Part shown: in pieces, positions 1 to 40,897 of the stretch
How positions within the stretch are numbered: the first letter of the stretch is position 1
Layout: each line of letters opens with the position of its first letter
Source of the DNA: a virus
IMG/VR virus record: IMGVR_UViG_3300038701_000883
Span: 1-40,897 of that record
DNA length: 40,897 bases
Strand: one strand, 5' to 3'
Notes under the pieces: generated by a model
What the model was told of the DNA's origin: nothing
Database searches by the model: none
Seen by the model: only the letters and a program-made list of their open reading frames with translations
Program-made: the position numbers and the translations under genes

Positions 1-733
1 CTCGGTAGGACATGAATGCCGTGTCGCGAGAGGCACTTGACGCTCCGCTGGTGGCGTCCGTGGATGCGTTGCCCAGAGAGTTGCTCTTGCCTGCCACGGA
101 ATGCGGGCTGTCGGTTTGGTTGCTGGAGCCAGACGGATAACCCGACGTTACATCGGTATTTCCATCGCCCAAATTCGCTTGCGTGTTGAAGTCTGCATAC
201 TCCACCAGATACAGCATCTGGATAGCAGACCACAGGGCAAAGTCGAGCTGATGCCAACCCGCCCCTACGTTTTCGGCAAGCGTCCGGCACTCGTCTCGCG
301 TTACCCCGACCAGCGGATAGATTCCTGACACGGATGCGAGCTTGTCATTCGACATGTCGAGATTGCTGGTCATGTCGTTGAGGTTCAGCCCCGACTTATA
401 GTTGCCGTCCGTCGCGTCCAAATAGCAGGCGTCATAAGCCCCGATGTAGCGGTAGTTGACCTCCGATCCCGCCTTCGTGAAAGCGGGATGCAGCGTGAAA
501 CCGGAAAGCGCGAGTTTCGACACCTGCCAAGTGTTCAGCGTACCGACGAGGGTGTGCTTGTAGTAGAACTTCGGAATCTCAACCATGACGTTTCCGTCCG
601 TGCCGTCGAGCACAGATGACGTCACGCCGTCAGCCTTGAGCGTACTGTCAGAGGCGTCAAGGTAATAGTTCACGCTGCCGTCCGCGTTCAGCACGCAGCG
701 TTTCATGTCGAGCCAAGGCCTAGAGTTGCTCAT
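1..733 (-). CDS. C-type-lectin-like receptor-binding tail protein, first copy, cut by the window start
   Basis: This is the 5' part (about 244 residues) of the gene present in full at 38425-39552. The two copies are identical over the shared length at an offset of 38819, so this is the other end of the same gene across the circular junction and not a second gene. It starts at ATG 733, 14 bases after the 125-residue gene upstream. See the full copy for function. Nothing in the sequence suggests that the truncation is biological. Confidence 0.85.
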   Translation of the reverse strand, partial: MSNSRPWLDMKRCVLNADGSVNYYLDASDSTLKADGVTSSVLDGTDGNVMVEIPKFYYKHTLVGTLNTWQVSKLALSGFTLHPAFTKAGSEVNYRYIGAYDACYLDATDGNYKSGLNLNDMTSNLDMSNDKLASVSGIYPLVGVTRDECRTLAENVGAGWHQLDFALWSAIQMLYLVEYADFNTQANLGDGNTDVTSGYPSGSSNQTDSPHSVAGKSNSLGNASTDATSGASSASRDTAFMSYR

Positions 734-746
734 TTATTTGTCCCAT

Positions 747-1124
747 TCATAGCTCTGGCTCCGGGAACCAGCCTTGGGCATCTGCCTCGGCATCGGTGAG
801 TGCGTTGGCTTGCAGCGTTGGCGGCAGAAGTTCGGCCACGGTCAGGGTGCTATCCCGCGCGGCTTCTAGAACGGCGGCGAGTTCATCCTGCTCTTGCTGC
901 GGGATCGGCAGTGCCGAGACGAATGCAGCGATGTCGGCATCGGGCGCGACGCGCTGGGTATAGGTGTCGGGGATCGAGAGGGCCACGTCGCCGGACTGCG
1001 GGTGGATGATCCAGCCCACCGCGTAGCGGGTCGTGCCCGTGGCGGTCGGAACAGCCAGCGCCCAGAGCGCGGCGCTCATGGCCTGCGCGTAGTCGATGGT
1101 GGGGTGGGAGAGGGAGAGAATCAT
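747..1124 (-). CDS. Small protein between adhesin and receptor-binding protein (possible fibre assembly protein), copy 1
   Basis: A 125-residue protein whose ATG overlaps the adhesin stop (ATGA), so the two are probably translationally coupled. I do not recognise a domain. The N-terminal half is mixed α/β in composition, the middle is Gln/Glu/Ala-rich and probably helical, and it ends in GWFPEPEL. The 82-residue protein at 38166-38414, which follows the other tail-tip gene, ends in the similar GWFPEMTP. Position directly after a fibre-type gene is typical of tail fibre assembly chaperones, which is an inference only. An identical copy lies at 39566-39943 because of the terminal overlap. Confidence 0.75.
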   Translation of the reverse strand: MILSLSHPTIDYAQAMSAALWALAVPTATGTTRYAVGWIIHPQSGDVALSIPDTYTQRVAPDADIAAFVSALPIPQQEQDELAAVLEAARDSTLTVAELLPPTLQANALTDAEADAQGWFPEPEL

Positions 1125-2674
1125 GACGCAGTCCCCGAGATGCCATAGCGGTCCAGCATGGACTGCTCAATCGCCACCCGATCTGTGGCGTCGCCTACTA
1201 CGATGACCTCTGCGAGTTGGTCGCTTAAGGCAGCAGTGATAACGCTGCCAGAAATATAAGCTCCGACCGTTAGTGGAGCCGTTGTATCGTTCAGCGTACT
1301 AAAACTGTCGTCACGGATTACGGTTGGCGACGTGACAGCCACGCCGTCCAGATACAACGTCAGCGCGCTAGATTCCCACTTGAACGCCACGACATGAAAA
1401 CCGGATGAAGAAACCCCCGATCTGTAAGCCTTGAGGTTTGAAGCGGTGCCGTCCTCGCTCAATGCCACATTTAAGCGGTTATCAAATTCCCCAATCACCC
1501 AGCTGCGTTCGTCAATTCCTGAATTATATGATCCTGCCGCCGTAGATAGGCTGGCATTGTTAGCAAACTCAACCACCACCGCGACATATAGGCTCGTGCG
1601 ATTACCGCCGACCGGCGACGCTGCCTCCAGAATGCTGGTGCCGCCGAAATCAGGCGCAGGCTCTCCGTTGATGTTCTCGACGCTGCCGCTCGTAACGATC
1701 TGCGGCTGCTCGGCTGCGGTCGCTTGATCAACGTCAAGCGCAGAGCCGGACTGATCATAGATAGTGGCGACGAAACCGTTATTGGCGCCCGTAAATGTGG
1801 TAAGCGCGCTCTGATCCAGCTCGCTTGCGTCGTTGAACCCGATGTCCTGCTCAGTGTTGTCGGAGGACCGCCGCACGCGCACACCGTCGCCCGTGTAAGC
1901 AGAGCGAAGCTGGAACGCCGTCGAGTACGCTGCGAGGACGTTGGAGACGCCATCGAGGGGGAGCGTCACCGAAGAGTCTAGCGTCTGCGTATAGGTATCG
2001 GCAGAGCTGTCCCACGTTACTTCCGAGAACGCGCCACTAACCGCTGTAATTTGCCCGCTCGCCACACTCTCGGCCGAGTCGGTCCGCACCTGCCCGCCGG
2101 ACGTGTTGGTCTCCGTCTGGACCGCGCGCACGTATTCATTTTCGTCGGCGCTGACGAGGGTATAGGTGGCCGAGGTCGCTCCAGAGATGTCCGCCCAGCC
2201 CGTAGAGCCGTCGGCCGATCTTTGCCACTGCCACGTCCGCGTCGGGGTAGGCGTGCCGGTAACGGATGCCGCCGTGGCAGTGAGGGTCGAGCCCACCGTC
2301 TCGGTGCCCGAAATCGTCGGCACCCCAGAGATGACCGGCCCGGCCTCGATCGTGCTCGCCGCGCTCTCGGCGGTGTCGCTGCCCTGAGAGTTGGTCTCGG
2401 TTTGCACAACCGTGATGTCGGCATTTCCGTCTGCCGAGACAAGCGTGTACGTGGATGAAGTCGCCCCACTGATCGGCGTGCCGTCGCGTTCCCATTGCCA
2501 CGTCGTCGCAGGCGTCGGGTTGCCCGTAACGGACGCTGCGGTCGCGGTTAGGGTATTGCCCTCGTACAGCGTGCCCGAGATGGTCGGCAGGCCCGTGATA
2601 GACGGAACAGCCGCTCCGCCACCGCCGATGAGCGGCCAGTACGGCAGCCCTAGGCCGAGACCTACTGACGACAC
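1121..2674 (-). CDS. Tail adhesin with two Ig-like repeats and a GH54/LamG-like C-terminal domain
   Basis: About 517 residues. I chose GTG at 2674 because it follows the stop of the upstream gene (2685) and has a GAGG Shine-Dalgarno eight bases ahead; the longer frame to 2758 would run through the upstream gene. A short Gly-rich head is followed by two similar Ig-like repeats of about 85 residues (each with TLTATAASVTG, W-Q-W and YTLVSAD signatures). The C-terminal domain of about 290 residues carries motifs such as RVRRSSDN, DIGF and IYDQSG. These are typical of phage proteins annotated as arabinofuranosidase-B-like (GH54) or concanavalin-like domains. It probably binds or trims surface glycan at the tail tip. 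The C-terminal part has visibly lower GC than its neighbours. A second allele, with a different stalk, lies at 39940-40897. Confidence 0.85.
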   Translation of the reverse strand: MSSVGLGLGLPYWPLIGGGGAAVPSITGLPTISGTLYEGNTLTATAASVTGNPTPATTWQWERDGTPISGATSSTYTLVSADGNADITVVQTETNSQGSDTAESAASTIEAGPVISGVPTISGTETVGSTLTATAASVTGTPTPTRTWQWQRSADGSTGWADISGATSATYTLVSADENEYVRAVQTETNTSGGQVRTDSAESVASGQITAVSGAFSEVTWDSSADTYTQTLDSSVTLPLDGVSNVLAAYSTAFQLRSAYTGDGVRVRRSSDNTEQDIGFNDASELDQSALTTFTGANNGFVATIYDQSGSALDVDQATAAEQPQIVTSGSVENINGEPAPDFGGTSILEAASPVGGNRTSLYVAVVVEFANNASLSTAAGSYNSGIDERSWVIGEFDNRLNVALSEDGTASNLKAYRSGVSSSGFHVVAFKWESSALTLYLDGVAVTSPTVIRDDSFSTLNDTTAPLTVGAYISGSVITAALSDQLAEVIVVGDATDRVAIEQSMLDRYGISGTAS

Positions 2675-2684
2675 GGGCCCGGCC

Positions 2685-2939
2685 TCAGTACAGCAGCACG
2701 GCGTCTGCCGGCGCCGCGGTAATGTAGTTGCCGCCGAGCGGGTGGTAGCCGACCTCAAGGGTGCCGAAGGAGACGTCGGAACCGTCGGAGTTGCGGAGCG
2801 TCACGGCACCAGCAGTGACGATCCGGATGCTGCGAAAGGGCCGCGTGAGCTCAGTGCCGGTGCCGACGTTCGAAACCGTGTCGTAGTCGTTCGCGGGGCC
2901 TGCCCGGTCGAAGCTCGTCAATCCGCCGATGCGCGCCAT
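2685..2939 (-). CDS. Small β-rich virion protein, spike-base-like
   Basis: 84 residues, ten bases after terL, just upstream of the adhesin. The pattern is an N-terminal turn-rich segment, then an arginine-containing β-strand (RSIRIV), a VTLRNSDG turn, and a GYHPL strand ending in AVLLY. Small phage proteins of this length and pattern occur next to tail spikes and are sometimes named spike base proteins. The link is from memory of the pattern, not an alignment. A structural role is inferred from the position. Confidence 0.7.
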   Translation of the reverse strand: MARIGGLTSFDRAGPANDYDTVSNVGTGTELTRPFRSIRIVTAGAVTLRNSDGSDVSFGTLEVGYHPLGGNYITAAPADAVLLY

Positions 2940-2948
2940 GCTGGATCC

Positions 2949-4412
2949 TCACTCGAAGATGGAGGCGGGCGGCGCCCATTCCTCCACGTCGTTGAACTCT
3001 CGAGACCAGGACTGATCGAACATCGCCCGGTCTCCTTCGCCTTCGCCCAAGAGCCCGTAGTGCAGAGCTTCCACATAGTGGGACTCAGGGGTCTTTTCTG
3101 GCTTGTCGGTGTACCGCTCCTGGCCTGCCGCCTGAACCCGGCGCATGTAGTAGCTGCCGGCAAGGCCGCGGACGATGTTTCGGCAGGTGGAGGATACGAT
3201 GATCGCAGGCTCACCGTCGATCATCGATGTGAGCAAGCTGTCAAGGGCCTCGCGCCTCATGATGGGGTCGTTCGTGGGCGCCGGGAAGCAGTCGATCTGC
3301 TCGGACTGCAGCGCCATGATCGGCGAGAGATCGTCGGACTGCGCCAGGTCGTCGCCGGCAGGATCTCCCCAGAACCGGAACGTGCTCGAGGGGTAGCGGG
3401 CGTTGAGGTACGCCCGGAGCTCGCGGCCGAACTTCTTGGCGCCGGAGTTCACCATCCCGAACTCGTCAAAGACCAACCACTGCCCGCTGGTCTGCTGCTG
3501 CATGATTGCGGCGGACGGGGTGCGCCCGAAGTCGATGCCCAGAATGACCGGGATGCCCGGGTAGGGCTCGAATCCGCTCAGGTCCGCGACGTGATACCGC
3601 TGGCTGAAATCCGGATGGACAGGCCGGCCGTCCACGACATGCACGAATTCGTTCGCTAGGTTCGCACGAATCCAGTCCTCGCGTTTCCCGCCCAGCTGGC
3701 GCTGGTAGTACCCGGGCGGCAGGTTCTGCAGGTTCTCGGCTGACGGGTTCACGACCCACTTACCGGACTCCTTGCGGACGCCGCCGGGCTGGATGAAGAC
3801 CTCCCACCCTTCCGGCATCGGCTTCGTCTTCAGCGCCACCTCGCCCAGCCAGTGATCCGCTGCTGGCGCGTTCGAGGTCATCCAGGCGCCGTACCAGTAG
3901 TCCCCGTAGCTCGCTCGAGCCGGGAAGCGCCCGATCCGGCCGAGCAGCATGTCGATCACGCTCTTCGCGAGCTCCTTGCCCTCGTCCATGGCAACCCAGG
4001 TCAGCTGCAGGCCTCGAGCCTTCTTGACGTGGTCCTCACGGTCGAAGGCCAGGAAAAGAACCTCGACCTCGGCGTAGGTCCCGTCGGGCCGCTTGTAGCT
4101 GTAGGTGTGCTGCGGGAACGGCGACATGGTGAAGTCGCCTAGGTGGACCGGCGCGTATTCCTTGTAGTCCTTGATCGTGGTGGCGATGAGCTCGGAGTAG
4201 GTGTTCCGGACGATGGCGCCTCGAGACCGCCGCACCATTCGGCTATCGATCTCCACGGCCTTCTGGCAGTCGGAGCGGCGCATGGCCTCGAAGATGGACG
4301 CGGAAGTCTTCCCGGACCCCAGCGGGCCGATGATCGTGCGGAAAAAGGCGTCCGAATCGTGGAACTGCCTGAGTGTGCTGCCCTGGGGGCGGTACTCGAT
4401 GGCGGTCGGCAT
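2949..4412 (-). CDS. terL: Terminase large subunit (packaging ATPase and nuclease)
   Basis: 487 residues, the usual length. It is the motor that pumps DNA through the portal and cuts the concatemer. The Walker A motif is GPLGSGKT at residues 29-36 and Walker B is WVAMDE with D143 and E144. The C-terminal RNase H-like nuclease shows LGIDFGRT (D294), FWGDPAG (D350) and a late SHYVEALHYG segment where other terminases carry the last acidic residue. The start ATG overlaps the stop of a 31-residue gene (ATGA). It lies 3.3 kb downstream of the best small-subunit candidate, with an accessory block between them. Confidence 0.97.
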   Translation of the reverse strand: MPTAIEYRPQGSTLRQFHDSDAFFRTIIGPLGSGKTSASIFEAMRRSDCQKAVEIDSRMVRRSRGAIVRNTYSELIATTIKDYKEYAPVHLGDFTMSPFPQHTYSYKRPDGTYAEVEVLFLAFDREDHVKKARGLQLTWVAMDEGKELAKSVIDMLLGRIGRFPARASYGDYWYGAWMTSNAPAADHWLGEVALKTKPMPEGWEVFIQPGGVRKESGKWVVNPSAENLQNLPPGYYQRQLGGKREDWIRANLANEFVHVVDGRPVHPDFSQRYHVADLSGFEPYPGIPVILGIDFGRTPSAAIMQQQTSGQWLVFDEFGMVNSGAKKFGRELRAYLNARYPSSTFRFWGDPAGDDLAQSDDLSPIMALQSEQIDCFPAPTNDPIMRREALDSLLTSMIDGEPAIIVSSTCRNIVRGLAGSYYMRRVQAAGQERYTDKPEKTPESHYVEALHYGLLGEGEGDRAMFDQSWSREFNDVEEWAPPASIFE

Positions 4413-4507
4413 CAGGCTTCGTCATCTCCGAACAGGTCGAATTGGCAGGGCGGCCAGGGCCAAGGTCCGCCGAGCATGTAGTCGCCCATCTGCTCCCACC
4501 ACGTCAT
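4412..4507 (-). CDS. Tiny Trp/Pro-rich protein upstream of terL
   Basis: A 31-residue frame that starts with ATG overlapping the stop of the preceding gene (ATGA) and ends with TGA overlapping the ATG of terL. It begins MTWWEQMGDYMLGG, has a WPWPP core and an acidic end (GDDEA). The perfect double coupling and lack of any leftover spacing argue that it is translated. I do not recognise the product. Confidence 0.6.
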   Translation of the reverse strand: MTWWEQMGDYMLGGPWPWPPCQFDLFGDDEA

Positions 4508-4785
4508 CCCTCACCCCCTTCGCCCAGCAGGGCGCGGTCTACGCGGTCCACGATGCTCGGCTCGGTGCTGTGGTCAGCCACGAACGTAAGCGCCGCCTCC
4601 AACTTCGCCACCCGCTCCCGCAGCGCGGCGATCTCGGCGTCGGCGTCGTTCGCGATGTCTGCACAAGCGTGCCGTGCGTCGCGGTGCCCCTCCTTGTACT
4701 CCATCGAGCAGTCCATGCGGACGCGCCCATTGGGGTACTTCGGCTGCACGTTCATCATGGCGCCGTGATAGCTCCGCTCACCCAT
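4504..4785 (-). CDS. Hypothetical accessory protein with C-terminal coiled coil
   Basis: 93 residues from ATG 4785, which overlaps the end of the upstream gene by eight bases. The N-terminal half has MGERSYHG and a short CSMEYKEGH segment. Residues of about 45 to 75 form a heptad-like helix (EIAALRERVAKLEAAL). Function unknown; it belongs to the run of short, overlapping accessory genes between 4.4 and 7.6 kb. Confidence 0.7.
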   Translation of the reverse strand: MGERSYHGAMMNVQPKYPNGRVRMDCSMEYKEGHRDARHACADIANDADAEIAALRERVAKLEAALTFVADHSTEPSIVDRVDRALLGEGGEG

Positions 4786-5131
4786 CTTCGCGGCCCTCCA
4801 TGATCTCAGCAGCCCGCTCAAACAGCGGATCTGCGCGGACACCCTGCTTGAACATGCACAGCCCCACCTCCCGCAGCGCAGCCGCCACGGTCGGGGTGTG
4901 GGGCTGCTCCCGGTCCCCGCGCACGTCGGAGCCGGTGATGTCAAGGTCCGCCGCGTCGGCCAAGGCTTCGCGCCACGACTGGTCCTCTGCGTCTAGCGTC
5001 AGCCGGTCCAGCTCGTCGGCCGTGTCGAGGAGTGCAACTGCGTCTCGGTAAGGGATCATGAGGCCGTCGCCGTCAGCCATTGCCTGCAACGCTTCCCGCA
5101 ACTCCTCCCGCCGTTCCTTGCTGATGCTCAT
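4778..5131 (-). CDS. Hypothetical acidic helical accessory protein
   Basis: 117 residues, starting ATG 5131 in an ATGA overlap with the upstream gene. It is rich in Glu, Asp, Ala and Leu, with a predicted all-helical pattern. The C-terminal part includes AAALREVGLCMFKQG, a layout often seen in small phage proteins about rows or columns of accessory regions, none of which I can name. No membrane segment. Confidence 0.75.
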   Translation of the reverse strand: MSISKERREELREALQAMADGDGLMIPYRDAVALLDTADELDRLTLDAEDQSWREALADAADLDITGSDVRGDREQPHTPTVAAALREVGLCMFKQGVRADPLFERAAEIMEGREDG

Positions 5132-5583
5132 TCGGTGTCCTCCTCGGGTTTAAGCCAGACGTGGTATCGACCGGGCTCAATCGGCGAGATGTTGACTAGC
5201 AAAAAGGGGTTTTCGACCGGGCCGCAAGTGCCGTCTTCAAAAATCTCTTGGAAGCCGTCTGATTCGTGCACCCCCGCGTCGATCCACCTGCTGTCGGTGG
5301 GGAGGGGCAGGCACGCGTCGGCGACTTGCAGCCATACCTCAGCGTGAGGGATGTCGATCGTCTGCCACGGCTCGTCCGTGTATCGCCTGCGCGCCGCCTC
5401 CGTTACGGCTGCGACAGGCACGGCGGGCAGCGGTGGCGGCAGCCCCGGTCCCTCTGGCATGGCGTCGAGAATGGCGTCGATGTACGCCACAATGGCTACC
5501 GGCAGGCGCGGGTTCACGTCTCCCGGTGAAATCTCTTCCACGATGTCGCGTAGCGCCTTCAGCCTCTCTTGTGCGTCAGTCAT
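5128..5583 (-). CDS. Hypothetical accessory protein
   Basis: 151 residues. The N-terminal 40 residues form an acidic amphipathic helix, followed by a Pro-rich linker around residue 50. A C-terminal β-rich segment follows, with W and G/P residues (EVWLQVADACLPLP, PGRYHVWLKPEED). The linker suggests two domains. ATGA-type overlap on the downstream side and an eight-base overlap upstream. No recognised family. Confidence 0.75.
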   Translation of the reverse strand: MTDAQERLKALRDIVEEISPGDVNPRLPVAIVAYIDAILDAMPEGPGLPPPLPAVPVAAVTEAARRRYTDEPWQTIDIPHAEVWLQVADACLPLPTDSRWIDAGVHESDGFQEIFEDGTCGPVENPFLLVNISPIEPGRYHVWLKPEEDTE

Positions 5584-5788
5584 GGCGGGGCTCCTCCAGC
5601 AGTGATTGCACGACGTCCTCGCCTACACCGAGCGCCGCCGCTACGGCCGCAATCTCCATCCCGGACGAAATCAACTTTGCAACGTCGCTTCGTGTCGGGC
5701 CTTCGCCATCCCCGAGCATTGCGTCCCATGTGTCGCCGACCACGTTCACGGCGGACTTCACTGCGTCGTCAAAGACACCGAACATCAC
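5576..5788 (-). CDS. Hypothetical small protein
   Basis: 70 residues, beginning at the first of two adjacent ATG codons (5788, 5785); the second gives the ATGA overlap with the upstream stop and is equally likely. It has a short N-terminal helix and a C-terminal Ala/Val-rich helix-turn-helix-like stretch (DVAKLISSGMEIAAVAAALG, then VGEDVVQSLL). That could be a small DNA-binding fold, but this is weak evidence. Confidence 0.7.
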   Translation of the reverse strand: MMFGVFDDAVKSAVNVVGDTWDAMLGDGEGPTRSDVAKLISSGMEIAAVAAALGVGEDVVQSLLEEPRHD

Positions 5789-6078
5789 TTTCCTCCTGCG
5801 CTCTCGTCTGTGGGGCGGCGGGCTTCGCGGTTGCGGACGAAGCCTTCCACGTCGCCTACGCGCGTCCTGCCGCGCCAGCGGAACCGAGTTCGCGACGGCC
5901 AGTAATCAAGCCGGTCTCCAAGCAACGTTCGGCTCCAGTGGTAGGGCGTGTGTTTCGTCCAGCCTTCAGGGTTTGCGGCGGCTAGGTTCCGTTCACGCCG
6001 CTCGTCAAATTCAACGGACTTCATGTAGCCCATCCACGCAATGTCGCTAGCGTTTTCGTGCGGTTTCTTCCTGCTCAT
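5785..6078 (-). CDS. Hypothetical basic protein
   Basis: 97 residues from ATG 6078 (ATGA overlap with the upstream gene). It opens MSRKKPHENASDIAWMGY and is Arg- and Trp-rich (LDYWPSRTRFRWRGRTR). The C-terminal tail EARRPTDES is encoded by a 21-base sequence repeated at the end of the next gene upstream (5802-5822 and 6104-6124). No domain recognised. Confidence 0.75.
   Translation of the reverse strand: MSRKKPHENASDIAWMGYMKSVEFDERRERNLAAANPEGWTKHTPYHWSRTLLGDRLDYWPSRTRFRWRGRTRVGDVEGFVRNREARRPTDESAGGK
5802..5822. repeat. 21-base direct repeat at gene ends (partner 6104-6124)
   Basis: TCTCGTCTGTGGGGCGGCGGG (first 20 shown here as the core minus the last base) occurs at 5802-5822 and 6104-6124. 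Each encodes RRPTDE near the C-terminus of a different protein. Same class of boundary sequence as the hairpin repeats. Confidence 0.75.
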
Positions 6079-6314
6079 GCTTCCCCCTCGCCCGCATCGG
6101 GCTTCTCGTCTGTGGGGCGGCGGGTCCAGGCCACCCATACCGTCCCGACGATGGTGCTAAGGCCGGCGCGCCCCCATATATCCTCTCGCCTGACGTACGG
6201 GCGCCTTACCTCGCCCTTGATGGCCCACTCCCCATCACCAGAAAGCCTCCAGCCGATAGTGCCGCAGGGCATAGCGACAACGTGGAGTGGGCGGCTGTTT
6301 CCTTCGGCGCTCAC
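6075..6314 (-). CDS. Hypothetical β-rich protein
   Basis: 79 residues from ATG 6314, overlapping the upstream stop. The body is β-rich with Gly and Trp (MPCGTIGWRLSGDGEWAIKG). The end, RRPTDEKPDAGEGEA, is encoded by the repeated boundary sequence described separately. Function unknown. Confidence 0.7.
   Translation of the reverse strand: MSAEGNSRPLHVVAMPCGTIGWRLSGDGEWAIKGEVRRPYVRREDIWGRAGLSTIVGTVWVAWTRRPTDEKPDAGEGEA
6090..6102. repeat. Gene-boundary hairpin repeat, copy 1 of 3
   Basis: GCCCGCATCGGGC, a five-pair stem with a CAT loop. Exact copies at 6326-6338 and 6516-6528. Each encodes the end of one gene (PDAG) and lies about ten to fifteen bases before the start of the next, followed on the minus strand by a G/A-rich ribosome site. 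A second, 21-base repeat links the gene ends at 5802-5822 and 6104-6124. Confidence 0.8.
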
Positions 6315-6496
6315 GCTCCCCCCTTGCCCGCATCGGGCTGGTGTGCGTTGGGCTTCCAGATTCGCCGCCCCACATCAAGACCCTTGAGGAAAGCGTCGCT
6401 GCGCCCCGACCACCCATGCAGCCACCCTGCGGCGTAGCTTCCGATTGCGAGCATCACCGCAAGGAACGCGACCTCTGACCCCGTCATCTCACCCAT
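6311..6496 (-). CDS. Small membrane protein
   Basis: 61 residues from ATG 6496; an in-frame ATG at 6487 is the alternative and would leave no overlap. Residues of about 8 to 27 (VAFLAVMLAIGSYAAGWLHG) form one transmembrane segment, followed by a basic, presumably cytoplasmic tail ending NAHQPDAGKGGA. That tail is encoded by the boundary repeat. Role unknown; small inner-membrane proteins in phage accessory blocks sometimes act in superinfection exclusion. Confidence 0.7.
   Translation of the reverse strand: MGEMTGSEVAFLAVMLAIGSYAAGWLHGWSGRSDAFLKGLDVGRRIWKPNAHQPDAGKGGA
6326..6338. repeat. Gene-boundary hairpin repeat, copy 2 of 3
   Basis: Exact copy of the hairpin at 6090-6102, at the end of the small membrane protein gene. 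The flanks (CCCTTG before, TGGTG after) also match copy 3 almost fully. Confidence 0.8.
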
Positions 6497-6944
6497 CGGC
6501 CTGCCCCTCCCCCTCGCCCGCATCGGGCTGGTGCATCGCGTCTCGGAGCGCCACGGCGTCACACAGTGCGTTGTGCGGGATGCGTGAATGCGTCGCAGTG
6601 TCGGGGAGGCTCTGGTCGATTTCGAAAGTCAGGGGAGGCGTGTCTACCCGCTGGCCCGGACCGATAATCAGCGCCTGACAGAAGTGGGCGATGTCTTCCG
6701 GCCAGTCCGCGACAATGTGGCAAGCCGAGTAGCCAGACAGGTAGCGGGCGAGGCTGCGTGCCAGCAGCTCGCGGGACGCCAGCGGCTCCTGATTAAGAAC
6801 GGGCATGACGTGTTGAGCCACCCACGGCCCTGGGCACATGCAAGGCAGCACCTCGTACCACGCAGTACCGTCTTCGCACGCAAGCGCCATTGAAATCAGC
6901 TCGCCACGAAACTCGTTGAACTCGCAATCGACATAGAACTTCAT
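6489..6944 (-). CDS. DEDD-type 3'-5' exonuclease (DnaQ/RNase T fold)
   Basis: 151 residues from ATG 6944. The N-terminal strand FYVDCEF carries the D6/E8 pair, ADWPED around D80 supplies the third acid, and HNALCDA (H124, D129) is the final DEDDh motif. This is the arrangement of the small Rv2179c-like and RNase T-like exonucleases, which remove nucleotides from the 3' end of RNA or DNA with two metal ions. It is coupled by overlap to genes on both sides. Substrate (host RNA, phage DNA ends) cannot be told. The tail HQPDAGEGEG is encoded by the boundary repeat and lies outside the fold. Confidence 0.82.
   Translation of the reverse strand: MKFYVDCEFNEFRGELISMALACEDGTAWYEVLPCMCPGPWVAQHVMPVLNQEPLASRELLARSLARYLSGYSACHIVADWPEDIAHFCQALIIGPGQRVDTPPLTFEIDQSLPDTATHSRIPHNALCDAVALRDAMHQPDAGEGEGQADG
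6516..6528. repeat. Gene-boundary hairpin repeat, copy 3 of 3
   Basis: Exact copy of the hairpin at 6090-6102, at the end of the DEDD exonuclease gene. The exonuclease core ends just before it, so the repeat only adds a tail. Confidence 0.8.
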
Positions 6945-7555
6945 GCCTGCCCCTCCCCATCGTCGGAGGCGAGGGCGGCGATGCGTCTCAACGCTGCGCA
7001 AGCCGTGATGAACTCGTTGGTGGGCGGCTCGCGGTCCATCTTATCCAGCGCAGCACGCGCGATGCTCGCTGCCTTGCCCTCCACCCCCTCGGCAGCGGCG
7101 GGGCGGGCGAGGGCTCGCACGCAGAGCCTCAGCTCGCGCGCGATTTCCGCGCGCGCCGGGCGCTTCGAGTCGTCCAGCATGTTCGCCGCAGTGGTCAACG
7201 CGGCGCGATACCGGCGCGCCTCCCTCAGCCCCTCCGGCTCCGGGGCGTCCTGCGGGGCTGCGAACCGCTCCAGCGCGTAACGGACCACGCCCACGATGCG
7301 CCGCCGAACTTCGCCGAAATCCGCATCGTCGCGGATCAGTCCGCCGACCAGGCGGGCGCTGTCGTTGCAGGAGACCAGGGCGTGCAAGATGTCTGTGTCG
7401 GTGGGGGCGGGGCCGGAGGTGGCGTCCACCCGCTCGTCCTGCGGGGCTGCGGTGGCGAGGGCCATGATGTGCGCCGTGGCGCCTTCTTCGGTCCACTCGC
7501 CGTCCATCGCGTGGCGGATCGCTTTCCGCACCGCGCTCTCTGGTATGTACCTCAT
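6941..7555 (-). CDS. Hypothetical Ala/Arg-rich helical protein
   Basis: 204 residues, first gene after a 176-base spacer holding a candidate promoter. The sequence is almost entirely helical, with many Ala, Arg, Glu and Asp. Segments include AVRKAIRHAMDGEW near the N-terminus and FITACAALRRIAALASDD near the end. The Shine-Dalgarno GAAGGAGA sits a few bases before ATG 7555. I do not recognise a family. Confidence 0.75.
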   Translation of the reverse strand: MRYIPESAVRKAIRHAMDGEWTEEGATAHIMALATAAPQDERVDATSGPAPTDTDILHALVSCNDSARLVGGLIRDDADFGEVRRRIVGVVRYALERFAAPQDAPEPEGLREARRYRAALTTAANMLDDSKRPARAEIARELRLCVRALARPAAAEGVEGKAASIARAALDKMDREPPTNEFITACAALRRIAALASDDGEGQA

Positions 7556-7612
7556 ACTGCCGTCTCCTTCGGCCTGCTCTCTCGCGTCGGCCGGCTGTGA
7601 GTGTCGAGGTAG

Positions 7613-7642
7613 ATTACACGGCGCCGGTCTCCCTGACTACAA
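7613..7642 (-). promoter_or_regulatory. Candidate leftward promoter for the accessory block
   Basis: Read on the minus strand: a -35-like TTGTAG (7637-7642), 18 bases, then TGTAAT (7613-7618), five of six matches to the σ70 -10. It lies in the only sizeable gap between 8139 and 4412, about 60 bases ahead of ATG 7555. The -35 region shares nine bases (TTGTAGTCA) with the candidate leftward promoter at 12335-12363. A weak inverted repeat (7619-7625 with 7645-7651, seven pairs) brackets the spacer. Confidence 0.35.
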
Positions 7643-7666
7643 CAGGCGCCGCCCCAAAGGGCGTGA

Positions 7667-7735
7667 TCAGAACGCGCAGCTGGCGCGGCCCGGAGACCAC
7701 CAGTCGCGCACTGCCTTGAGCATCCTGTGGATCAT
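7667..7735 (-). CDS. Possible 22-residue coupled peptide
   Basis: The frame begins with ATG overlapping the stop of the upstream gene (ATGA) and encodes MIHRMLKAVRDWWSPGRASC plus two residues. It is basic and amphipathic with a WW pair. The same coupling occurs at most real junctions here, but the peptide is too short for composition to prove coding, so this is tentative. Confidence 0.35.
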   Translation of the reverse strand: MIHRMLKAVRDWWSPGRASCAF

Positions 7736-8139
7736 CTTTTCTCCCCTGCGATCCGCGGCGTGATGTCGTAGACCACCTTCTCGTGCTCCGACCCGTCCTT
7801 CGGGTTCAAGCCGCGCATGGCGATGACCATCTCCTGGAGACGATCGCCGGCATCGACTTCCACAGCCTTGAGCTTCGGGAACACGAACGAGGCAGCCTGC
7901 ATGTGCGTCTGCACGAAGAGCGAGAGATCCGGATCGTAGGTCCGGTTGCCGTTCTCGTCGTATTCGGGCTCGCGGACTCTGCCGTCCGCATCCAACGTGT
8001 GCTCGCGCACAGTCTTCAAGGCCTCGATGACAGGATCGAACCCCTCGCCGAACTCAGCCTTCATGCGCCGCAGAAGCGCGCCAGCCCGGTGGTTGCGCTG
8101 GATTCCCTTGCTCGTGTTGCCGTTACCTGCCGAGGACAT
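7732..8139 (-). CDS. Possible terminase small subunit
   Basis: 135 residues. The N-terminus is polar (SSAGNGNTSKG), then a basic helix (AGALLRRMKAEFGEGFDPV), then an acidic middle. A segment FVQTHMQAASFVFPKLKAVEVD resembles the 'planes of cells/host body until packed' helices in phage small terminases, in which a late helix ends K-L-K-A-V-E. The family link is from memory and weak. The length suits a small terminase. Against it: the large subunit is 3.3 kb further on, and no clear helix-turn-helix is visible. A general packaging or accessory protein is the alternative. Confidence 0.5.
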   Translation of the reverse strand: MSSAGNGNTSKGIQRNHRAGALLRRMKAEFGEGFDPVIEALKTVREHTLDADGRVREPEYDENGNRTYDPDLSLFVQTHMQAASFVFPKLKAVEVDAGDRLQEMVIAMRGLNPKDGSEHEKVVYDITPRIAGEKR

Positions 8140-8479
8140 AACTGATCGCCTCCATGATTCTGTCGCCCAACGGTTTCGGACCCTGGTGTCCGTATGCGCG
8201 CCTGACCGCGTTTCCGTAGTCGACTGCGGACTGGTCTAGACCGACCCAGACCAGCCCCTTGGCGGCCCTGAAGGTCGCCCAGAGCTCTCTCTGGCGGCGG
8301 AGGAACCACGGGAACCTGAGCTCCCACCAGAGCCAGCAGGCGAATGCAGCGATGTGCCCTAGGCCAACCCGCACCGCGAGGGTCTCGTAGCCGTAGGGGC
8401 CGAATCGGGAGGTCTGGCAGACGAGGGTCCAGCCAGCGGGGATCACCTCTCCTTCGCCGGCCCAGTACCAGAGCTTCAT
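8123..8479 (-). CDS. Hypothetical Trp-rich protein with a membrane-like segment
   Basis: 118 residues. Residues of about 35 to 60 are strongly hydrophobic and aromatic (VRVGLGHIAAFACWLWWELRF, read from about 37). The rest is soluble and basic. It overlaps the genes on both sides by one and 17 bases. It could be a monotopic membrane protein. Function unknown. Confidence 0.7.
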   Translation of the reverse strand: MKLWYWAGEGEVIPAGWTLVCQTSRFGPYGYETLAVRVGLGHIAAFACWLWWELRFPWFLRRQRELWATFRAAKGLVWVGLDQSAVDYGNAVRRAYGHQGPKPLGDRIMEAISYVLGR

Positions 8480-8688
8480 CAGTGCCTCCTCGGGAACCCG
8501 GGCGCGATGATGCTGGGGCCGGCAAGGGCCTCGGCCTGTTCGCGTTCTCGGTTGCGGGTCCGTTGCTCGCGGAGGGCGGCCTCGGTCTCGATGGCGTGCC
8601 GGATCATGGCCTGGTCGCGGTGCTGGACGATGAAGCTCCGGCGGCGCATGAACGGGTGGTAGACGGCCCGGCTGCTGCTCTTCTTCAT
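8479..8688 (-). CDS. Hypothetical basic helical protein
   Basis: 69 residues from ATG 8688, overlapping the upstream stop (ATGA). It opens MKKSSSRAVYHPFMRRRSF and is dominated by a long Arg/Glu/Gln/Ala helix (AALREQRTRNREREQAEAL), probably coiled coil or nucleic-acid binding. No family recognised. Confidence 0.65.
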   Translation of the reverse strand: MKKSSSRAVYHPFMRRRSFIVQHRDQAMIRHAIETEAALREQRTRNREREQAEALAGPSIIAPGFPRRH

Positions 8689-9068
8689 GCAGGCAACCTC
8701 CCTGGGTTCAGCATATTCAGAGGGTTGCCCGGTCCGGAGGCGTCGGCCTGGCGCTCGAGCCTGAGGGCTTTGTTCAGCTTCTCGTTGGACTCGAGTTGCT
8801 GGGCCATGAGGGACAGCTGGTTGCTCAGGGCCTGGCACTGATCCCGCGTCAAGTGGACCGTCTGGCCGGAAACGGTGAGGGCCACCATGTTCTGCAGGAC
8901 CCGCTGTTCGCGGCCGGGCGGCATCACGGCCACCGCGGTCTTGATCCAGTCGGGCATCATCGCGGACCCGTCGTCGCGCGAGCAGGGGGCCGTGAGGACC
9001 ATAGACGGGAAAGTACCGCGGGCGCCGAGCATCCGCTTCATGGTGATGTCGTGCGTCGTCTCGCTCAT
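8685..9068 (-). CDS. Hypothetical replication-region protein
   Basis: 127 residues from ATG 9068 (ATGA overlap). The N-terminal half contains several Met and a GTFPSMVLTAPCSRDDGS segment. The middle has a β-hairpin-like VALTVSGQTVHLTRDQC, and the C-terminal half is a leucine-rich helix (SLMAQQLESNEKLNKAL). Lies in the ninR-like block after ninB. No function assigned. Confidence 0.7.
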   Translation of the reverse strand: MSETTHDITMKRMLGARGTFPSMVLTAPCSRDDGSAMMPDWIKTAVAVMPPGREQRVLQNMVALTVSGQTVHLTRDQCQALSNQLSLMAQQLESNEKLNKALRLERQADASGPGNPLNMLNPGRLPA

Positions 9069-9349
9069 TGGCAGCTGGTCTCCTCTGGTAGCTGCTCGCT
9101 GAACACCACGCGAATGCGTCCGCGCGGCGTGTGCTGGCATCGCTTGATGGTCAAGCTGCCGAACTGCGGGATGGAGTGCCGATCGAGCAGGTAGTCGATG
9201 GCGTCTCCGATCATGGTCATCGGGGTCCTCGAGGCCTCCGGACCCACGCTGACGTGGATGTAGGGCGCCCGAAAGCCCGACAGCCCTGCGTTCATCCTTC
9301 CTCCGAGCAGATCACGGACCGTAGTGTCCATCTGGCAGGTTCGCATCAT
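9065..9349 (-). CDS. Hypothetical small protein
   Basis: 94 residues, coupled on both sides by ATGA overlaps. Mixed α/β composition with a helix MIGDAIDYLLDRH and a terminal strand GRIRVVFSEQ. The first in-frame ATG at 9349 was kept because it gives the overlap with the ninB-like stop. Not recognised. Confidence 0.7.
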   Translation of the reverse strand: MMRTCQMDTTVRDLLGGRMNAGLSGFRAPYIHVSVGPEASRTPMTMIGDAIDYLLDRHSIPQFGSLTIKRCQHTPRGRIRVVFSEQLPEETSCQ

Positions 9350-9825
9350 GCTGCGCGCTCCTCTCTCTGGCGCTCACGTTCGATCTCGCGGATCCAGCCC
9401 GCGCGCATGGCGGGGTCTGGCTGCGTGATCTCGATGTCCCACTCGGCGGCCCAAGCCTGCACGCGGTCCATGAGGGCCAGGTAGTCCGCCTTCGACAGCC
9501 CCTCGGTGCTGCGGCGGCGCTCGAACGTCCTGCTGCCGACCGTGACCTCGCGCGTGCCGATGAACTCCCGACACAAGGCCTCCTTTACGTCTTCGAGCTC
9601 GTTGCCGCTGGCGTTGGCGATCTCGCCGAACCACATGTGCAGGGTGTTCCGCATGGACGCGGAGCACGGGATTCTGGGCGTGCGGAGAGTGATCTGCAGC
9701 GGAGTCGACCGATCCCGGACGACGGCCTGCCAGTGGGCGCGGATCCAATTGATGGCGCGGTCCAGATCGCCGTCCTCGCCGGGGCGGATGAACGCGCTGC
9801 GCGGCTTCATCTCGACCTTGCTCAT
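9346..9825 (-). CDS. ninB: NinB/YbcN-like recombination accessory protein
   Basis: 159 residues from ATG 9825, which overlaps the ninG stop (ATGA). NinB-family proteins bind single-stranded DNA and help recombination in lambdoid phages. Features that fit are an N-terminal region with AINWIRAHW and PLQITL, then MRNTLHMWFGEIAN, matching the conserved 'QN..LHxW.GEIA' type helix, and a DVKEALCREFIG segment after it. Position next to ninG strengthens the call. The longer in-frame extension upstream of 9825 lies inside ninG and was dropped. Confidence 0.7.
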   Translation of the reverse strand: MSKVEMKPRSAFIRPGEDGDLDRAINWIRAHWQAVVRDRSTPLQITLRTPRIPCSASMRNTLHMWFGEIANASGNELEDVKEALCREFIGTREVTVGSRTFERRRSTEGLSKADYLALMDRVQAWAAEWDIEITQPDPAMRAGWIREIERERQREERAA

Positions 9826-10502
9826 GCTTCCCTCGCCATCTCGGCCTCGAGAAGCTCGCGGCGGAACTGGTAAGGGCAGACCGCCTTCCCTTCCTTCCGC
9901 AGCATGCGGTGGTGCTTCAGGGTCGATCGAGCCTCGTCCCGGATGCGGCGCAGGCCGTCTCGGTCGAGGCGGTCGTCGTCGTGCGGACCGTCCAGCCAGC
10001 GCACCATCTCGGCGCCGTAGCGGGCCAGCAGGCCCTCGCGGTACTGCTGCCGGGTGTGGCCGCCGGACGTGTTGCAGGCCTTGCACTGCAGGTGGATGTT
10101 CAGCGCCGAGAATCGGATCGGCCCAGGGTTCGCGCCGGTTCCAAGGTAGTGCCCAGCGTCGAAAGCGCCTCCGCGAATCGGGTCTGAAATCTCCTTCTCT
10201 CCGTTGCAGGTGATGCAGTGAAATCCCCAGCCTCGGTCGAGCTCGCGAACCAGCCGGTTAACGGCCTCCTGCGCCTCCTCCAGCAGCTTCGGGCGCGTCT
10301 TCAGGCGCTCACGGGCGTCCGCCTGCTCCCTGCGCCGCTCCATGGCCGCACGCTTCTCTGCCTGGCGGCGCTTGCGCTCGACGGCCTCCCGGGCCACCTC
10401 GTGCGCGCAGCGAGGAGAGCACACCTTCTGCATGCTGTTGCGCGGCTCGAAGGTGCGGCGGCACGTCTTGGCGCGGCAGGTCTTCGGCTTCAGGGCCTTC
10501 AC
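9822..10502 (-). CDS. ninG: NinG (Rap)-like recombination nuclease
   Basis: 226 residues. NinG/Rap is a structure-specific endonuclease that acts on recombination intermediates. The N-terminal zinc ribbon is visible as C9, C14, C28 and C32 (KTCRAKTC, then KVCSPRCA), followed by a long charged helix of about residues 35 to 80. The C-terminal half contains a second Cys-rich, HNH-like region (HCITCNG, DAGHYLG, LQCKACN). These are the diagnostic features of the family at the usual length of about 200 residues. It is coupled to the P-type gene upstream and to ninB downstream. Confidence 0.9.
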   Translation of the reverse strand: MKALKPKTCRAKTCRRTFEPRNSMQKVCSPRCAHEVAREAVERKRRQAEKRAAMERRREQADARERLKTRPKLLEEAQEAVNRLVRELDRGWGFHCITCNGEKEISDPIRGGAFDAGHYLGTGANPGPIRFSALNIHLQCKACNTSGGHTRQQYREGLLARYGAEMVRWLDGPHDDDRLDRDGLRRIRDEARSTLKHHRMLRKEGKAVCPYQFRRELLEAEMAREA

Positions 10503-10933
10503 GACACCAGCGCCCGCATCTTCCTGAGATGCTCCTCGCGGACCGCCTCCTGCGCCGGTTTCACCTCGAGGGCGCGAGATCGGTCGAAATACCGCTGCGC
10601 CGGCGGGATCCGGGCCATGGCAAGGAACTGCCCCGGCTTCGGCGGGAAGTCGCGCTCCCAGTGCGAGTGGCAGAGCTCCAGACCCCGGCGCACCTCCTGC
10701 CGGTCCAGCTGAGCCACCACAGCGCGCCAGGTGCCGTCATCAACCTCGCCGTAGGTGCTCACCCACGCCTGCCGGAACACCTTGATCATGCCGATGAAGA
10801 GGTTCGCCGTGCGCTCGCCGAGCACGTCACTCCCCTGCGAGCCGTCGCCGATTGGCTTCGATGGCCCGGGTGACGAGGTCGTTGCCGTCGCGCCGTAGCC
10901 CAGGTCTTCCATGATCTCGTTGCTGGTTCGCAT
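10499..10933 (-). CDS. Replication protein P-like helicase loader
   Basis: 144 residues. Proteins of the lambda P type deliver the host DnaB helicase to the origin. The signature here is FRQAWVSTYG (about residue 54), a central EVRRGLELCHSHWERDFPPK with the characteristic W-x-x-x-F-P-P-x-P-G-Q-F ending, and a charged C-terminus. ATG 10933 has GGAGG twelve bases ahead and lies inside the O-type gene, giving a 107-base overlap in a different frame. A later ATG at 10912 is possible. Shorter than lambda P (233 residues). Confidence 0.78.
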   Translation of the reverse strand: MRTSNEIMEDLGYGATATTSSPGPSKPIGDGSQGSDVLGERTANLFIGMIKVFRQAWVSTYGEVDDGTWRAVVAQLDRQEVRRGLELCHSHWERDFPPKPGQFLAMARIPPAQRYFDRSRALEVKPAQEAVREEHLRKMRALVS

Positions 10934-11597
10934 CGCCCTCTACCTCCCACTCCTGCTCCCAGCGCGCCTGGTTGAGATAGACCACAGGTGCCGGGCTGTA
11001 GCCGCGGAGCCATTCCGCGTCTCGCACTGCTCGCCGCCGCAAAACGATGTCCTCGTAGGCCGCGACCTGCTGCTCTGCCGTGAGCCGCATGAACTTCTCG
11101 AGGCACTGCTTCTTCGCTGCCCGCCGCTTCGACGGGTAGGCCTGCCAGATCGCGGCCCACATCAGGTCGGCAGCAACCTGCCACCAGTCGATGCGCGCCG
11201 CCTCCTGCCGCACCGGTGCCTCTGAGGCCACGAGCGCCAGGTAGTTCACGCTCGCGGCCGGGGTTCCATGTGGAACCACCGTATCACTGGCCGAAACAGG
11301 CGGCAACACCTTCTTCTCGGCAGGTAGGACCGTGGGGTCCATTCGCAACCCGTACAGATTCGTCCCGGACATGCCCTGCGCGTGACTCCGCAGCACCTCG
11401 ATGTGCCCGGCCTCCTGCAGCCGCACCAGCACGCGCCGCACGCTGCGCGGGTCCACGCCCGCGATCTCCGCCACGCGGCTGATCCGGGCCTCCGCAGCCT
11501 GAGTGTCCGGGTTCCAGCGCCGCGCCAGCAGCAAAAGGACCAGGCGGTCCAAGGTCTTCTCGACGGGCGCGCTCTCTGCCCACAGTTCAGGTGTCAT
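10827..11597 (-). CDS. Replication initiator, O-like, with N-terminal winged helix
   Basis: About 256 residues from ATG 11597, which has GGAG thirteen bases upstream; ATG 11702 would add 35 residues of poorer composition. Residues 1 to 80 form a helix-turn-helix of the HTH_36 type (KTLDRLVLLLLARRW, then VAEIAGVDPRSVRRVLVRLQ). A disordered linker follows, then a C-terminal module (WAAIWQAYPSKRRAAKK ... VVYLNQARWEQEW) common in phage replication proteins and probably used to contact the P-type partner. The lambda O analogy predicts iteron-like origin repeats inside the gene, but I did not find convincing ones. Confidence 0.75.
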   Translation of the reverse strand: MTPELWAESAPVEKTLDRLVLLLLARRWNPDTQAAEARISRVAEIAGVDPRSVRRVLVRLQEAGHIEVLRSHAQGMSGTNLYGLRMDPTVLPAEKKVLPPVSASDTVVPHGTPAASVNYLALVASEAPVRQEAARIDWWQVAADLMWAAIWQAYPSKRRAAKKQCLEKFMRLTAEQQVAAYEDIVLRRRAVRDAEWLRGYSPAPVVYLNQARWEQEWEVEGDANQQRDHGRPGLRRDGNDLVTRAIEANRRRLAGE

Positions 11598-12023
11598 CGA
11601 TTCGCTCTCCAGATCGCCTGGGCACACCTTGCCCTTTTCCCCGTGGAGGAGCCATCCGTCCACGCCTGCTCGGTGCAGGACGCCTCTCGGCGCGGTACTC
11701 ATCTTCCCCCCGCTCTCGCGGCGCCGAATCCCTGTCGGCGGCATCGGCGCGACCGAAGTCACCCCACGGGACCAGGTTGCCGGGCAGGCAGAGCCGTGGA
11801 TTTCGATTGCAAGAGGCGGTACTGGAAGGCACCCCGCCCGGTGCGCTGGCTTTCGCGACCGGCGCGCAGGCGGAACAGGTGAGATGGAGCTCTTGACCAA
11901 TGCGACTGAGTGCCACACGATTCTGTCCATCGACCGGGCCGCCAAACCCTTCGGTCGTGAAGCCCGCCCCGGTGCAATGCCGAGGCGGGCTTCGTACTTT
12001 CTAGACCCCTTGCAGGGCCGGTG
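11598..12023. other. Non-coding gap between the winged-helix gene and the replication initiator
   Basis: About 425 bases (320 if the initiator starts at 11702) in a genome where genes normally overlap. No frame on either strand shows convincing protein composition. It contains the hairpin at 11959-11993 and, on the plus strand, a TTGACC (11893-11898) followed 17 bases later by a poor -10 (CACGAT). It may hold the long leader of the initiator mRNA, a small RNA or the replication origin. The sequence alone does not decide. Confidence 0.5.
11959..11993. terminator. Hairpin, candidate terminator or small-RNA end
   Basis: Ten perfect base pairs (11959-11968 with 11984-11993, GAAGCCCGCC / GGCGGGCTTC) enclose 15 bases that can form a further three pairs. 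On the plus strand the stem is followed by GTACTTTC, a weak U-rich tail; on the minus strand there is no U-run. This fits best a terminator for a rightward transcript, or a stable structure in the leftward leader. Confidence 0.5.
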
Positions 12024-12302
12024 TCAACGCCAGACGCTCGATTCATGTACCGAGCAGTCCGTCCCCACCGGCCGGCGCGTGCCCTTCTCGAAGGCCGTCT
12101 CGCAGGACAGCATGTTTTTGCCCTCGAGCTCGCGCAGCCAGTTCATGACGCTGTTGGGCGTCGCGCCCAAGGCTGCTGCCAGACTCCGCATCTTGAACTG
12201 CACCACCTTCTTCCGTCCCTGCACCGAACCCAGGTAGATCCAGAGCAGGCGCGCCCCCTTCGTGAGATCGGTCCGCTCGGCGGCCAGGATTGCGTTTTTC
12301 AT
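12024..12302 (-). CDS. Small winged-helix DNA-binding protein, first gene of the leftward unit
   Basis: 92 residues from ATG 12302, with AGAGGAG seven bases upstream. It opens MKNAILAAERTDLTKGARLLW and contains FKMRSLAAALGATPNSVMNW, a clear helix-turn-helix, followed by LRELEGKNML, a wing-type strand. It sits exactly where a repressor or early activator would sit, adjacent to divergent promoter-like sequences and a palindrome. It could control both units or act as a replication-associated DNA-binding protein. It is not a CI- or Cro-type protein that I can name. Confidence 0.8.
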   Translation of the reverse strand: MKNAILAAERTDLTKGARLLWIYLGSVQGRKKVVQFKMRSLAAALGATPNSVMNWLRELEGKNMLSCETAFEKGTRRPVGTDCSVHESSVWR

Positions 12303-12334
12303 GGTCGTCTCCTCTGTTGTGACCGCCAGCGAGG

Positions 12335-12363
12335 TTAATTGAACCGCGTCGTGTTGACTACAA
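12335..12363 (-). promoter_or_regulatory. Candidate leftward promoter
   Basis: On the minus strand: TTGTAG (12358-12363), 17 bases, AATTAA (12335-12340), about 33 bases ahead of ATG 12302. The -10 is weak. It overlaps an imperfect palindrome GGTTAATTGAACC (12333-12345), and the -35 overlaps the rightward -35 by two bases, so the two promoters would compete. Confidence 0.4.
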
Positions 12364-12382
12364 GCACGAACGTGCGTATCTT
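12354..12382 (+). promoter_or_regulatory. Candidate rightward early promoter
   Basis: TTGACT (12354-12359), 17 bases, TATCTT (12377-12382). This is the best σ70-type match in the window, and the spacing is ideal. Transcription would start near 12389, leaving a leader of about 43 bases before ATG 12432. The whole spacer holds a perfect short palindrome, so a bound protein would block RNA polymerase. Confidence 0.6.
12364..12375. promoter_or_regulatory. Operator-like palindrome inside the promoter spacer
   Basis: GCACGAACGTGC: five perfect pairs about a central AA, located between the -35 and -10 of the rightward promoter and next to the leftward -35. A dimeric regulator, most simply the winged-helix product of 12024-12302, could bind here. 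No second exact copy was noticed. Confidence 0.45.
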
Positions 12383-12431
12383 TCGCTGCATCGACACTGA
12401 CGCCGACCCACCACCGACAAGGAAACGCGAC

Positions 12432-12767
12432 ATGCCCGAATTCACCAATGCCGGCGGCTCTCTTGGCCGCTCCATCTACGACGCGCCAGAGCGCAGTGGA
12501 AGCGAAATCGAAGCGGAGCGCATCGAGCGGATCATGGCGCAGGTGTCGCGCCGTGATCTCGAGCGCGCGCTGATCGTCATGCTGTCGGCGGCACGCACGG
12601 CAGAGGGCGAGCAGGGCCGCTTGCACGACACCCTCCGCCCGGTCGTCTCGAAGGCGCTGCAGGACTGCATCGACAACATCGGGAGCGCGCTGGTCGAGGA
12701 GGGAATCGACCAAGTCGCGGAGATCATCGGCGCCGACGCCCTCGACATTCTGGAAGGCGACGCATGA
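12432..12767 (+). CDS. First gene of the rightward unit, helical protein of unknown function
   Basis: 111 residues. ATG 12432 was chosen because AAGGAAA lies just upstream and because the longer frame from 12339 would begin before the promoter. The protein is helical and acidic, with IERIMAQVSRRDLERALIVML in the middle and a C-terminal EEGIDQVAEIIGADALDIL. The stop overlaps the methyltransferase start (ATGA). As the first early product it may be a host-takeover or anti-defence protein, but nothing in the sequence shows this. Confidence 0.75.
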   Translation: MPEFTNAGGSLGRSIYDAPERSGSEIEAERIERIMAQVSRRDLERALIVMLSAARTAEGEQGRLHDTLRPVVSKALQDCIDNIGSALVEEGIDQVAEIIGADALDILEGDA

Positions 12768-13789
12768 CGGCGTACTACAACGAGATCGACCCCTTCGCGG
12801 CTGAGTGGTTGCGGAACCTGATCGACGCAGGGCACATCGCCCCGGGCGTCGTGGACACCAGAAGCATCACAGAGGTGACAGCGGATGACCTTGCCGGATT
12901 CACGCAGTGCCACTTCTTTGCAGGGATCGGTGGATGGAGCCTCGCAGCTCGACTTGCCGGGATTCCCGACGACTACCCCATCTGGACCGCCAGCTGCCCC
13001 TGCCAGCCGTTTTCGGTCGCCGGGCGCCAGCGCGGAGTCGACGACGAGCGCCACCTGTGGCCCGTCTTCCGCGACCTCATCGCGCAGTGCCGACCTGCAG
13101 TCGTCGCTGGAGAGCAGGTTGCGAGCAAGGCTGGCCGGGCGTGGCTGTCCGGTGTACTCGATGAAGTGGAAGGTCTGGGATATGCCGGGGCGGGAGCCGA
13201 TTTGTGCGCTGCGGGCGTCGGCGCCCCGCACATCCGCCAGCGCCTCTACTGGGCGGCTCTCGCCGAACACGTCGGACGGCACGGCGGAGCAGCTGCTGGC
13301 CCGGAAACAGGCCATGGCGGACCGGGGCGTGCAGCAGGGCGTCTCGGTGACGCAGCTGGCGCATCAGGCGCAGATCGCGGGCTGGGTCACGCCAAGCGCC
13401 CGGGACTGGAAGGACACCCCGGGCATGAGCCTGACGGGCACGAACCCGGACGGGACGCTCCGCGCGCGGATCGACCAGCTGCCCCGGCAGGCGGCGATTG
13501 CGGGGTGGCAGACGCCGAAAGTCGCGGACGCGACAGGCGGGCAGACAAGCCGAGGCGGGAAGCGGAAGCACGAGTTGCTGCTGGGGGGCGAGGCGCGAGC
13601 AGCGGCGGCTGGGATGATGTCATCTGGCTCCCTTGCGCCGACGGAAAAGCCCGGCCCATTGAACCCGGCCTTGAGCCGCTGGCTCATGGGGTTCCCGGCC
13701 GCGTGGGACGAGTGCGCGCCTACGGGAACGCCATCGTCCCGGAACTCGCAGCCGAATTCCTGATGGCTGCATTGGAGGAGGACAACTGA
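12764..13789 (+). CDS. DNA C5-cytosine methyltransferase
   Basis: 341 residues. It transfers a methyl group from S-adenosylmethionine to C5 of cytosine, probably shielding phage DNA from restriction. Motif I is HFFAGIGGWSLAARLAG (residues 50-66), motif IV is SCPCQPFS with catalytic C80, motif VI is GEQV where ENV is usual (E117 retained), motif VIII is HIRQRLYW, and motif X is AYGNAIVPELAAEF near the end. Between about residues 165 and 290, where a target recognition domain should be, this frame is a Gly/Ala/Arg/Asp-rich sequence of low complexity. The same DNA in the +1 frame encodes an orderly protein (12885-13763). Ends in TGATG overlap with csrA. Confidence 0.92.
   Translation: MTAYYNEIDPFAAEWLRNLIDAGHIAPGVVDTRSITEVTADDLAGFTQCHFFAGIGGWSLAARLAGIPDDYPIWTASCPCQPFSVAGRQRGVDDERHLWPVFRDLIAQCRPAVVAGEQVASKAGRAWLSGVLDEVEGLGYAGAGADLCAAGVGAPHIRQRLYWAALAEHVGRHGGAAAGPETGHGGPGRAAGRLGDAAGASGADRGLGHAKRPGLEGHPGHEPDGHEPGRDAPRADRPAAPAGGDCGVADAESRGRDRRADKPRREAEARVAAGGRGASSGGWDDVIWLPCADGKARPIEPGLEPLAHGVPGRVGRVRAYGNAIVPELAAEFLMAALEEDN
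12885..13763 (+). CDS. Overprinted +1-frame gene within the methyltransferase gene
   Basis: 292 residues, entirely inside the methyltransferase gene. ATG 12885 has its own Shine-Dalgarno, GAGGTGA, six bases ahead. The protein is not a random shadow: it has SLESRLRARLAG and VYSMKWKVW (residues 74-98), a CALRASAPRTS segment, two W-x-T-P motifs (GWVTPSARDWKD at 167-178, GWQTPKVADATGG at 208-219), DQLPRQA, and an ending LNPALSRWLMGFPAAWDECAPT (part, 259-280) then SSRNSQ. I recall this same series of motifs in proteins of prophages, also beside or within C5-methyltransferase genes. Role unknown; a partner or substitute recognition subunit is an inference. Conserved amino-acid motifs in this frame explain the degenerate middle of the methyltransferase frame. 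Confidence 0.78.
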   Translation: MTLPDSRSATSLQGSVDGASQLDLPGFPTTTPSGPPAAPASRFRSPGASAESTTSATCGPSSATSSRSADLQSSLESRLRARLAGRGCPVYSMKWKVWDMPGREPICALRASAPRTSASASTGRLSPNTSDGTAEQLLARKQAMADRGVQQGVSVTQLAHQAQIAGWVTPSARDWKDTPGMSLTGTNPDGTLRARIDQLPRQAAIAGWQTPKVADATGGQTSRGGKRKHELLLGGEARAAAAGMMSSGSLAPTEKPGPLNPALSRWLMGFPAAWDECAPTGTPSSRNSQPNS

Positions 13790-13971
13790 TGCTGGTACTG
13801 ACCAGGCGAGCAGGCGAAGCCGTGATCGTCACCAACGGCACCGAGGAGCTCACGATCCGCGTGAAGCAGATCAGGGGGAAGCAGGTCCACATGACCTTCG
13901 AGGCACCGAAGAGCATGAAGATCCTGCGCGAAGAGGTCATCGACAGAGGAGATGCGAGCGATGGCGCGTGA
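13789..13971 (+). CDS. csrA: CsrA/RsmA-family RNA-binding regulator
   Basis: 60 residues. CsrA dimers bind GGA motifs in mRNA leaders and alter translation and stability. The match runs end to end: MLVLTRRAGEAVIV (L4 and R6 conserved), a central strand KQIRGKQVHMTFEAP, and REEV (R48, E49) as in the RNA-binding C-terminal strand of the family. The normal length is about 60 residues. Its start overlaps the methyltransferase stop (TGATG) and lies behind GGAGGAGGA, three GGA triplets that double as Shine-Dalgarno, so self-repression is plausible. The phage copy could redirect host carbon metabolism or motility, or time phage translation. Confidence 0.93.
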   Translation: MLVLTRRAGEAVIVTNGTEELTIRVKQIRGKQVHMTFEAPKSMKILREEVIDRGDASDGA

Positions 13972-14974
13972 CGTGTTCGAGAAGCTGGCCGAGCAGGCCG
14001 AAGCGGCGGTGCAGAAAGACCAGGAGGTCCACTTCGACTACGCCGACCCGAAGCAGAACAAGGATGCCCGGTCCTACGTCTACGAGCTCCGCCGGCAGAA
14101 GAGCGAAGTCGAGAAGACCCGGAAGGAGAAGACCGCGTCTTTGCTGGAGCGCAAGCGCGCGATCGACGCTCGGGCGAAAGCCGTGATGGAGCCGCTGCAG
14201 GGCGTGATCGACCGGCACGCCACTGAAATCACCCGGGTCGAGGAGGCCGAGAAAGCGCGCCAGGAGGCGCTGGAAGAAGAGCTGGAGCAGCTGCGCCTCA
14301 TGGGCACGGCGACGGGCGAGGACGGCCGCTTGCTGCCCTCTGGCGAGCTCGAGCGCCGCATTGCGCTGCTCGAGGGACAGAACATCACCGCGGACCGCTT
14401 CGGCGAGGCCGTGGAGGAGGCAGAGAACCTGCAGACCATGGGTCTCGCCGTGCTTCGGCAGGAGATCGAAGTGGCCCGCACGCAGGAAGCCGAGCGCGAG
14501 GAGCTCGACCGGCTGCGCCGCGAGGCTGCCGAGCGCGAGGCCGAGGAGCGCCGGCGACAGGCCCAGCGCGCCGCCGAGGAGGAGCAGCGCGAGCGCGAGC
14601 GCAAGGAGCAGGAAGCCCGCATCGCCCAGCTGGAGCGGGAAGCCAAGGAGCAGCGCCAGCGCGCCGAGCGGGCCGCACAGGCCGAGCGTGAGCGCATCGA
14701 GCAGGAAGCCGCGGCGAAGGCCGCCCGGGAGGAGCAGGAGCGCCAGGAGGCGGCCGCGAAGGCCGAGGCCGAGGAGAAGGCGCGCAAGGACGCCGAAGAG
14801 CGCAGGGCCGCCGTCACGGCGCGCTACAAGGCCGCGAAGGACACCACGCTCATGCAGCTGGAGCACGCCATCGATGATGCTTCCGACATGGATCCGGCGG
14901 ACCTCGCCGAGCACCTGTTCAACCTGATCGACGGGGGCGAGACCTTCTCGCACCTCCACTTCGCCGCCGAGTGA
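13961..14974 (+). CDS. Long coiled-coil protein ahead of the recombination genes
   Basis: 337 residues from ATG 13961, with AGAGGAG eight bases ahead; ATG 13952 overlaps that site and is less likely. The N-terminal 90 residues have a KDARSYVYELRRQKSEVEKTR pattern often seen in phage proteins encoded next to RecT/ERF recombinases. From about residue 90 to 290 the protein is one Glu/Arg/Ala/Gln-rich coiled coil, followed by a short globular C-terminus with TTLMQLEHAIDD. It may serve as scaffold or cofactor for recombination. The repetitive GAG/CGC codons leave long open frames on the other strand. Confidence 0.8.
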   Translation: MARDVFEKLAEQAEAAVQKDQEVHFDYADPKQNKDARSYVYELRRQKSEVEKTRKEKTASLLERKRAIDARAKAVMEPLQGVIDRHATEITRVEEAEKARQEALEEELEQLRLMGTATGEDGRLLPSGELERRIALLEGQNITADRFGEAVEEAENLQTMGLAVLRQEIEVARTQEAEREELDRLRREAAEREAEERRRQAQRAAEEEQRERERKEQEARIAQLEREAKEQRQRAERAAQAERERIEQEAAAKAAREEQERQEAAAKAEAEEKARKDAEERRAAVTARYKAAKDTTLMQLEHAIDDASDMDPADLAEHLFNLIDGGETFSHLHFAAE

Positions 14975-14987
14975 GGAGAGATTGACC

Positions 14988-15785
14988 ATGCAGACCACCG
15001 AAGGGGGCGTGCTCGTTCCCGAAGAGCGCGAGGCGCGCATGCCTGCGCGGCACCAGCACGGCGGAGACCTGGTCAGCGCCATCGCCGTCGCGGCCGCCGA
15101 CCCCCGCACCGACGTGGAGAAGATGCGCGTGCTGCTCGACATGAAGCGAGAGCACGAAGCAGACGAAGCTCGGAAGGCATTCGTGGCAGCGATGGCGGCG
15201 TTCCGCGCGAACCCGCCGAAGATCGAGAAGACCGTGCATGTCTTCTACCAGAGCCAGAAAGGCCCGGTGGATTACTGGCACGCCGACATCGGGGTGATGT
15301 CCGAGAAGATCGGCGAAGCCATGGCGCCCCACGGCCTGTCGTTTCGCTGGACGACGAATCAGGCCGACGGTGGCGTCATCACCGTGACGTGCATCCTGCA
15401 GCACGAGCTCGGGCACTTCGAGGAGACGCGCCTGTTCGCGTCCCCGGACCAGTCGGGCGGAAAGAACAGCATCCAGGCAGTCGGGTCCACCGTGCAGTAC
15501 CTGCGTCGCTACACCCTAGAGTCCGCGTCCGGCGTCGTGGCGCAGTCGGGGAACTTCGGCGACGCCGCATCGCCGGAACCTGCGGAACCAGCGGAACCTG
15601 AGCGCATCACCGAAGAGCAGCGCGCGAACCTGCAGAAACGGCTCGAGGCCTGCGGCGCCGACATCGCCGCCTTCTGCAAGCTCTGCAAGGTCGAAAGCCT
15701 TGCCGACATCACGCAGGCGAAGTGGCCCGGGGTGCTGCAGCGGATCGAGGCGAAGGAGAAGTCGCAGAAGGAGAAGCAGGCATGA
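14988..15785 (+). CDS. erf: ERF-family single-strand annealing protein
   Basis: 265 residues. ERF proteins form rings that anneal complementary single strands, as in P22. ATG 14988 has GAGGAG nine bases ahead. The core of the domain is visible: FVAAMAAFRANPPKIEKT (about residues 60-77), then YWHADIGVMSEKIGEAMAPHGLSF, GVITVTCILQH, and the SIQAVGSTVQYLRRYTL helix typical of the family, ending near residue 180. A Pro/Glu linker and a C-terminal helical tail follow. It is coupled to the exonuclease two genes on, making a RecE/T-like pair. Confidence 0.93.
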   Translation: MQTTEGGVLVPEEREARMPARHQHGGDLVSAIAVAAADPRTDVEKMRVLLDMKREHEADEARKAFVAAMAAFRANPPKIEKTVHVFYQSQKGPVDYWHADIGVMSEKIGEAMAPHGLSFRWTTNQADGGVITVTCILQHELGHFEETRLFASPDQSGGKNSIQAVGSTVQYLRRYTLESASGVVAQSGNFGDAASPEPAEPAEPERITEEQRANLQKRLEACGADIAAFCKLCKVESLADITQAKWPGVLQRIEAKEKSQKEKQA

Positions 15786-15904
15786 GTGACCAGGGCGACG
15801 ACCGGAACCAGTTCCCTGACTTCCTGTTCGGCTTCACCTGCGGCGCAGTGTTCGTGATCTTAATGCTGTGCGCTGGCGTGGCTCTTATGAAGTCAGTGTC
15901 GTAG
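15782..15904 (+). CDS. Small single-pass membrane protein
   Basis: 40 residues, starting ATG 15782 in an ATGA overlap with the ERF stop. The first twelve residues are polar and acidic (MSDQGDDRNQFP), and residues 13 to 36 form a transmembrane segment (FLFGFTCGAVFVILMLCAG core). A membrane peptide between a recombinase and its exonuclease is odd; it may be an exclusion or signalling peptide. Function unknown. Confidence 0.65.
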   Translation: MSDQGDDRNQFPDFLFGFTCGAVFVILMLCAGVALMKSVS

Positions 15905-15913
15905 GGTGACACG

Positions 15914-16525
15914 ATGATGGAGCAGCAGACTGCAGAGTGGTACGCGGCCCGGGTCGGGAAGTTCACGTCCAGCCGGATGACCGACCTGAAGTCGGACCGC
16001 TACCGCTGGCAGCTGGCCCTAGAGCGTCTCACGGGGCGCTCGCACGAGCCGCAGTACCAGTCGCGCGAGATGCAGTGGGGCAACGAGCACGAGGCCGACG
16101 CCGCTGATCTGTACTCGTTCCTGACCGACAGAGGGCTCGAGAAGGTTGGCTTCATCGACCACCCGACCATGCCGCGGTGCGGCGCCAGCCCGGATCGGCT
16201 CGTCGTGGGCGAGAAGGGCATGGTCGAGATCAAGTGCCCCGCGTCGCACACCCATGGCGCCTACCTGCTGGGCGCGCCGATCGATCGCGGCTACGTCCTG
16301 CAGATGCAGTGGCAGATGGAGGTGGCGAAGCGAGACTGGTGCGACTGGGTCTCCTACGACCCGCGCTTCGAGGGCGGCGACATCCCGCCCGGATCCGAGA
16401 TCATCATCCGCCGGGTCGAACGTGACGCGGCGTTGATACGGACCCTGCGGTCCGACGTGAGGAAGGCCGACAAGGCCGTTCAGGACCTGGTGCTCCAGGT
16501 CAGCCAGAGAGGAGAGGCTGCATGA
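15914..16525 (+). CDS. YqaJ/lambda-type 5'-3' exonuclease
   Basis: 203 residues (ATG 15914 or the adjacent ATG 15917). It digests one strand of double-stranded ends so ERF can anneal the other. The PD-(D/E)XK nuclease core is clear: GNEHE (E60), CGASPDRL (D94), VEIKCP (E105, K107), and the LQMQWQMEV helix that follows in the YqaJ family. AGGGTGA lies about seven bases ahead of the start. The stop overlaps the start of the next gene (ATGA). Confidence 0.93.
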   Translation: MMEQQTAEWYAARVGKFTSSRMTDLKSDRYRWQLALERLTGRSHEPQYQSREMQWGNEHEADAADLYSFLTDRGLEKVGFIDHPTMPRCGASPDRLVVGEKGMVEIKCPASHTHGAYLLGAPIDRGYVLQMQWQMEVAKRDWCDWVSYDPRFEGGDIPPGSEIIIRRVERDAALIRTLRSDVRKADKAVQDLVLQVSQRGEAA

Positions 16526-16725
16526 AGTGCAAGGGATGTGGGGTGGAGTTCCCGCCCTCGAACAGGCAGAAGAGCAGGGGCTGGGGGTATCACTCAAGGA
16601 GCTGTGCGAACGGGCACACGAAGTCGGTGGCCCAGAAACAGGCCGCCGGCCGCGCCGGGGCGAGAGCGTCGCACTGGCGCACCACGCCGGCCGTGCCTCA
16701 CCACATGCGGAGGAACCAGGGATGA
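16522..16725 (+). CDS. Small zinc-ribbon-like protein
   Basis: 67 residues. The N-terminus has CKGC (C3, C6) and later SCANGH, a layout that could hold one zinc ion, then a basic, Ala/Arg-rich tail. Both ends are ATGA overlaps. It might bind nucleic acid; no family recognised. Confidence 0.6.
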   Translation: MKCKGCGVEFPPSNRQKSRGWGYHSRSCANGHTKSVAQKQAAGRAGARASHWRTTPAVPHHMRRNQG

Positions 16726-16925
16726 GCCAGAAGATGCATCAGGTCGTAACGCACGGTGCGATCTACTGCACCGAACATGCACTGAGTTACGACGCGCGGA
16801 TCAAGATCGAGGCGGCGATCGAGGAAGCAATCACACGCGCCGTGAACGAAATCTCGCACGGCATGTTCATGGGCTCGATCTCGATCGAGAACGCTGTCGA
16901 TGCGGCATCGTCTACCGGCGACTGA
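16722..16925 (+). CDS. Last gene of the rightward unit, hypothetical
   Basis: 67 residues from ATG 16722 (ATGA overlap). It contains HGAIYCTEH and an amphipathic helix KIEAAIEEAITRAVNE. The stop at 16923-16925 is one base from the stop of the oppositely oriented 868-residue gene, so no room remains for an intergenic terminator. Function unknown. Confidence 0.65.
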   Translation: MSQKMHQVVTHGAIYCTEHALSYDARIKIEAAIEEAITRAVNEISHGMFMGSISIENAVDAASSTGD

Positions 16926-16926
16926 C

Positions 16927-19533
16927 CTACGGATTCGGATCTCTGCCGAGGCGGCGGGCTGCTCGCATGAGCTCCTGTCGCCTCGCGCCGCCCATGGTGA
17001 GGATGTCGCTCACGGTGTTCCCCTCCGGCCGCGCAGACGCTGGGCGCACACGACCGAACGCATACCCGGCACGCTCGAGCGGCGCGCGGTACGGAAGCTC
17101 CGGGTCGGACAGCAGCGTCGCGAAGTCAGGCGTGTCGTAGATCATGGAGTCCGTGAGGCGACCCTGCTGGATGAACTCTGCTGGGTCCATGCTGTTCGCC
17201 ATGGCGTTCTCGCGCGCGGCCTTGGCGAAGCTCCACGCGGATTCCTGCACTTCGGCCGGCGTCCAATCCATCCCGGTTCGATCTCGCAGGATCTCCGCCG
17301 CCTGTCGCGTCAGGGAATTCGCAGCGAGGTAGCCAGGGCCTTTCCCGGGGTCCGTGGCCGCCTTGTTGGGAGAGCCGCTGAACGTAGTCTGCGGGACGCC
17401 GAGAAGCCTTCCCTGCCAGGTGTCGTTCGTGACCTCGATCGGGTCTGTGAGGTTCCCGCGATAAGGAAACGCCAGGTTCCGCGCGAACGAATCGACCTTC
17501 GGGCCGGACAGGATGGCGTAGGGGAGCTCCTCGTCTGGAATGCCCAGCGACGTGAAGCTGTTGTTCCGCCACGCGCCGAGCACGCTGTCGACGCCCTTGT
17601 TGCCTTGCACCTGCCTGCCCATGATCTGCAGGATCGATTCCGCGTCTTCCGGGCGCTGCGAGCGCAGCCAGTCTGACCAGATGTTCACGGTGTTGAGCAG
17701 GTTGGACTCGACGCTGGTCTGCGGAGACGTGGCCGCAAGCAGCATCGAGAACCTGCGCGCATCGTCCTCGAACACGTCGGAGAGCGCGGCTGCGCTGTCC
17801 TGATACCAGCCACGCTTGGCCTGACCGGCCTGCGCCGCCGTCGCGAGCTCGGACGCCGACGGCATGGCGCCGCGATACCGAAGCATTCCTTCGGCCGAAT
17901 CTGCGCGCGACATCTTCGCCGCCTCTTCGGGCGTCAGGTACGAACCGGCAGACCGGCCACCACGCATCCCGGAGAGAGCAGCAGGGACCTCCGACGGCGT
18001 CGCAGTGCGGCCCGAACGCAGCCGCGACATGTCGAGGTTCCCGACAGCGCCAGTCTGCCTAGCGAACGCCGGCCGCGGCCCTTCGTTCATGGCATCCATG
18101 AAGTTGCGGCTGACATTCTGGCTCAGCTCCGAGTCCAGAGCAGCGCGCCCCAAGCGTCTCGCACCAGCCCCGATCGGCGCGACGGTGTCGAGCGCGTCCA
18201 TGCCGGCAGACAGGTTCTGCATCCAGTCTGTCCGGTCTCCTCGCCCTGTCGTGCGCGCCCACTCCGCCAGTCCTTGCCCCAGGCCAGTGGCCTGCAGGAC
18301 CCGCTGGAACGTGTCCATCTCGGACGGTCGGTTCTCGGCCAGGTAGTCGCCGATCTCGGCCAAGGCGCCCATGGCGCCGCTGTCGGGCAGCGCCTCGATG
18401 CGGTCGCCGCCGCCGTAGAGGCTGGCGCGCGACGATGCCATGGCCGCCTGGATCTCTGGCGGCGCCGGCCGGAACTCTTCTAGGGACGAGCCGTTGCCGG
18501 CCTCAGGGATGTCGAGCGCAGCGCGTGCGCGAGTGGGTCCGGGGCGGGCCATGTCGCTTCCTTCTGCTGATGCCGTGGCGGACAGCGCGGCCACACCCGC
18601 GCCCAAGGCGACGTCGCGCCCGCGCGGCATCGCAGCAACAGGCTGCCCGTTGCGCTCCACCACGTTGACGTTGCGGTCGTCGAAGATGACGTAGTTGCGG
18701 GTGCCCTCGCCTGCGTTGCGGGACACGCCGTCTAGATAGCGGATGCCGGGGATGCCAAAGCCGGACAGTTCTTGGCTGGCGCCATTGCCGTAAACGCGCC
18801 TCAAGTGCTCATATGCCTGCCCGCCAGTCATATTCCCTAGACCGGCAACGTCTATGTCATCTGGGTTCGCAGCCTCTGATTTTGCCTTTTTCGCCGCCCG
18901 CATAACTGCGCTGCGAATGTTGTCAGGCTGCTCCGACAGCGGCGCGTCCCAGTCCAGCAGGTCTTCGTCGGGGATTTCTAGGCGGTAGAGGGCGCCGGAT
19001 GGCGTCGTGACATCGGGAAGACGTGCGCCAGAGCGCAGCACGTCCGCTGGGCCAGTGTCGACCTCTTGGCCGAGATCACGCAACGCTGCGTTGCCTTCAT
19101 CAAGGTAGCGAAGCGCTCGCTCTCGGTCTCCGTAGAAGTGATCAACCCAGTATGCTGCAACATGATTTGGGTTGCGGATGTCGTAAGGCTGGCCGTCAAA
19201 CCGCTGAACGCGCGATAGCTGGCGCCGATAGTCCTCCGCTACCCCGCGTCGATCCGCAGCGTAGTACCCCGCCCCATACCGCTGAGCCCCCTCGCCGGAG
19301 CCCATGTGCGACAGGTCCACCTGATCGTAGGCGTGCGGCGACCCGTGCCACGCCTCCCGCGTGCGCTTGCCCATCTGGCGAGCCAAGGTGCCGAAGGGCG
19401 CAGCCTCTGCCTCCTCCGGCGCCATCGCCAGAGCGCCAACTATGGCCCCGCCAGCAGCTAGCTTTCGGTCTTCGCGCGCCTTTCTCGCGACAGCCTTGAC
19501 GGCGCGGCTGACAGGGACCTTCAGCGCAGCCAT
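16927..19533 (-). CDS. Large internal virion (ejection) protein with N-terminal ADP-ribosyltransferase-like domain
   Basis: 868 residues. The N-terminal domain fits the ADP-ribosyltransferase fold found in phage polyvalent proteins (ART-PolyVal). It shows AWHGSPHAYD (residues 61-70), RYGAGYYAADRR (85-96), and GIRYLDGVSRNAGEGTRNYVIFDD (parts, 263-286). A hydrophobic Ala/Gly stretch around 305-325 follows. The second half includes a segment near residue 600 (LAATSPQTSVE) that I remember from other polyvalent phage proteins of unknown function. As the last of the internal-protein genes it is probably packaged and injected with the DNA, so the domain could modify a host protein at once. Catalytic activity is inferred, since a diagnostic glutamate was not located with certainty. 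Confidence 0.78.
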   Translation of the reverse strand: MAALKVPVSRAVKAVARKAREDRKLAAGGAIVGALAMAPEEAEAAPFGTLARQMGKRTREAWHGSPHAYDQVDLSHMGSGEGAQRYGAGYYAADRRGVAEDYRRQLSRVQRFDGQPYDIRNPNHVAAYWVDHFYGDRERALRYLDEGNAALRDLGQEVDTGPADVLRSGARLPDVTTPSGALYRLEIPDEDLLDWDAPLSEQPDNIRSAVMRAAKKAKSEAANPDDIDVAGLGNMTGGQAYEHLRRVYGNGASQELSGFGIPGIRYLDGVSRNAGEGTRNYVIFDDRNVNVVERNGQPVAAMPRGRDVALGAGVAALSATASAEGSDMARPGPTRARAALDIPEAGNGSSLEEFRPAPPEIQAAMASSRASLYGGGDRIEALPDSGAMGALAEIGDYLAENRPSEMDTFQRVLQATGLGQGLAEWARTTGRGDRTDWMQNLSAGMDALDTVAPIGAGARRLGRAALDSELSQNVSRNFMDAMNEGPRPAFARQTGAVGNLDMSRLRSGRTATPSEVPAALSGMRGGRSAGSYLTPEEAAKMSRADSAEGMLRYRGAMPSASELATAAQAGQAKRGWYQDSAAALSDVFEDDARRFSMLLAATSPQTSVESNLLNTVNIWSDWLRSQRPEDAESILQIMGRQVQGNKGVDSVLGAWRNNSFTSLGIPDEELPYAILSGPKVDSFARNLAFPYRGNLTDPIEVTNDTWQGRLLGVPQTTFSGSPNKAATDPGKGPGYLAANSLTRQAAEILRDRTGMDWTPAEVQESAWSFAKAARENAMANSMDPAEFIQQGRLTDSMIYDTPDFATLLSDPELPYRAPLERAGYAFGRVRPASARPEGNTVSDILTMGGARRQELMRAARRLGRDPNP

Positions 19534-19534
19534 G

Positions 19535-21445
19535 TCACTGCTCCTGCAGGGCGCCGTAGGCGCTGCGGTAGCCTCGGAGGGTGTAGTCCATCCATTCGCG
19601 CACGACCTCCGGCGGAACCTCGAGGAGCCCTTCTCGGGCGCCAGCCTGGACGATCCGGTCGAGCTCTTCGGGCGTCAGATCACCGCGCACCAGCAGCTTC
19701 CGCATCTCCTTCGCGGTCTCTTCAGTGAGGCCAGCCGGAAACAGGATCTCCCGCACGGCATCGAACACGGTGGAGCCGAGGCGCGCCTGTGCCGCCTGAT
19801 TCGGCGCCGTGCGCGAGTTCACGTCCGGCGAGATGCGTCCGTAGGTCGAGCGCATCGTGGACTCTCCCTGCAGAGCCTCGAGCGCCGCGCGCCCTGCCTC
19901 CGGGGTCTGGGCGGAGCGCAGCATGGCATCTGCGCGTGCGCCGCCCTCCACGTCCGGCCGCAGCCTGCCAGCGAGATCCCCGGTAGCGGTCGCGTTCCTT
20001 CTCACAAAGTCGCTGGCGGACTGCGCGACGCCCAGGCGAAAGTCCTGCATGCCCATGGGGCTCAGGGTGCTGGCGAAGTCCATGATGTCTTCGATGCGTC
20101 GAGGGTCGCTGGTGTCCATCAGCCGGCGGCCGGAAAGCGGCGGCACCGGCTTGCCCGGGGGCGAGGCCCCCAGCGCCTGCAGGCTCTGAAGCACCTCGCC
20201 GTACCGCTCCCGCAGCGGCGCGTATTCCGTGACCACGGAGTCAGCTGCCTGCCGGATGCGCTGCGAGATCGCCGTGGCTCGCGCGCCCTCCTGACCGGAT
20301 CGCCCGGACCCCGGGCCGCCGGCCTGCGCCGCGACGGCGTCAAACTCCTTCTTCAGCGCGTCGATGAAGCCCATCGGGAGCTCGTCGGCGTCCATGTCGA
20401 AGCTCCCGAACCCGTTTTCGACCATCTCGTCGCGCGCGTTGCGGATGGCGCTCTGCACCATGGAACTGTCCGCATCGAGGAGCTCGGCGAAGGGCTCTCG
20501 AGGCACAGGGATGCCGCGGAGCTCGTCGTAGATCAGGCCGAGTTCGCCCGCCTTGTCGCGCAGGGACTGCACACGGCCGCGGTAGACCGCGCTGCTCTGT
20601 CCCAGCATGCTCTCCAGCGTGCTCAGGATCCGCAGCGGCGCGCCTTCTTGACGCTCGGTGACCGCCTGCAGCAGTTCCCCGCCGCCGGCGCGCTGGGTGG
20701 CCGCCACGGCCGCGTCGGGCGCCATGTCGGCCAGCATCCCCCGGCCGCCTAGGCTCTGGAGCTCTGCCGCCACCTGCTGCCCGGTGGTCATGTTGCCGCC
20801 CTGCACTATGTCTTGCCCGATCAGGGCTTCAGCCCGCTGCACCGGCGTGCTCGAGGCGATGTCGCCCATGCGACGGACACCAGCCGCCACCGCCGGCGCG
20901 GCTTGGCCTACCGGACCCATCACGGCGCCCATCGACGCCCCCATCCCGACCTCGCCCGGGGCGCTCTGGCCGCCTTCGGAGTAGCCGTAGGCCGCCGCAC
21001 CGCCTTCGGCCGCGCCAACGGACGACCCCATCGCCAGACGGCCCAGCGGGCTCATGCTGCGCGGCGCCGCGGCGACGGCGGACGGCGCAGCCAGGGCGCC
21101 GGCGATCTCGGCCCCCGTGAACGCGATCGGGTTGTCCTCTCGCGCCTCCCGGTTCAGCTGTCGTGCGCTGTCGCGGCGCTGCTCGTAGCTCATCGGGGAC
21201 AGGCCGAGGTTCCTGCGGTCGAGGCCACCGGCGAGCATGGCGATGATGGAGCCCACGCCGCCCGGCGTACCGAGCCCCTCGTAGCCGGTCAGGAGTCCGT
21301 AGAGCTCATCCCCGAACCCTGCCGTGACGCCTTGAGACGCGCCGGCAGCAGCAGACAGCGGCATGCCCCGGCGCTCACGCGGGGCCGGCGGCGGCGCCTG
21401 CTCCTCGCCGCCGATCTTCTCGCCCGTGAAGATGTCGATCGCCAT
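19535..21445 (-). CDS. Internal virion (ejection) protein with glycine-zipper-like hydrophobic region
   Basis: 636 residues from ATG 21445; the frame upstream of this point runs within the neighbouring gene. It starts MAIDIFTGEKIGG. Residues of about 30 to 210 are rich in Gly, Ala, Ser and Met (FTGAEIAGALAAPSAVAAAP, GAAEGGAAAYGYSEGGQ), like the membrane-active zippers of P22-type ejection proteins. The remainder is helical and acidic. It lies one base from each neighbour. The role in forming a channel across the host envelope is inferred from composition and position. Confidence 0.75.
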   Translation of the reverse strand: MAIDIFTGEKIGGEEQAPPPAPRERRGMPLSAAAGASQGVTAGFGDELYGLLTGYEGLGTPGGVGSIIAMLAGGLDRRNLGLSPMSYEQRRDSARQLNREAREDNPIAFTGAEIAGALAAPSAVAAAPRSMSPLGRLAMGSSVGAAEGGAAAYGYSEGGQSAPGEVGMGASMGAVMGPVGQAAPAVAAGVRRMGDIASSTPVQRAEALIGQDIVQGGNMTTGQQVAAELQSLGGRGMLADMAPDAAVAATQRAGGGELLQAVTERQEGAPLRILSTLESMLGQSSAVYRGRVQSLRDKAGELGLIYDELRGIPVPREPFAELLDADSSMVQSAIRNARDEMVENGFGSFDMDADELPMGFIDALKKEFDAVAAQAGGPGSGRSGQEGARATAISQRIRQAADSVVTEYAPLRERYGEVLQSLQALGASPPGKPVPPLSGRRLMDTSDPRRIEDIMDFASTLSPMGMQDFRLGVAQSASDFVRRNATATGDLAGRLRPDVEGGARADAMLRSAQTPEAGRAALEALQGESTMRSTYGRISPDVNSRTAPNQAAQARLGSTVFDAVREILFPAGLTEETAKEMRKLLVRGDLTPEELDRIVQAGAREGLLEVPPEVVREWMDYTLRGYRSAYGALQEQ

Positions 21446-21446
21446 A

Positions 21447-22751
21447 TCAGCCCCCCACCAACGGTCTGACCGCGCCGGCCTCGATTGCCTGCCGGAGCAC
21501 CTCCTCCGGGTCCGCGCCGCGCGCCCGCGCGGTCTCTTCGATGTCCTCCCGCGTGACCAGCTGCCCGTCGTCGCGGATGTACGTCTGGTCAAGCGCGCCC
21601 AGCGCCTCGTAGGCAGGCCCGGCCTGAGACCCCATACTCCGAAGCGCGCGCGCCCGCGCGACCTCCTTGTCTCGGCGCGTCTGCTCGTCGTCGCCAGGCA
21701 TCGGGAAAAAGGCGCGGAACTCCTGCGCCGCTTCTTCCGCCCCGATGACCGCGCCGGATTCCCGGCGCAGCTTGCCTCGGATCCACCGCTCTGCCGCCCG
21801 GGCGTAGCGTTGTTCCTCCGGCGACGCGGCATAGTTGGCGAAGCTCGAGATCGGCCCGTCGGCGCTGATGATGCGCGTGAGGACGCTGGTCGGGTCGAAC
21901 CCTTCGGTGCCGGCCACGTCGGCCAGCTGCCTCTGCGCCCCGACCATCTGGTCGAAGAACCCGAGCACCCTTGACTGAGCCTCGGTCGGCGGCTTCTGCG
22001 TGACGCCAAGCGGCACCCCGGACGGCGACGCGCCAGCCCCGGCGCCTGTAGCGCCTGCAGCCCCAGCGTCCGCCGCACCGGTGCCGAAGGGCTCGTAGCC
22101 CGCCTGCTGGATCATGCCGTTCAGGGCCTGCGCGTCCATCCCGGGCACCGTGTAGGTCCGGCCGTCCGCCGTCGTGTACTGCTTCGGCTTCGCGAGCTCG
22201 GTGAACGCGAGGCGCCGGAGATTCGGATCCGGACTGGTGAGTCCATTCAGCATCTGCGCGGGCATCCCCGTGCCCTCGAACGCAGGCTCTTCCGAGGCGT
22301 CCGTGCGCGGCGTGACCTCGCCCGTGCTCTGGTCGATCTGATACAGGCGGTCGCCGACCTCCTGGAACTTGTAGCGGTTCGCCGCGGCCGCCCGCATCTG
22401 CTGCGCCCGCTGCTGCGCCATCAGGTGCTGAGCCGCCATCCGCGTGCGGTGCGGCGACGTAGGGGCCTGGCCCTGCATGATCGAGCCCATGTCGTAGAGC
22501 AGGTCGCTCCACATCGCGCGCTTCGCCGAGATCGGGTAATTCGGCGGGGGCGAGTAGGCGGGCGGCATGTAGAACTGCGCCGGCGGCGCACCGGTCGGCC
22601 CGGACGCCATGGGCGCAGGCTCGCCCATCGGGGCGCCCGGGGACAGGGCTCCGCCTCGGCTCAGGGCGGGAGGACGGGGAAAGCCTCCGCCGGAGCCCTG
22701 CCCCAGACGCTCTGGCGCCAGGCCTGCGGCCTGCATGTTGATCCGTGCCAT
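21447..22751 (-). CDS. Internal virion protein, Pro/Ala-rich N-terminus
   Basis: 434 residues from ATG 22751, preceded by GAGGAG. The N-terminal 90 residues are Pro/Gly/Ala-rich and disordered. After a Gln/Ala helix comes a conserved-looking C-terminal half with FDQMVGAQRQLADV, RWIRGKLRRESGAVIG, and FFPMPGDDEQTRRDKE. I recall the R-x-E-S-G-A-x-I plus F-P-x-P-G-D pair from many podovirus internal or DNA-transfer proteins. Probably part of the ejectosome with the genes on both sides. Confidence 0.72.
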   Translation of the reverse strand: MARINMQAAGLAPERLGQGSGGGFPRPPALSRGGALSPGAPMGEPAPMASGPTGAPPAQFYMPPAYSPPPNYPISAKRAMWSDLLYDMGSIMQGQAPTSPHRTRMAAQHLMAQQRAQQMRAAAANRYKFQEVGDRLYQIDQSTGEVTPRTDASEEPAFEGTGMPAQMLNGLTSPDPNLRRLAFTELAKPKQYTTADGRTYTVPGMDAQALNGMIQQAGYEPFGTGAADAGAAGATGAGAGASPSGVPLGVTQKPPTEAQSRVLGFFDQMVGAQRQLADVAGTEGFDPTSVLTRIISADGPISSFANYAASPEEQRYARAAERWIRGKLRRESGAVIGAEEAAQEFRAFFPMPGDDEQTRRDKEVARARALRSMGSQAGPAYEALGALDQTYIRDDGQLVTREDIEETARARGADPEEVLRQAIEAGAVRPLVGG

Positions 22752-22761
22752 GGTGCGCTCC

Positions 22762-23976
22762 TCACCCGTATCCCGGGATGGCAGGGCTGTAGAAGGCGCC
22801 CCTCGGCATGCCACCCCAGAAATCCTGCCCCACCTGCGCGGCGCTGGCGGCGTTCGCAGTGCCGCCGGTGCTGGCGAAGGGATTCGGCATGCCTGCGACC
22901 TGCCCTGCAAGTTGCGCGACCTGCCCGATGCGCTGGAAGGGTGACGGCCGCTCGGTGGTCTCCTGCGTCGTCGTGCTCTCGCCTTCCGTGAACGAGCTCA
23001 TGCTCTGCGTGCCGAAGTTCAGCGCCGGGGCCATGGCGATGTCCATGAGGTTCGCCGCAGCCTGCATCGGCAGGAACTGGCCCTCGCTGTAGGCCTGCAT
23101 CTGGCCGCCGATCTCGGCCTGATTCTGGCGCTGGTAGACATCCCCGACCCCGGACACCATGCCGGGCAGCGACGCCTCCATGTTGAATCCCATGGCCGCG
23201 AGATCCGCGCCGGTCAGGCCCATGGCCGCGAGGCCCTGGTATCCGCCGGCGGCCTGCAGAAGCGCCTGGAGCTCCTGCTGTCGGCCTGCCATCGCGCCCT
23301 GGAAGTTGCGGCCGACTTCGTTCTCCGCGAGGCCCAGACCGGTGCGGTAGGCGTCGTAGCGCATCCCGGCGGCTACGTCCGCAGCCCGGTCCATCTCGCC
23401 GCGCTGGGCGATGGCCTCGTAGGCCCCTCGCCGAGAGCTCCCCAGGTTGCCCGACGCAGCGGAACTGAGCGCCACCCCGGGCAGCACGTTCTCGCTGAAG
23501 TTGCGCGATGCGTCGCGCAGGCTCGCGTCGATCATCTCATCCAGGTACGGGTTCTGCGCGATGCTGCTGGCGTAGTCGAGATCGACCCGGCCAGACTCGA
23601 TGGGCGCAGATTCCGCCAGAGACAGCAGGTCGCCGTAGGCGCCCCGGGCAAGGCCCATGTCGCCCTCGACGCCGCCGAGCAGATCCATGCCGGCGTCGCT
23701 CATGCCGGTGGCGATGTCGGCGCCGCGGCCGCCGGCGAACTCGAGCACGGCGTCGAGGCCCGCGATCTGCTCCGGCGTCAGGTCTGCGACGCGGTCTCCG
23801 GAGAAAGGCTCGAACTGCTCGCCAGTCATGTCCGTGATCTGGCGAAGCAGGTTGTTGATCGCGTCGGTCGCCGGAGCGTAGGGGTCTCGCCGCTGCGTCT
23901 GCTCGGTTGTCTCCGAGTACGTCTGGCTGGTGTTCGTCTGCGAGTCGCTCTCGAAGAGGTCCGAGAAGAATCCCAT
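22762..23976 (-). CDS. Internal virion protein
   Basis: 404 residues. It starts MGFFSDLFESDSQTNTSQ, a short amphipathic N-terminus followed by a Thr/Gln/Ser stretch common in phage proteins of this type. The central part is helical and Gly/Ala/Met-rich with GVALSSAASGNLGSSRRGAYEA, which recurs in proteins of phage DNA-transfer gene sets. The C-terminal region is again Gly/Ala/Pro-rich. First of the three to four consecutive large ejection-type genes. The name is inferred from order and composition. Confidence 0.7.
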   Translation of the reverse strand: MGFFSDLFESDSQTNTSQTYSETTEQTQRRDPYAPATDAINNLLRQITDMTGEQFEPFSGDRVADLTPEQIAGLDAVLEFAGGRGADIATGMSDAGMDLLGGVEGDMGLARGAYGDLLSLAESAPIESGRVDLDYASSIAQNPYLDEMIDASLRDASRNFSENVLPGVALSSAASGNLGSSRRGAYEAIAQRGEMDRAADVAAGMRYDAYRTGLGLAENEVGRNFQGAMAGRQQELQALLQAAGGYQGLAAMGLTGADLAAMGFNMEASLPGMVSGVGDVYQRQNQAEIGGQMQAYSEGQFLPMQAAANLMDIAMAPALNFGTQSMSSFTEGESTTTQETTERPSPFQRIGQVAQLAGQVAGMPNPFASTGGTANAASAAQVGQDFWGGMPRGAFYSPAIPGYG

Positions 23977-23979
23977 GAG

Positions 23980-25245
23980 TCAGTCCTCGTCGGTGATGTA
24001 GGCGGCCTGAAAGTCGAAGCTCGACGTGTTAGTGAAGTTCGTGTCCTGCAGGTCCGAGGTTCCAGCGGCGCCCCATTGTCGCAGAGCGATTATCTCGCCG
24101 CTTGAGGCGACCACGCTTGCGCTGATTGCACTTGTGAGGCCGGACATGTTGTTCGCGAAAGCGACATTCGCCAGGCCCTCGATGGCCGTCCCTGACAGGT
24201 GGTCTGCCAGACTGAAGGGCAGGCCAGAAATCTGCGCGGCCCCGGTCGAGCTTCCCTTCGCCGAAAGAATGAACCGGCCGAACAGAAACACCAGCCGGCC
24301 GGCGCGGCCCCACACGCCGGAAGCCACACTCCAGGTCATCCCAGCGTTGCCGCCACCGAACAACAGCCGAGGCTCCCAGGCGCCGATCCGAACCTCCCCC
24401 AGCATCGAACGCCACCTGCCGGTTCCGGAAACGAGGTTCCCGGATGTCAGCAGGGCCGAATACGTCCCTCGGCCGACACCTTCCACGTCCACCATGGAGT
24501 CGTCGTCCGCGACATCGTCGTCGAAGAGGTACGACCGAGAGTCGCCGCCGTTCGCCCCGAGTTTCCGTAGCCACAGCCCGAAGACCGTCAGACTGGCGAG
24601 CCCCTTGGCCCCCGCAGTGTCATCGAAGACGCGCGTGAAGCCCGCGGGAACCGTGCCGCCGACCGTGTGCTCCACGATCTGCTCGCGACCGCCGATGATG
24701 ATCCCAGCCACGCCCTTCGAGTCATCGAGGAAGCAGCGGACGTTCACGCGCTCCCCGTTGGCCTCGAGCGCCACGTTCGACGTGATGTCGAGCGTCGTGC
24801 CGCTGGTGGCCTCGAACAGAAATCTGATCTTCCGGTCGGTAGTGAAGAAGACCCCCTGCTCTGGGCCGCTCACGGCGCCGTCGTTGATCAGGCACTCCTC
24901 AGACGAGGGCGTGCCGGTGCATTCGACCTCGAACTCGATGAGGAAGCCGGTGTCCTGTGCCGCCTGCCAGGCCGGGATGGTGGCGTAGATCGTCCCGCCG
25001 GAATCGAGGCCTTGCACTGGCGCATCGGCGTCCCAGACCACCGGCCCTCGCCCGGCGCCGGTCGGGTTCCAGAACGTGCCATCGGCGAACACCACCTCCC
25101 CGTCTGCCGGCCGCACCGGCCCGATCAGGCGCGGAGAAAGCAGCGTGCGGCTGCTGGCGTCATCCAGCGCGCGCACGATGCGCTCGAGCATTTCGTTCGA
25201 TGCTTCGCTGAGCGCAGGGTCCGGGCTGAAGTAGGGCTCGCTCAC
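23980..25245 (-). CDS. Virion protein with concanavalin/LamG-like domain
   Basis: 421 residues. It opens with a short acidic helix (LSEASNEMLERIVRALDDAS) likely used to attach to the tail. From about residue 75 it is β-rich, with GFLIEFEVEC, a turn-rich GVAGIIIGGREQIVEHTVGG segment and GLASLTVFGLWLRKLG, resembling jelly-roll carbohydrate-binding modules. It lies between the β-propeller tail protein and the internal proteins, start overlapping the upstream stop (ATGA). May be a tail needle or adhesin. The exact role is unknown. Confidence 0.7.
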   Translation of the reverse strand: MSEPYFSPDPALSEASNEMLERIVRALDDASSRTLLSPRLIGPVRPADGEVVFADGTFWNPTGAGRGPVVWDADAPVQGLDSGGTIYATIPAWQAAQDTGFLIEFEVECTGTPSSEECLINDGAVSGPEQGVFFTTDRKIRFLFEATSGTTLDITSNVALEANGERVNVRCFLDDSKGVAGIIIGGREQIVEHTVGGTVPAGFTRVFDDTAGAKGLASLTVFGLWLRKLGANGGDSRSYLFDDDVADDDSMVDVEGVGRGTYSALLTSGNLVSGTGRWRSMLGEVRIGAWEPRLLFGGGNAGMTWSVASGVWGRAGRLVFLFGRFILSAKGSSTGAAQISGLPFSLADHLSGTAIEGLANVAFANNMSGLTSAISASVVASSGEIIALRQWGAAGTSDLQDTNFTNTSSFDFQAAYITDED

Positions 25246-26831
25246 TGGTCACCTGCCTGGTCGAGCTCGAGGTCGAAGCCGCTCATGTTGAAGAGGGCCG
25301 TGTTGCTCGGGTCCTCCGAAATCTGAATGGTCAGGTAGCGCCCAGCGGTCCGAACGTCGACGGCGTAGTCGTCCACGCTGTCGAAGGAGACGGGGTCTTC
25401 CAGCTCCGCGCCAGCATTCGGGTTCGCGCGCGCGCCGACGCGGAAATTGATCTGCGCGGCCGTGGCCGATCGCACCTGCGGGAAGATGCGCGACAGGTGC
25501 GCGATGCTGGCGCCGACGTTGTCCCGAAGCTTGTCTAGGTCGAGCACAGAGTTCTGGATGCTGAACTTCCGGGCGTAGCTGCTGGCGGGCGCAAGCGGGT
25601 CCACGTCGATCACCGTAGAGCCCACCACGGCGTAGAGCGTGTCCGATTCCACGTTCGTGAACAGGTCTGCGTAGCTCGTGTCGTTGAGCTCGGAATAGGT
25701 CGTTGACGGGTAGTCGGCGTAGACCGGATTGTCCGCGCCCAGCGTCGGCCCGACCACCAGCTGCACCCACAGGCCGGTCCCGCCGCCGTCCGTGGAGTCC
25801 TGCCGGAACCAAGCTTGGACCTCTTGGCTGTAGATCAGGTTCACGTCCGCCGGGGTGTCCTCCTGCGTCCGCAGGCTGACGTGGAACTCGTTCCGGCGCG
25901 GCCAGTAGGCGACGAAGATCGGCTGCGTGAAGTCGACGTTCCGCGCGTACCACTGGGTGATCTTCCGGTCGGTCAGGCTTGTCCGCTGAAGGCCATCGGT
26001 GACGTAGATGTCGTGGTTCCCTGCCACCACCACGAAGCCAGGGAGCTCCGCGAAAGCGTGCGGGCTCACCATGCCGTCGTCCTCGAACAGCGACCGGAAC
26101 GTGTAGACCTTCGTCGGGTCGTTGCTTGGCGCCAGCTGCATGACCTCGACTCCGCGGTCGTAGAGCAGCAGCAGGAAGTCGCGCACGCGCGCGCCGCCGA
26201 CCAACGTGCGGCCAGCGAACTGACGCTGGTTCTCGGTCGCGCGCAGTTGCGGGTTCGTGAAGTCCCAGAACGTGGTCGTATCGCCCGGCGAGTAGGGGTG
26301 CGAAGTCTTCACCAGGCCGGGCTGGAACGTCCCGGAAACGCTGACCCTCAACGCCACCAATCGGCCGCGGAAGCTGATGATCACCTCCGCCCTGTAGGCG
26401 GACGGCCAGCCGTCAAGCGTCGCGAACGGACTCACACCGATGTCAGCGACCTGCAGCCAGAACGGTTCGTCCACCCCGTTCGTGATGATGCATGCGTCGC
26501 CGATCACGTCGGAGTACCAGTATTCCGAGTCCGTGTACGACGCAGGCGTCACATCCACGTCGGCGAAGCCGCTGCGCTTGAGCGTCCAGGTGGTCTCGGC
26601 GATCACCACGATCGCGTCGCCGGCGTCGATGTTCCAGGGCGCGACGAAGCGCACCGCCTCTGCAGAACCGTCAGTGTGGACGGTGGCGGGGGCGGGCATG
26701 TTGGACAGAGCGCCTTCGCTCCAGCGCGCGTTCCTGATGTCCGTGAGGTCGCCAATCGGCACGTCGACCGGCTGCACGTCGTAGCGAAGGCCTCGCTTGC
26801 CGATCTCGCGAACAGGGAATGAAATCGTCAT
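25242..26831 (-). CDS. Head-tail connector / tail β-propeller protein (P22 gp10-like)
   Basis: 529 residues. Proteins of this class seal the portal and form the tail nozzle. Features: an N-terminal GKRGLRYDVQPVDVPIGDLTDIRNARWS, then repeated β-strand blocks with aromatic ends (AVRFVAPW, TWTLKRSGF, CIITNGVDEPFWLQVAD, VISFRGRLVALRV). The phrases FWDFTNPQLRATENQRQF and LLLLYDRGVEVMQL are characteristic of the family. The assignment rests on pattern and on its position between the fibres and the ejection genes. Confidence 0.8.
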   Translation of the reverse strand: MTISFPVREIGKRGLRYDVQPVDVPIGDLTDIRNARWSEGALSNMPAPATVHTDGSAEAVRFVAPWNIDAGDAIVVIAETTWTLKRSGFADVDVTPASYTDSEYWYSDVIGDACIITNGVDEPFWLQVADIGVSPFATLDGWPSAYRAEVIISFRGRLVALRVSVSGTFQPGLVKTSHPYSPGDTTTFWDFTNPQLRATENQRQFAGRTLVGGARVRDFLLLLYDRGVEVMQLAPSNDPTKVYTFRSLFEDDGMVSPHAFAELPGFVVVAGNHDIYVTDGLQRTSLTDRKITQWYARNVDFTQPIFVAYWPRRNEFHVSLRTQEDTPADVNLIYSQEVQAWFRQDSTDGGGTGLWVQLVVGPTLGADNPVYADYPSTTYSELNDTSYADLFTNVESDTLYAVVGSTVIDVDPLAPASSYARKFSIQNSVLDLDKLRDNVGASIAHLSRIFPQVRSATAAQINFRVGARANPNAGAELEDPVSFDSVDDYAVDVRTAGRYLTIQISEDPSNTALFNMSGFDLELDQAGDQ

Positions 26832-27430
26832 GGCCCCTCGTTCGTCAGGGTGATCGCGAACGCTGCGCTGTCGAACACCGTGCTGCCACCGTCGTCGCTT
26901 ATCTCAACGACGAAGAAGCCGGTGTTCGTGTCGAACTCTGAAAGCGTTGCGCTGAACAGCCAGCTCCTGTCCGAGGTGAGCGCCAGCCAGACGTTCAGGC
27001 CAGAGCCAGATGCGTAGTCATTCAGCCCGGCCGTATGCCTGACGCGAACGCTCCAGCCGAAGCCGGTCTCTGCTGGCTGCAGGCTCGACCAGTCGCCGAG
27101 GCTGTTGGTAGAGAAGGACCCGCCAATTTCCCGCGTCTGACGCACCAGACCGTCGCTGTCGTAGAAAAGCTGGTACTGGATCGTCCTCGAACCCCCGCCC
27201 CCGTCCGTGTTCACGACGTTGTTCCCGATCGCCTGGTAGACCGCATCGACCGCGCCGTAGAAGTCGGTGAGCGCGATCGTTCCGGATGCCGGCACGCCAG
27301 AGTTCACGGGCACATTCGGCACCAGGCCGCCGCCGCGGTAGTAGTCGGTCAGCGCGTAGGGCGCGGACCCGCCGAACTCTGCGACGATGTCTGCGACGAA
27401 TCCGATGGTCCCGCTGCTCTTGACCGCCAT
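26828..27430 (-). CDS. Tail protein with short DYYRGGG repeats
   Basis: 200 residues. The N-terminal third contains two related short elements, YALTDYYRGGGLVPN and IALTDFYGA, which often occur singly or in tandem in phage tail fibre or tail tip proteins. The C-terminal part is a β-rich domain with TGFGWSVRVRH and GFFVVEISDDGG. Overlaps the β-propeller gene start (ATGA). A minor tail-tip role is inferred. Confidence 0.7.
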   Translation of the reverse strand: MAVKSSGTIGFVADIVAEFGGSAPYALTDYYRGGGLVPNVPVNSGVPASGTIALTDFYGAVDAVYQAIGNNVVNTDGGGGSRTIQYQLFYDSDGLVRQTREIGGSFSTNSLGDWSSLQPAETGFGWSVRVRHTAGLNDYASGSGLNVWLALTSDRSWLFSATLSEFDTNTGFFVVEISDDGGSTVFDSAAFAITLTNEGP

Positions 27431-27434
27431 CCCG

Positions 27435-28337
27435 TCACTCCTGCTCGAGCATCTCGATGCGGTGGACTGCAGCCTTCAGGGCTTCGATGAGCACCGGGAT
27501 GATCTGGTTGTAGCTGACGGCGAGCAGGCCGGACTCCTCATCCAGGCTTACCGCTTCAGGCTGCACCCGGGCATGCTCCTGCGCGATCACGCCGTACTGG
27601 AACCGCTCCGTGTCCGTGCGCCAGTAGCGCAGGCCGCGCATCGCGCGCAGCAGCTCCAGCGGGTTCTCGAGCTCGCAGATGTCGGCCTTCACGCTCCTGT
27701 CGGACGTGGCTTGCACCTCGGTGGCCGTGAAGGTGCCGGTGTAGGAGCCAGACATGGCGACATCGTTGGCGTTCGCCGTGATCCCGTTGCCGGCGCCGAC
27801 GTTGATCGTGCGCGACGCGGCGATGGAGCCGCCGCCCGTGAGGCCAGCGCCAGCCGTGATGCTCACGCCGTTGTGGTCGACGTTCCGCGAGTTGCCGGTG
27901 TCCAGCGCCAGGCTTCGAGAGGCCGCGATCGTTCCGCCGCCCGTGAGGCCGGTCCCCGCCGTGATCGAAACGGAACCGTGGTTGACGTGCTCGCTGGCGA
28001 CGAACCCGGTGAGGTTGTCGTGATCGATGAACGAGAAATCGATCGCCGCTAGCAGGTCCGTGATGGAGACCTTCCCGACCGCCCCTGCGCTCGCGTCGTA
28101 GAAGGGAATCGTGTCCGCAGCGCCGTCCGGCGTCCGAGTCGTCAGCCCGTTGATCCCGGCGATGTTGTTCAGGGCCGTGTGCGTTGCTGTCATCGCCCCG
28201 GTGATGTTGGGGAACGAAGCCTGGATGGTCGCCTTCAGCAGACGAAGATGATCGTCGGCCTCTCCGACCGGGTCCGTAGCGTCGGCAGGAAGGGATGAGT
28301 CCAGCCCGGAAATGAAGGTGGCGATCTCGGTCGGCAT
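27435..28337 (-). CDS. Tail fibre/spike protein with S74 self-cleaving chaperone
   Basis: 300 residues. The middle (about 118-196) has two tandem GVSITAG-x-GLTGGG-x-IAASR repeats, typical of trimeric phage fibres. The C-terminal 90 residues form an intramolecular chaperone of the peptidase S74 type. S212 and K217 in TSDRSVK match the S-D-x-R-x-K catalytic motif, followed by LRYWRTDTERFQYGVIAQE and SYNQIIPVLIEALK. The domain should fold the trimer and then cut itself off just before S212. The short N-terminus probably attaches to the tail. Confidence 0.9.
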   Translation of the reverse strand: MPTEIATFISGLDSSLPADATDPVGEADDHLRLLKATIQASFPNITGAMTATHTALNNIAGINGLTTRTPDGAADTIPFYDASAGAVGKVSITDLLAAIDFSFIDHDNLTGFVASEHVNHGSVSITAGTGLTGGGTIAASRSLALDTGNSRNVDHNGVSITAGAGLTGGGSIAASRTINVGAGNGITANANDVAMSGSYTGTFTATEVQATSDRSVKADICELENPLELLRAMRGLRYWRTDTERFQYGVIAQEHARVQPEAVSLDEESGLLAVSYNQIIPVLIEALKAAVHRIEMLEQE

Positions 28338-28338
28338 G

Positions 28339-28965
28339 TCAGTCTCCGTAGGCGCTCGTCACGTCCAGCGGCGAGCCGGTGGTTTCCTGCTCGCCGTATT
28401 CCTGCAGCGCCGCATCCATGGCTTCGGTAAACAGCTGCCCGAACGCAGGCAGGCGCTGGTCCTTCGCCGCGAAGGGCATGTACTCCATCATCGACCCGTA
28501 GAGGTAGAGCTCGGGGAACTCCGTGAGGATCGGGTTCGTGTCGTCCTCAGCGGAAAGCGTGCCGGCGTAGCTGCGGAAATACTGATGGATGTAGGCCGTG
28601 GCCTCGCCCGGCGGCGGCCAGAGCTCGAGCGTCGCGCCGACGCGCTGGTACGCGCGCTGCCGAGCGTTCGTCTCCGGAAGGGTGATCTGCAGGCTCTCGA
28701 GCTCCATGTCCGTGACGCGCTCAAGCGGGTAGCCGCCCACCGTGAGCAGCTTGGTCTCGATGTAGCCCTCGGGGAGCGTGATGGTGCCCGTCGTCGTGCC
28801 CGTGTCTGTCAGCTGGTTCTGGCGCACGCGAAGGCGCCGGAAGATGCGCCGCTCCGCCAGCATGACGAAGCCCGGGATCCGGGCAGCCAGATCCTTCCTG
28901 CCGTACATGTAGTCGGCAAGAGAGGCCTTCAGCTCGCCGTAGTTGGTGAACAGCAGGTCGGCCAT
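28339..28965 (-). CDS. Head-tail adaptor protein (SU10-like)
   Basis: 208 residues. Proteins of this type form the ring below the portal. Recognisable elements are LKASLADYMYGRKDLAARIPGFVMLAERRIFRRLR at the N-terminus (parts), a central β region with GTITLPEGYIE and LELWPPP, and a C-terminal helix ELYLYGSMMEYMPFAAKD followed by a small helix. These match the adaptor family that follows the coat protein in SU10-like and related phages. Located between a 135-residue protein and the fibre. Confidence 0.82.
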   Translation of the reverse strand: MADLLFTNYGELKASLADYMYGRKDLAARIPGFVMLAERRIFRRLRVRQNQLTDTGTTTGTITLPEGYIETKLLTVGGYPLERVTDMELESLQITLPETNARQRAYQRVGATLELWPPPGEATAYIHQYFRSYAGTLSAEDDTNPILTEFPELYLYGSMMEYMPFAAKDQRLPAFGQLFTEAMDAALQEYGEQETTGSPLDVTSAYGD

Positions 28966-28966
28966 G

Positions 28967-29374
28967 TCACGCTCCGATTGCGTTGATGATGGAGAGCTCT
29001 CGCTTCGGGCGAGCCGGTCGGCTCATGGGCCGCGCTGCTGTGACCTGCTTCGGCATGAGCGCGGGGTGGTTGATCTGCAGCCACTTCATGAATCGGTCCT
29101 TCTCGCCGCCCTCGTTGCGCGCCCACACGTCGTAGCCTATCCGGCGCTGCGTGAGGTAGTCGATCAGCAGGCTCTGCGGGATCGACCCGCGGTAGGTCCA
29201 CTCGCGCGGATTGCCGCGAGACGGCGCACCGTTGACCTTCGCGTCCATGAAAGCGACGTGGCTCTTGATCGCCTCCACGTTCTGACGGTGGCCGCGATAC
29301 GCGACCCCGTCCTCGTAGCCGAAGTAGCGCGCGATGTCGCCGCTGTGGCGCGTGACGCGCTTGATGTCAGCCAT
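28967..29374 (-). CDS. Hypothetical head/neck region protein
   Basis: 135 residues. Contains VEAIKSHVAFMDAKVNG and an SLLIDYLTQRRIGYDVW helix, with a basic Pro/Arg-rich tail ending in SIINAIGA. Eight-base overlap with the sulfotransferase stop and one base from the adaptor. Position suggests a neck or assembly protein. No family recognised. Confidence 0.7.
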   Translation of the reverse strand: MADIKRVTRHSGDIARYFGYEDGVAYRGHRQNVEAIKSHVAFMDAKVNGAPSRGNPREWTYRGSIPQSLLIDYLTQRRIGYDVWARNEGGEKDRFMKWLQINHPALMPKQVTAARPMSRPARPKRELSIINAIGA

Positions 29375-30281
29375 CGGCCGCCTCCTTCATGCGCTGCCGA
29401 GCCTCCTCGGCCGCCGCATCCTGCGCGCTGCGCTGCGCGTCCACGAACGCCTGGTCGGCCTCTGCGGGCGGCTCGAGGTCTTCCTCGCGCACGCTGTTCT
29501 TCGCGCCGTTGGGCCGGGTCTCTTCGGTGGCCTCCGCGGTCACGGTGTTGGCGGCCTTCGCCACCTGGTCAGCGGCTTCCTCGGCCGTGGGCTCCTTCAC
29601 CTTCTTCGGGCGGCCCCGGCGCTTCCCCTCTGACCCCTGGGTCCTTTCCGGTTCCGGCGGGTCGAAGGGGTAGGACAGCATCTCGAAGTCCTGCGCGTAC
29701 CGGGCGCGGACGAGCGTGACGAGCTCGGGCGTCCACTTCGGCGGCTCGGCCTTCGACGGGTTCAGGCGCCGCAGAGGCTGCACGATGGTCCCGCAGTGCG
29801 CGCGGATCTGCGTCGTCAGGTCTTCCCAGCGGTCCTCGATGGTCTCGAGCGGCACGAGGATGTCCCAGCAGGGCTTGCCCTCGTAGTGCCAGTCCCAGGT
29901 CTGCAGGCGCACATGCGGGTCGGTGCCGGCGTTGTCGCGCGTGGCGGCCACGGCGTGGATGAAGGCGTCGAAGTCCATGCCGTGCTTCACGCCGTGCTTC
30001 AGGAGGTTCGGGTGAGAGCGGTCGATCACCTTGTCCCGCCAGCAGGACACGAGACGGTCGAACGGGTTCCGACAGATGGCGATCCGCAGGTAGCCGCGGT
30101 TGCCGGCGTCGAAGGCGTCTAGGGGGCCGATCCTCGGGATGGCGCTGCGGCGCAGGCTCGACTGGTTGTGGACGCCCAGCAGCGGCGCCAAGGCGTCGGA
30201 GACGCTTGTCGTGCCGCACTTGGCGGCCTGTAGCACGATGATCTTCGAGTCGCGGAAGTGCAGGTTCTGGGATGCGGGCAT
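29367..30281 (-). CDS. PAPS-dependent sulfotransferase with AT-hook C-terminal extension
   Basis: 304 residues. The first 206 residues form a carbohydrate-type sulfotransferase, which moves sulfate from PAPS to a sugar. The 5'-phosphosulfate loop is QAAKCGTTSVSDAL (18-31). The 3'-phosphate loop is ICRNPFDRLVSCWRDKV (69-85), and the domain ends RYAQDFEMLSYPF. All are at the usual spacing. An unrelated tail of about 95 residues follows: GKRRGRPKKV (219-228), a textbook AT-hook, then an Ala/Glu-rich helix. The gene sits between coat and adaptor in the head cluster, which is unusual. Substrate unknown (host surface glycan, or the virion). No PAPS synthesis gene is present, so the donor would be the host's. 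Confidence 0.85.
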   Translation of the reverse strand: MPASQNLHFRDSKIIVLQAAKCGTTSVSDALAPLLGVHNQSSLRRSAIPRIGPLDAFDAGNRGYLRIAICRNPFDRLVSCWRDKVIDRSHPNLLKHGVKHGMDFDAFIHAVAATRDNAGTDPHVRLQTWDWHYEGKPCWDILVPLETIEDRWEDLTTQIRAHCGTIVQPLRRLNPSKAEPPKWTPELVTLVRARYAQDFEMLSYPFDPPEPERTQGSEGKRRGRPKKVKEPTAEEAADQVAKAANTVTAEATEETRPNGAKNSVREEDLEPPAEADQAFVDAQRSAQDAAAEEARQRMKEAADG

Positions 30282-30317
30282 GGTTGCTCTCTCTCGATGC
30301 CAGGGTCAGAAACGACA

Positions 30318-30351
30318 CGGCGCCATGAGGAAGCAGGTCCCCATGGCGCCG
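30318..30351 (-). terminator. Terminator downstream of the coat gene
   Basis: A perfect ten-pair inverted repeat (30318-30327 with 30342-30351, CGGCGCCATG / CATGGCGCCG) with a 14-base loop. On the minus strand it is followed by TGTCGTTTCTG. It lies 31 bases beyond the coat stop and ahead of the sulfotransferase, where a partial terminator would raise coat over downstream expression. Confidence 0.7.
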
Positions 30352-30382
30352 CGGTGGTCGGTCGGCTTCCGGAGCCCTCGGA

Positions 30383-31327
30383 TCAGGAGATCGTCAGGCT
30401 GGCCGGGATGTTGTCGACCATGAAGTGCGCCTTGCTGTTCAGCACCGCGATCGTGCTCTCGCGGAGGATTTGACGGCGGTCGGCATCACCGTTCTTCGCC
30501 AGCGCCCAGTCCGTGGTCGGGCGGAACACGGGCGTCGCGAGGAACCGGAAGTCTAGGCCCAGGAAGCAGTCGTCTTGGTTCCGATCGAGGACCACGTCGA
30601 GCTCGCCGTACTGCGAGACGTAGAGGTCGATCACGTTGACGATGCGGGACTCGTTCTGCATGTCACGCTGCCGGCCAGCGACGTAGGCGAAGCTCGAGAT
30701 GAACTGCGACCGCAAGGGGTCGGTCATCAGGTAGCCCGGGTTGCCGCCGGCGTTGTAGCAGGCCAGGTGCGCGTCCAGCACGAGCGTCTCGAGTTCCGGG
30801 ATCGTCGTGATCGCCGTGGAGCCGGAGGCGGCCGTGGCGGCGTCCTGGATCACCGAAGCGTCCAGCTGGGAGTGCAGCGAGGCCATCTCCCGCGCCGTGG
30901 TGGCCGAGCCGGCCGAGCCGGTCTGACGGGCCGGGCCAGCGTCCGGGGAGCCGACGATCGCGAGCTCCTCGTCGTTCGCGAGCTCGCCGTACTTCAGCTC
31001 CAGCTGGTAGGCCATCTCCGAGTCGCGGCCGTACTTGTCGATCTGCTCGAGCGTGCCGCTGATCTCGGCCGTCTTGGTCATGATCTGGCAGTTGTTGCTC
31101 TTGTTCACCATCGCCTGGGACGAGTCGGCGGGGGCGTCGGCGCCCTCGACGGCAGCGTTCTTGGCGGCGGCGACGAGAGCGTCCTCGTGCCATTCGTGGA
31201 GCTTGCCGGTCGCACGGATGGTGCGCGACATGGCCGCGGTCGGGTTGTCGATCGGCGAGATGAGGTACACCTCATCCTGCACGTCCTCGGCCTGACCGAT
31301 CTGGGTGTAGGTATCGAAATCTGCCAT
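30383..31327 (-). CDS. Major capsid protein, SU10 type
   Basis: 314 residues. The HK97-fold coat protein of SU10-like phages is recognisable from its start (FDTYTQIGQAEDVQDEVYLISPIDNP), then KLHEWHEDALVAA, VEGADA, CQIMTKTAEISGTLEQIDKYGR, and MAYQLELKYGEL. These follow the order found in that family. Length is normal. It follows the scaffold gene by 23 bases and is followed by a hairpin terminator, in line with very high expression. Confidence 0.93.
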   Translation of the reverse strand: MADFDTYTQIGQAEDVQDEVYLISPIDNPTAAMSRTIRATGKLHEWHEDALVAAAKNAAVEGADAPADSSQAMVNKSNNCQIMTKTAEISGTLEQIDKYGRDSEMAYQLELKYGELANDEELAIVGSPDAGPARQTGSAGSATTAREMASLHSQLDASVIQDAATAASGSTAITTIPELETLVLDAHLACYNAGGNPGYLMTDPLRSQFISSFAYVAGRQRDMQNESRIVNVIDLYVSQYGELDVVLDRNQDDCFLGLDFRFLATPVFRPTTDWALAKNGDADRRQILRESTIAVLNSKAHFMVDNIPASLTIS

Positions 31328-31350
31328 CGTTCTGTTCTCCGGGGGTCTGG

Positions 31351-32538
31351 TTACCGACCGCCCCTCTCCGCAGCAAGCTGCGCGGCCTTCATGCGCCTGA
31401 AGGCGTCCCGGTCACCCGGTTTCGCCTGTGCCTCGCGCCGCGCTGCCTGAAACTGGCCCTGCGCGTTGCGAGACTGCGCCTGTGCCGCCCGCTTGTTGCC
31501 GGGCTTGGTCGGCGTCGAGCGTCGCGTTTTCTCCTTCACCCGGCGCGAGGCCCCTTCGACCTGCATCAGACGATGCCAGGACCGAATCGTGCGCCAGTCG
31601 CGCACTTCTGCAGCCTCCTCCGGCGTGAACTGGAGGTTCTCCACCGCGAACTCACGGATCCTGGAGTACACCTCGTCCGACCAGTCCGGGATCACTCGCT
31701 TGAGCACCCGGAGGCTCACCTGCGCCTGCGCGTCTTCAGCCTTCCTCCGCTCCTCGGCGGCCTTCGCCCGAAGCTGCTGCGAGGCCTGCATCAGACGGTC
31801 CCTGTTCCGGACAGCCTGCTCCAGACCCTGACGCATGCGCTGGAACTCCTCCGGCTTCGACCGGAGCACGTCCCAGTTCACCTGGTCGTACTGGCGGACG
31901 GCCTGCTCGGCGAGGTTCGAATAGAACTGCGCCTGGCTGGTCGCCTCCTCGAATGCCGAGTCGAGACTCTGCATCCGCTCCGTGATGTTGCGCGTGCTCT
32001 CGATGGCTTCGGACTCAGCGCCCTGCTGAAGCTCATCGATGCGCGACAGGTCCCTCATACGGTCCTTCAGCTCGCCGAGCGTGAAGGTCTCGTCAGGATC
32101 GTCTCCGACCCGGAACTCCATCGCGTACAGCTGGTCCGGCGTGATTCCTGCCATCTCAGCCAGCTTGGTGGGAGTCAGCGCGCCGTCTCCGGCATCCCCC
32201 TCGTCACCGTCTCCGGTGGCTTCTTCGGCCTCTTGGCCGCCGTCCTGGCCGCCATCAGCGTCGTGAGTCTCCGGCGTCTCCATTGCCGGGTTGGCGTCTC
32301 CGCCGAGAACGGACTCCGCGGCCTCTCGGACTGCGCGGTCTTCGTCCGTTTCGCCGGTCGAGGTCGGGGCCTCATGGGATTGCTCCCGTCCGCCCCCTTC
32401 CTGCGCCGGCGGCGCGCCCTCCTGCGAGAGCCGCGCCTTGAACCTGTCCCTGGCCGTCTCGGGGCGCTTCAGCCGCGCCTCGGTTGCCAGATTCTGTGCG
32501 GGGCTCTTGGCCGCCGCGATTTCTGCTTCTGTCGGCAT
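31351..32538 (-). CDS. Scaffolding protein
   Basis: 395 residues, directly upstream of the coat gene. It is acidic in the first third (TGDGDEGDAGDG), has MEFRVGDDPDETFTLGELKDRM, a motif common in phage scaffolds, and then long helices with many Glu, Gln and Arg. The C-terminus is basic (RRVKEKTRRSTPTKPGNKRA), as expected for the part that touches coat. Scaffold guides procapsid assembly and is removed before packaging. Confidence 0.85.
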   Translation of the reverse strand: MPTEAEIAAAKSPAQNLATEARLKRPETARDRFKARLSQEGAPPAQEGGGREQSHEAPTSTGETDEDRAVREAAESVLGGDANPAMETPETHDADGGQDGGQEAEEATGDGDEGDAGDGALTPTKLAEMAGITPDQLYAMEFRVGDDPDETFTLGELKDRMRDLSRIDELQQGAESEAIESTRNITERMQSLDSAFEEATSQAQFYSNLAEQAVRQYDQVNWDVLRSKPEEFQRMRQGLEQAVRNRDRLMQASQQLRAKAAEERRKAEDAQAQVSLRVLKRVIPDWSDEVYSRIREFAVENLQFTPEEAAEVRDWRTIRSWHRLMQVEGASRRVKEKTRRSTPTKPGNKRAAQAQSRNAQGQFQAARREAQAKPGDRDAFRRMKAAQLAAERGGR

Positions 32539-32573
32539 TCTGCTCTCCTCGTGCGCGACTGTCTATCGAGCGA

Positions 32574-33041
32574 CTACGGACCGACGGGTCCGAAACCGCG
32601 GTACTCATCGATGCCGAATGCGTCGATCTCGGGCTGCTCGGGGCGCATGGCCTCCTCCTGCTCGCGCTTGATCATCGCGTCCATCTCGGCCTCCGTGCTC
32701 ACCCCTTCGATCCGCGCCTGCTCGAGCGTCAGGACCACGTCCTGCAGCACGCCCAGCTTCGTGTGCAGGTGCGCTCGAAGGCGGTCCTCGTGCGGCTCCG
32801 TGGCCGCGATGCCCTCGAGGTATTCCTGCCGCAGCGCGCGGAAGATGATGTTGAACAGCGGGTCCTGGATCCTCTCGCTAGCGGCTCTTCCGAGACGGAC
32901 GACCTCCGAGGTCGATGCTACGTTCGCGAGAGGGACGAACGGCAGGGTCGTCGGGGAGGGCTCCGGGGTCGCGCCCCGCGTGCCGTTCGCTCCGCCAGAG
33001 CGTGAAGCGCCTCTCCCTCTCTCGGTGGGCTGATCGCGCAT
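32574..33041 (-). CDS. Hypothetical protein between portal and scaffold
   Basis: 155 residues from ATG 33041, with GAGGA eight bases ahead. The first 45 residues are disordered (Gly, Ser, Arg, Pro). Residues of about 50 to 145 are helical (SERIQDPLFNIIFRALRQEYLEGI, in parts) with an acidic end. Located between portal and scaffold, where phages often encode a head-maturation or internal protein. No protease motif is visible. Its 5' end overlaps another small frame (32878-33153). Confidence 0.7.
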   Translation of the reverse strand: MRDQPTERGRGASRSGGANGTRGATPEPSPTTLPFVPLANVASTSEVVRLGRAASERIQDPLFNIIFRALRQEYLEGIAATEPHEDRLRAHLHTKLGVLQDVVLTLEQARIEGVSTEAEMDAMIKREQEEAMRPEQPEIDAFGIDEYRGFGPVGP

Positions 33042-33153
33042 TGCGTTGAATCCTCATCAGTTGCCGGTGCAGGAGCGGAGACTGCTTCTCCGCGTCCGGT
33101 TTCGGGGTCAGGGAGTTCTTCCGCATCAGCATGCGGTTCTTCGTCTGGCTCAT
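32878..33153 (-). CDS. Small basic protein after portal, overlapping the next gene
   Basis: 91 residues from ATG 33153, which overlaps the portal stop (ATGA). The first 40 residues look like a real protein (MSQTKNRMLMRKNSLTPKPD). The last 50 read like the out-of-frame version of the following gene (many Arg, Ser, Pro). Either both are translated with a 164-base overlap or a frame change joins the N-terminal part of this frame to the next gene. Confidence 0.45.
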   Translation of the reverse strand: MSQTKNRMLMRKNSLTPKPDAEKQSPLLHRQLMRIQRNARSAHRERERRFTLWRSERHAGRDPGALPDDPAVRPSRERSIDLGGRPSRKSR

Positions 33154-35273
33154 GTGCCCGCCTTCCTCTCGTCCACCTCGACCTTGCGCTCCTCGAGCGC
33201 GAGCTCCCGGGCCTTGAACTGGATGTCGGTGTCGAGCTCCCGGTCCTTCCGCTCGTTGTCGACGCCCATGTCCACCACCTCGATCTGGCGCTTGTAGGCC
33301 TCGGCTCGCGCGCGGAGCCACTCGCGGCCGTCTGCGCTCTGGGCCATCTGGCGCATGAATGCCTCCGCCATGGCCTGCGCGTTCGCCTGCTGCTGGTTCT
33401 GGCGCTGGATGGCGGTCATGCGCTCCTGGGCCTGCGGGCTGGACGGAGACAGCAGGAACGGCGAAGAGTCGGTGACGCCCAGGGCATCGAGAATCTCATC
33501 GAACACGGCGTGCTTCTGCTCGACGCCGAACAGGACCTTCATGTCAGGGTCCTCGCGGACGGTCGCGTAGTAGCTCGCCAGAGCCTGGGCGTATTTCGCC
33601 GTCTCGTCCGGCGTCAGAGCGGCGTGCGCCTTCATCTCGATCGGGGTGTGCGGGAACGTCTGCGCCGGGACGTAGGTCGTCATCTGGCCGCGCACCTCGA
33701 GCTTGTGCGCCTGGCGGTCGTGGCGGGCGCCCAGCATGACGATGTACTGCACCAACGGGATCATCAGCGTCTCGGCGAAGTCCCGGGCCGCCTTCATGAC
33801 GCGCCGGTTCCCGGAATTCGTCAGGCGCTCGATCATGTCATCGGCGTTCTGGTAGCGGATCGCGTCGGTGTTCTGGCCCCGGCCGAGGCTGGACTGGCCG
33901 CCGCGGCGGTCCTTGTCGTAGTCCATGCGCTGGATCAGCTGCAGGGTGAACGGCGAGAGCTCCGGGGTCTCTAGCGCGCGCACCGCGTTGCCCGTCTTCG
34001 ACCAGACCGTGCCGCCGATTCGGTTCTGGAGCAGGTCGCGCGGGTTCAGCACGTCGCCCTTCCGCGCCTCGAGCCGACTGGTGTTCCGCATCTGCTGGTT
34101 GTCGAGCGCCAGCCGCACGAGGCTCGAAGTCGTCTTCTGCGAGTGCGCGGTCACGTCCGCGTCGGCCAAGCCCATCTCGGCGTGGCTGATCTTGAACTCT
34201 GTCCACTCGAAGTAGGGAATCTCGGTCCGGCGCTGGATGGCGGGCGTGCCGTCGGCCCAGTAGAGCACCTCGCCGTCGGCAAAGTAGATGCGGAACAGGC
34301 GCAGGGTGTCGAGACTGTCCTCGCTGATCCCGGCGGCCTGCATCCAGATGTCGCGCTCGTCGTCCGGAGCCGCGTTCACCACGTCCCAGCCGGTCAGCCA
34401 GGTGTAGACCCGGAATCGATCGACCTCCTCGTGCAGCTCATCGCGGTGGTGCTGGCGGACCGTGGACTGGGTGCGATCGTGCGCCTTCCGCGCGAAGTCT
34501 TCCTCGTAGCGGAAGAACTTGTACTGCCGAGAGAGGCCCATCACCTGATCAGGGTCGAAGCCGTCGAGGATCAGCTGCGCGCGCGACAGGGCCTTCTGGT
34601 CGCCGGCGTACATGGAATCCCAGACGTAGGGGCGCGACGAGTCCCGATAGTAGAGCTCCGGCTGAATGAGATCGATCTCACTCATGTAGTCAGAAGTCCG
34701 GACGACGATCTCGCCCGTCATTCCGTCCTCGCCTTCGGTGACGCCGGAGATGTCCACGTCCACGATGTTCTCGAAGCGGTCAATCGCTTGGGCGATGGCA
34801 TCGAACGGCAGGCCGTCCACCTCGAGGATGGTCTCGTCCGTCCGCTGGTCGTTCCAGTCGACGTGGAAGACGCACCGCTTCGCGACGAAGGCGTCGTGCC
34901 AGGCATCCCGCAGCAGATCGGACCAGCGGTTCTTCCGGAGCACCTTCGTGGCGTAGGCCCGGGCGGCGTCGGCGCCGTCCTTCGACACCCCGTTACCGCT
35001 CTCGAACTTCACGACCTCCCGGCCAGACAGGAACGTCTCGTGGAAGAGCGCCTTCTTGCCCTCCACCGAGTCAAGCACGTCGGGCGAGACGTAGTGCGAC
35101 CGCCCGCGCTGCTCGTTCCCCAGCGGCTGCATCGTGTAGTAGCGGTGGTTCCGCTCACGCTGCTCGCCCACCTGATCCATCGTGCTGTCCGCGGAGGTGA
35201 CCTGCGCCTCTAGGAGCTTCACGAGGTTGTAGGCGCTGCCGTGGGGCGCCGTTCCTGTCCGCTGGGCCTTCAC
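33150..35273 (-). CDS. Portal protein, P22 type
   Basis: 707 residues, close to P22 portal (725). Portals form the dodecameric vertex for packaging and tail attachment. Recognisable parts are QRERNHRYYTMQPLGNEQ and SHYVSPDVLDSVEGKKALFHETFL near the N-terminus, AWHDAFVAKRCVFHVDW, the central YPYFEWTEFKISHAEMG-like region (IPYFEWTEF here), a QNRIGGTVWSKTGNAVR segment, and a Gln/Ala/Glu-rich C-terminal helix that may form the barrel. The start is two bases from the upstream stop. Confidence 0.9.
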   Translation of the reverse strand: MKAQRTGTAPHGSAYNLVKLLEAQVTSADSTMDQVGEQRERNHRYYTMQPLGNEQRGRSHYVSPDVLDSVEGKKALFHETFLSGREVVKFESGNGVSKDGADAARAYATKVLRKNRWSDLLRDAWHDAFVAKRCVFHVDWNDQRTDETILEVDGLPFDAIAQAIDRFENIVDVDISGVTEGEDGMTGEIVVRTSDYMSEIDLIQPELYYRDSSRPYVWDSMYAGDQKALSRAQLILDGFDPDQVMGLSRQYKFFRYEEDFARKAHDRTQSTVRQHHRDELHEEVDRFRVYTWLTGWDVVNAAPDDERDIWMQAAGISEDSLDTLRLFRIYFADGEVLYWADGTPAIQRRTEIPYFEWTEFKISHAEMGLADADVTAHSQKTTSSLVRLALDNQQMRNTSRLEARKGDVLNPRDLLQNRIGGTVWSKTGNAVRALETPELSPFTLQLIQRMDYDKDRRGGQSSLGRGQNTDAIRYQNADDMIERLTNSGNRRVMKAARDFAETLMIPLVQYIVMLGARHDRQAHKLEVRGQMTTYVPAQTFPHTPIEMKAHAALTPDETAKYAQALASYYATVREDPDMKVLFGVEQKHAVFDEILDALGVTDSSPFLLSPSSPQAQERMTAIQRQNQQQANAQAMAEAFMRQMAQSADGREWLRARAEAYKRQIEVVDMGVDNERKDRELDTDIQFKARELALEERKVEVDERKAGT

Positions 35274-35274
35274 G

Positions 35275-35607
35275 TCACTTCATCCCGCGGCCACGACGAG
35301 AGGACTCCTGACGGACGCGGGAGCTCGTCCCGCCGCTCATGGGGAGGGCGTTCCCGGCGGTCGGGGTCGGGCGCCCGCGCGAGCTCACGCTGGAACTGTG
35401 GTCGCCCTTCGCCTTGCCGGCCGCCTTGCCCTCGCTTATGCCCTGCGTGCAGCACGGGATCCGGTCCGAGGGGTAGGCGCGTCCGCCGTTGCCCATGCGC
35501 GCCGGAGCGGCCATGGGCATGGTGGCGGAGCCGTAGTCGTTCTGGGGGGCGGCGTAGCGCGAGCCGCGGCCCGCCGTGGTCACCTTTCGCGAGCGGTCCA
35601 TCTTCAT
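35275..35607 (-). CDS. Low-complexity basic protein ahead of portal
   Basis: 110 residues from ATG 35607 with GTGAGGA nine bases ahead; the frame above this point lies in the endolysin gene. The sequence is Ser/Gly/Arg/Pro-rich and probably disordered, with CC at residue 52 and an SRGRPTP patch resembling a weak AT-hook. It might bind DNA in the head or be a small structural protein. Not recognised. Confidence 0.6.
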   Translation of the reverse strand: MKMDRSRKVTTAGRGSRYAAPQNDYGSATMPMAAPARMGNGGRAYPSDRIPCCTQGISEGKAAGKAKGDHSSSVSSRGRPTPTAGNALPMSGGTSSRVRQESSRRGRGMK

Positions 35608-35617
35608 GTCGAGATCC

Positions 35618-36199
35618 TCACAGGTTGTCGATGCGGTGCATGATCCAGCCGTACATGAACGCTTCCTGGCTCTCGTCTCCGCGGACGATGTCCACATACC
35701 GCGCCAGCTGCAGTCCGTTCAGGACCCGCAGCAGCACGACCTCGCCGGCCGTGCGCCTTGCTGCATGGTACGCCCGCAGGGCCGCCAGCGTCTTCGGACC
35801 GACGTGTCCATCTTCCTTCAGGTCCCGGTACAGGCGTCCGCGATCGTTCAGGACGTTCAGGGCCTGTTGCAGCATGCGCCCAGCGGGGGCCGGCCCCATG
35901 TTCACGCCGGTGTCAACCAGCTCGGCGCGCACGGCCGGAACGGGAATCTGGTCGAAGCCCGGGTCGAGAACGTACCGCTTCGCGTAGATCATGCGCGCCT
36001 GGCGCCGAGTGAGGTCCGCCACGTCCTCCGGCAGAGCCTCGTCCAGCTCGCTTCGCACGTCATCCAGCGTGCCCTGCGTGATGCCGTGGTTCGTCGGGCC
36101 GCCGCGGTCATCCGGGTGGTCGACGTAGCCGCCCTCGCGCTCGAGAACCGCAGAGATGATCGGGTCGATGCCGGTGTCGGCGAAGAACGCGCGCGCCAT
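35618..36199 (-). CDS. Endolysin, GH108 N-acetylmuramidase
   Basis: 193 residues. It cuts the glycan backbone of peptidoglycan. The N-terminal GH108 domain has VLEREGGYVDHPDDRGG (catalytic E22) and TNHGITQGTL, followed by RRQARMIYAKRYV. The C-terminal half carries a small peptidoglycan-binding module (RDLKEDGHVGPKTLAALRAY). No signal peptide, so it needs the holin. The start overlaps the holin-like gene stop. Confidence 0.92.
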   Translation of the reverse strand: MARAFFADTGIDPIISAVLEREGGYVDHPDDRGGPTNHGITQGTLDDVRSELDEALPEDVADLTRRQARMIYAKRYVLDPGFDQIPVPAVRAELVDTGVNMGPAPAGRMLQQALNVLNDRGRLYRDLKEDGHVGPKTLAALRAYHAARRTAGEVVLLRVLNGLQLARYVDIVRGDESQEAFMYGWIMHRIDNL

Positions 36200-36531
36200 C
36201 AGGACACTCCGCTGCTGAAGAAGCCTCGAAGGAACTCTCCGAAGGCGTAGAGCAGGCCGCCGCCTACCGCGAGACCTGTGCCGCCGGCGGCGGCCTTCTG
36301 GCCGACAGACAGGCCGCGGCGCTTACCATTGGACTCCGCCGGGTTGTCGTTGTGGAACCCGAACAGCTGGGTGATCTGCGCCTTCCGTGTCTCGTCTTTC
36401 GCCTCGAGCACGGCCAAGCGCTCCGAAATCTGGTCGAAGCGGCTGTCGATTCGACGCTCGAGCTTCGCGAGCTCGCGCTCCAGCAGAATGCGGGTCCGCA
36501 TGTCTGCCATCGTCGTCTGGTCATCCGGCAC
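36199..36531 (-). CDS. Holin-like protein with C-terminal membrane segment
   Basis: 110 residues. A coiled-coil N-terminal half (RILLERELAKLERRIDSRFD) is followed by a basic linker and one hydrophobic segment near the C-terminus (GLAVGGGLLYAFGEFLRGFF). The topology resembles phage holin or pinholin-associated proteins that span once. It lies immediately upstream of the endolysin with a one-base overlap. The name is by position. Confidence 0.7.
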   Translation of the reverse strand: MPDDQTTMADMRTRILLERELAKLERRIDSRFDQISERLAVLEAKDETRKAQITQLFGFHNDNPAESNGKRRGLSVGQKAAAGGTGLAVGGGLLYAFGEFLRGFFSSGVS

Positions 36532-36778
36532 GGCGCTTCTCCCAACCTTCGACCACCCTGTCCGGGCACGTCGGGTCGCACATCACGCAGTAGGTGATCT
36601 CGTTCTCCAGCACCTCGCGCGCGTCGACCTCGGCCGGCACGCGCTGGTACAGGCGGCAGAAGCTACCCTCTCCCGCGCCTCCAGGCGTCGAGAGCGTCTT
36701 GCACCCCGTCGTCGCCGAGAGACTCGCGAGCAGCGCGAGCATCGTCCAGAGCCTCGATCTCATCCTGTGCCGCCTCAT
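36521..36778 (-). CDS. Outer-membrane spanin subunit (Rz1-like lipoprotein)
   Basis: 85 residues. The N-terminus is a lipoprotein signal: RRHRMRSR, a hydrophobic core LWTMLALLASL and SATTGC with the lipidated Cys about residue 26. Its start lies inside the 73-residue gene (36663-36884) in a different frame, as Rz1 is nested in Rz. It pairs with the inner-membrane spanin to fuse the two membranes at lysis. Longer than lambda Rz1, with a Cys-rich tail (YCVMCDPTCPD). Confidence 0.7.
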   Translation of the reverse strand: MRRHRMRSRLWTMLALLASLSATTGCKTLSTPGGAGEGSFCRLYQRVPAEVDAREVLENEITYCVMCDPTCPDRVVEGWEKRRAG

Positions 36779-36884
36779 GCTCCGCCTCCTTGCGCCCCTG
36801 CTCCCGGCCCGACCGGCGCGCCCACCACGCGGTGAGCGGGCCGACCAAGGCCTTCAGGAGCCCGGCCAGCGCGCCCCAGGGCAT
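36663..36884 (-). CDS. Inner-membrane spanin subunit (Rz-like)
   Basis: 73 residues. A short hydrophobic N-terminal helix (LAGLLKALVGPLTAWWARR) is followed by a charged coiled-coil (REQGRKEAEHEAAQDEIEAL). This is the layout of small i-spanins. The lipoprotein gene starts within it, overlapping by 116 bases in another frame. Start at 36884, one base overlap with the upstream stop. Confidence 0.65.
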   Translation of the reverse strand: MPWGALAGLLKALVGPLTAWWARRSGREQGRKEAEHEAAQDEIEALDDARAARESLGDDGVQDALDAWRRGRG

Positions 36885-37126
36885 CAGGTGTCCTCGTACC
36901 CGGAGCCCACCGTCTCCTCGATGCCGACCAGCGCGCGGCCGACGGTGATGAGCTTGCCCACGGTCAGATCATCGACCTGCGTGTCCGTGGCTTCGATGCG
37001 CTCCTCAATGCGGTCCAGGAACGCATCCGCGCCCACCTTCGCCGCCTCGACCAGCACGTCCTTCGGCACGCCGGCGCTCTTCAGCAGAGGCAGGATCGTG
37101 CCACTCAGGGTCTTCAGGATGTCCAT
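36884..37126 (-). CDS. Hypothetical protein of the lysis region
   Basis: 80 residues. Starts MDILKTLSGTILPLLKSAG, a moderately hydrophobic amphipathic helix, followed by DRIEERIEATDTQVDDLTVGKL, a second helix. No full transmembrane segment. It overlaps the i-spanin start by one base. Possibly a regulator of lysis. Not recognised. Confidence 0.65.
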   Translation of the reverse strand: MDILKTLSGTILPLLKSAGVPKDVLVEAAKVGADAFLDRIEERIEATDTQVDDLTVGKLITVGRALVGIEETVGSGYEDT

Positions 37127-37168
37127 CGCTATTCCTCTCTCAGCAATGCCCGGGATCCGCCGGGTCGG

Positions 37169-37570
37169 TCAGTTGCCCTGTTGCGCGTCGGCCAGGTCCG
37201 ACAGGCGCTCGCTCTGCCGATTGATCCGCGCTTCCAGCAAGTCTAGCCGCCCCTCGGCGGTATCGAGGCGCGAATCGATGCTGCTTTCCATGATCGCTGC
37301 CTGGCGAGCCGAAAACTGATCTCGGGTGGCCCGCTCCCGCTCGCGCGCCTCTTCTTCGATGTCGTCGTGGAGCCGCGGGAGTTCTCGCTCAACAGCTTCG
37401 AGACGCCCAAGAAGCTCATGACCGCTGCGGTCCATGGGAAATGCTCTGAGTTCGAGATAGCTAGCTGCACCAAACCCCAGAGACCCAGCAGCAAAGAGGA
37501 CCCCAACGAGCACAGAAGGAGAAACAGTGATTCGGCCTGGGCTTCGTGCATCAAACTGCTCCTCGTACAT
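37169..37570 (-). CDS. Membrane-anchored coiled-coil protein of the lysis region
   Basis: 133 residues. A short N-terminal cytoplasmic stretch, a transmembrane helix at about 16-38 (SPSVLVGVLFAAGSLGFGAA), then about 90 residues of coiled coil (ELPRLHDDIEEEARERERAT and SIDSRLDTAEGRLDLLEAR). The type II topology suits a spanin-like or holin-associated protein. AGGAG lies nine bases ahead of ATG 37570. Confidence 0.7.
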   Translation of the reverse strand: MYEEQFDARSPGRITVSPSVLVGVLFAAGSLGFGAASYLELRAFPMDRSGHELLGRLEAVERELPRLHDDIEEEARERERATRDQFSARQAAIMESSIDSRLDTAEGRLDLLEARINRQSERLSDLADAQQGN

Positions 37571-37603
37571 CGTCCATGGCTCCTTCCTCCGTGAATCCGG
37601 ACA

Positions 37604-37687
37604 TCACCATTCTTCTCTCAGGACGAAGCCTAGGATCACCGTCCAGTCGTTGCCGCTGATGGGCAGGCAGAGCAGAAGGGCTCTCAC
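37604..37687 (-). CDS. Possible tiny hydrophobic peptide
   Basis: 27 residues from a GTG that overlaps the stop of the upstream gene (GTGA). The sequence reads M(V)RALLLCLPISGNDWTVILG plus seven residues. Hydrophobic composition, stop-start coupling and location in the lysis region make a lysis-timing peptide possible, but with so short a frame this is tentative. Confidence 0.4.
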   Translation of the reverse strand: MRALLLCLPISGNDWTVILGFVLREEW

Positions 37688-38169
37688 ATCGTCACCACGC
37701 TCGGGCTGCTGATCGTATCCGGGTCGATCAGCTCGACCGTGCCGTAGCGCACGCCCTGCTCGGCTGCGTTGGCTTGCGGGATTGGGGAGCCGTTGGCGAC
37801 CCAGCTCAGGACGGTGACTTCCCAGAGCTTCCGCCCGCTCTCGTGCATCTGCGTCGGGGTCAGCAGCCAGTTGTCGTGGTGGCGGGTGTCGATGACCGGA
37901 GCCGTCAGCTCGTTGCCTTCGGGATCATAGGTCCCCGGCGTGATGACCACAGGCCCCACCGCCACACGGGAGACCGTCGTCGGCTCTACGAGATGCGTGC
38001 CCCCATCCTCGCGCGTGCGCTGGATCATCAGCCCAGCCCCCACAGCAGCCTCGTCAGCCGCAGCGCGAGAGTCGGCACGGGTCGTCATGTAGACCCTGCC
38101 ACCGCGCATCTGGACGGGAACGGAGACCATGACCTCGGGGTCGGTCAGGCTGGGGATTTCGATGCTCAT
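37684..38169 (-). CDS. Hypothetical protein after the tail-tip genes
   Basis: 161 residues. β-rich, with MVSVPVQMRGGRVYMTTRAD at the N-terminus and KLWEVTVLSWVANGSPIPQ near the end. ATGA overlap with the upstream 82-residue gene. Belongs to the downstream end of the fibre gene cluster, maybe a tail component. Not recognised. Confidence 0.75.
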   Translation of the reverse strand: MSIEIPSLTDPEVMVSVPVQMRGGRVYMTTRADSRAAADEAAVGAGLMIQRTREDGGTHLVEPTTVSRVAVGPVVITPGTYDPEGNELTAPVIDTRHHDNWLLTPTQMHESGRKLWEVTVLSWVANGSPIPQANAAEQGVRYGTVELIDPDTISSPSVVTM

Positions 38170-38414
38170 GGCGTCATCTCCGGGAACCAGCCGTCTGCCA
38201 GCGCCTCGCCGTCTCCGCCCGCTTCATCCACGAGCCGAACAAACGTCTGGCGGTCGGCGTCCAGCGGCACAACGGCTTCTTGCGCTTCGTGTACCGTCAT
38301 CGGGCCTTCGCCAAGCTCATCCATTACTTCGCGGACGGAATAGTCCCAATGCACGCGGACGACAGGGCCGATGACCTGATACACGGGGAGCTGCCAGTTT
38401 GCTGATACTTTCAT
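38166..38414 (-). CDS. Small protein after the receptor-binding gene (possible fibre assembly protein)
   Basis: 82 residues. Starts MKVSANWQLPVYQVIGP, then an acidic helical part, and ends ALADGWFPEMTP, close to the end of the 125-residue protein that follows the other adhesin. The shared tail and the shared position (each gene directly after a tail-tip gene) suggest a common function. Ten bases after the receptor-binding protein stop. Confidence 0.7.
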   Translation of the reverse strand: MKVSANWQLPVYQVIGPVVRVHWDYSVREVMDELGEGPMTVHEAQEAVVPLDADRQTFVRLVDEAGGDGEALADGWFPEMTP

Positions 38415-38424
38415 TCTGCTCCCC

Positions 38425-39552
38425 TTAAAACGCGAGCCGCGCGCCGCCAGTACGATCCGAATAGCTTACGGATGGAATCGAATTTACGCAGAAGGCGCCC
38501 GATGCGTCGTTTATTTTTCCGTTGCCACCGAAACGAGTAGTAAGCGAAAGAGCAGTTGCTGCACTATGCTGGTCCGCAAGATACGTCGTAGAGGAACCTC
38601 CTGTATTATCTCCGGAAAGAAAGTAAGCTCCGGTGTTGAGAATGTTCCGAATGAATCCAGTCGCGGTCGGAAACGAAGATGAAAGCAGCGTGTAGCCAGT
38701 CGTGGTGTTGTCCGCAAAGTCAGTGTAATCATTCGTGACGTGGACGTTCCCGGCACTGCCTTGGTTTACGTTGATACCATCGCACCAATTCCAGCAGTTG
38801 CCGTACCAGTTTTCGATGCCTCGGTAGGACATGAATGCCGTGTCGCGAGAGGCACTTGACGCTCCGCTGGTGGCGTCCGTGGATGCGTTGCCCAGAGAGT
38901 TGCTCTTGCCTGCCACGGAATGCGGGCTGTCGGTTTGGTTGCTGGAGCCAGACGGATAACCCGACGTTACATCGGTATTTCCATCGCCCAAATTCGCTTG
39001 CGTGTTGAAGTCTGCATACTCCACCAGATACAGCATCTGGATAGCAGACCACAGGGCAAAGTCGAGCTGATGCCAACCCGCCCCTACGTTTTCGGCAAGC
39101 GTCCGGCACTCGTCTCGCGTTACCCCGACCAGCGGATAGATTCCTGACACGGATGCGAGCTTGTCATTCGACATGTCGAGATTGCTGGTCATGTCGTTGA
39201 GGTTCAGCCCCGACTTATAGTTGCCGTCCGTCGCGTCCAAATAGCAGGCGTCATAAGCCCCGATGTAGCGGTAGTTGACCTCCGATCCCGCCTTCGTGAA
39301 AGCGGGATGCAGCGTGAAACCGGAAAGCGCGAGTTTCGACACCTGCCAAGTGTTCAGCGTACCGACGAGGGTGTGCTTGTAGTAGAACTTCGGAATCTCA
39401 ACCATGACGTTTCCGTCCGTGCCGTCGAGCACAGATGACGTCACGCCGTCAGCCTTGAGCGTACTGTCAGAGGCGTCAAGGTAATAGTTCACGCTGCCGT
39501 CCGCGTTCAGCACGCAGCGTTTCATGTCGAGCCAAGGCCTAGAGTTGCTCAT
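38425..39552 (-). CDS. Receptor-binding tail protein with C-type-lectin/FGE-like C-terminal domain, full copy
   Basis: 375 residues. The N-terminal part (SRPWLDMKRCVLNADGSVNYY, then MVEIPKFYYKH) is the standard beginning of a large group of phage tail proteins. From about residue 115 a formylglycine-generating-enzyme or C-type-lectin-like fold follows, with WHQLDFALWSAIQMLYLVEY, AFMSYRGIENWYGNCWNWCDG and a final GGARLAF. This fold serves phages as a binding surface and is the one diversified by retroelements elsewhere, but no reverse transcriptase or template repeat is present. GC content is clearly below the neighbours, and codon use differs (many Asn, Thr, Tyr), suggesting recent exchange. 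Likely the main host-range determinant. Confidence 0.85.
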   Translation of the reverse strand: MSNSRPWLDMKRCVLNADGSVNYYLDASDSTLKADGVTSSVLDGTDGNVMVEIPKFYYKHTLVGTLNTWQVSKLALSGFTLHPAFTKAGSEVNYRYIGAYDACYLDATDGNYKSGLNLNDMTSNLDMSNDKLASVSGIYPLVGVTRDECRTLAENVGAGWHQLDFALWSAIQMLYLVEYADFNTQANLGDGNTDVTSGYPSGSSNQTDSPHSVAGKSNSLGNASTDATSGASSASRDTAFMSYRGIENWYGNCWNWCDGINVNQGSAGNVHVTNDYTDFADNTTTGYTLLSSSFPTATGFIRNILNTGAYFLSGDNTGGSSTTYLADQHSAATALSLTTRFGGNGKINDASGAFCVNSIPSVSYSDRTGGARLAF

Positions 39553-40779
39553 TTATTTGTCCCATTCATAGCTCTGGCTCCGGGAACCAGCCTTGGGCAT
39601 CTGCCTCGGCATCGGTGAGTGCGTTGGCTTGCAGCGTTGGCGGCAGAAGTTCGGCCACGGTCAGGGTGCTATCCCGCGCGGCTTCTAGAACGGCGGCGAG
39701 TTCATCCTGCTCTTGCTGCGGGATCGGCAGTGCCGAGACGAATGCAGCGATGTCGGCATCGGGCGCGACGCGCTGGGTATAGGTGTCGGGGATCGAGAGG
39801 GCCACGTCGCCGGACTGCGGGTGGATGATCCAGCCCACCGCGTAGCGGGTCGTGCCCGTGGCGGTCGGAACAGCCAGCGCCCAGAGCGCGGCGCTCATGG
39901 CCTGCGCGTAGTCGATGGTGGGGTGGGAGAGGGAGAGAATCATGACGCAGTCCCCGAGATGCCATAGCGGTCCAGCATGGACTGCTCAATCGCCACCCGA
40001 TCTGTGGCGTCGCCTACTACGATGACCTCTGCGAGTTGGTCGCTTAAGGCAGCAGTGATAACGCTGCCAGAAATATAAGCTCCGACCGTTAGTGGAGCCG
40101 TTGTATCGTTCAGCGTACTAAAACTGTCGTCACGGATTACGGTTGGCGACGTGACAGCCACGCCGTCCAGATACAACGTCAGCGCGCTAGATTCCCACTT
40201 GAACGCCACGACATGAAAACCGGATGAAGAAACCCCCGATCTGTAAGCCTTGAGGTTTGAAGCGGTGCCGTCCTCGCTCAATGCCACATTTAAGCGGTTA
40301 TCAAATTCCCCAATCACCCAGCTGCGTTCGTCAATTCCTGAATTATATGATCCTGCCGCCGTAGATAGGCTGGCATTGTTAGCAAACTCAACCACCACCG
40401 CGACATATAGGCTCGTGCGATTACCGCCGACCGGCGACGCTGCCTCCAGAATGCTGGTGCCGCCGAAATCAGGCGCAGGCTCTCCGTTGATGTTCTCGAC
40501 GCTGCCGCTCGTAACGATCTGCGGCTGCTCGGCTGCGGTCGCTTGATCAACGTCAAGCGCAGAGCCGGACTGATCATAGATAGTGGCGACGAAACCGTTA
40601 TTGGCGCCCGTAAATGTGGTAAGCGCGCTCTGATCCAGCTCGCTTGCGTCGTTGAACCCGATGTCCTGCTCAGTGTTGTCGGAGGACCGCCGCACGCGCA
40701 CACCGTCGCCCGTGTAAGCAGAGCGCAGCTGGAACGCCGTCGAGTACGCTGCAAGGACGTTGGAGACGCCATCGAGGGG
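38820..40779. repeat. Terminal repeat, right copy (matches 1-1960)
   Basis: See the left copy. Beyond 40779 the sequence turns into a different version of the adhesin stalk, so the contig ends in a variable region, as expected when an assembler meets two strains. Confidence 0.95.
39566..39943 (-). CDS. Small protein between adhesin and receptor-binding protein, copy 2
   Basis: Identical to 747-1124 at offset 38819; see that entry. It represents the same gene seen from the other end of the contig. Confidence 0.75.
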   Translation of the reverse strand: MILSLSHPTIDYAQAMSAALWALAVPTATGTTRYAVGWIIHPQSGDVALSIPDTYTQRVAPDADIAAFVSALPIPQQEQDELAAVLEAARDSTLTVAELLPPTLQANALTDAEADAQGWFPEPEL

Positions 40780-40897
40780 AAGACCCCCAGCAATCTGCCC
40801 ACTCGCCGCACTAGCCGCCGAGTCGGTGCCGTTGGCGTTGGTTTCGGTTTGCACTGCCCGGACGTACTCGTCCTCATCGGCACTGACGAGCGTGTAC
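39940..40897 (-). CDS. Tail adhesin, second allele, 5' end beyond the window
   Basis: About 319 residues of the C-terminal part, open at the window end. From LPLDGVSNV onward it equals the protein of 1121-2674. Upstream the two differ: here the end of an Ig-like repeat (VQTETNANGTDSAASAASGQ) runs into the C-terminal domain after only AGG. In the other allele about 30 extra residues (ITAVSGAFSEVTWDSS and on) lie between them. This is a different stalk on the same binding domain. The junction is at 40779/40780. Confidence 0.85.
   Translation of the reverse strand, partial: YTLVSADEDEYVRAVQTETNANGTDSAASAASGQIAGGLPLDGVSNVLAAYSTAFQLRSAYTGDGVRVRRSSDNTEQDIGFNDASELDQSALTTFTGANNGFVATIYDQSGSALDVDQATAAEQPQIVTSGSVENINGEPAPDFGGTSILEAASPVGGNRTSLYVAVVVEFANNASLSTAAGSYNSGIDERSWVIGEFDNRLNVALSEDGTASNLKAYRSGVSSSGFHVVAFKWESSALTLYLDGVAVTSPTVIRDDSFSTLNDTTAPLTVGAYISGSVITAALSDQLAEVIVVGDATDRVAIEQSMLDRYGISGTAS

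Follow-up and report, generated by a model that had tools for sequence, protein, structure and literature searches.

The window analysed here is a 40.9 kb virus contig from IMG/VR (40,897 nucleotides in its entirety) that carries genes for a portal, a large terminase, an ejection protein and Erf; RNA families and tRNAs were searched for in it and none was found. Positions 12764..13789 of the plus strand code in frame 0 for a putative C5-cytosine methyltransferase subunit of 341 residues, which we will refer to as alpha and which matches PF00145 (3e-12, above the cut-off) and PHROG_363 (4e-80). It had been noticed that an 879-base open reading frame starts from an ATG at 12885 inside this gene, and we find it at 12885..13763 (+), entirely within the alpha reading frame, in frame +1 and 292 residues long. 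Its product, taken to be a +1-frame subunit, will be referred to as beta. Beta has homologues in the +1 frame of related genes and has matches in PHROG_1008 and in PHROG_31772, while no matching family was found in Pfam, NCBIfam or PADLOC. The families holding the two frames, PHROG_363 for alpha and PHROG_1008 and PHROG_31772 for beta, are thus each named DNA methyltransferase, and they stand as separate entries in which the overlap is unmentioned. A gene for a CsrA-family regulator (PF02599, 3e-15) lies at 13789-13971, its first base coinciding with the final base of the stop codon of the methyltransferase gene; phage CsrA homologues merit attention.

The motifs of alpha, all on the plus strand, begin with motifs II and III (YYNEIDPFAAEWL...GVVDTRSI; 12773..12868), identified by eye against M.HhaI and with N6, L19 and G28 invariant, which stand before motif I (CHFFAGIGGWSLAA; 12908..12949; H50-G54 and G56 at least 90% conserved). 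There follow the catalytic motif IV, PCQPFS (12998..13015; P79, C80, Q81 and S84 invariant), motif VI, in which GEQV replaces the usual ENV (13109..13120; G116-V119 invariant), motif VIII, HIRQRLYW (13229..13252; R158 and R160 invariant), and, beyond residues 168-280 (13265..13603), which occupy the recognition-domain slot, motif X (VRAYGNAIVPELAAEF; 13712..13759; G321 and A329 invariant), which is dual-coded with the beta C-terminus. By eye, the order over residues 4-119 is permuted, with a II/III-like segment followed by I (CHFFAGIGG) and then IV. Conservation was read from 91 alpha sequences, and the residues that mark a C5-methyltransferase (P79, C80, Q81, E117, R158, R160 and G321) are invariant in all of them. 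Alpha departs from the canonical one-chain order in that its slot holds filler that is hardly selected and in that motif IX lies in beta. When alpha is modelled alone with AlphaFold, residues 1-170 mostly have a pLDDT of 86-98, the slot has a pLDDT of 34-52 and no secondary structure, with most of 172-277 unfolded, and a C-terminal helix is folded again after it. The best Foldseek matches of this model are M.HhaI and M.HaeIII.

Beta, likewise on the plus strand, begins with residues 1-62 (12885..13070), an out-of-frame reading of alpha motifs I-IV that is barely conserved and has low pLDDT, followed at residues 64-122 (13074..13250) by a conserved segment predicted to form a helix and beta hairpin. 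The middle of the protein consists of three modules. Module 1 (GRLSPNTSDG...QLAHQAQIA; 13251..13379) has its anchor tryptophan replaced by arginine and resembles by eye a module that recurs elsewhere, GWATPAAHEPGGTPEQALERKK...LSHQAQFA; module 2 (GWVTPSARDWKDTPGM...DQLPRQAAIA; 13380..13502) appears by eye to be of the commonest type, RDWKD...DQLPRQA; and module 3 (GWQTPKVADATGGQTSRGGKRKHELLLGG...; 13503..13607) was delimited by module segmentation, with an approximate right edge. Motif IX (PLNPALSRWLMGFPAAW; 13656..13706; W266 and W274 invariant) is dual-coded with alpha. The three motifs first noticed in this frame are present at residues 166-177 (GWVTPSARDWKD), 207-215 (GWQTPKVAD) and 259-271 (LNPALSRWLMGFP). 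AlphaFold yields only a poor model for beta (pLDDT 63, pTM 0.28), in which the best-predicted part is the helix-hairpin at 64-112 (mean pLDDT 74-88 per block at 71-110). The model has no significant fold match in the PDB and a sequence search found no solved relative; its significant BFVD matches look like sequence relatives.

An open +1 frame is by itself weak proof of coding in the window gene, as this gene is GC-rich and a +1 run of this length is seen in 1877 of 20000 synonymous-codon shuffles (P=0.094). An artefact, in which high GC content together with the conserved motifs of alpha forces a long frame to stay open, would account for so unremarkable a run, but the related genes leave it a negligible probability. 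Across 156 of them the +1 open run covers a median of 90% of the alpha gene, against 21% for +2, and its length is significant at 0.05 in 131 of the 156 in +1 and in a single one in +2. Low-GC relatives keep the frame open as well (232 of 279 codons in a T4-like phage at 45% GC), and both the switch in codon phase and the shuffle tests described below speak against a spurious, GC-driven frame, which these comparisons refute.

Homologues of beta were found by tblastn in 133 phage records. Whether a C5-methyltransferase gene always contains them in its +1 frame had been posed as a check, and the answer is affirmative for 166 of 167 loci (phage, plasmid and window), the sole exception being a degraded prophage on a K. 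aerogenes plasmid, and for all 80 GTDB loci, which come from several phyla. Because the searches were seeded with the window's proteins, obligate pairing is claimed for the alpha/beta family and not for C5-methyltransferases at large; within it, pairing spans the range from the T4-like phage at 45% GC through epsilon15 and N15, and the arrangement is common to hundreds of phages, as the original prediction of a possibly widespread overprinted pair had it. Five seemingly stand-alone beta homologues (FoX4 gp11, PhiXhv-7, Cr-LKS3 g58, phiKX1 and ZS04) all proved to overlie an alpha-like frame, and no beta homologue lacking an overlapping alpha frame was found. In rare GTDB loci one frame is interrupted and the other open (the interrupted frame is alpha in L213 and L240 and beta in L242), and these are either natural knock-outs or assembly errors. 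We regard dual coding of the locus as near certain.

Shuffling one frame while preserving the other provides further insight into which protein owns which DNA. Alpha codons were shuffled synonymously in 20 shuffles and the similarity of beta to that of the window compared: beta lies above all 20 alpha-preserving shuffles in 153 of 155 loci for residues 71-120, in 148 of 155 for residues 126-252 and in 155 of 155 for residues 253-292, and for residues 1-70 in just 27 of 155. In a second shuffle set, comprising 119 loci, residues 64-122 are above the shuffles in 97-98 loci, and residues 123-240 and 255-292 are above all 20 of them in 114 and 117 loci, and the conserved beta protein begins near residue 64. 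With codons shuffled synonymously in the beta frame instead (119 loci), alpha shows conservation of its own at residues 60-165 and 281-335, but hardly any at 168-280, where its median similarity is 62 versus 59 in the beta-preserving shuffles, and it is above all shuffles in 15 of 119. Substitution rates at alpha codon positions 1/2/3 are.16/.135/.528 in the alpha-only region,.277/.149/.162 in the module region, where alpha position 1 (equivalent to beta position 3) varies most, and.193/.129/.239 in the motif IX-X region, which is constrained in both frames. As the sequence pairs are not independent of one another, it is the contrast between regions, to which no P value is attached, that serves as the rate evidence. 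The codon-phase and shuffle tests together reveal purifying selection in the +1 frame.

Motif IX of M.HhaI, used as a query in its textbook form, matches beta (P=0.0035), with a median score of 26 in beta versus 11 in alpha, and motif X has its best match in alpha (P=0.0145). Alpha thus carries motifs I-VIII and X, and beta motif IX. The shuffles, the rates, the alpha model and the motif matches together lead us to conclude that from motif VIII to motif X the DNA codes chiefly as beta. The Gly/Ala/Arg filler originally noticed in alpha is accordingly the shadow of beta coding, being the DNA of beta read out of frame, as seen in both the shuffle test and the AlphaFold model.

Such a division has a counterpart in M.EcoHK31I, whose small subunit we take to be coded inside the large-subunit gene in another frame. 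That enzyme consists of two polypeptides, the large one containing motifs I-VIII and X and the small one motif IX, and its recognition domain has been predicted to lie in the large subunit (PMC3404938). By this published description the division of motifs is the same as between alpha and beta. The overprinted pair is therefore not wholly without a described function, as had been supposed when it was guessed, correctly, to be widespread, since the two-polypeptide biochemistry of M.EcoHK31I is described. There are differences, however: M.EcoHK31I has one known target, YGGCCR, and a predicted recognition domain in its large subunit, whereas here the alpha slot is little or not selected and beta has 1-6 modules. 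M.EcoHK31I is also a member of a restriction-modification pair, whereas no restriction enzyme adjoins the alpha/beta relatives among the matches listed.

When the beta proteins are read side by side, their middle is seen to be a tandem array of 1-6 modules, each starting with GWxTP, and this array of exchangeable modules in the recognition region goes beyond what was originally noticed. Segmentation yielded 517 modules from 187 loci, with at most 5 per locus (6 by a looser count) and an internal module length of 31-44 residues (10th-90th percentile); the cuts were placed with the help of a sequence motif, so that the procedure overlooks divergent modules, including the first one in the window. 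At 65% identity the modules fall into 184 families, 72 of them with at least two members, and the 187 loci display 155 distinct module orders. The largest family, F0, accounts for 70 of the 517 modules, and common families occur at nearly any ordinal position and beside many different neighbours.

Even closely related phages differ by the gain, loss or exchange of modules. A total of 112 module pairs are at least 80% identical on alphas that are less than 70% identical, and 144 of 280 locus pairs with an alpha catalytic identity of at least 85% have no module in common. The loci L162 and L137 have unrelated modules and yet are 93-95% identical over about 2 kb on each side, which amounts to a cassette swap; L158/L128 and L187/L200 differ by module insertion, L109/L117 by deletion, and in L141/L108 the end of the array is replaced. 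No family is repeated within any of 148 distinct arrays, where 10.6 repeats are expected and the minimum in 5000 permutations is 3. Such a lack of repeats is what one would predict were every module to bring in a further specificity, but recombination that removes direct repeats could have the same outcome.

Because of these patterns together with the division of motifs, we consider it likely that the locus codes for a two-frame heteromeric DNA (cytosine-5) methyltransferase in which beta is a recognition array, probably a multispecific one. Alpha would provide AdoMet binding, the catalytic domain (motifs I-VIII) and the motif X helix, and between VIII and X would carry only an unfolded loop arising from the out-of-frame reading of beta DNA. 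Beta would supply what alpha lacks, namely motif IX, the helix-hairpin and the array of modules in the usual place of the recognition domain, and would dock on alpha so as to rebuild the small domain. The modules may then act as alternative DNA-reading surfaces, each probably targeting a different short DNA sequence; if so, the phage would protect itself against several host restriction enzymes. Modules could be inserted, deleted or swapped as cassettes without harm to catalysis, since alpha tolerates any filler that is free of stops and in frame. The earlier proposal that beta supplies recognition or another linked function thus largely holds, with the recognition role suggested by position, modularity and two known analogues. 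On balance we also favour a combinatorial arrangement of at least about 180 interchangeable modules of about 35 residues, with short targets of their own, which cassette recombination within the dual-coded region would combine into sets of 1-6 and so provide phages with custom multispecific methyltransferases, and it seems rather probable that in such an arrangement the region owes its freedom to evolve to the overlap with tolerant filler.

Beta could be translated separately or reached by frameshifting, both of which had been envisaged. The GAGGTGA ribosome-binding site that had been noticed is present at 12872..12878 (+), six bases before the ATG at 12885, with a predicted pairing to the 16S tail of -7.1 kcal/mol. 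The ATG lies 75-215 nt into alpha in 112 of 120 non-redundant loci, mostly at +79 to +142, and median ribosome-site energies are -6.05 for the chosen beta starts, -3.8 for other in-frame starts and -2.6 for random positions. Ribosomal frameshifting out of alpha would give a single chain with motifs I-VIII, then the modules and motif IX, and in many loci an alpha-to-beta junction made in silico after motif VIII does resemble an ordinary single-chain methyltransferase. Such a fusion would nevertheless lose motif X, which remains in frame 0 under selection, and beta is conserved at 64-122, upstream of any such junction. With the conserved zone of beta ATGs and their better-scoring ribosome sites, this makes frameshifting highly improbable and favours a separate subunit; the ATG inside the alpha gene is the most likely point of initiation for beta.

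Beta might instead be required as a structural partner, contributing motif IX to complete the fold while recognition stays in alpha, the modules serving, for example, protein-protein contacts. The recognition domain predicted for the large subunit of M.EcoHK31I (PMC3404938) and the poorly resolved fold of beta in AlphaFold would suit this arrangement, but the alpha slot is unfolded in the model, is little conserved (above shuffles in the 15 of 119 loci) and changes wholesale with the modules, and a specificity domain can hardly be the passive by-product of another frame. We consider recognition by alpha unlikely. Alternatively, the modules might be decoys or inhibitors of host defences, shuffled in an arms race, with methylation incidental. 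The exchange pattern suits any arms-race module, and a Tad2-like anti-defence protein and other orphan methyltransferases are encoded nearby; even so, the modules are positioned between motifs VIII and IX and are strictly linked to alpha in all loci examined, which makes decoys very improbable indeed. Recognition by the beta modules thus remains our preferred explanation. Among the matches listed, the neighbour genes of bacterial loci comprise other orphan methyltransferases, integrases and the Tad2-like gene, a setting consistent with the shielding of phage DNA from restriction, and no linked restriction enzyme was found among the families listed for 129 flanking genes.

The components of this proposed heteromer have parallels elsewhere. 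In Type I systems specificity resides in a separate subunit, HsdS, whose variable recognition domains can be exchanged, although HsdS differs in serving adenine methylation, in having two large domains and in lacking dual coding. The multispecific C5-methyltransferases of Bacillus phages are single polypeptides coded in one frame. Those of SPR, phi3T, rho11 and H2 have tandem recognition domains and several targets (PMC8936443). Like them, beta is a tandem array, with exchangeable modules of 31-44 residues between motifs VIII and IX, but the array lies in beta and not in the catalytic chain, its module set is far larger and it is coded in an overlapping gene. In M.AquI the catalytic half and the half with recognition and motif IX are on separate polypeptides, a split similar to that between alpha and beta, although its small subunit adds motif X and half of the variable region, and dual coding is undescribed there (PMC3404938). 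The alpha/beta family joins the ideas of M.EcoHK31I and the Bacillus phage enzymes and adds to them large-scale shuffling in an overprinted frame. In the openly available papers we found no account of an overprinted subunit that holds exchangeable modules in tandem.

Evolutionary constraint is the usual expectation for overlapping genes, whereas here the overlapped region is the part most freely exchanged, because one frame uses it as filler. Should every module prove to read a DNA sequence of its own, the family would constitute a ready-made library for a module-to-sequence code of cytosine methylation and could allow prediction of the restriction systems that a phage escapes. The pair is present in the laboratory phages N15, epsilon15 and Bas75.

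In public phage records the locus is annotated in either frame and often in one only (L001, L004, L249, L252, L253). Alpha alone is annotated in N15 (gp58) and epsilon15 (p22), beta alone in Cr-LKS3 (g58), FoX4 (gp11) and PhiXhv-7, and both frames in Kagunavirus records and several recent Xanthomonas phage records; no comment on the overlap was found in the records that annotate both. Because usually just one frame is annotated, half of the proposed enzyme has been overlooked, and assays in which such orphan methyltransferases are represented by alpha only could yield false negatives. The distant C5-methyltransferases of Paenibacillus larvae phages are annotated as two methyltransferase genes, one such gene being named after the BsuMI subunit YdiP, which suggests that there are other split C5 enzymes in phages.

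Follow-up and report, generated by a model that had tools for sequence, protein, structure and literature searches.

CsrA is a bacterial protein that activates or blocks the translation of many messages; its fold consists of five strands and one helix, with strands 1 and 5 of one subunit pairing with the other subunit. The residues L4 and R44 are described as critical for RNA binding, and the CsrA dimer is reported to bridge sites lying 10-63 nt apart (PMC7652899). Homologs of this family are also carried by phages. A list from 2020 comprised thirty phages with csrA, of which some infect hosts devoid of a chromosomal csrA (PMC7366521), and a survey published in 2021 catalogued RsmA homologues in phages from GenBank and IMG/VR, reported the repression of CRISPR-Cas by RsmA in Serratia and put forward an anti-CRISPR proposal (PMC8450108). 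In Lessieviruses, csrA lies between the portal and capsid genes and one virion peptide of the protein is reported in JC1 (PMC9144972), and in phage CSP3 it lies upstream of the capsid gene (PMC10269572). Knockdown of PTXU04_00028, the csrA homologue of a coliphage, is reported to give smaller plaques, and its expression in E. coli is among those said to be toxic or to disturb infection (PMC11879866). The gene is widespread in viral contigs (one E. coli-type query led here to 343 confirmed stretches of IMG/VR), yet a direct phage test was found only in the last of these sources. Finally, no report of autoregulation of a phage csrA was found in the titles and abstract openings covered by a literature search.

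A csrA gene in a phage genome

The window analyzed here is a whole viral contig of 40,897 nucleotides (IMG/VR record IMGVR_UViG_3300038701_000883). It encodes a terminase, a portal, a major capsid protein, a scaffold, a DNA ejection protein, a tail fibre and an endolysin (PHROG matches), and its bases 1-1906 are identical to 38820-40725, followed by two mismatches and by divergence over the last ~118 bases, as when the assembly of a complete ~38.8-kb genome runs on beyond its starting point. Because of these structural and lysis gene matches and of the redundant ends, the contig is assigned to a phage, and csrA lies in the phage genome rather than in host DNA. None of the 39 window proteins compared with PHROGs received an integrase or repressor annotation. 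The two contig ends carry one set of genes, listed twice, and the tip (~40780-40897) looks like an assembly artefact.

The 60-aa product of csrA (13789-13971, + strand) matches the CsrA family PF02599 over residues 1-53 (E = 2.9e-15; 56.4 bits, cut-off 27), the PHROG group "CsrA-like regulator" (phrog_9500, E = 9.7e-12) and solved CsrA/RsmA chains (E ~5e-7). It retains L4, R6 and R7, as well as the hydrophobic I45/V50, and its R47 aligns with R44 of E. coli; two of these RNA-contact residues, L4 and R47, are invariant across the 74 aligned CsrA rows. The reading as a phage-encoded CsrA-family protein is confirmed. The initial annotation had described an end-to-end CsrA of 60 residues with L4, R6 and R48 kept, all of which agrees with the Pfam, PHROG and alignment results except for the last arginine, which is R47. 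An AF2 monomer model, computed from the window protein together with 73 CsrA translations of retrieved loci, reached a mean pLDDT of 82 and a pTM of 0.62, with the three central strands and the helix present and the peripheral strands not formed. Its 14 best Foldseek PDB rows are CsrA/RsmA/RsmE entries (TM 0.49-0.72 by query length), including 5dmb_D, which bears only the title "translational regulator" and which we take to be CsrA. The CsrA fold is predicted to be conserved in the phage protein.

Some features set this protein apart. It harbors T36 where 70 of the 74 aligned rows have G, and L46, beside the key arginine R47, where 68 of the 74 have H. Moreover, it carries a three-residue insertion after residue 14 that is present in no other of these 74 rows; an insertion of similar size occurs in the proteins of Vibrio phage VvAW1 and Xanthomonas phage PhiXhv-12, both outside the 74-row alignment. 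Given T36, L46 and the insertion, the affinity or specificity for RNA may differ from the norm. In a 40-row tree, the phage CsrA sits on a branch of 6.91 without supported kin, although 60 residues could hardly resolve its placement. A search of 50,697 phage records with the protein retrieved 11 records, all below 60% identity, IMG/VR held a single relative (L002, 34%), and GTDB genomes held 130; none of the 80 loci formed by the best 80 of these 130 GTDB relatives had a match to an enterobacterial AlaS query. Three of the 11 phage-collection records resemble bacterial chromosome contigs. Of these three, alaS lies upstream of csrA in two (L012 and L013; CAKLQH020000034.1 and AGRM01000002.1), and CAKLQF020000006.1 was taken as chromosomal from the label that it shares with the alaS-bearing records; entries of this kind in a phage collection would inflate counts of phage csrA genes.

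The gene is absent from all 39 records with related capsid genes, several of which are fragments, and is therefore an accessory gene; the searched relatives of this phage group are without csrA, unlike the present phage. L254-L280 are metagenome viral contigs whose capsid proteins are 51-70% identical to that of the window, with csrA absent in the searched records. A possible cargo gene adjoins the capsid gene (29367-30281, - strand) and shows a weak match to galactose-3-O-sulfotransferase (phrog_3347, 6.5e-07). In addition, a 25-nt element is present in three copies on the - strand (6079-6103, 6315-6339 and 6505-6529; 0-2 mismatches, 0 copies expected). It is composed of a GCCCGATGCGGGC hairpin followed by a G-rich stretch resembling a ribosome site, that is, a repeated cassette of hairpin and ribosome site, and its first two copies abut the starts of successive ORFs (ATG at 6078 and GTG at 6314). 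Rfam at gathering scores gave no match in the window, hence no known antagonist RNA of the CsrB/RsmZ type.

The operon around csrA

The gene belongs to a + strand operon with the following features:

12339-12767, + strand: first ORF of the putatively early operon, 142 aa from the listed TTG start
12354-12382, + strand: promoter-like site TTGACT-17-TATCTT upstream of the operon, a consensus match only
12764-13789, + strand: C5-cytosine DNA methyltransferase (Dcm-like), 341 aa (PF00145, 3.1e-12; phrog_363, 3.6e-80)
13789-13971, + strand: csrA, ATG start, 60 aa, CsrA family
13952-14974, + strand: 340-aa ORF with charged, coiled-coil-like repeats and its own GAGGAG ribosome site (phrog_1376, 4.2e-18, unknown function)
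14982-15785, + strand: ERF-family single-strand annealing protein (PF04404, 6.1e-10; phrog_155, 9.7e-26)
15914-16525, + strand: YqaJ/RecE-like recombination exonuclease (PF09588, 9.6e-23; phrog_434, 2e-20)

The 142-aa ORF, which has no Pfam or PHROG match, probably begins at the in-frame ATG at 12432, located after AAGGA. The search for promoter-like sites returned one, against a shuffle mean of 0.3. The initial annotation had spoken of a methyltransferase-csrA message, and this arrangement is real: the stop codon of the Dcm-like ORF overlaps the start codon of csrA (TGATG), whose end is in turn overlapped by the 340-aa ORF over 20 nt. With these two overlaps, translational coupling is likely. 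The gene content suggests that the operon is likely expressed early.

Neither the 142-aa nor the 340-aa ORF has a match in the other loci compared, the 340-aa ORF has none in the phage records, and an IMG/VR search with ERF retrieved no relative. The pairing with the methyltransferase is not recurrent, as csrA was found in none of the 80 IMG/VR loci with the closest methyltransferases, within the stretch examined; the methyltransferases lying near csrA in two viral contigs (L122 and L115) are larger proteins and do not overlap it. PADLOC, applied to eight proteins, matched only the methyltransferase.

In other contigs, too, csrA adjoins recombination genes. It lies beside a DEDD exonuclease gene in Vibrio phage VvAW1, beside RecE-like or other recombination exonucleases in L107, L099 and L153 (found among 10 long neighbours hand-picked for naming, and not a random sample), and near ERF in L127. 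The location of the present gene in a recombination operon adds to this recurring link. The neighbours of viral csrA genes are nevertheless diverse, the commonest PHROG having matched only 3 of the 118 ORFs scanned (of 183 selected), and therefore no fixed csrA module is apparent across the viral contigs.

The csrA leader and its ribosome site

Three features precede the coding sequence or reach its start:

13741-13743, + strand: second GGA, 33 nt upstream of the first ribosome-site GGA
13769-13792, + strand: possible hairpin, predicted fold, with stem 13769-13775 / 13786-13792, loop AGGAGGACAA and the csrA start codon in the stem
13774-13782, + strand: GGAGGAGGA, containing AGGAGG, the csrA Shine-Dalgarno and a candidate single CsrA site

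The initial annotation had noted GGAGGAGGA ahead of csrA, where it is indeed found, and had built on it the idea of self-regulation. The string occurs only once in the window, on either strand, but at least one copy also turns up in 43 of 100 window shuffles with dinucleotides preserved (mean 0.62 copies), so the string alone is within what chance allows. Its end lies 6 nt upstream of the ATG, and its AGGAGG is a canonical Shine-Dalgarno match at a normal distance. The three GGAs, spaced at 3-nt steps, are read here as one site for a CsrA dimer. With a GGA density of 15.7 per kb on the + strand, the second GGA at 33 nt is expected by chance. Among 44 gene starts examined in the window, several likewise show AGGAGG-class sites together with 2-5 GGAs within 60 nt, and once the Shine-Dalgarno match is removed the csrA leader keeps one extra GGA, like many window genes.

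In a fold of 46 nt, AGGAGGACAA lies in the loop and the start codon in the stem, with an average energy (z 0.04). This hairpin is no better than chance, since 77 of 500 GGA-keeping shuffles score as high, the stricter loop count gives P 0.13 where shuffles average 0.25, and the structure is lost when 50-60 nt of upstream sequence are included (folds of 70-96 nt). Close relatives of the leader, by which its conservation could be judged, were not found. With a hairpin within chance and lost in longer folds, self-regulation through GGAGGAGGA is not supported over a strong Shine-Dalgarno. We regard GGAGGAGGA mainly as the ribosome site for strong csrA translation, for which CsrA binding is unneeded as an explanation, and some binding of CsrA there is possible.

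Viral csrA leaders as a class

The csrA leaders of viral contigs were compared with the other ORFs of the same loci, for which gene starts were assigned heuristically. Of 86 viral csrA leaders, 74 were usable and 12 were dropped (start missing, short upstream region or duplication); the set includes some of seven alaS-adjacent, probably chromosomal, contigs. GGA outside the Shine-Dalgarno is more frequent in the csrA leaders, at 0.86 (n = 71) versus 0.57 (n = 442; permutation p 0.0016). A GGA in a hairpin loop with P >0.5 was found in 12 of 56 distinct csrA leaders versus 25 of 359 controls (Fisher 0.0015; shuffles 9.6%), under a looser loop definition that is partly post hoc, as it was written after a lone pair had hidden the hairpin of the window, whose own leader is one of the 12. 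The stricter count gives 8 of 56 versus 24 of 359 (Fisher 0.051), and a first run with similar leaders retained gave 18% versus 7%. Textbook hairpins with an AAGGA loop over the csrA Shine-Dalgarno are present in four contigs, namely AAGCC-AAGGA-GGCUU in L103 and GACC-AAGGA-GGUC in L098, L106 and L112.

In seven other contigs (L133, L147, L148, L149, L152, L153 and L156), a two-GGA leader, with GUGUGGAGU or AUGUGGAGU followed at some distance by GUAUGGGA directly before the AUG, replaces the usual Shine-Dalgarno and could be a conserved CsrA-controlled ribosome site.

The comparison makes autoregulation testable, best in the contigs with textbook sites. Autoregulation of phage csrA genes merits testing, the present window not being the best example. 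It is doubtful that phage csrA genes form a class of self-limiting switches with GGA hairpin loops over the ribosome site, tied here to the methyltransferase through TGATG, so that early CsrA would turn off its own translation and possibly that of the downstream recombination genes.

Possible roles of the phage CsrA

We consider it probable that the window encodes a genuine, divergent accessory CsrA, made from an early operon and re-setting host messages, with GGAGGAGGA serving first of all as a ribosome site. The protein would be synthesized early, coupled to translation of the methyltransferase, and its homodimer would bind GGA near ribosome-binding sites through two faces (strands 1 and 5, with L4, R6, R7 and R47). 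At high dose, it would compete with or supplement the Csr/Rsm protein of the host and thereby re-set the translation of host messages for metabolism, surface and possibly defence genes, and phage messages would be secondary targets. Such a host-directed action, already considered in the initial annotation, is plausible and agrees with what has been published on phages. That the protein is instead decayed or repurposed and has lost the binding of GGA RNA appears very unlikely: its long branch and the substitutions T36 and L46 at near-invariant columns point that way, but the open frame, the strong ribosome site, the retained L4/R6/R7/R47 and I45/V50 and the conserved predicted fold argue against decay.

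Other readings accept a functional CsrA and differ in its target. Autoregulation, in which CsrA bound at GGAGGAGGA and at the second GGA 33 nt upstream would shut off its own translation, possibly only after the ribosomes of the methyltransferase have left, seems rather unlikely. It would be consistent with the overlap of GGAGGAGGA and the Shine-Dalgarno, with a second GGA at a bridgeable distance, with a short-range fold that exposes AGGAGGA in a loop and holds the AUG in a stem, with the enrichment of viral csrA leaders as a class in non-Shine-Dalgarno GGA (p 0.0016) and in hairpin-loop GGA (Fisher 0.0015), and with the autoregulation reported for csrA of E. coli (PMC7652899). However, the leader itself is within chance (77/500 shuffles, and a strict count below the shuffle mean), the hairpin is gone in folds of 70-96 nt, ribosomes finishing the methyltransferase traverse GGAGGAGGA, the stricter class-wide count reaches only Fisher 0.051, and the one extra GGA beyond the Shine-Dalgarno is matched in many window genes. 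It is unlikely that CsrA chiefly controls phage messages in trans, of the early operon or of late genes, as an internal timing device. Among 45 leaders examined, 34 bear GGA and four of these exceed a hairpin-loop P of 0.5 (16522+, 7555-, 10502- and 28965-), a proportion that is not clearly above that of the controls (24/359) and concerns many ORFs of uncertain start. A role against host defence, such as reduced translation of CRISPR-Cas, with CsrA and the methyltransferase forming a counter-defence pair, is quite unlikely; the adjoining methyltransferase could protect phage DNA, but the pairing is absent from the 80 IMG/VR loci with the closest methyltransferases, and those near csrA in L122 and L115 are larger and without overlap.

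Comparison with known systems

The nearest known counterparts are E. coli CsrA and Pseudomonas RsmA and RsmE (PF02599), with which the phage protein shares an end-to-end match, the predicted fold, L4, R6, R7 and the equivalent of R44. It is ~39% identical to enterobacterial CsrA and differs from these host proteins by the three-residue insertion, T for G, L for H and its context in a phage operon.

Among named phage proteins, one of the best matches is the CsrA-like regulator of Vibrio phage VvAW1 (YP_007518368, 42% identical), whose gene overlaps that of the DEDD exonuclease in a recombination and replication region. In VvAW1, however, the exonuclease lies upstream and an HNH endonuclease downstream, and no methyltransferase or ERF is annotated in the stretch shown. 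The Lessievirus (Bcep22-like) JC1, which encodes the CsrA gp47, is a podovirus of similar G+C content (65.4%, PMC9144972, versus 65.9% here); its gene has the portal-capsid location and virion peptide noted above (PMC9144972), whereas the present one belongs to a recombination operon. PTXU04_00028, from an isolated coliphage, is likewise a phage CsrA, one with a measured effect on plaques (PMC11879866). The CsrA proteins of P. aeruginosa phages (RsmM type; phages such as F116, phi297 and H66) are also phage-borne members of the family, and at ~55-63% identity to E. coli CsrA (PMC7366521) they are nearer to host proteins than the present one. Phage csrA genes are thus already known, and the gene described here is, by its sequence, an additional and unusually divergent example; lying far from every other CsrA found here, its product widens the known sequence range.

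Follow-up and report, generated by a model that had tools for sequence, protein, structure and literature searches.

At the end of the virion gene run of an uncultured, short-tailed phage lies a gene (16927..19533, minus strand) for an 868-residue protein that combines an ADP-ribosyltransferase (ART) domain of the ART-PolyVal type with a C-terminal DUF7178 domain. The N-terminal half is a real ART domain of a known phage kind. With moderate confidence, we consider the whole to be a small polyvalent virion protein delivered together with the phage DNA, in which the ART domain would modify a host macromolecule and the DUF7178 domain would act on a nucleobase.

The gene and its ART domain

The window, i.e., the whole stretch of DNA analyzed, comprises 40,897 bases and is a complete IMG/VR virus record. 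No phage record close to it was found in the INPHARED collection, and a nucleotide search for near phages returned only short matches to a lysozyme gene. The gene under study is the last one of a leftward virion run and forms an intact open reading frame with an ATG start, and frame 1 of the plus strand over the same interval contains stops. Directly upstream, a gene of the ejection run with a match to phrog_5880 (19535..21445, minus strand) is separated from it by a single base between stop and start codon (TGA-C-ATG). A second upstream gene of the same run, with no family match (21447..22751, minus strand), and a homologue of the PHROG “DNA ejection protein” (22762..23976, minus strand; E 2.4e-12) follow, and an SU10-type portal protein is encoded in the same phage at 33150..35273 (minus strand; E 1.7e-76). 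A search for promoters and terminators around 16927..19533 gave nothing above chance. The virion run also includes a sulfotransferase-like gene (29367-30281, minus strand; phrog_3347, E 6.5e-7), with the major head protein on one side of it and the tail genes on the other. In addition, phrog_10356, a virion structural protein, is matched over about equal profile positions by two different genes near opposite ends of the record (1121-2758 and 39940-40854, minus strand).

The ART domain covers residues 55-307 (18613..19371, minus strand). Its relatives were gathered from viral contigs, and the counts given for them are among the matches listed; as the matches exceed those listed, the family is large. 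A profile built from 82 relatives, which excluded the 868-residue protein and the three sequences nearest to it, recognized this region with an E-value of 5.1e-74 (245 bits), compared with 7 bits for the best of 999 shuffled controls. PF18760 (ART-PolyVal) was matched by 75 of the 86 members of the ART alignment (best E 4.9e-9) and DUF3990 by 24; RES, PARP, and Exotox-A, which are families of the ART superfamily, were each matched by a single member or a few. For the 868-residue protein itself, PF18760 stayed below detection (none at E ≤ 0.1), a DNA search likewise giving no match. Where a PF18760 match could be located in relatives of the subfamily, it comprised only approximately the first 45 model positions and was below the cut-off, and the model probably misses the 868-residue protein because the subfamily carries long inserts. 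Searches of Pfam, NCBIfam, and the PDB sequences with this protein yielded a weak DUF7178 match besides chance matches, and of the two family profiles compared with PDB sequences, one had no match and the other chance matches only. An endolysin identity (phrog_873, a profile of 1277 positions) was considered and rejected; the match lies over the ART part.

The AlphaFold2 model of the ART domain has a pLDDT of 91 and aligns in VIA with the PARP catalytic domains of tankyrases (Z ~8.7, range 8-9; ~116 residues aligned, rmsd 3.4). A preliminary description of this DNA had proposed an ART-like domain with three motifs, on a protein whose gene closes the ejection gene run. All of this was confirmed: the domain by family profiles via its relatives, by the predicted fold, and by conserved catalytic positions, the motifs at residues 63-70, 86-94, and 277-286, and the location by the ejection-type PHROG matches upstream and the one-base spacing to the ATG.

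The DUF7178 domain

The same description had overlooked the C-terminal DUF7178 domain, which extends over residues 543-825 (17059..17907, minus strand). PF23802 (DUF7178) was matched by all 48 of the 48 relatives of this domain. The 868-residue protein reached E 0.0011 with PF23802, which is below the curated cut-off, and E 2e-102 with a DUF7178 profile built without it. The domain, also represented by phrog_3842, is present in many phage contigs, and only three cellular genome contigs, all from MAGs, encode a relative, so that it is essentially a phage domain. A literature search for DUF7178 and phrog_3842 returned no paper. In at least five other contigs (L113, L144, L121, L153, and L086), ART and DUF7178 are fused within one ORF, and in two (L109 and L110) they are neighboring genes; the L121 protein, with 3062 residues, additionally contains LPD22, a domain of polyvalent proteins. 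Their recurrent fusion or adjacency suggests two modules that are linked in function and subject to shuffling. The protein thereby unites two unrelated domains in a single polypeptide, as is characteristic of phage polyvalent proteins (at least two), the activity of the second domain being a predicted one.

Its AlphaFold2 model is all helical (pLDDT 88, pTM 0.84) and had no significant Foldseek match in the PDB. Re-alignment with VIA placed HhH-GPD DNA glycosylases in 22 of the best 23 rows, a count that includes 1xg7, whose title reads “conserved hypothetical protein” but which resembles AGOG-type glycosylases and was taken as one. The top rows were the OGG2-type structures 3n0u and 3knt, with Z 9.9 over 180 residues, a value below 13 being weak by itself for helical models. 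Two invariant residues add weight to the glycosylase reading, as they occupy the catalytic helix positions. K679 (71/71), the last residue of SGPK (residues 676-679; 17497..17508, minus strand) in the hairpin of a predicted helix-hairpin-helix, stands first in the helix that follows the SGP hairpin, and D704 (71/71), within EVTNDTW (residues 700-706; 17416..17436, minus strand), caps the next helix like the catalytic Asp in HhH-GPD enzymes. In OGG2 enzymes, the pattern is G-x-K-x-x-S...R-N...D, and Asp stands 18 positions from Lys, a spacing also found in DUF7178 relatives devoid of a short insert that the 868-residue protein has. The hairpin Lys of OGG2 is present in 3fhf and replaced by Gln in 3knt, which we read as an inactivating change. 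DUF7178 thus resembles the OGG2-type 8-oxoguanine DNA glycosylases (3n0u, 3knt) in predicted fold, hairpin Lys and Asp, and 18-residue spacing, but differs from them by the lack of a significant sequence-profile match: hhalign scores against OGG2-type sequences fell inside the null, and PF22175 (Ogg-HhH) had no match in seven records, i.e., the six brought in by DUF7178 and the window. Since the sequence-profile relation is not significant, we did not file DUF7178 as an HhH-GPD member; judged from the model, a glycosylase-like fold is probable.

It is nevertheless quite possible that the domain is no glycosylase but a nucleoside hydrolase of the queuine-salvage type, an amino-acid:DNA transferase (ADDT), or a non-catalytic DNA-binding domain. 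The one remaining row among the best 23 was the queuine salvage enzyme DUF2419, in fourth place with Z 8.3, and an ADDT protein of phage LilMcDreamy appeared as a weak BFVD match (E 1.9). Against these assignments stand the invariant Lys and Asp at glycosylase/lyase positions with OGG2 spacing and, for the transferase in particular, the fact that the ADDT Pfam model had no match in the DUF7178 records. This alternative concerns the second domain only and is compatible with our preferred explanation of the ART half.

Putative active site of the ART domain and its match in a pre-ejectosome

The strand-1 motif HGSPHAYD (residues 63-70; 19324..19347, minus strand) contains the catalytic-type pair H63-G64, with H in 99/102 and G in 102/102 sequences. 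It is followed by the strand-2 motif YGAGYYAAD (residues 86-94; 19252..19278, minus strand) with the invariant Y91 (102/102) and by the strand-5 motif GTRNYVIFDD (residues 277-286; 18676..18705, minus strand), in which N280 is present in 102/102 and position 285 is D in 72/102. Across the ~102 distinct ART domains, conservation amounted to 100% for G64, E81, Y91, Y183, Q202, D268, and N280, to 98% for Y102 and D196, to 97% for H63, and to 71% for D285. A recount on the 86-row ART alignment gave one exception each for D268 and a few others, and the 868-residue protein keeps all columns that are invariant therein.

For the ART-PolyVal clade (N4-ART, Tox-ART-HYD2), an active site of H on strand 1, Y on strand 2, and D on strand 5 has been described (PMC5512222). 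In our reading of the sequences, this strand-5 Asp would be D285, and with this assignment H63, Y91, and D285 represent the H-Y-D set of the 868-residue protein. The subfamily shares with ART-PolyVal the H-Y-D residues, the ART fold, the fusion to other domains, and the virion gene neighborhoods. It differs from ART-PolyVal/N4-ART by long inserts, a conserved block of the DEDLLDWDxPLSEQ type, an invariant Asn280 ahead of the strand-5 Tyr/Phe, and a variable D285. PARP enzymes possess a GxGIYFA...Y block and the strand-5 motif E-Y-(V/I)-(V/I)-Y. By motif, GxGYYxA...Y of the subfamily resembles the former, and N-Y-V-I-F stands at the place of the latter. In the VIA alignment with tankyrase 2, the last pair is model residue 248 and chain residue 1155, and N280, corresponding to model residue 231, lies 17 positions earlier. 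Glu1138, the catalytic Glu of tankyrase 2, is likewise located 17 positions before residue 1155, an ungapped register being assumed. Judged from this modeled alignment, the invariant strand-5 residue of the subfamily appears to be Asn280 in the PARP glutamate slot. Such an exchange would be in keeping with mono-ADP-ribosylation or NADase activity but also with a loss of activity. Considering the replacement of the PARP Glu by Asn280 together with the presence of Asp at position 285 in only 71%, transferase activity is not assured.

The best structural match of the ART model was chain B of 9k3a, the pre-ejectosome of cyanophage A4, with a Foldseek E-value of 2.6e-4 and, in VIA, a Z of 10.3 over 149 aligned residues at 13% identity. 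The sequence of this chain is identical to ORF27L of Anabaena phage A-4L, a “tail protein” of 1717 residues, whose gene (L209:20116-25269, minus strand) belongs to the A-4L virion run and is situated late in it. In ORF27L, an ART-fold domain that is absent from the annotation and features SLYHGT and GSGTYF lies within residues 1279-1604. In hhalign, HGT...GSGTYF of ORF27L was placed on HGS...GAGYYA of the ART profile (P 0.0036), and Pfam had no family match in ORF27L, DUF7178 included. Both proteins carry an ART-fold domain, in ORF27L with HGT/GSGTYF, within a large ejection-type protein. They differ in that ORF27L is longer (1717 residues) and its ART-like domain is highly diverged and located near the C-terminus. 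An ART-fold domain carried by an ejected protein has a direct precedent in 9k3a_B.

The same match also lends itself to another view, i.e., that the ART-fold domain is a pseudo-enzyme and a structural part of the ejectosome, assembling or anchoring the ejection complex and modifying nothing. That the closest structure was resolved inside a pre-ejectosome would suit such a role, as would the Asn at the position of the PARP strand-5 acid. We regard this as unlikely, however, on account of H63, G64, E81, Y91, Y102, D196, Q202, D268, and N280, conserved to 97-100%: their retention across ~100 divergent ART domains with ~35% identity to that of the 868-residue protein is a pattern typical of active sites. 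Furthermore, the ART domain is not confined to proteins of the present size but also occurs in ORFs of 270-400 residues (open frames, some of them truncated where the contig stops) as well as within giant proteins.

Proposed delivery with the phage DNA and possible function

Some relatives are encoded immediately behind the portal gene. An ART or DUF7178 ORF begins where the portal ORF ends in eight loci (L002, L003, L094, L113, L135, L143, L145, and L164), small overlaps being only apparent since ORFs were counted from stop to stop. At loci with a recognized structural homologue, the latter was always found on the same strand as the ART or DUF7178 ORF (21/21 and 15/15); as such homologues were recognized by single-protein phmmer, run with the gene under study and its neighbors, in a minority of the relatives' loci, the synteny covers those loci. 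In Sulfitobacter phage phiGT1, the ART gene is positioned two genes after the portal gene and shortly before the scaffold gene.

In the nearest relatives (L002:4794-7055 and L003:2803-4449), two ART domains are arranged in tandem immediately after the portal gene. The first of them matches PF18760 and is joined to the second by a hydrophobic linker of the type found at residues 27-46 of the 868-residue protein (AGGAIVGALAMAPEEAEAAP; 19396..19455, minus strand), which is common to L001-L003. Judged from this tandem arrangement and linker, the first ART domain appears to have been lost from the 868-residue protein. Here, Ala/Gly-rich hydrophobic linkers flank the ART domain on both sides (residues 27-46 and ~308-323) and may serve membrane passage or domain separation.

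The idea of an injected ART is not new in its general form. For the ARTs of polyvalent proteins as a group, it was put forward as a prediction by Iyer et al. 2017 (PMC5512222), who found ARTs to be the commonest predicted protein modifiers among phage polyvalent proteins, and packaging and injection of such phage ARTs are predicted in PMC9503650 as well. The preliminary description had taken T4 Alt as its model, which did not hold beyond analogy. Alt belongs to the R-S-E clade of ARTs (PMC5512222), and the R-S-E active site is absent from the 868-residue protein, which exhibits motifs of the H-Y type instead. Alt is thus no relative but a member of a different ART clade, sharing the general idea of an ART whose delivery alongside the phage DNA is predicted.

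Gene position, portal synteny in relatives, and the A4 precedent together make delivery of the 868-residue protein with the DNA plausible. That it is instead an unpackaged enzyme, made late and with NAD+, ADP-ribose signals, or nucleic acid as its targets in the producing cell, e.g., against host defence, appears quite improbable. In favor of this view, packaging in the phage of the window is argued by gene position only, and a part in conflicts over NAD+ has been discussed for phage ARTs (PMC9503650). Against it speak the place in the operon behind the ejection genes, the portal-linked synteny in relatives, and the ART-fold domain inside a solved pre-ejectosome.

According to our preferred explanation, delivery with the phage DNA, the 868-residue protein would be a late product like the ejection proteins; packaged into the head, it would enter the host along with the DNA. 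There, based on fold and conserved residues, the ART half would ADP-ribosylate a host macromolecule using NAD+, most likely a protein, in the course of early takeover or counter-defence. For the DUF7178 half, the predicted structure more tentatively suggests an active site resembling that of HhH-GPD glycosylases, with which this half might act on a nucleobase of DNA or of some other nucleic acid. A more specific version, in which one injected protein unites two chemistries of the N-glycosidic bond, i.e., an ART and an HhH-GPD-type glycosylase/AP lyase excising a host or modified base, is rather doubtful at present. The main text of the 2017 survey of polyvalent proteins (PMC5512222) does not mention a glycosylase, and the pairing of an ART with a glycosylase-fold partner is potentially a new element. 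The window also contains a C5-cytosine DNA methyltransferase gene in the rightward cluster (12764-13789, plus strand), whose product could protect the phage DNA if a packaged glycosylase-like domain attacks DNA.

Before the A4 match, the delivery of ARTs of polyvalent proteins was inferred from context. This match places an ART-fold domain physically within an ejection complex, rendering the idea of an injected effector testable in cultured relatives. In parallel, the recurrent pairing of ART with a domain of predicted glycosylase fold provides a functional hypothesis for DUF7178/phrog_3842 and points to two residues, K679 and D704. With a single polypeptide, this phage may inject a pair of enzymes that modify the host or DNA.

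Follow-up and report, generated by a model that had tools for sequence, protein, structure and literature searches.

What does a sulfotransferase gene do among the head genes of a phage, and what would its product modify? We addressed this question in a viral record of 40,897 nucleotides (IMG/VR IMGVR_UViG_3300038701_000883; this whole stretch is referred to as the window), in which a predicted sulfotransferase gene is located between the genes encoding the major capsid protein and the head adaptor. An earlier note, made from the letters of the DNA, had described a full-length sulfotransferase domain with both PAPS-binding loops and an AT-hook tail in this head cluster, and had proposed that the enzyme may sulfate a host-surface glycan, so as to exclude other phages, or modify the virion.

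The sulfotransferase gene and its SU10-type head cluster

The gene (29367..30281, minus strand) is an open reading frame of 304 amino acids on the same strand as the head genes. Its GC content at third codon positions is 0.93, and because this equals the value of the capsid gene, the reading frame was taken to be coding. Residues 11-205 (29667..30251, minus strand) matched the Pfam family Sulfotransfer_2 (PF03567) over profile positions 8-252 of 252 (E 4.1e-12; 47.2 bits, cut-off 22), and the reading frame also matched PHROG 3347, "Galactose-3-O-sulfotransferase", a phage sulfotransferase family filed under moron and auxiliary genes, at E 6.5e-7. The full-length domain and its place in a head cluster, both claimed in the earlier note, were confirmed, and the neighboring genes proved to be of SU10 type. 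Based on sequence profiles and a structure model, the 304-residue protein is very likely a sulfotransferase, and the product of the gene is probably a soluble, PAPS-dependent carbohydrate sulfotransferase of the Sulfotransfer_2 family.

We aligned the window protein with 40 relatives from bacteria and viruses, 41 sequences in all; one row (L143) ends where its contig ends. Residues 18-31 (QAAKCGTTSVSDAL; 30189..30230, minus strand) and residues 69-85 (ICRNPFDRLVSCWRDKV; 30027..30077, minus strand) are what we take to be the 5'-phosphosulfate loop and the 3'-phosphate loop, respectively. The first loop contains K21 and the second R71, P73, R76, and S79. R71, P73, R76, L77, and H123 (codon 29913..29915, minus strand, in a DxH..Q region; a candidate catalytic base) were invariant across the alignment, while K21, V70, S79, C80, K84, F104, F107, E146, and D198 were conserved in at least 90% of the sequences. 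Both loops lie where the earlier note had placed them, and their key residues are kept.

The structure model has a mean pLDDT of 80.6. Most positions between residues 61 and 210 score 84-98, and confidence is low for residues 41-60 and for parts of the tail. In a VIA alignment against 272 chains, the best-scoring solved structures were the 6-O-sulfotransferase 5t05 (Z 9.9, rmsd 3.9, 181 residues aligned), the 3-O-sulfotransferase 1t8t (Z 9.6), and the 2-O-sulfotransferase 3f5f (Z 9.5); 79 of the 272 chains had Z of at least 8. Foldseek against the PDB gave weak matches (best E 0.25, none at E ≤ 0.001), the top eight of which were all sulfotransferases, and sequence searches of the PDB with the window enzyme returned no convincing match. 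Against viral models, Foldseek found seven matches at E ≤ 0.001 (best 1.5e-5), most of them named sulfotransferase. The comparison with solved enzymes that had been suggested as a check therefore points to a PAPS sulfotransferase fold by VIA (Z 9.5-9.9), with Foldseek alone being weak. The nearest solved folds are the heparan-sulfate 2-O, 6-O, and 3-O sulfotransferases, with which the window enzyme shares the fold, the cofactor loops, and a complete domain at 11-17% identity to the best of the solved carbohydrate sulfotransferases. Unlike these, it has a compact form of ~190 residues and an extra tail of 96 residues, is encoded in a phage head operon, and appears to carry no export signal.

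Close relatives of the enzyme were not found in viral contigs, either by searching with the single protein or jointly with the adaptor. Among phage records, only CBW1004C-Prop1 matched at E ≤ 0.01; at E ≤ 10, two S-PRM1 records also matched (E 4), and two unannotated megaphage records gave weak matches.

The surrounding genes have the same families and order as the head clusters of SU10-type podoviruses. On the minus strand, we found a portal protein (33150..35273; SU10_portal, 1.7e-76), a head scaffolding protein (31351..32538; PHROG 3927, 9.3e-16), the major capsid protein (30383..31327; SU10_MCP, 6.5e-66), the sulfotransferase, a 135-residue protein (28967..29374) whose gene overlaps the end of the sulfotransferase gene by 8 bases, and the head adaptor (28339..28965; SU10_adaptor, 1.1e-24). 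The capsid, portal, and adaptor families (PF17236, PF23899, and PF24175) were all above their cut-offs. Between the capsid and sulfotransferase genes lies a terminator-like hairpin (30316..30353, minus strand) with a 16-pair stem, a 6-base loop, and a T-rich tail, which could lower the level of the sulfotransferase; the interval has a fold z of -4.4, and the hairpin scan expects 1.1 such sites in the region by chance.

We compared this cluster with SU10-type loci comprising the best 80 of at least 585 confirmed loci, five more, three phage records, and the window. Capsid and adaptor genes are both present in 82 of these loci. Close relatives show the order capsid gene, 135-residue-type gene, adaptor gene, and in most relatives the 135-residue-type gene comes directly after the capsid gene. 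The interval between capsid and adaptor has a median of 400 bp over the 82 loci and is largest in the window (1418 bp). A profile search for sulfotransferases in these loci found none outside the window. Because the 135-residue-type gene has a homolog in 82 of 82 loci and the enzyme is present in none of the other 81, we regard the sulfotransferase gene as an insertion.

Insertions at this place are not rare. The interval exceeded 550 bp in 20 of the 81 other loci, and in the 15 of these that were inspected the inserts included an HNH endonuclease (L040; Pfam HNH_3, 3.1e-10), a similar open reading frame (L093), and small basic proteins (L024, L028, L036, and L077). The capsid-adaptor interval of SU10-type phages is therefore tolerant of accessory genes, and the view in the earlier note that head clusters hold only structural genes was too strict. 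Three loci carry glycosyltransferase-like inserts of ~206 residues between the 135-residue-type gene and the adaptor gene (L008 7281-7898, L041 7289-7909, and L084 7289-7942), with Pfam values of 0.007-0.01 for L041 and L084, below the cut-off, and no Pfam match for L008. Two other SU10-type head clusters contain a small minus-strand protein with a signal-peptide-like start (L005 2862-3299 and L006 5224-5664). In the same two loci an insert of a few hundred bases interrupts the capsid gene (L005 1303-2453 and L006 3288-4423), which is thereby divided between two frames; this may be an intron or a broken gene.

Sulfotransferases at the capsid-connector junctions of other phages

The one phage relative at E ≤ 0.01, gp47 of CBW1004C-Prop1 (MZ188970), is encoded in a head cluster of a different kind, with a P22-type portal and a Phage_capsid_3 capsid. 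This Sulfotransfer_2 protein has 28.9% identity to the window enzyme and no tail, and its gene is located directly downstream of the capsid gene, starting on the last base of that gene. As in the window phage, the sulfotransferase gene comes right after the capsid gene and no glycosyltransferase is annotated in the record. Two viral contigs (L098 and L099) have the same order of capsid and sulfotransferase genes. In this P22-like lineage the dN/dS of the sulfotransferase was ~0.11-0.28, which indicates that the gene is under purifying selection.

We also scanned viral contigs for the motifs without regard to gene position, which yielded 33 loci, all of them sulfotransferases by profile. The 36 records behind these loci and L098-L100 all matched PF03567, 35 of them over the cut-off; L134 and L130 are one record. 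The loci found by motif were grouped into 22 lineages at 50-60% identity, leaving out the window and L098/L099, and five of these place the sulfotransferase at the capsid-connector junction. In L143, 45 bp separate the sulfotransferase gene from a T4-like capsid gene upstream, and the record ends within the sulfotransferase. In L130 it follows a Phage_cap_E-type capsid gene in a cassette with GT-D, FkbM methyltransferase, sialyltransferase-like, and other genes. L131/L151 have it after an HK97-type capsid gene and before a head-tail adaptor gene; in L156 an HK97-type capsid gene is followed by the sulfotransferase with an MptE-like neighbor and then by a homolog of the L131 connector. In L135, glycosyl- and methyltransferase genes precede the sulfotransferase and a head-tail adaptor gene follows, and the record ends before any capsid gene; L135 and L143 were both counted among the five.

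The placement is not universal. Two lineages have the gene elsewhere in the head module, after the portal gene (L132) or between the terminase and portal genes (L133, terminase assigned by eye). The remaining 15 of the 22 lineages have it elsewhere or in a position that could not be judged; in L138 it is ~8 kb from the capsid gene. In the phage DLP_6 the sulfotransferase gene adjoins replication genes, not head genes.

Cassettes of glycan-related genes were seen between capsid and connector genes in L130 (4957-11611), L135 (202-4592, reverse-strand numbering), and L165 (3427-6856). They contain GT-D, GT2-type, MptE-like, and FkbM or other methyltransferase genes, as well as an open reading frame that resembles radical-SAM proteins by eye.

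Pairwise identities among the seven junction sulfotransferases that we compared are 21-36%. The head types of L131, L135, and L156 are not mutually independent, since they share one kind of connector. An AU test did not reject a single origin of the junction sulfotransferases (p 0.067). On the tree, the nine junction rows require seven changes compared with a mean of 8.5 after shuffling, and 41 of 500 shuffles were as low. These results neither show nor reject a single origin: the gene may have been captured repeatedly or may have passed between head types. The binomial probability of five junction lineages out of 22 is 0.0004, 0.004, 0.02, or 0.06 if the junction is assumed to hold 3%, 5%, 7.5%, or 10% of gene slots, respectively, for a category that was named after the data had been seen and from records many of which are fragments.

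An earlier catalogue lists phage sulfotransferases among auxiliary genes and calls their function unclear (PMC10580990). The word sulfotransferase is absent from PMC7824862, and PMC13299392 and PMC10269572 contributed nothing to the question. Within the open-licence PMC literature searched, we found no description of sulfotransferases at a capsid junction or of virion sulfation. The enzyme family and its phage members are thus known, while the capsid-junction placement appears, within that literature, to be new. Its recurrence leads to a testable question: is the sulfate placed on the virion or on a host glycan?

Candidate acceptors of the sulfate

We favor the virion as the acceptor of a late accessory carbohydrate sulfotransferase, with a probability of roughly 0.4. 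In an SU10-type podovirus, an accessory gene has been inserted between the capsid gene and the head gene that follows it, and it would be read with the late head genes, as its strand and place suggest. The enzyme, with no sign of export, would take PAPS from the host cytosol and could transfer sulfate to the capsid or another head protein during head building, onto either a sugar or a hydroxyl side chain. The surface of the resulting particle would be more acidic. The tail may keep the enzyme close to DNA or to heads under construction. If the virion is indeed sulfated, particle charge, adsorption to surfaces or mucus, and recognition by antibodies could be altered.

The virion is favored by the junction placement, by the sugar-enzyme cassettes found there, and by a precedent in mycobacteriophages. 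In Corndog, methyl- and glycosyltransferase genes lie among the head genes, and PMC4351075 proposes that they modify the capsid; for Che8 and Rita, capsid glycans are described in PMC11256854. The Corndog-type cassette of cluster O resembles the window in having modifying-enzyme genes inside the head operon. It differs in that the passages describing it place glycosyl- and methyltransferase genes between portal and protease and name no sulfotransferase, whereas the window phage has no such cassette.

Several observations count against the virion. Unrelated inserts such as HNH endonucleases also enter the capsid-connector interval, so the placement may reflect a tolerated site, and 17 of the 22 lineages are off the junction or could not be judged. 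Members of Sulfotransfer_2 with known substrates act on carbohydrate rather than protein, which counts against a protein acceptor. Pfam scans of 10, 10, and 31 open reading frames of the window phage (with slight overlap) found no glycosyltransferase; as none is annotated in CBW1004C-Prop1 either, a capsid glycan would need host enzymes in both phages.

This last point also brings forward a close rival, which we hold to be somewhat less likely than the virion: the enzyme would act as a host-surface moron, sulfating precursors of host LPS or exopolysaccharide late in infection and so preventing superinfection or re-adsorption to debris. An enzyme on its own depends on an acceptor that is already there, and a host glycan supplies one. 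A host glycan is favored by the lack of a glycosyltransferase in these scans together with the surface-polysaccharide setting of bacterial relatives, which on a Marinovum plasmid adjoin glycosyltransferase and sialic-acid genes, on a Gloeothece plasmid lie among glycosyltransferases, and on an Acuticoccus plasmid are beside an rfb gene and a glycosyltransferase. A search of nine bacterial genomes with relatives of the enzyme found no capsid genes, a result that carries no information. The sulfotransferase gene of L100 likewise adjoins an open reading frame that by eye resembles a sugar glycosyltransferase. However, a gene among late head genes would bring about exclusion only late. In the temperate CBW1004C-Prop1 it is located downstream of the antiterminator Q in the structural block, which is not the expected place for lysogenic conversion, and a role at the host surface does not on its own explain the recurrence at capsid junctions. 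Modification of the virion or of host glycan, as first proposed, is still the best pair of readings, and the recurrence of sulfotransferases and glycan cassettes at capsid-connector junctions strengthens it.

We consider it unlikely that the interval is simply a neutral insertion site, with the enzyme acting elsewhere (on a small molecule, or in DNA or RNA sulfation) or the gene being transient. The varied inserts of SU10-type loci, among them the endonuclease of L040, the similar insert of L093, the minus-strand protein of L005/L006, and the basic proteins of L024, L028, L036, and L077, would fit such a site. So would the comparison of L098 with CBW1004C-Prop1 (L007), whose capsids are 80% identical and sulfotransferases 94%; with differences of 20% and 6%, the sulfotransferase gene appears to move as a module. 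The purifying selection in the P22-like lineage and the repeated pairing at this position with genes for glycosyltransferases, MptE-like proteins, and methyltransferases argue against neutrality. Nucleotide sulfation systems in phages are mentioned in a portion of PMC10829341, and the literature searched held nothing specific to a DNA-sulfation role.

The virion reading can be extended to a general statement: phages sulfate their own capsids, and the capsid-connector junction is a recurring capsid-sulfation locus across at least five unrelated head types (SU10, P22-like, T4-like, cap_E, and HK97-like), ranging from a lone sulfotransferase to full glycan-building cassettes. In this general form the claim is doubtful and somewhat unlikely.

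The C-terminal tail and other features of the window

The tail of the window enzyme (residues 209-304; 29370..29657, minus strand) is not found in any of the other 40 sulfotransferases of the alignment. It is rich in Ala and Glu with a net charge of -6, and its codon-position GC content (0.77/0.52/0.885) is coding-like on its own. The model predicts helices at residues 233-250 and 273-303, the end helix block having a pLDDT of 84-89. A Pfam scan of the tail gave nothing above cut-off, and no relatives of the tail were found in 50,697 phage records.

Of the AT-hook tail described in the earlier note, the basic patch GKRRGRPKKV stood (residues 219-228; 29598..29627, minus strand), while the domain assignment did not. 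The patch scored 11.1 bits against the Pfam AT_hook profile (PF02178), where the cut-off is 17.4, so that we rejected an AT-hook domain and speak of a resemblance. The tail has one copy of the RGRP core, and RGRP[KR] occurs in 3 of 1799 called open reading frames of the compared loci, two of the three being the window gene itself. Tethering of the enzyme to phage DNA by an AT-hook, also proposed there, is weak with a single motif below the Pfam cut-off.

The best matches of the tail in uncorrected BLAST were mostly scaffolding proteins. Under composition correction, the search against open reading frames of the compared loci gave only chance-level E-values; the uncorrected matches thus reflect shared Ala/Glu-rich composition, and kinship with scaffolding proteins was rejected. 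An origin as the relic of a fused head protein was rejected as well: when related loci were compared for an enzyme-less homolog, as had been suggested, the 135-residue-type gene was present in all 81 other loci with capsid and adaptor genes, no tail-like gene was seen in any of them, and composition-corrected BLAST gave no relative beyond chance level.

It is very improbable that the tail carries the enzyme as cargo in or on the particle or the phage DNA, to act at the next infection: a tail unique among the aligned sulfotransferases, with a confidently modeled helical end, scaffold-like composition, and one RGRP core, would suit such a role, but scaffold homology is absent after composition correction, the AT_hook score is below cut-off, and the other 40 sulfotransferases do without the tail. 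Family 3 encapsulin clusters include sulfotransferases, described in part of PMC8346489 as belonging to natural-product pathways; the encapsulin-cargo analogy is a lead only.

Outside the phages, part of a 5364-bp "glycosyltransferase" gene on an E. coli plasmid (L012, 7707-13070) resembles a sulfotransferase; with rfb genes and cysD alongside, this suggests a sulfated surface polysaccharide island. Elsewhere in the window, 9346-10502 and 12764-16525 encode lambda-like early genes (C5-cytosine methylase, ERF, YqaJ, NinB, and NinG), and no integrase family was among the Pfam hits of the window reading frames scanned. Over 1963 bases, positions 1-1963 and 38820-40782 are 99.8% identical, after which the last 115 bases of the window diverge into an Ig-like repeat. 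Classed as linear, the record has the appearance of a complete ~38.8-kb genome with either an assembly overlap or a terminal repeat.
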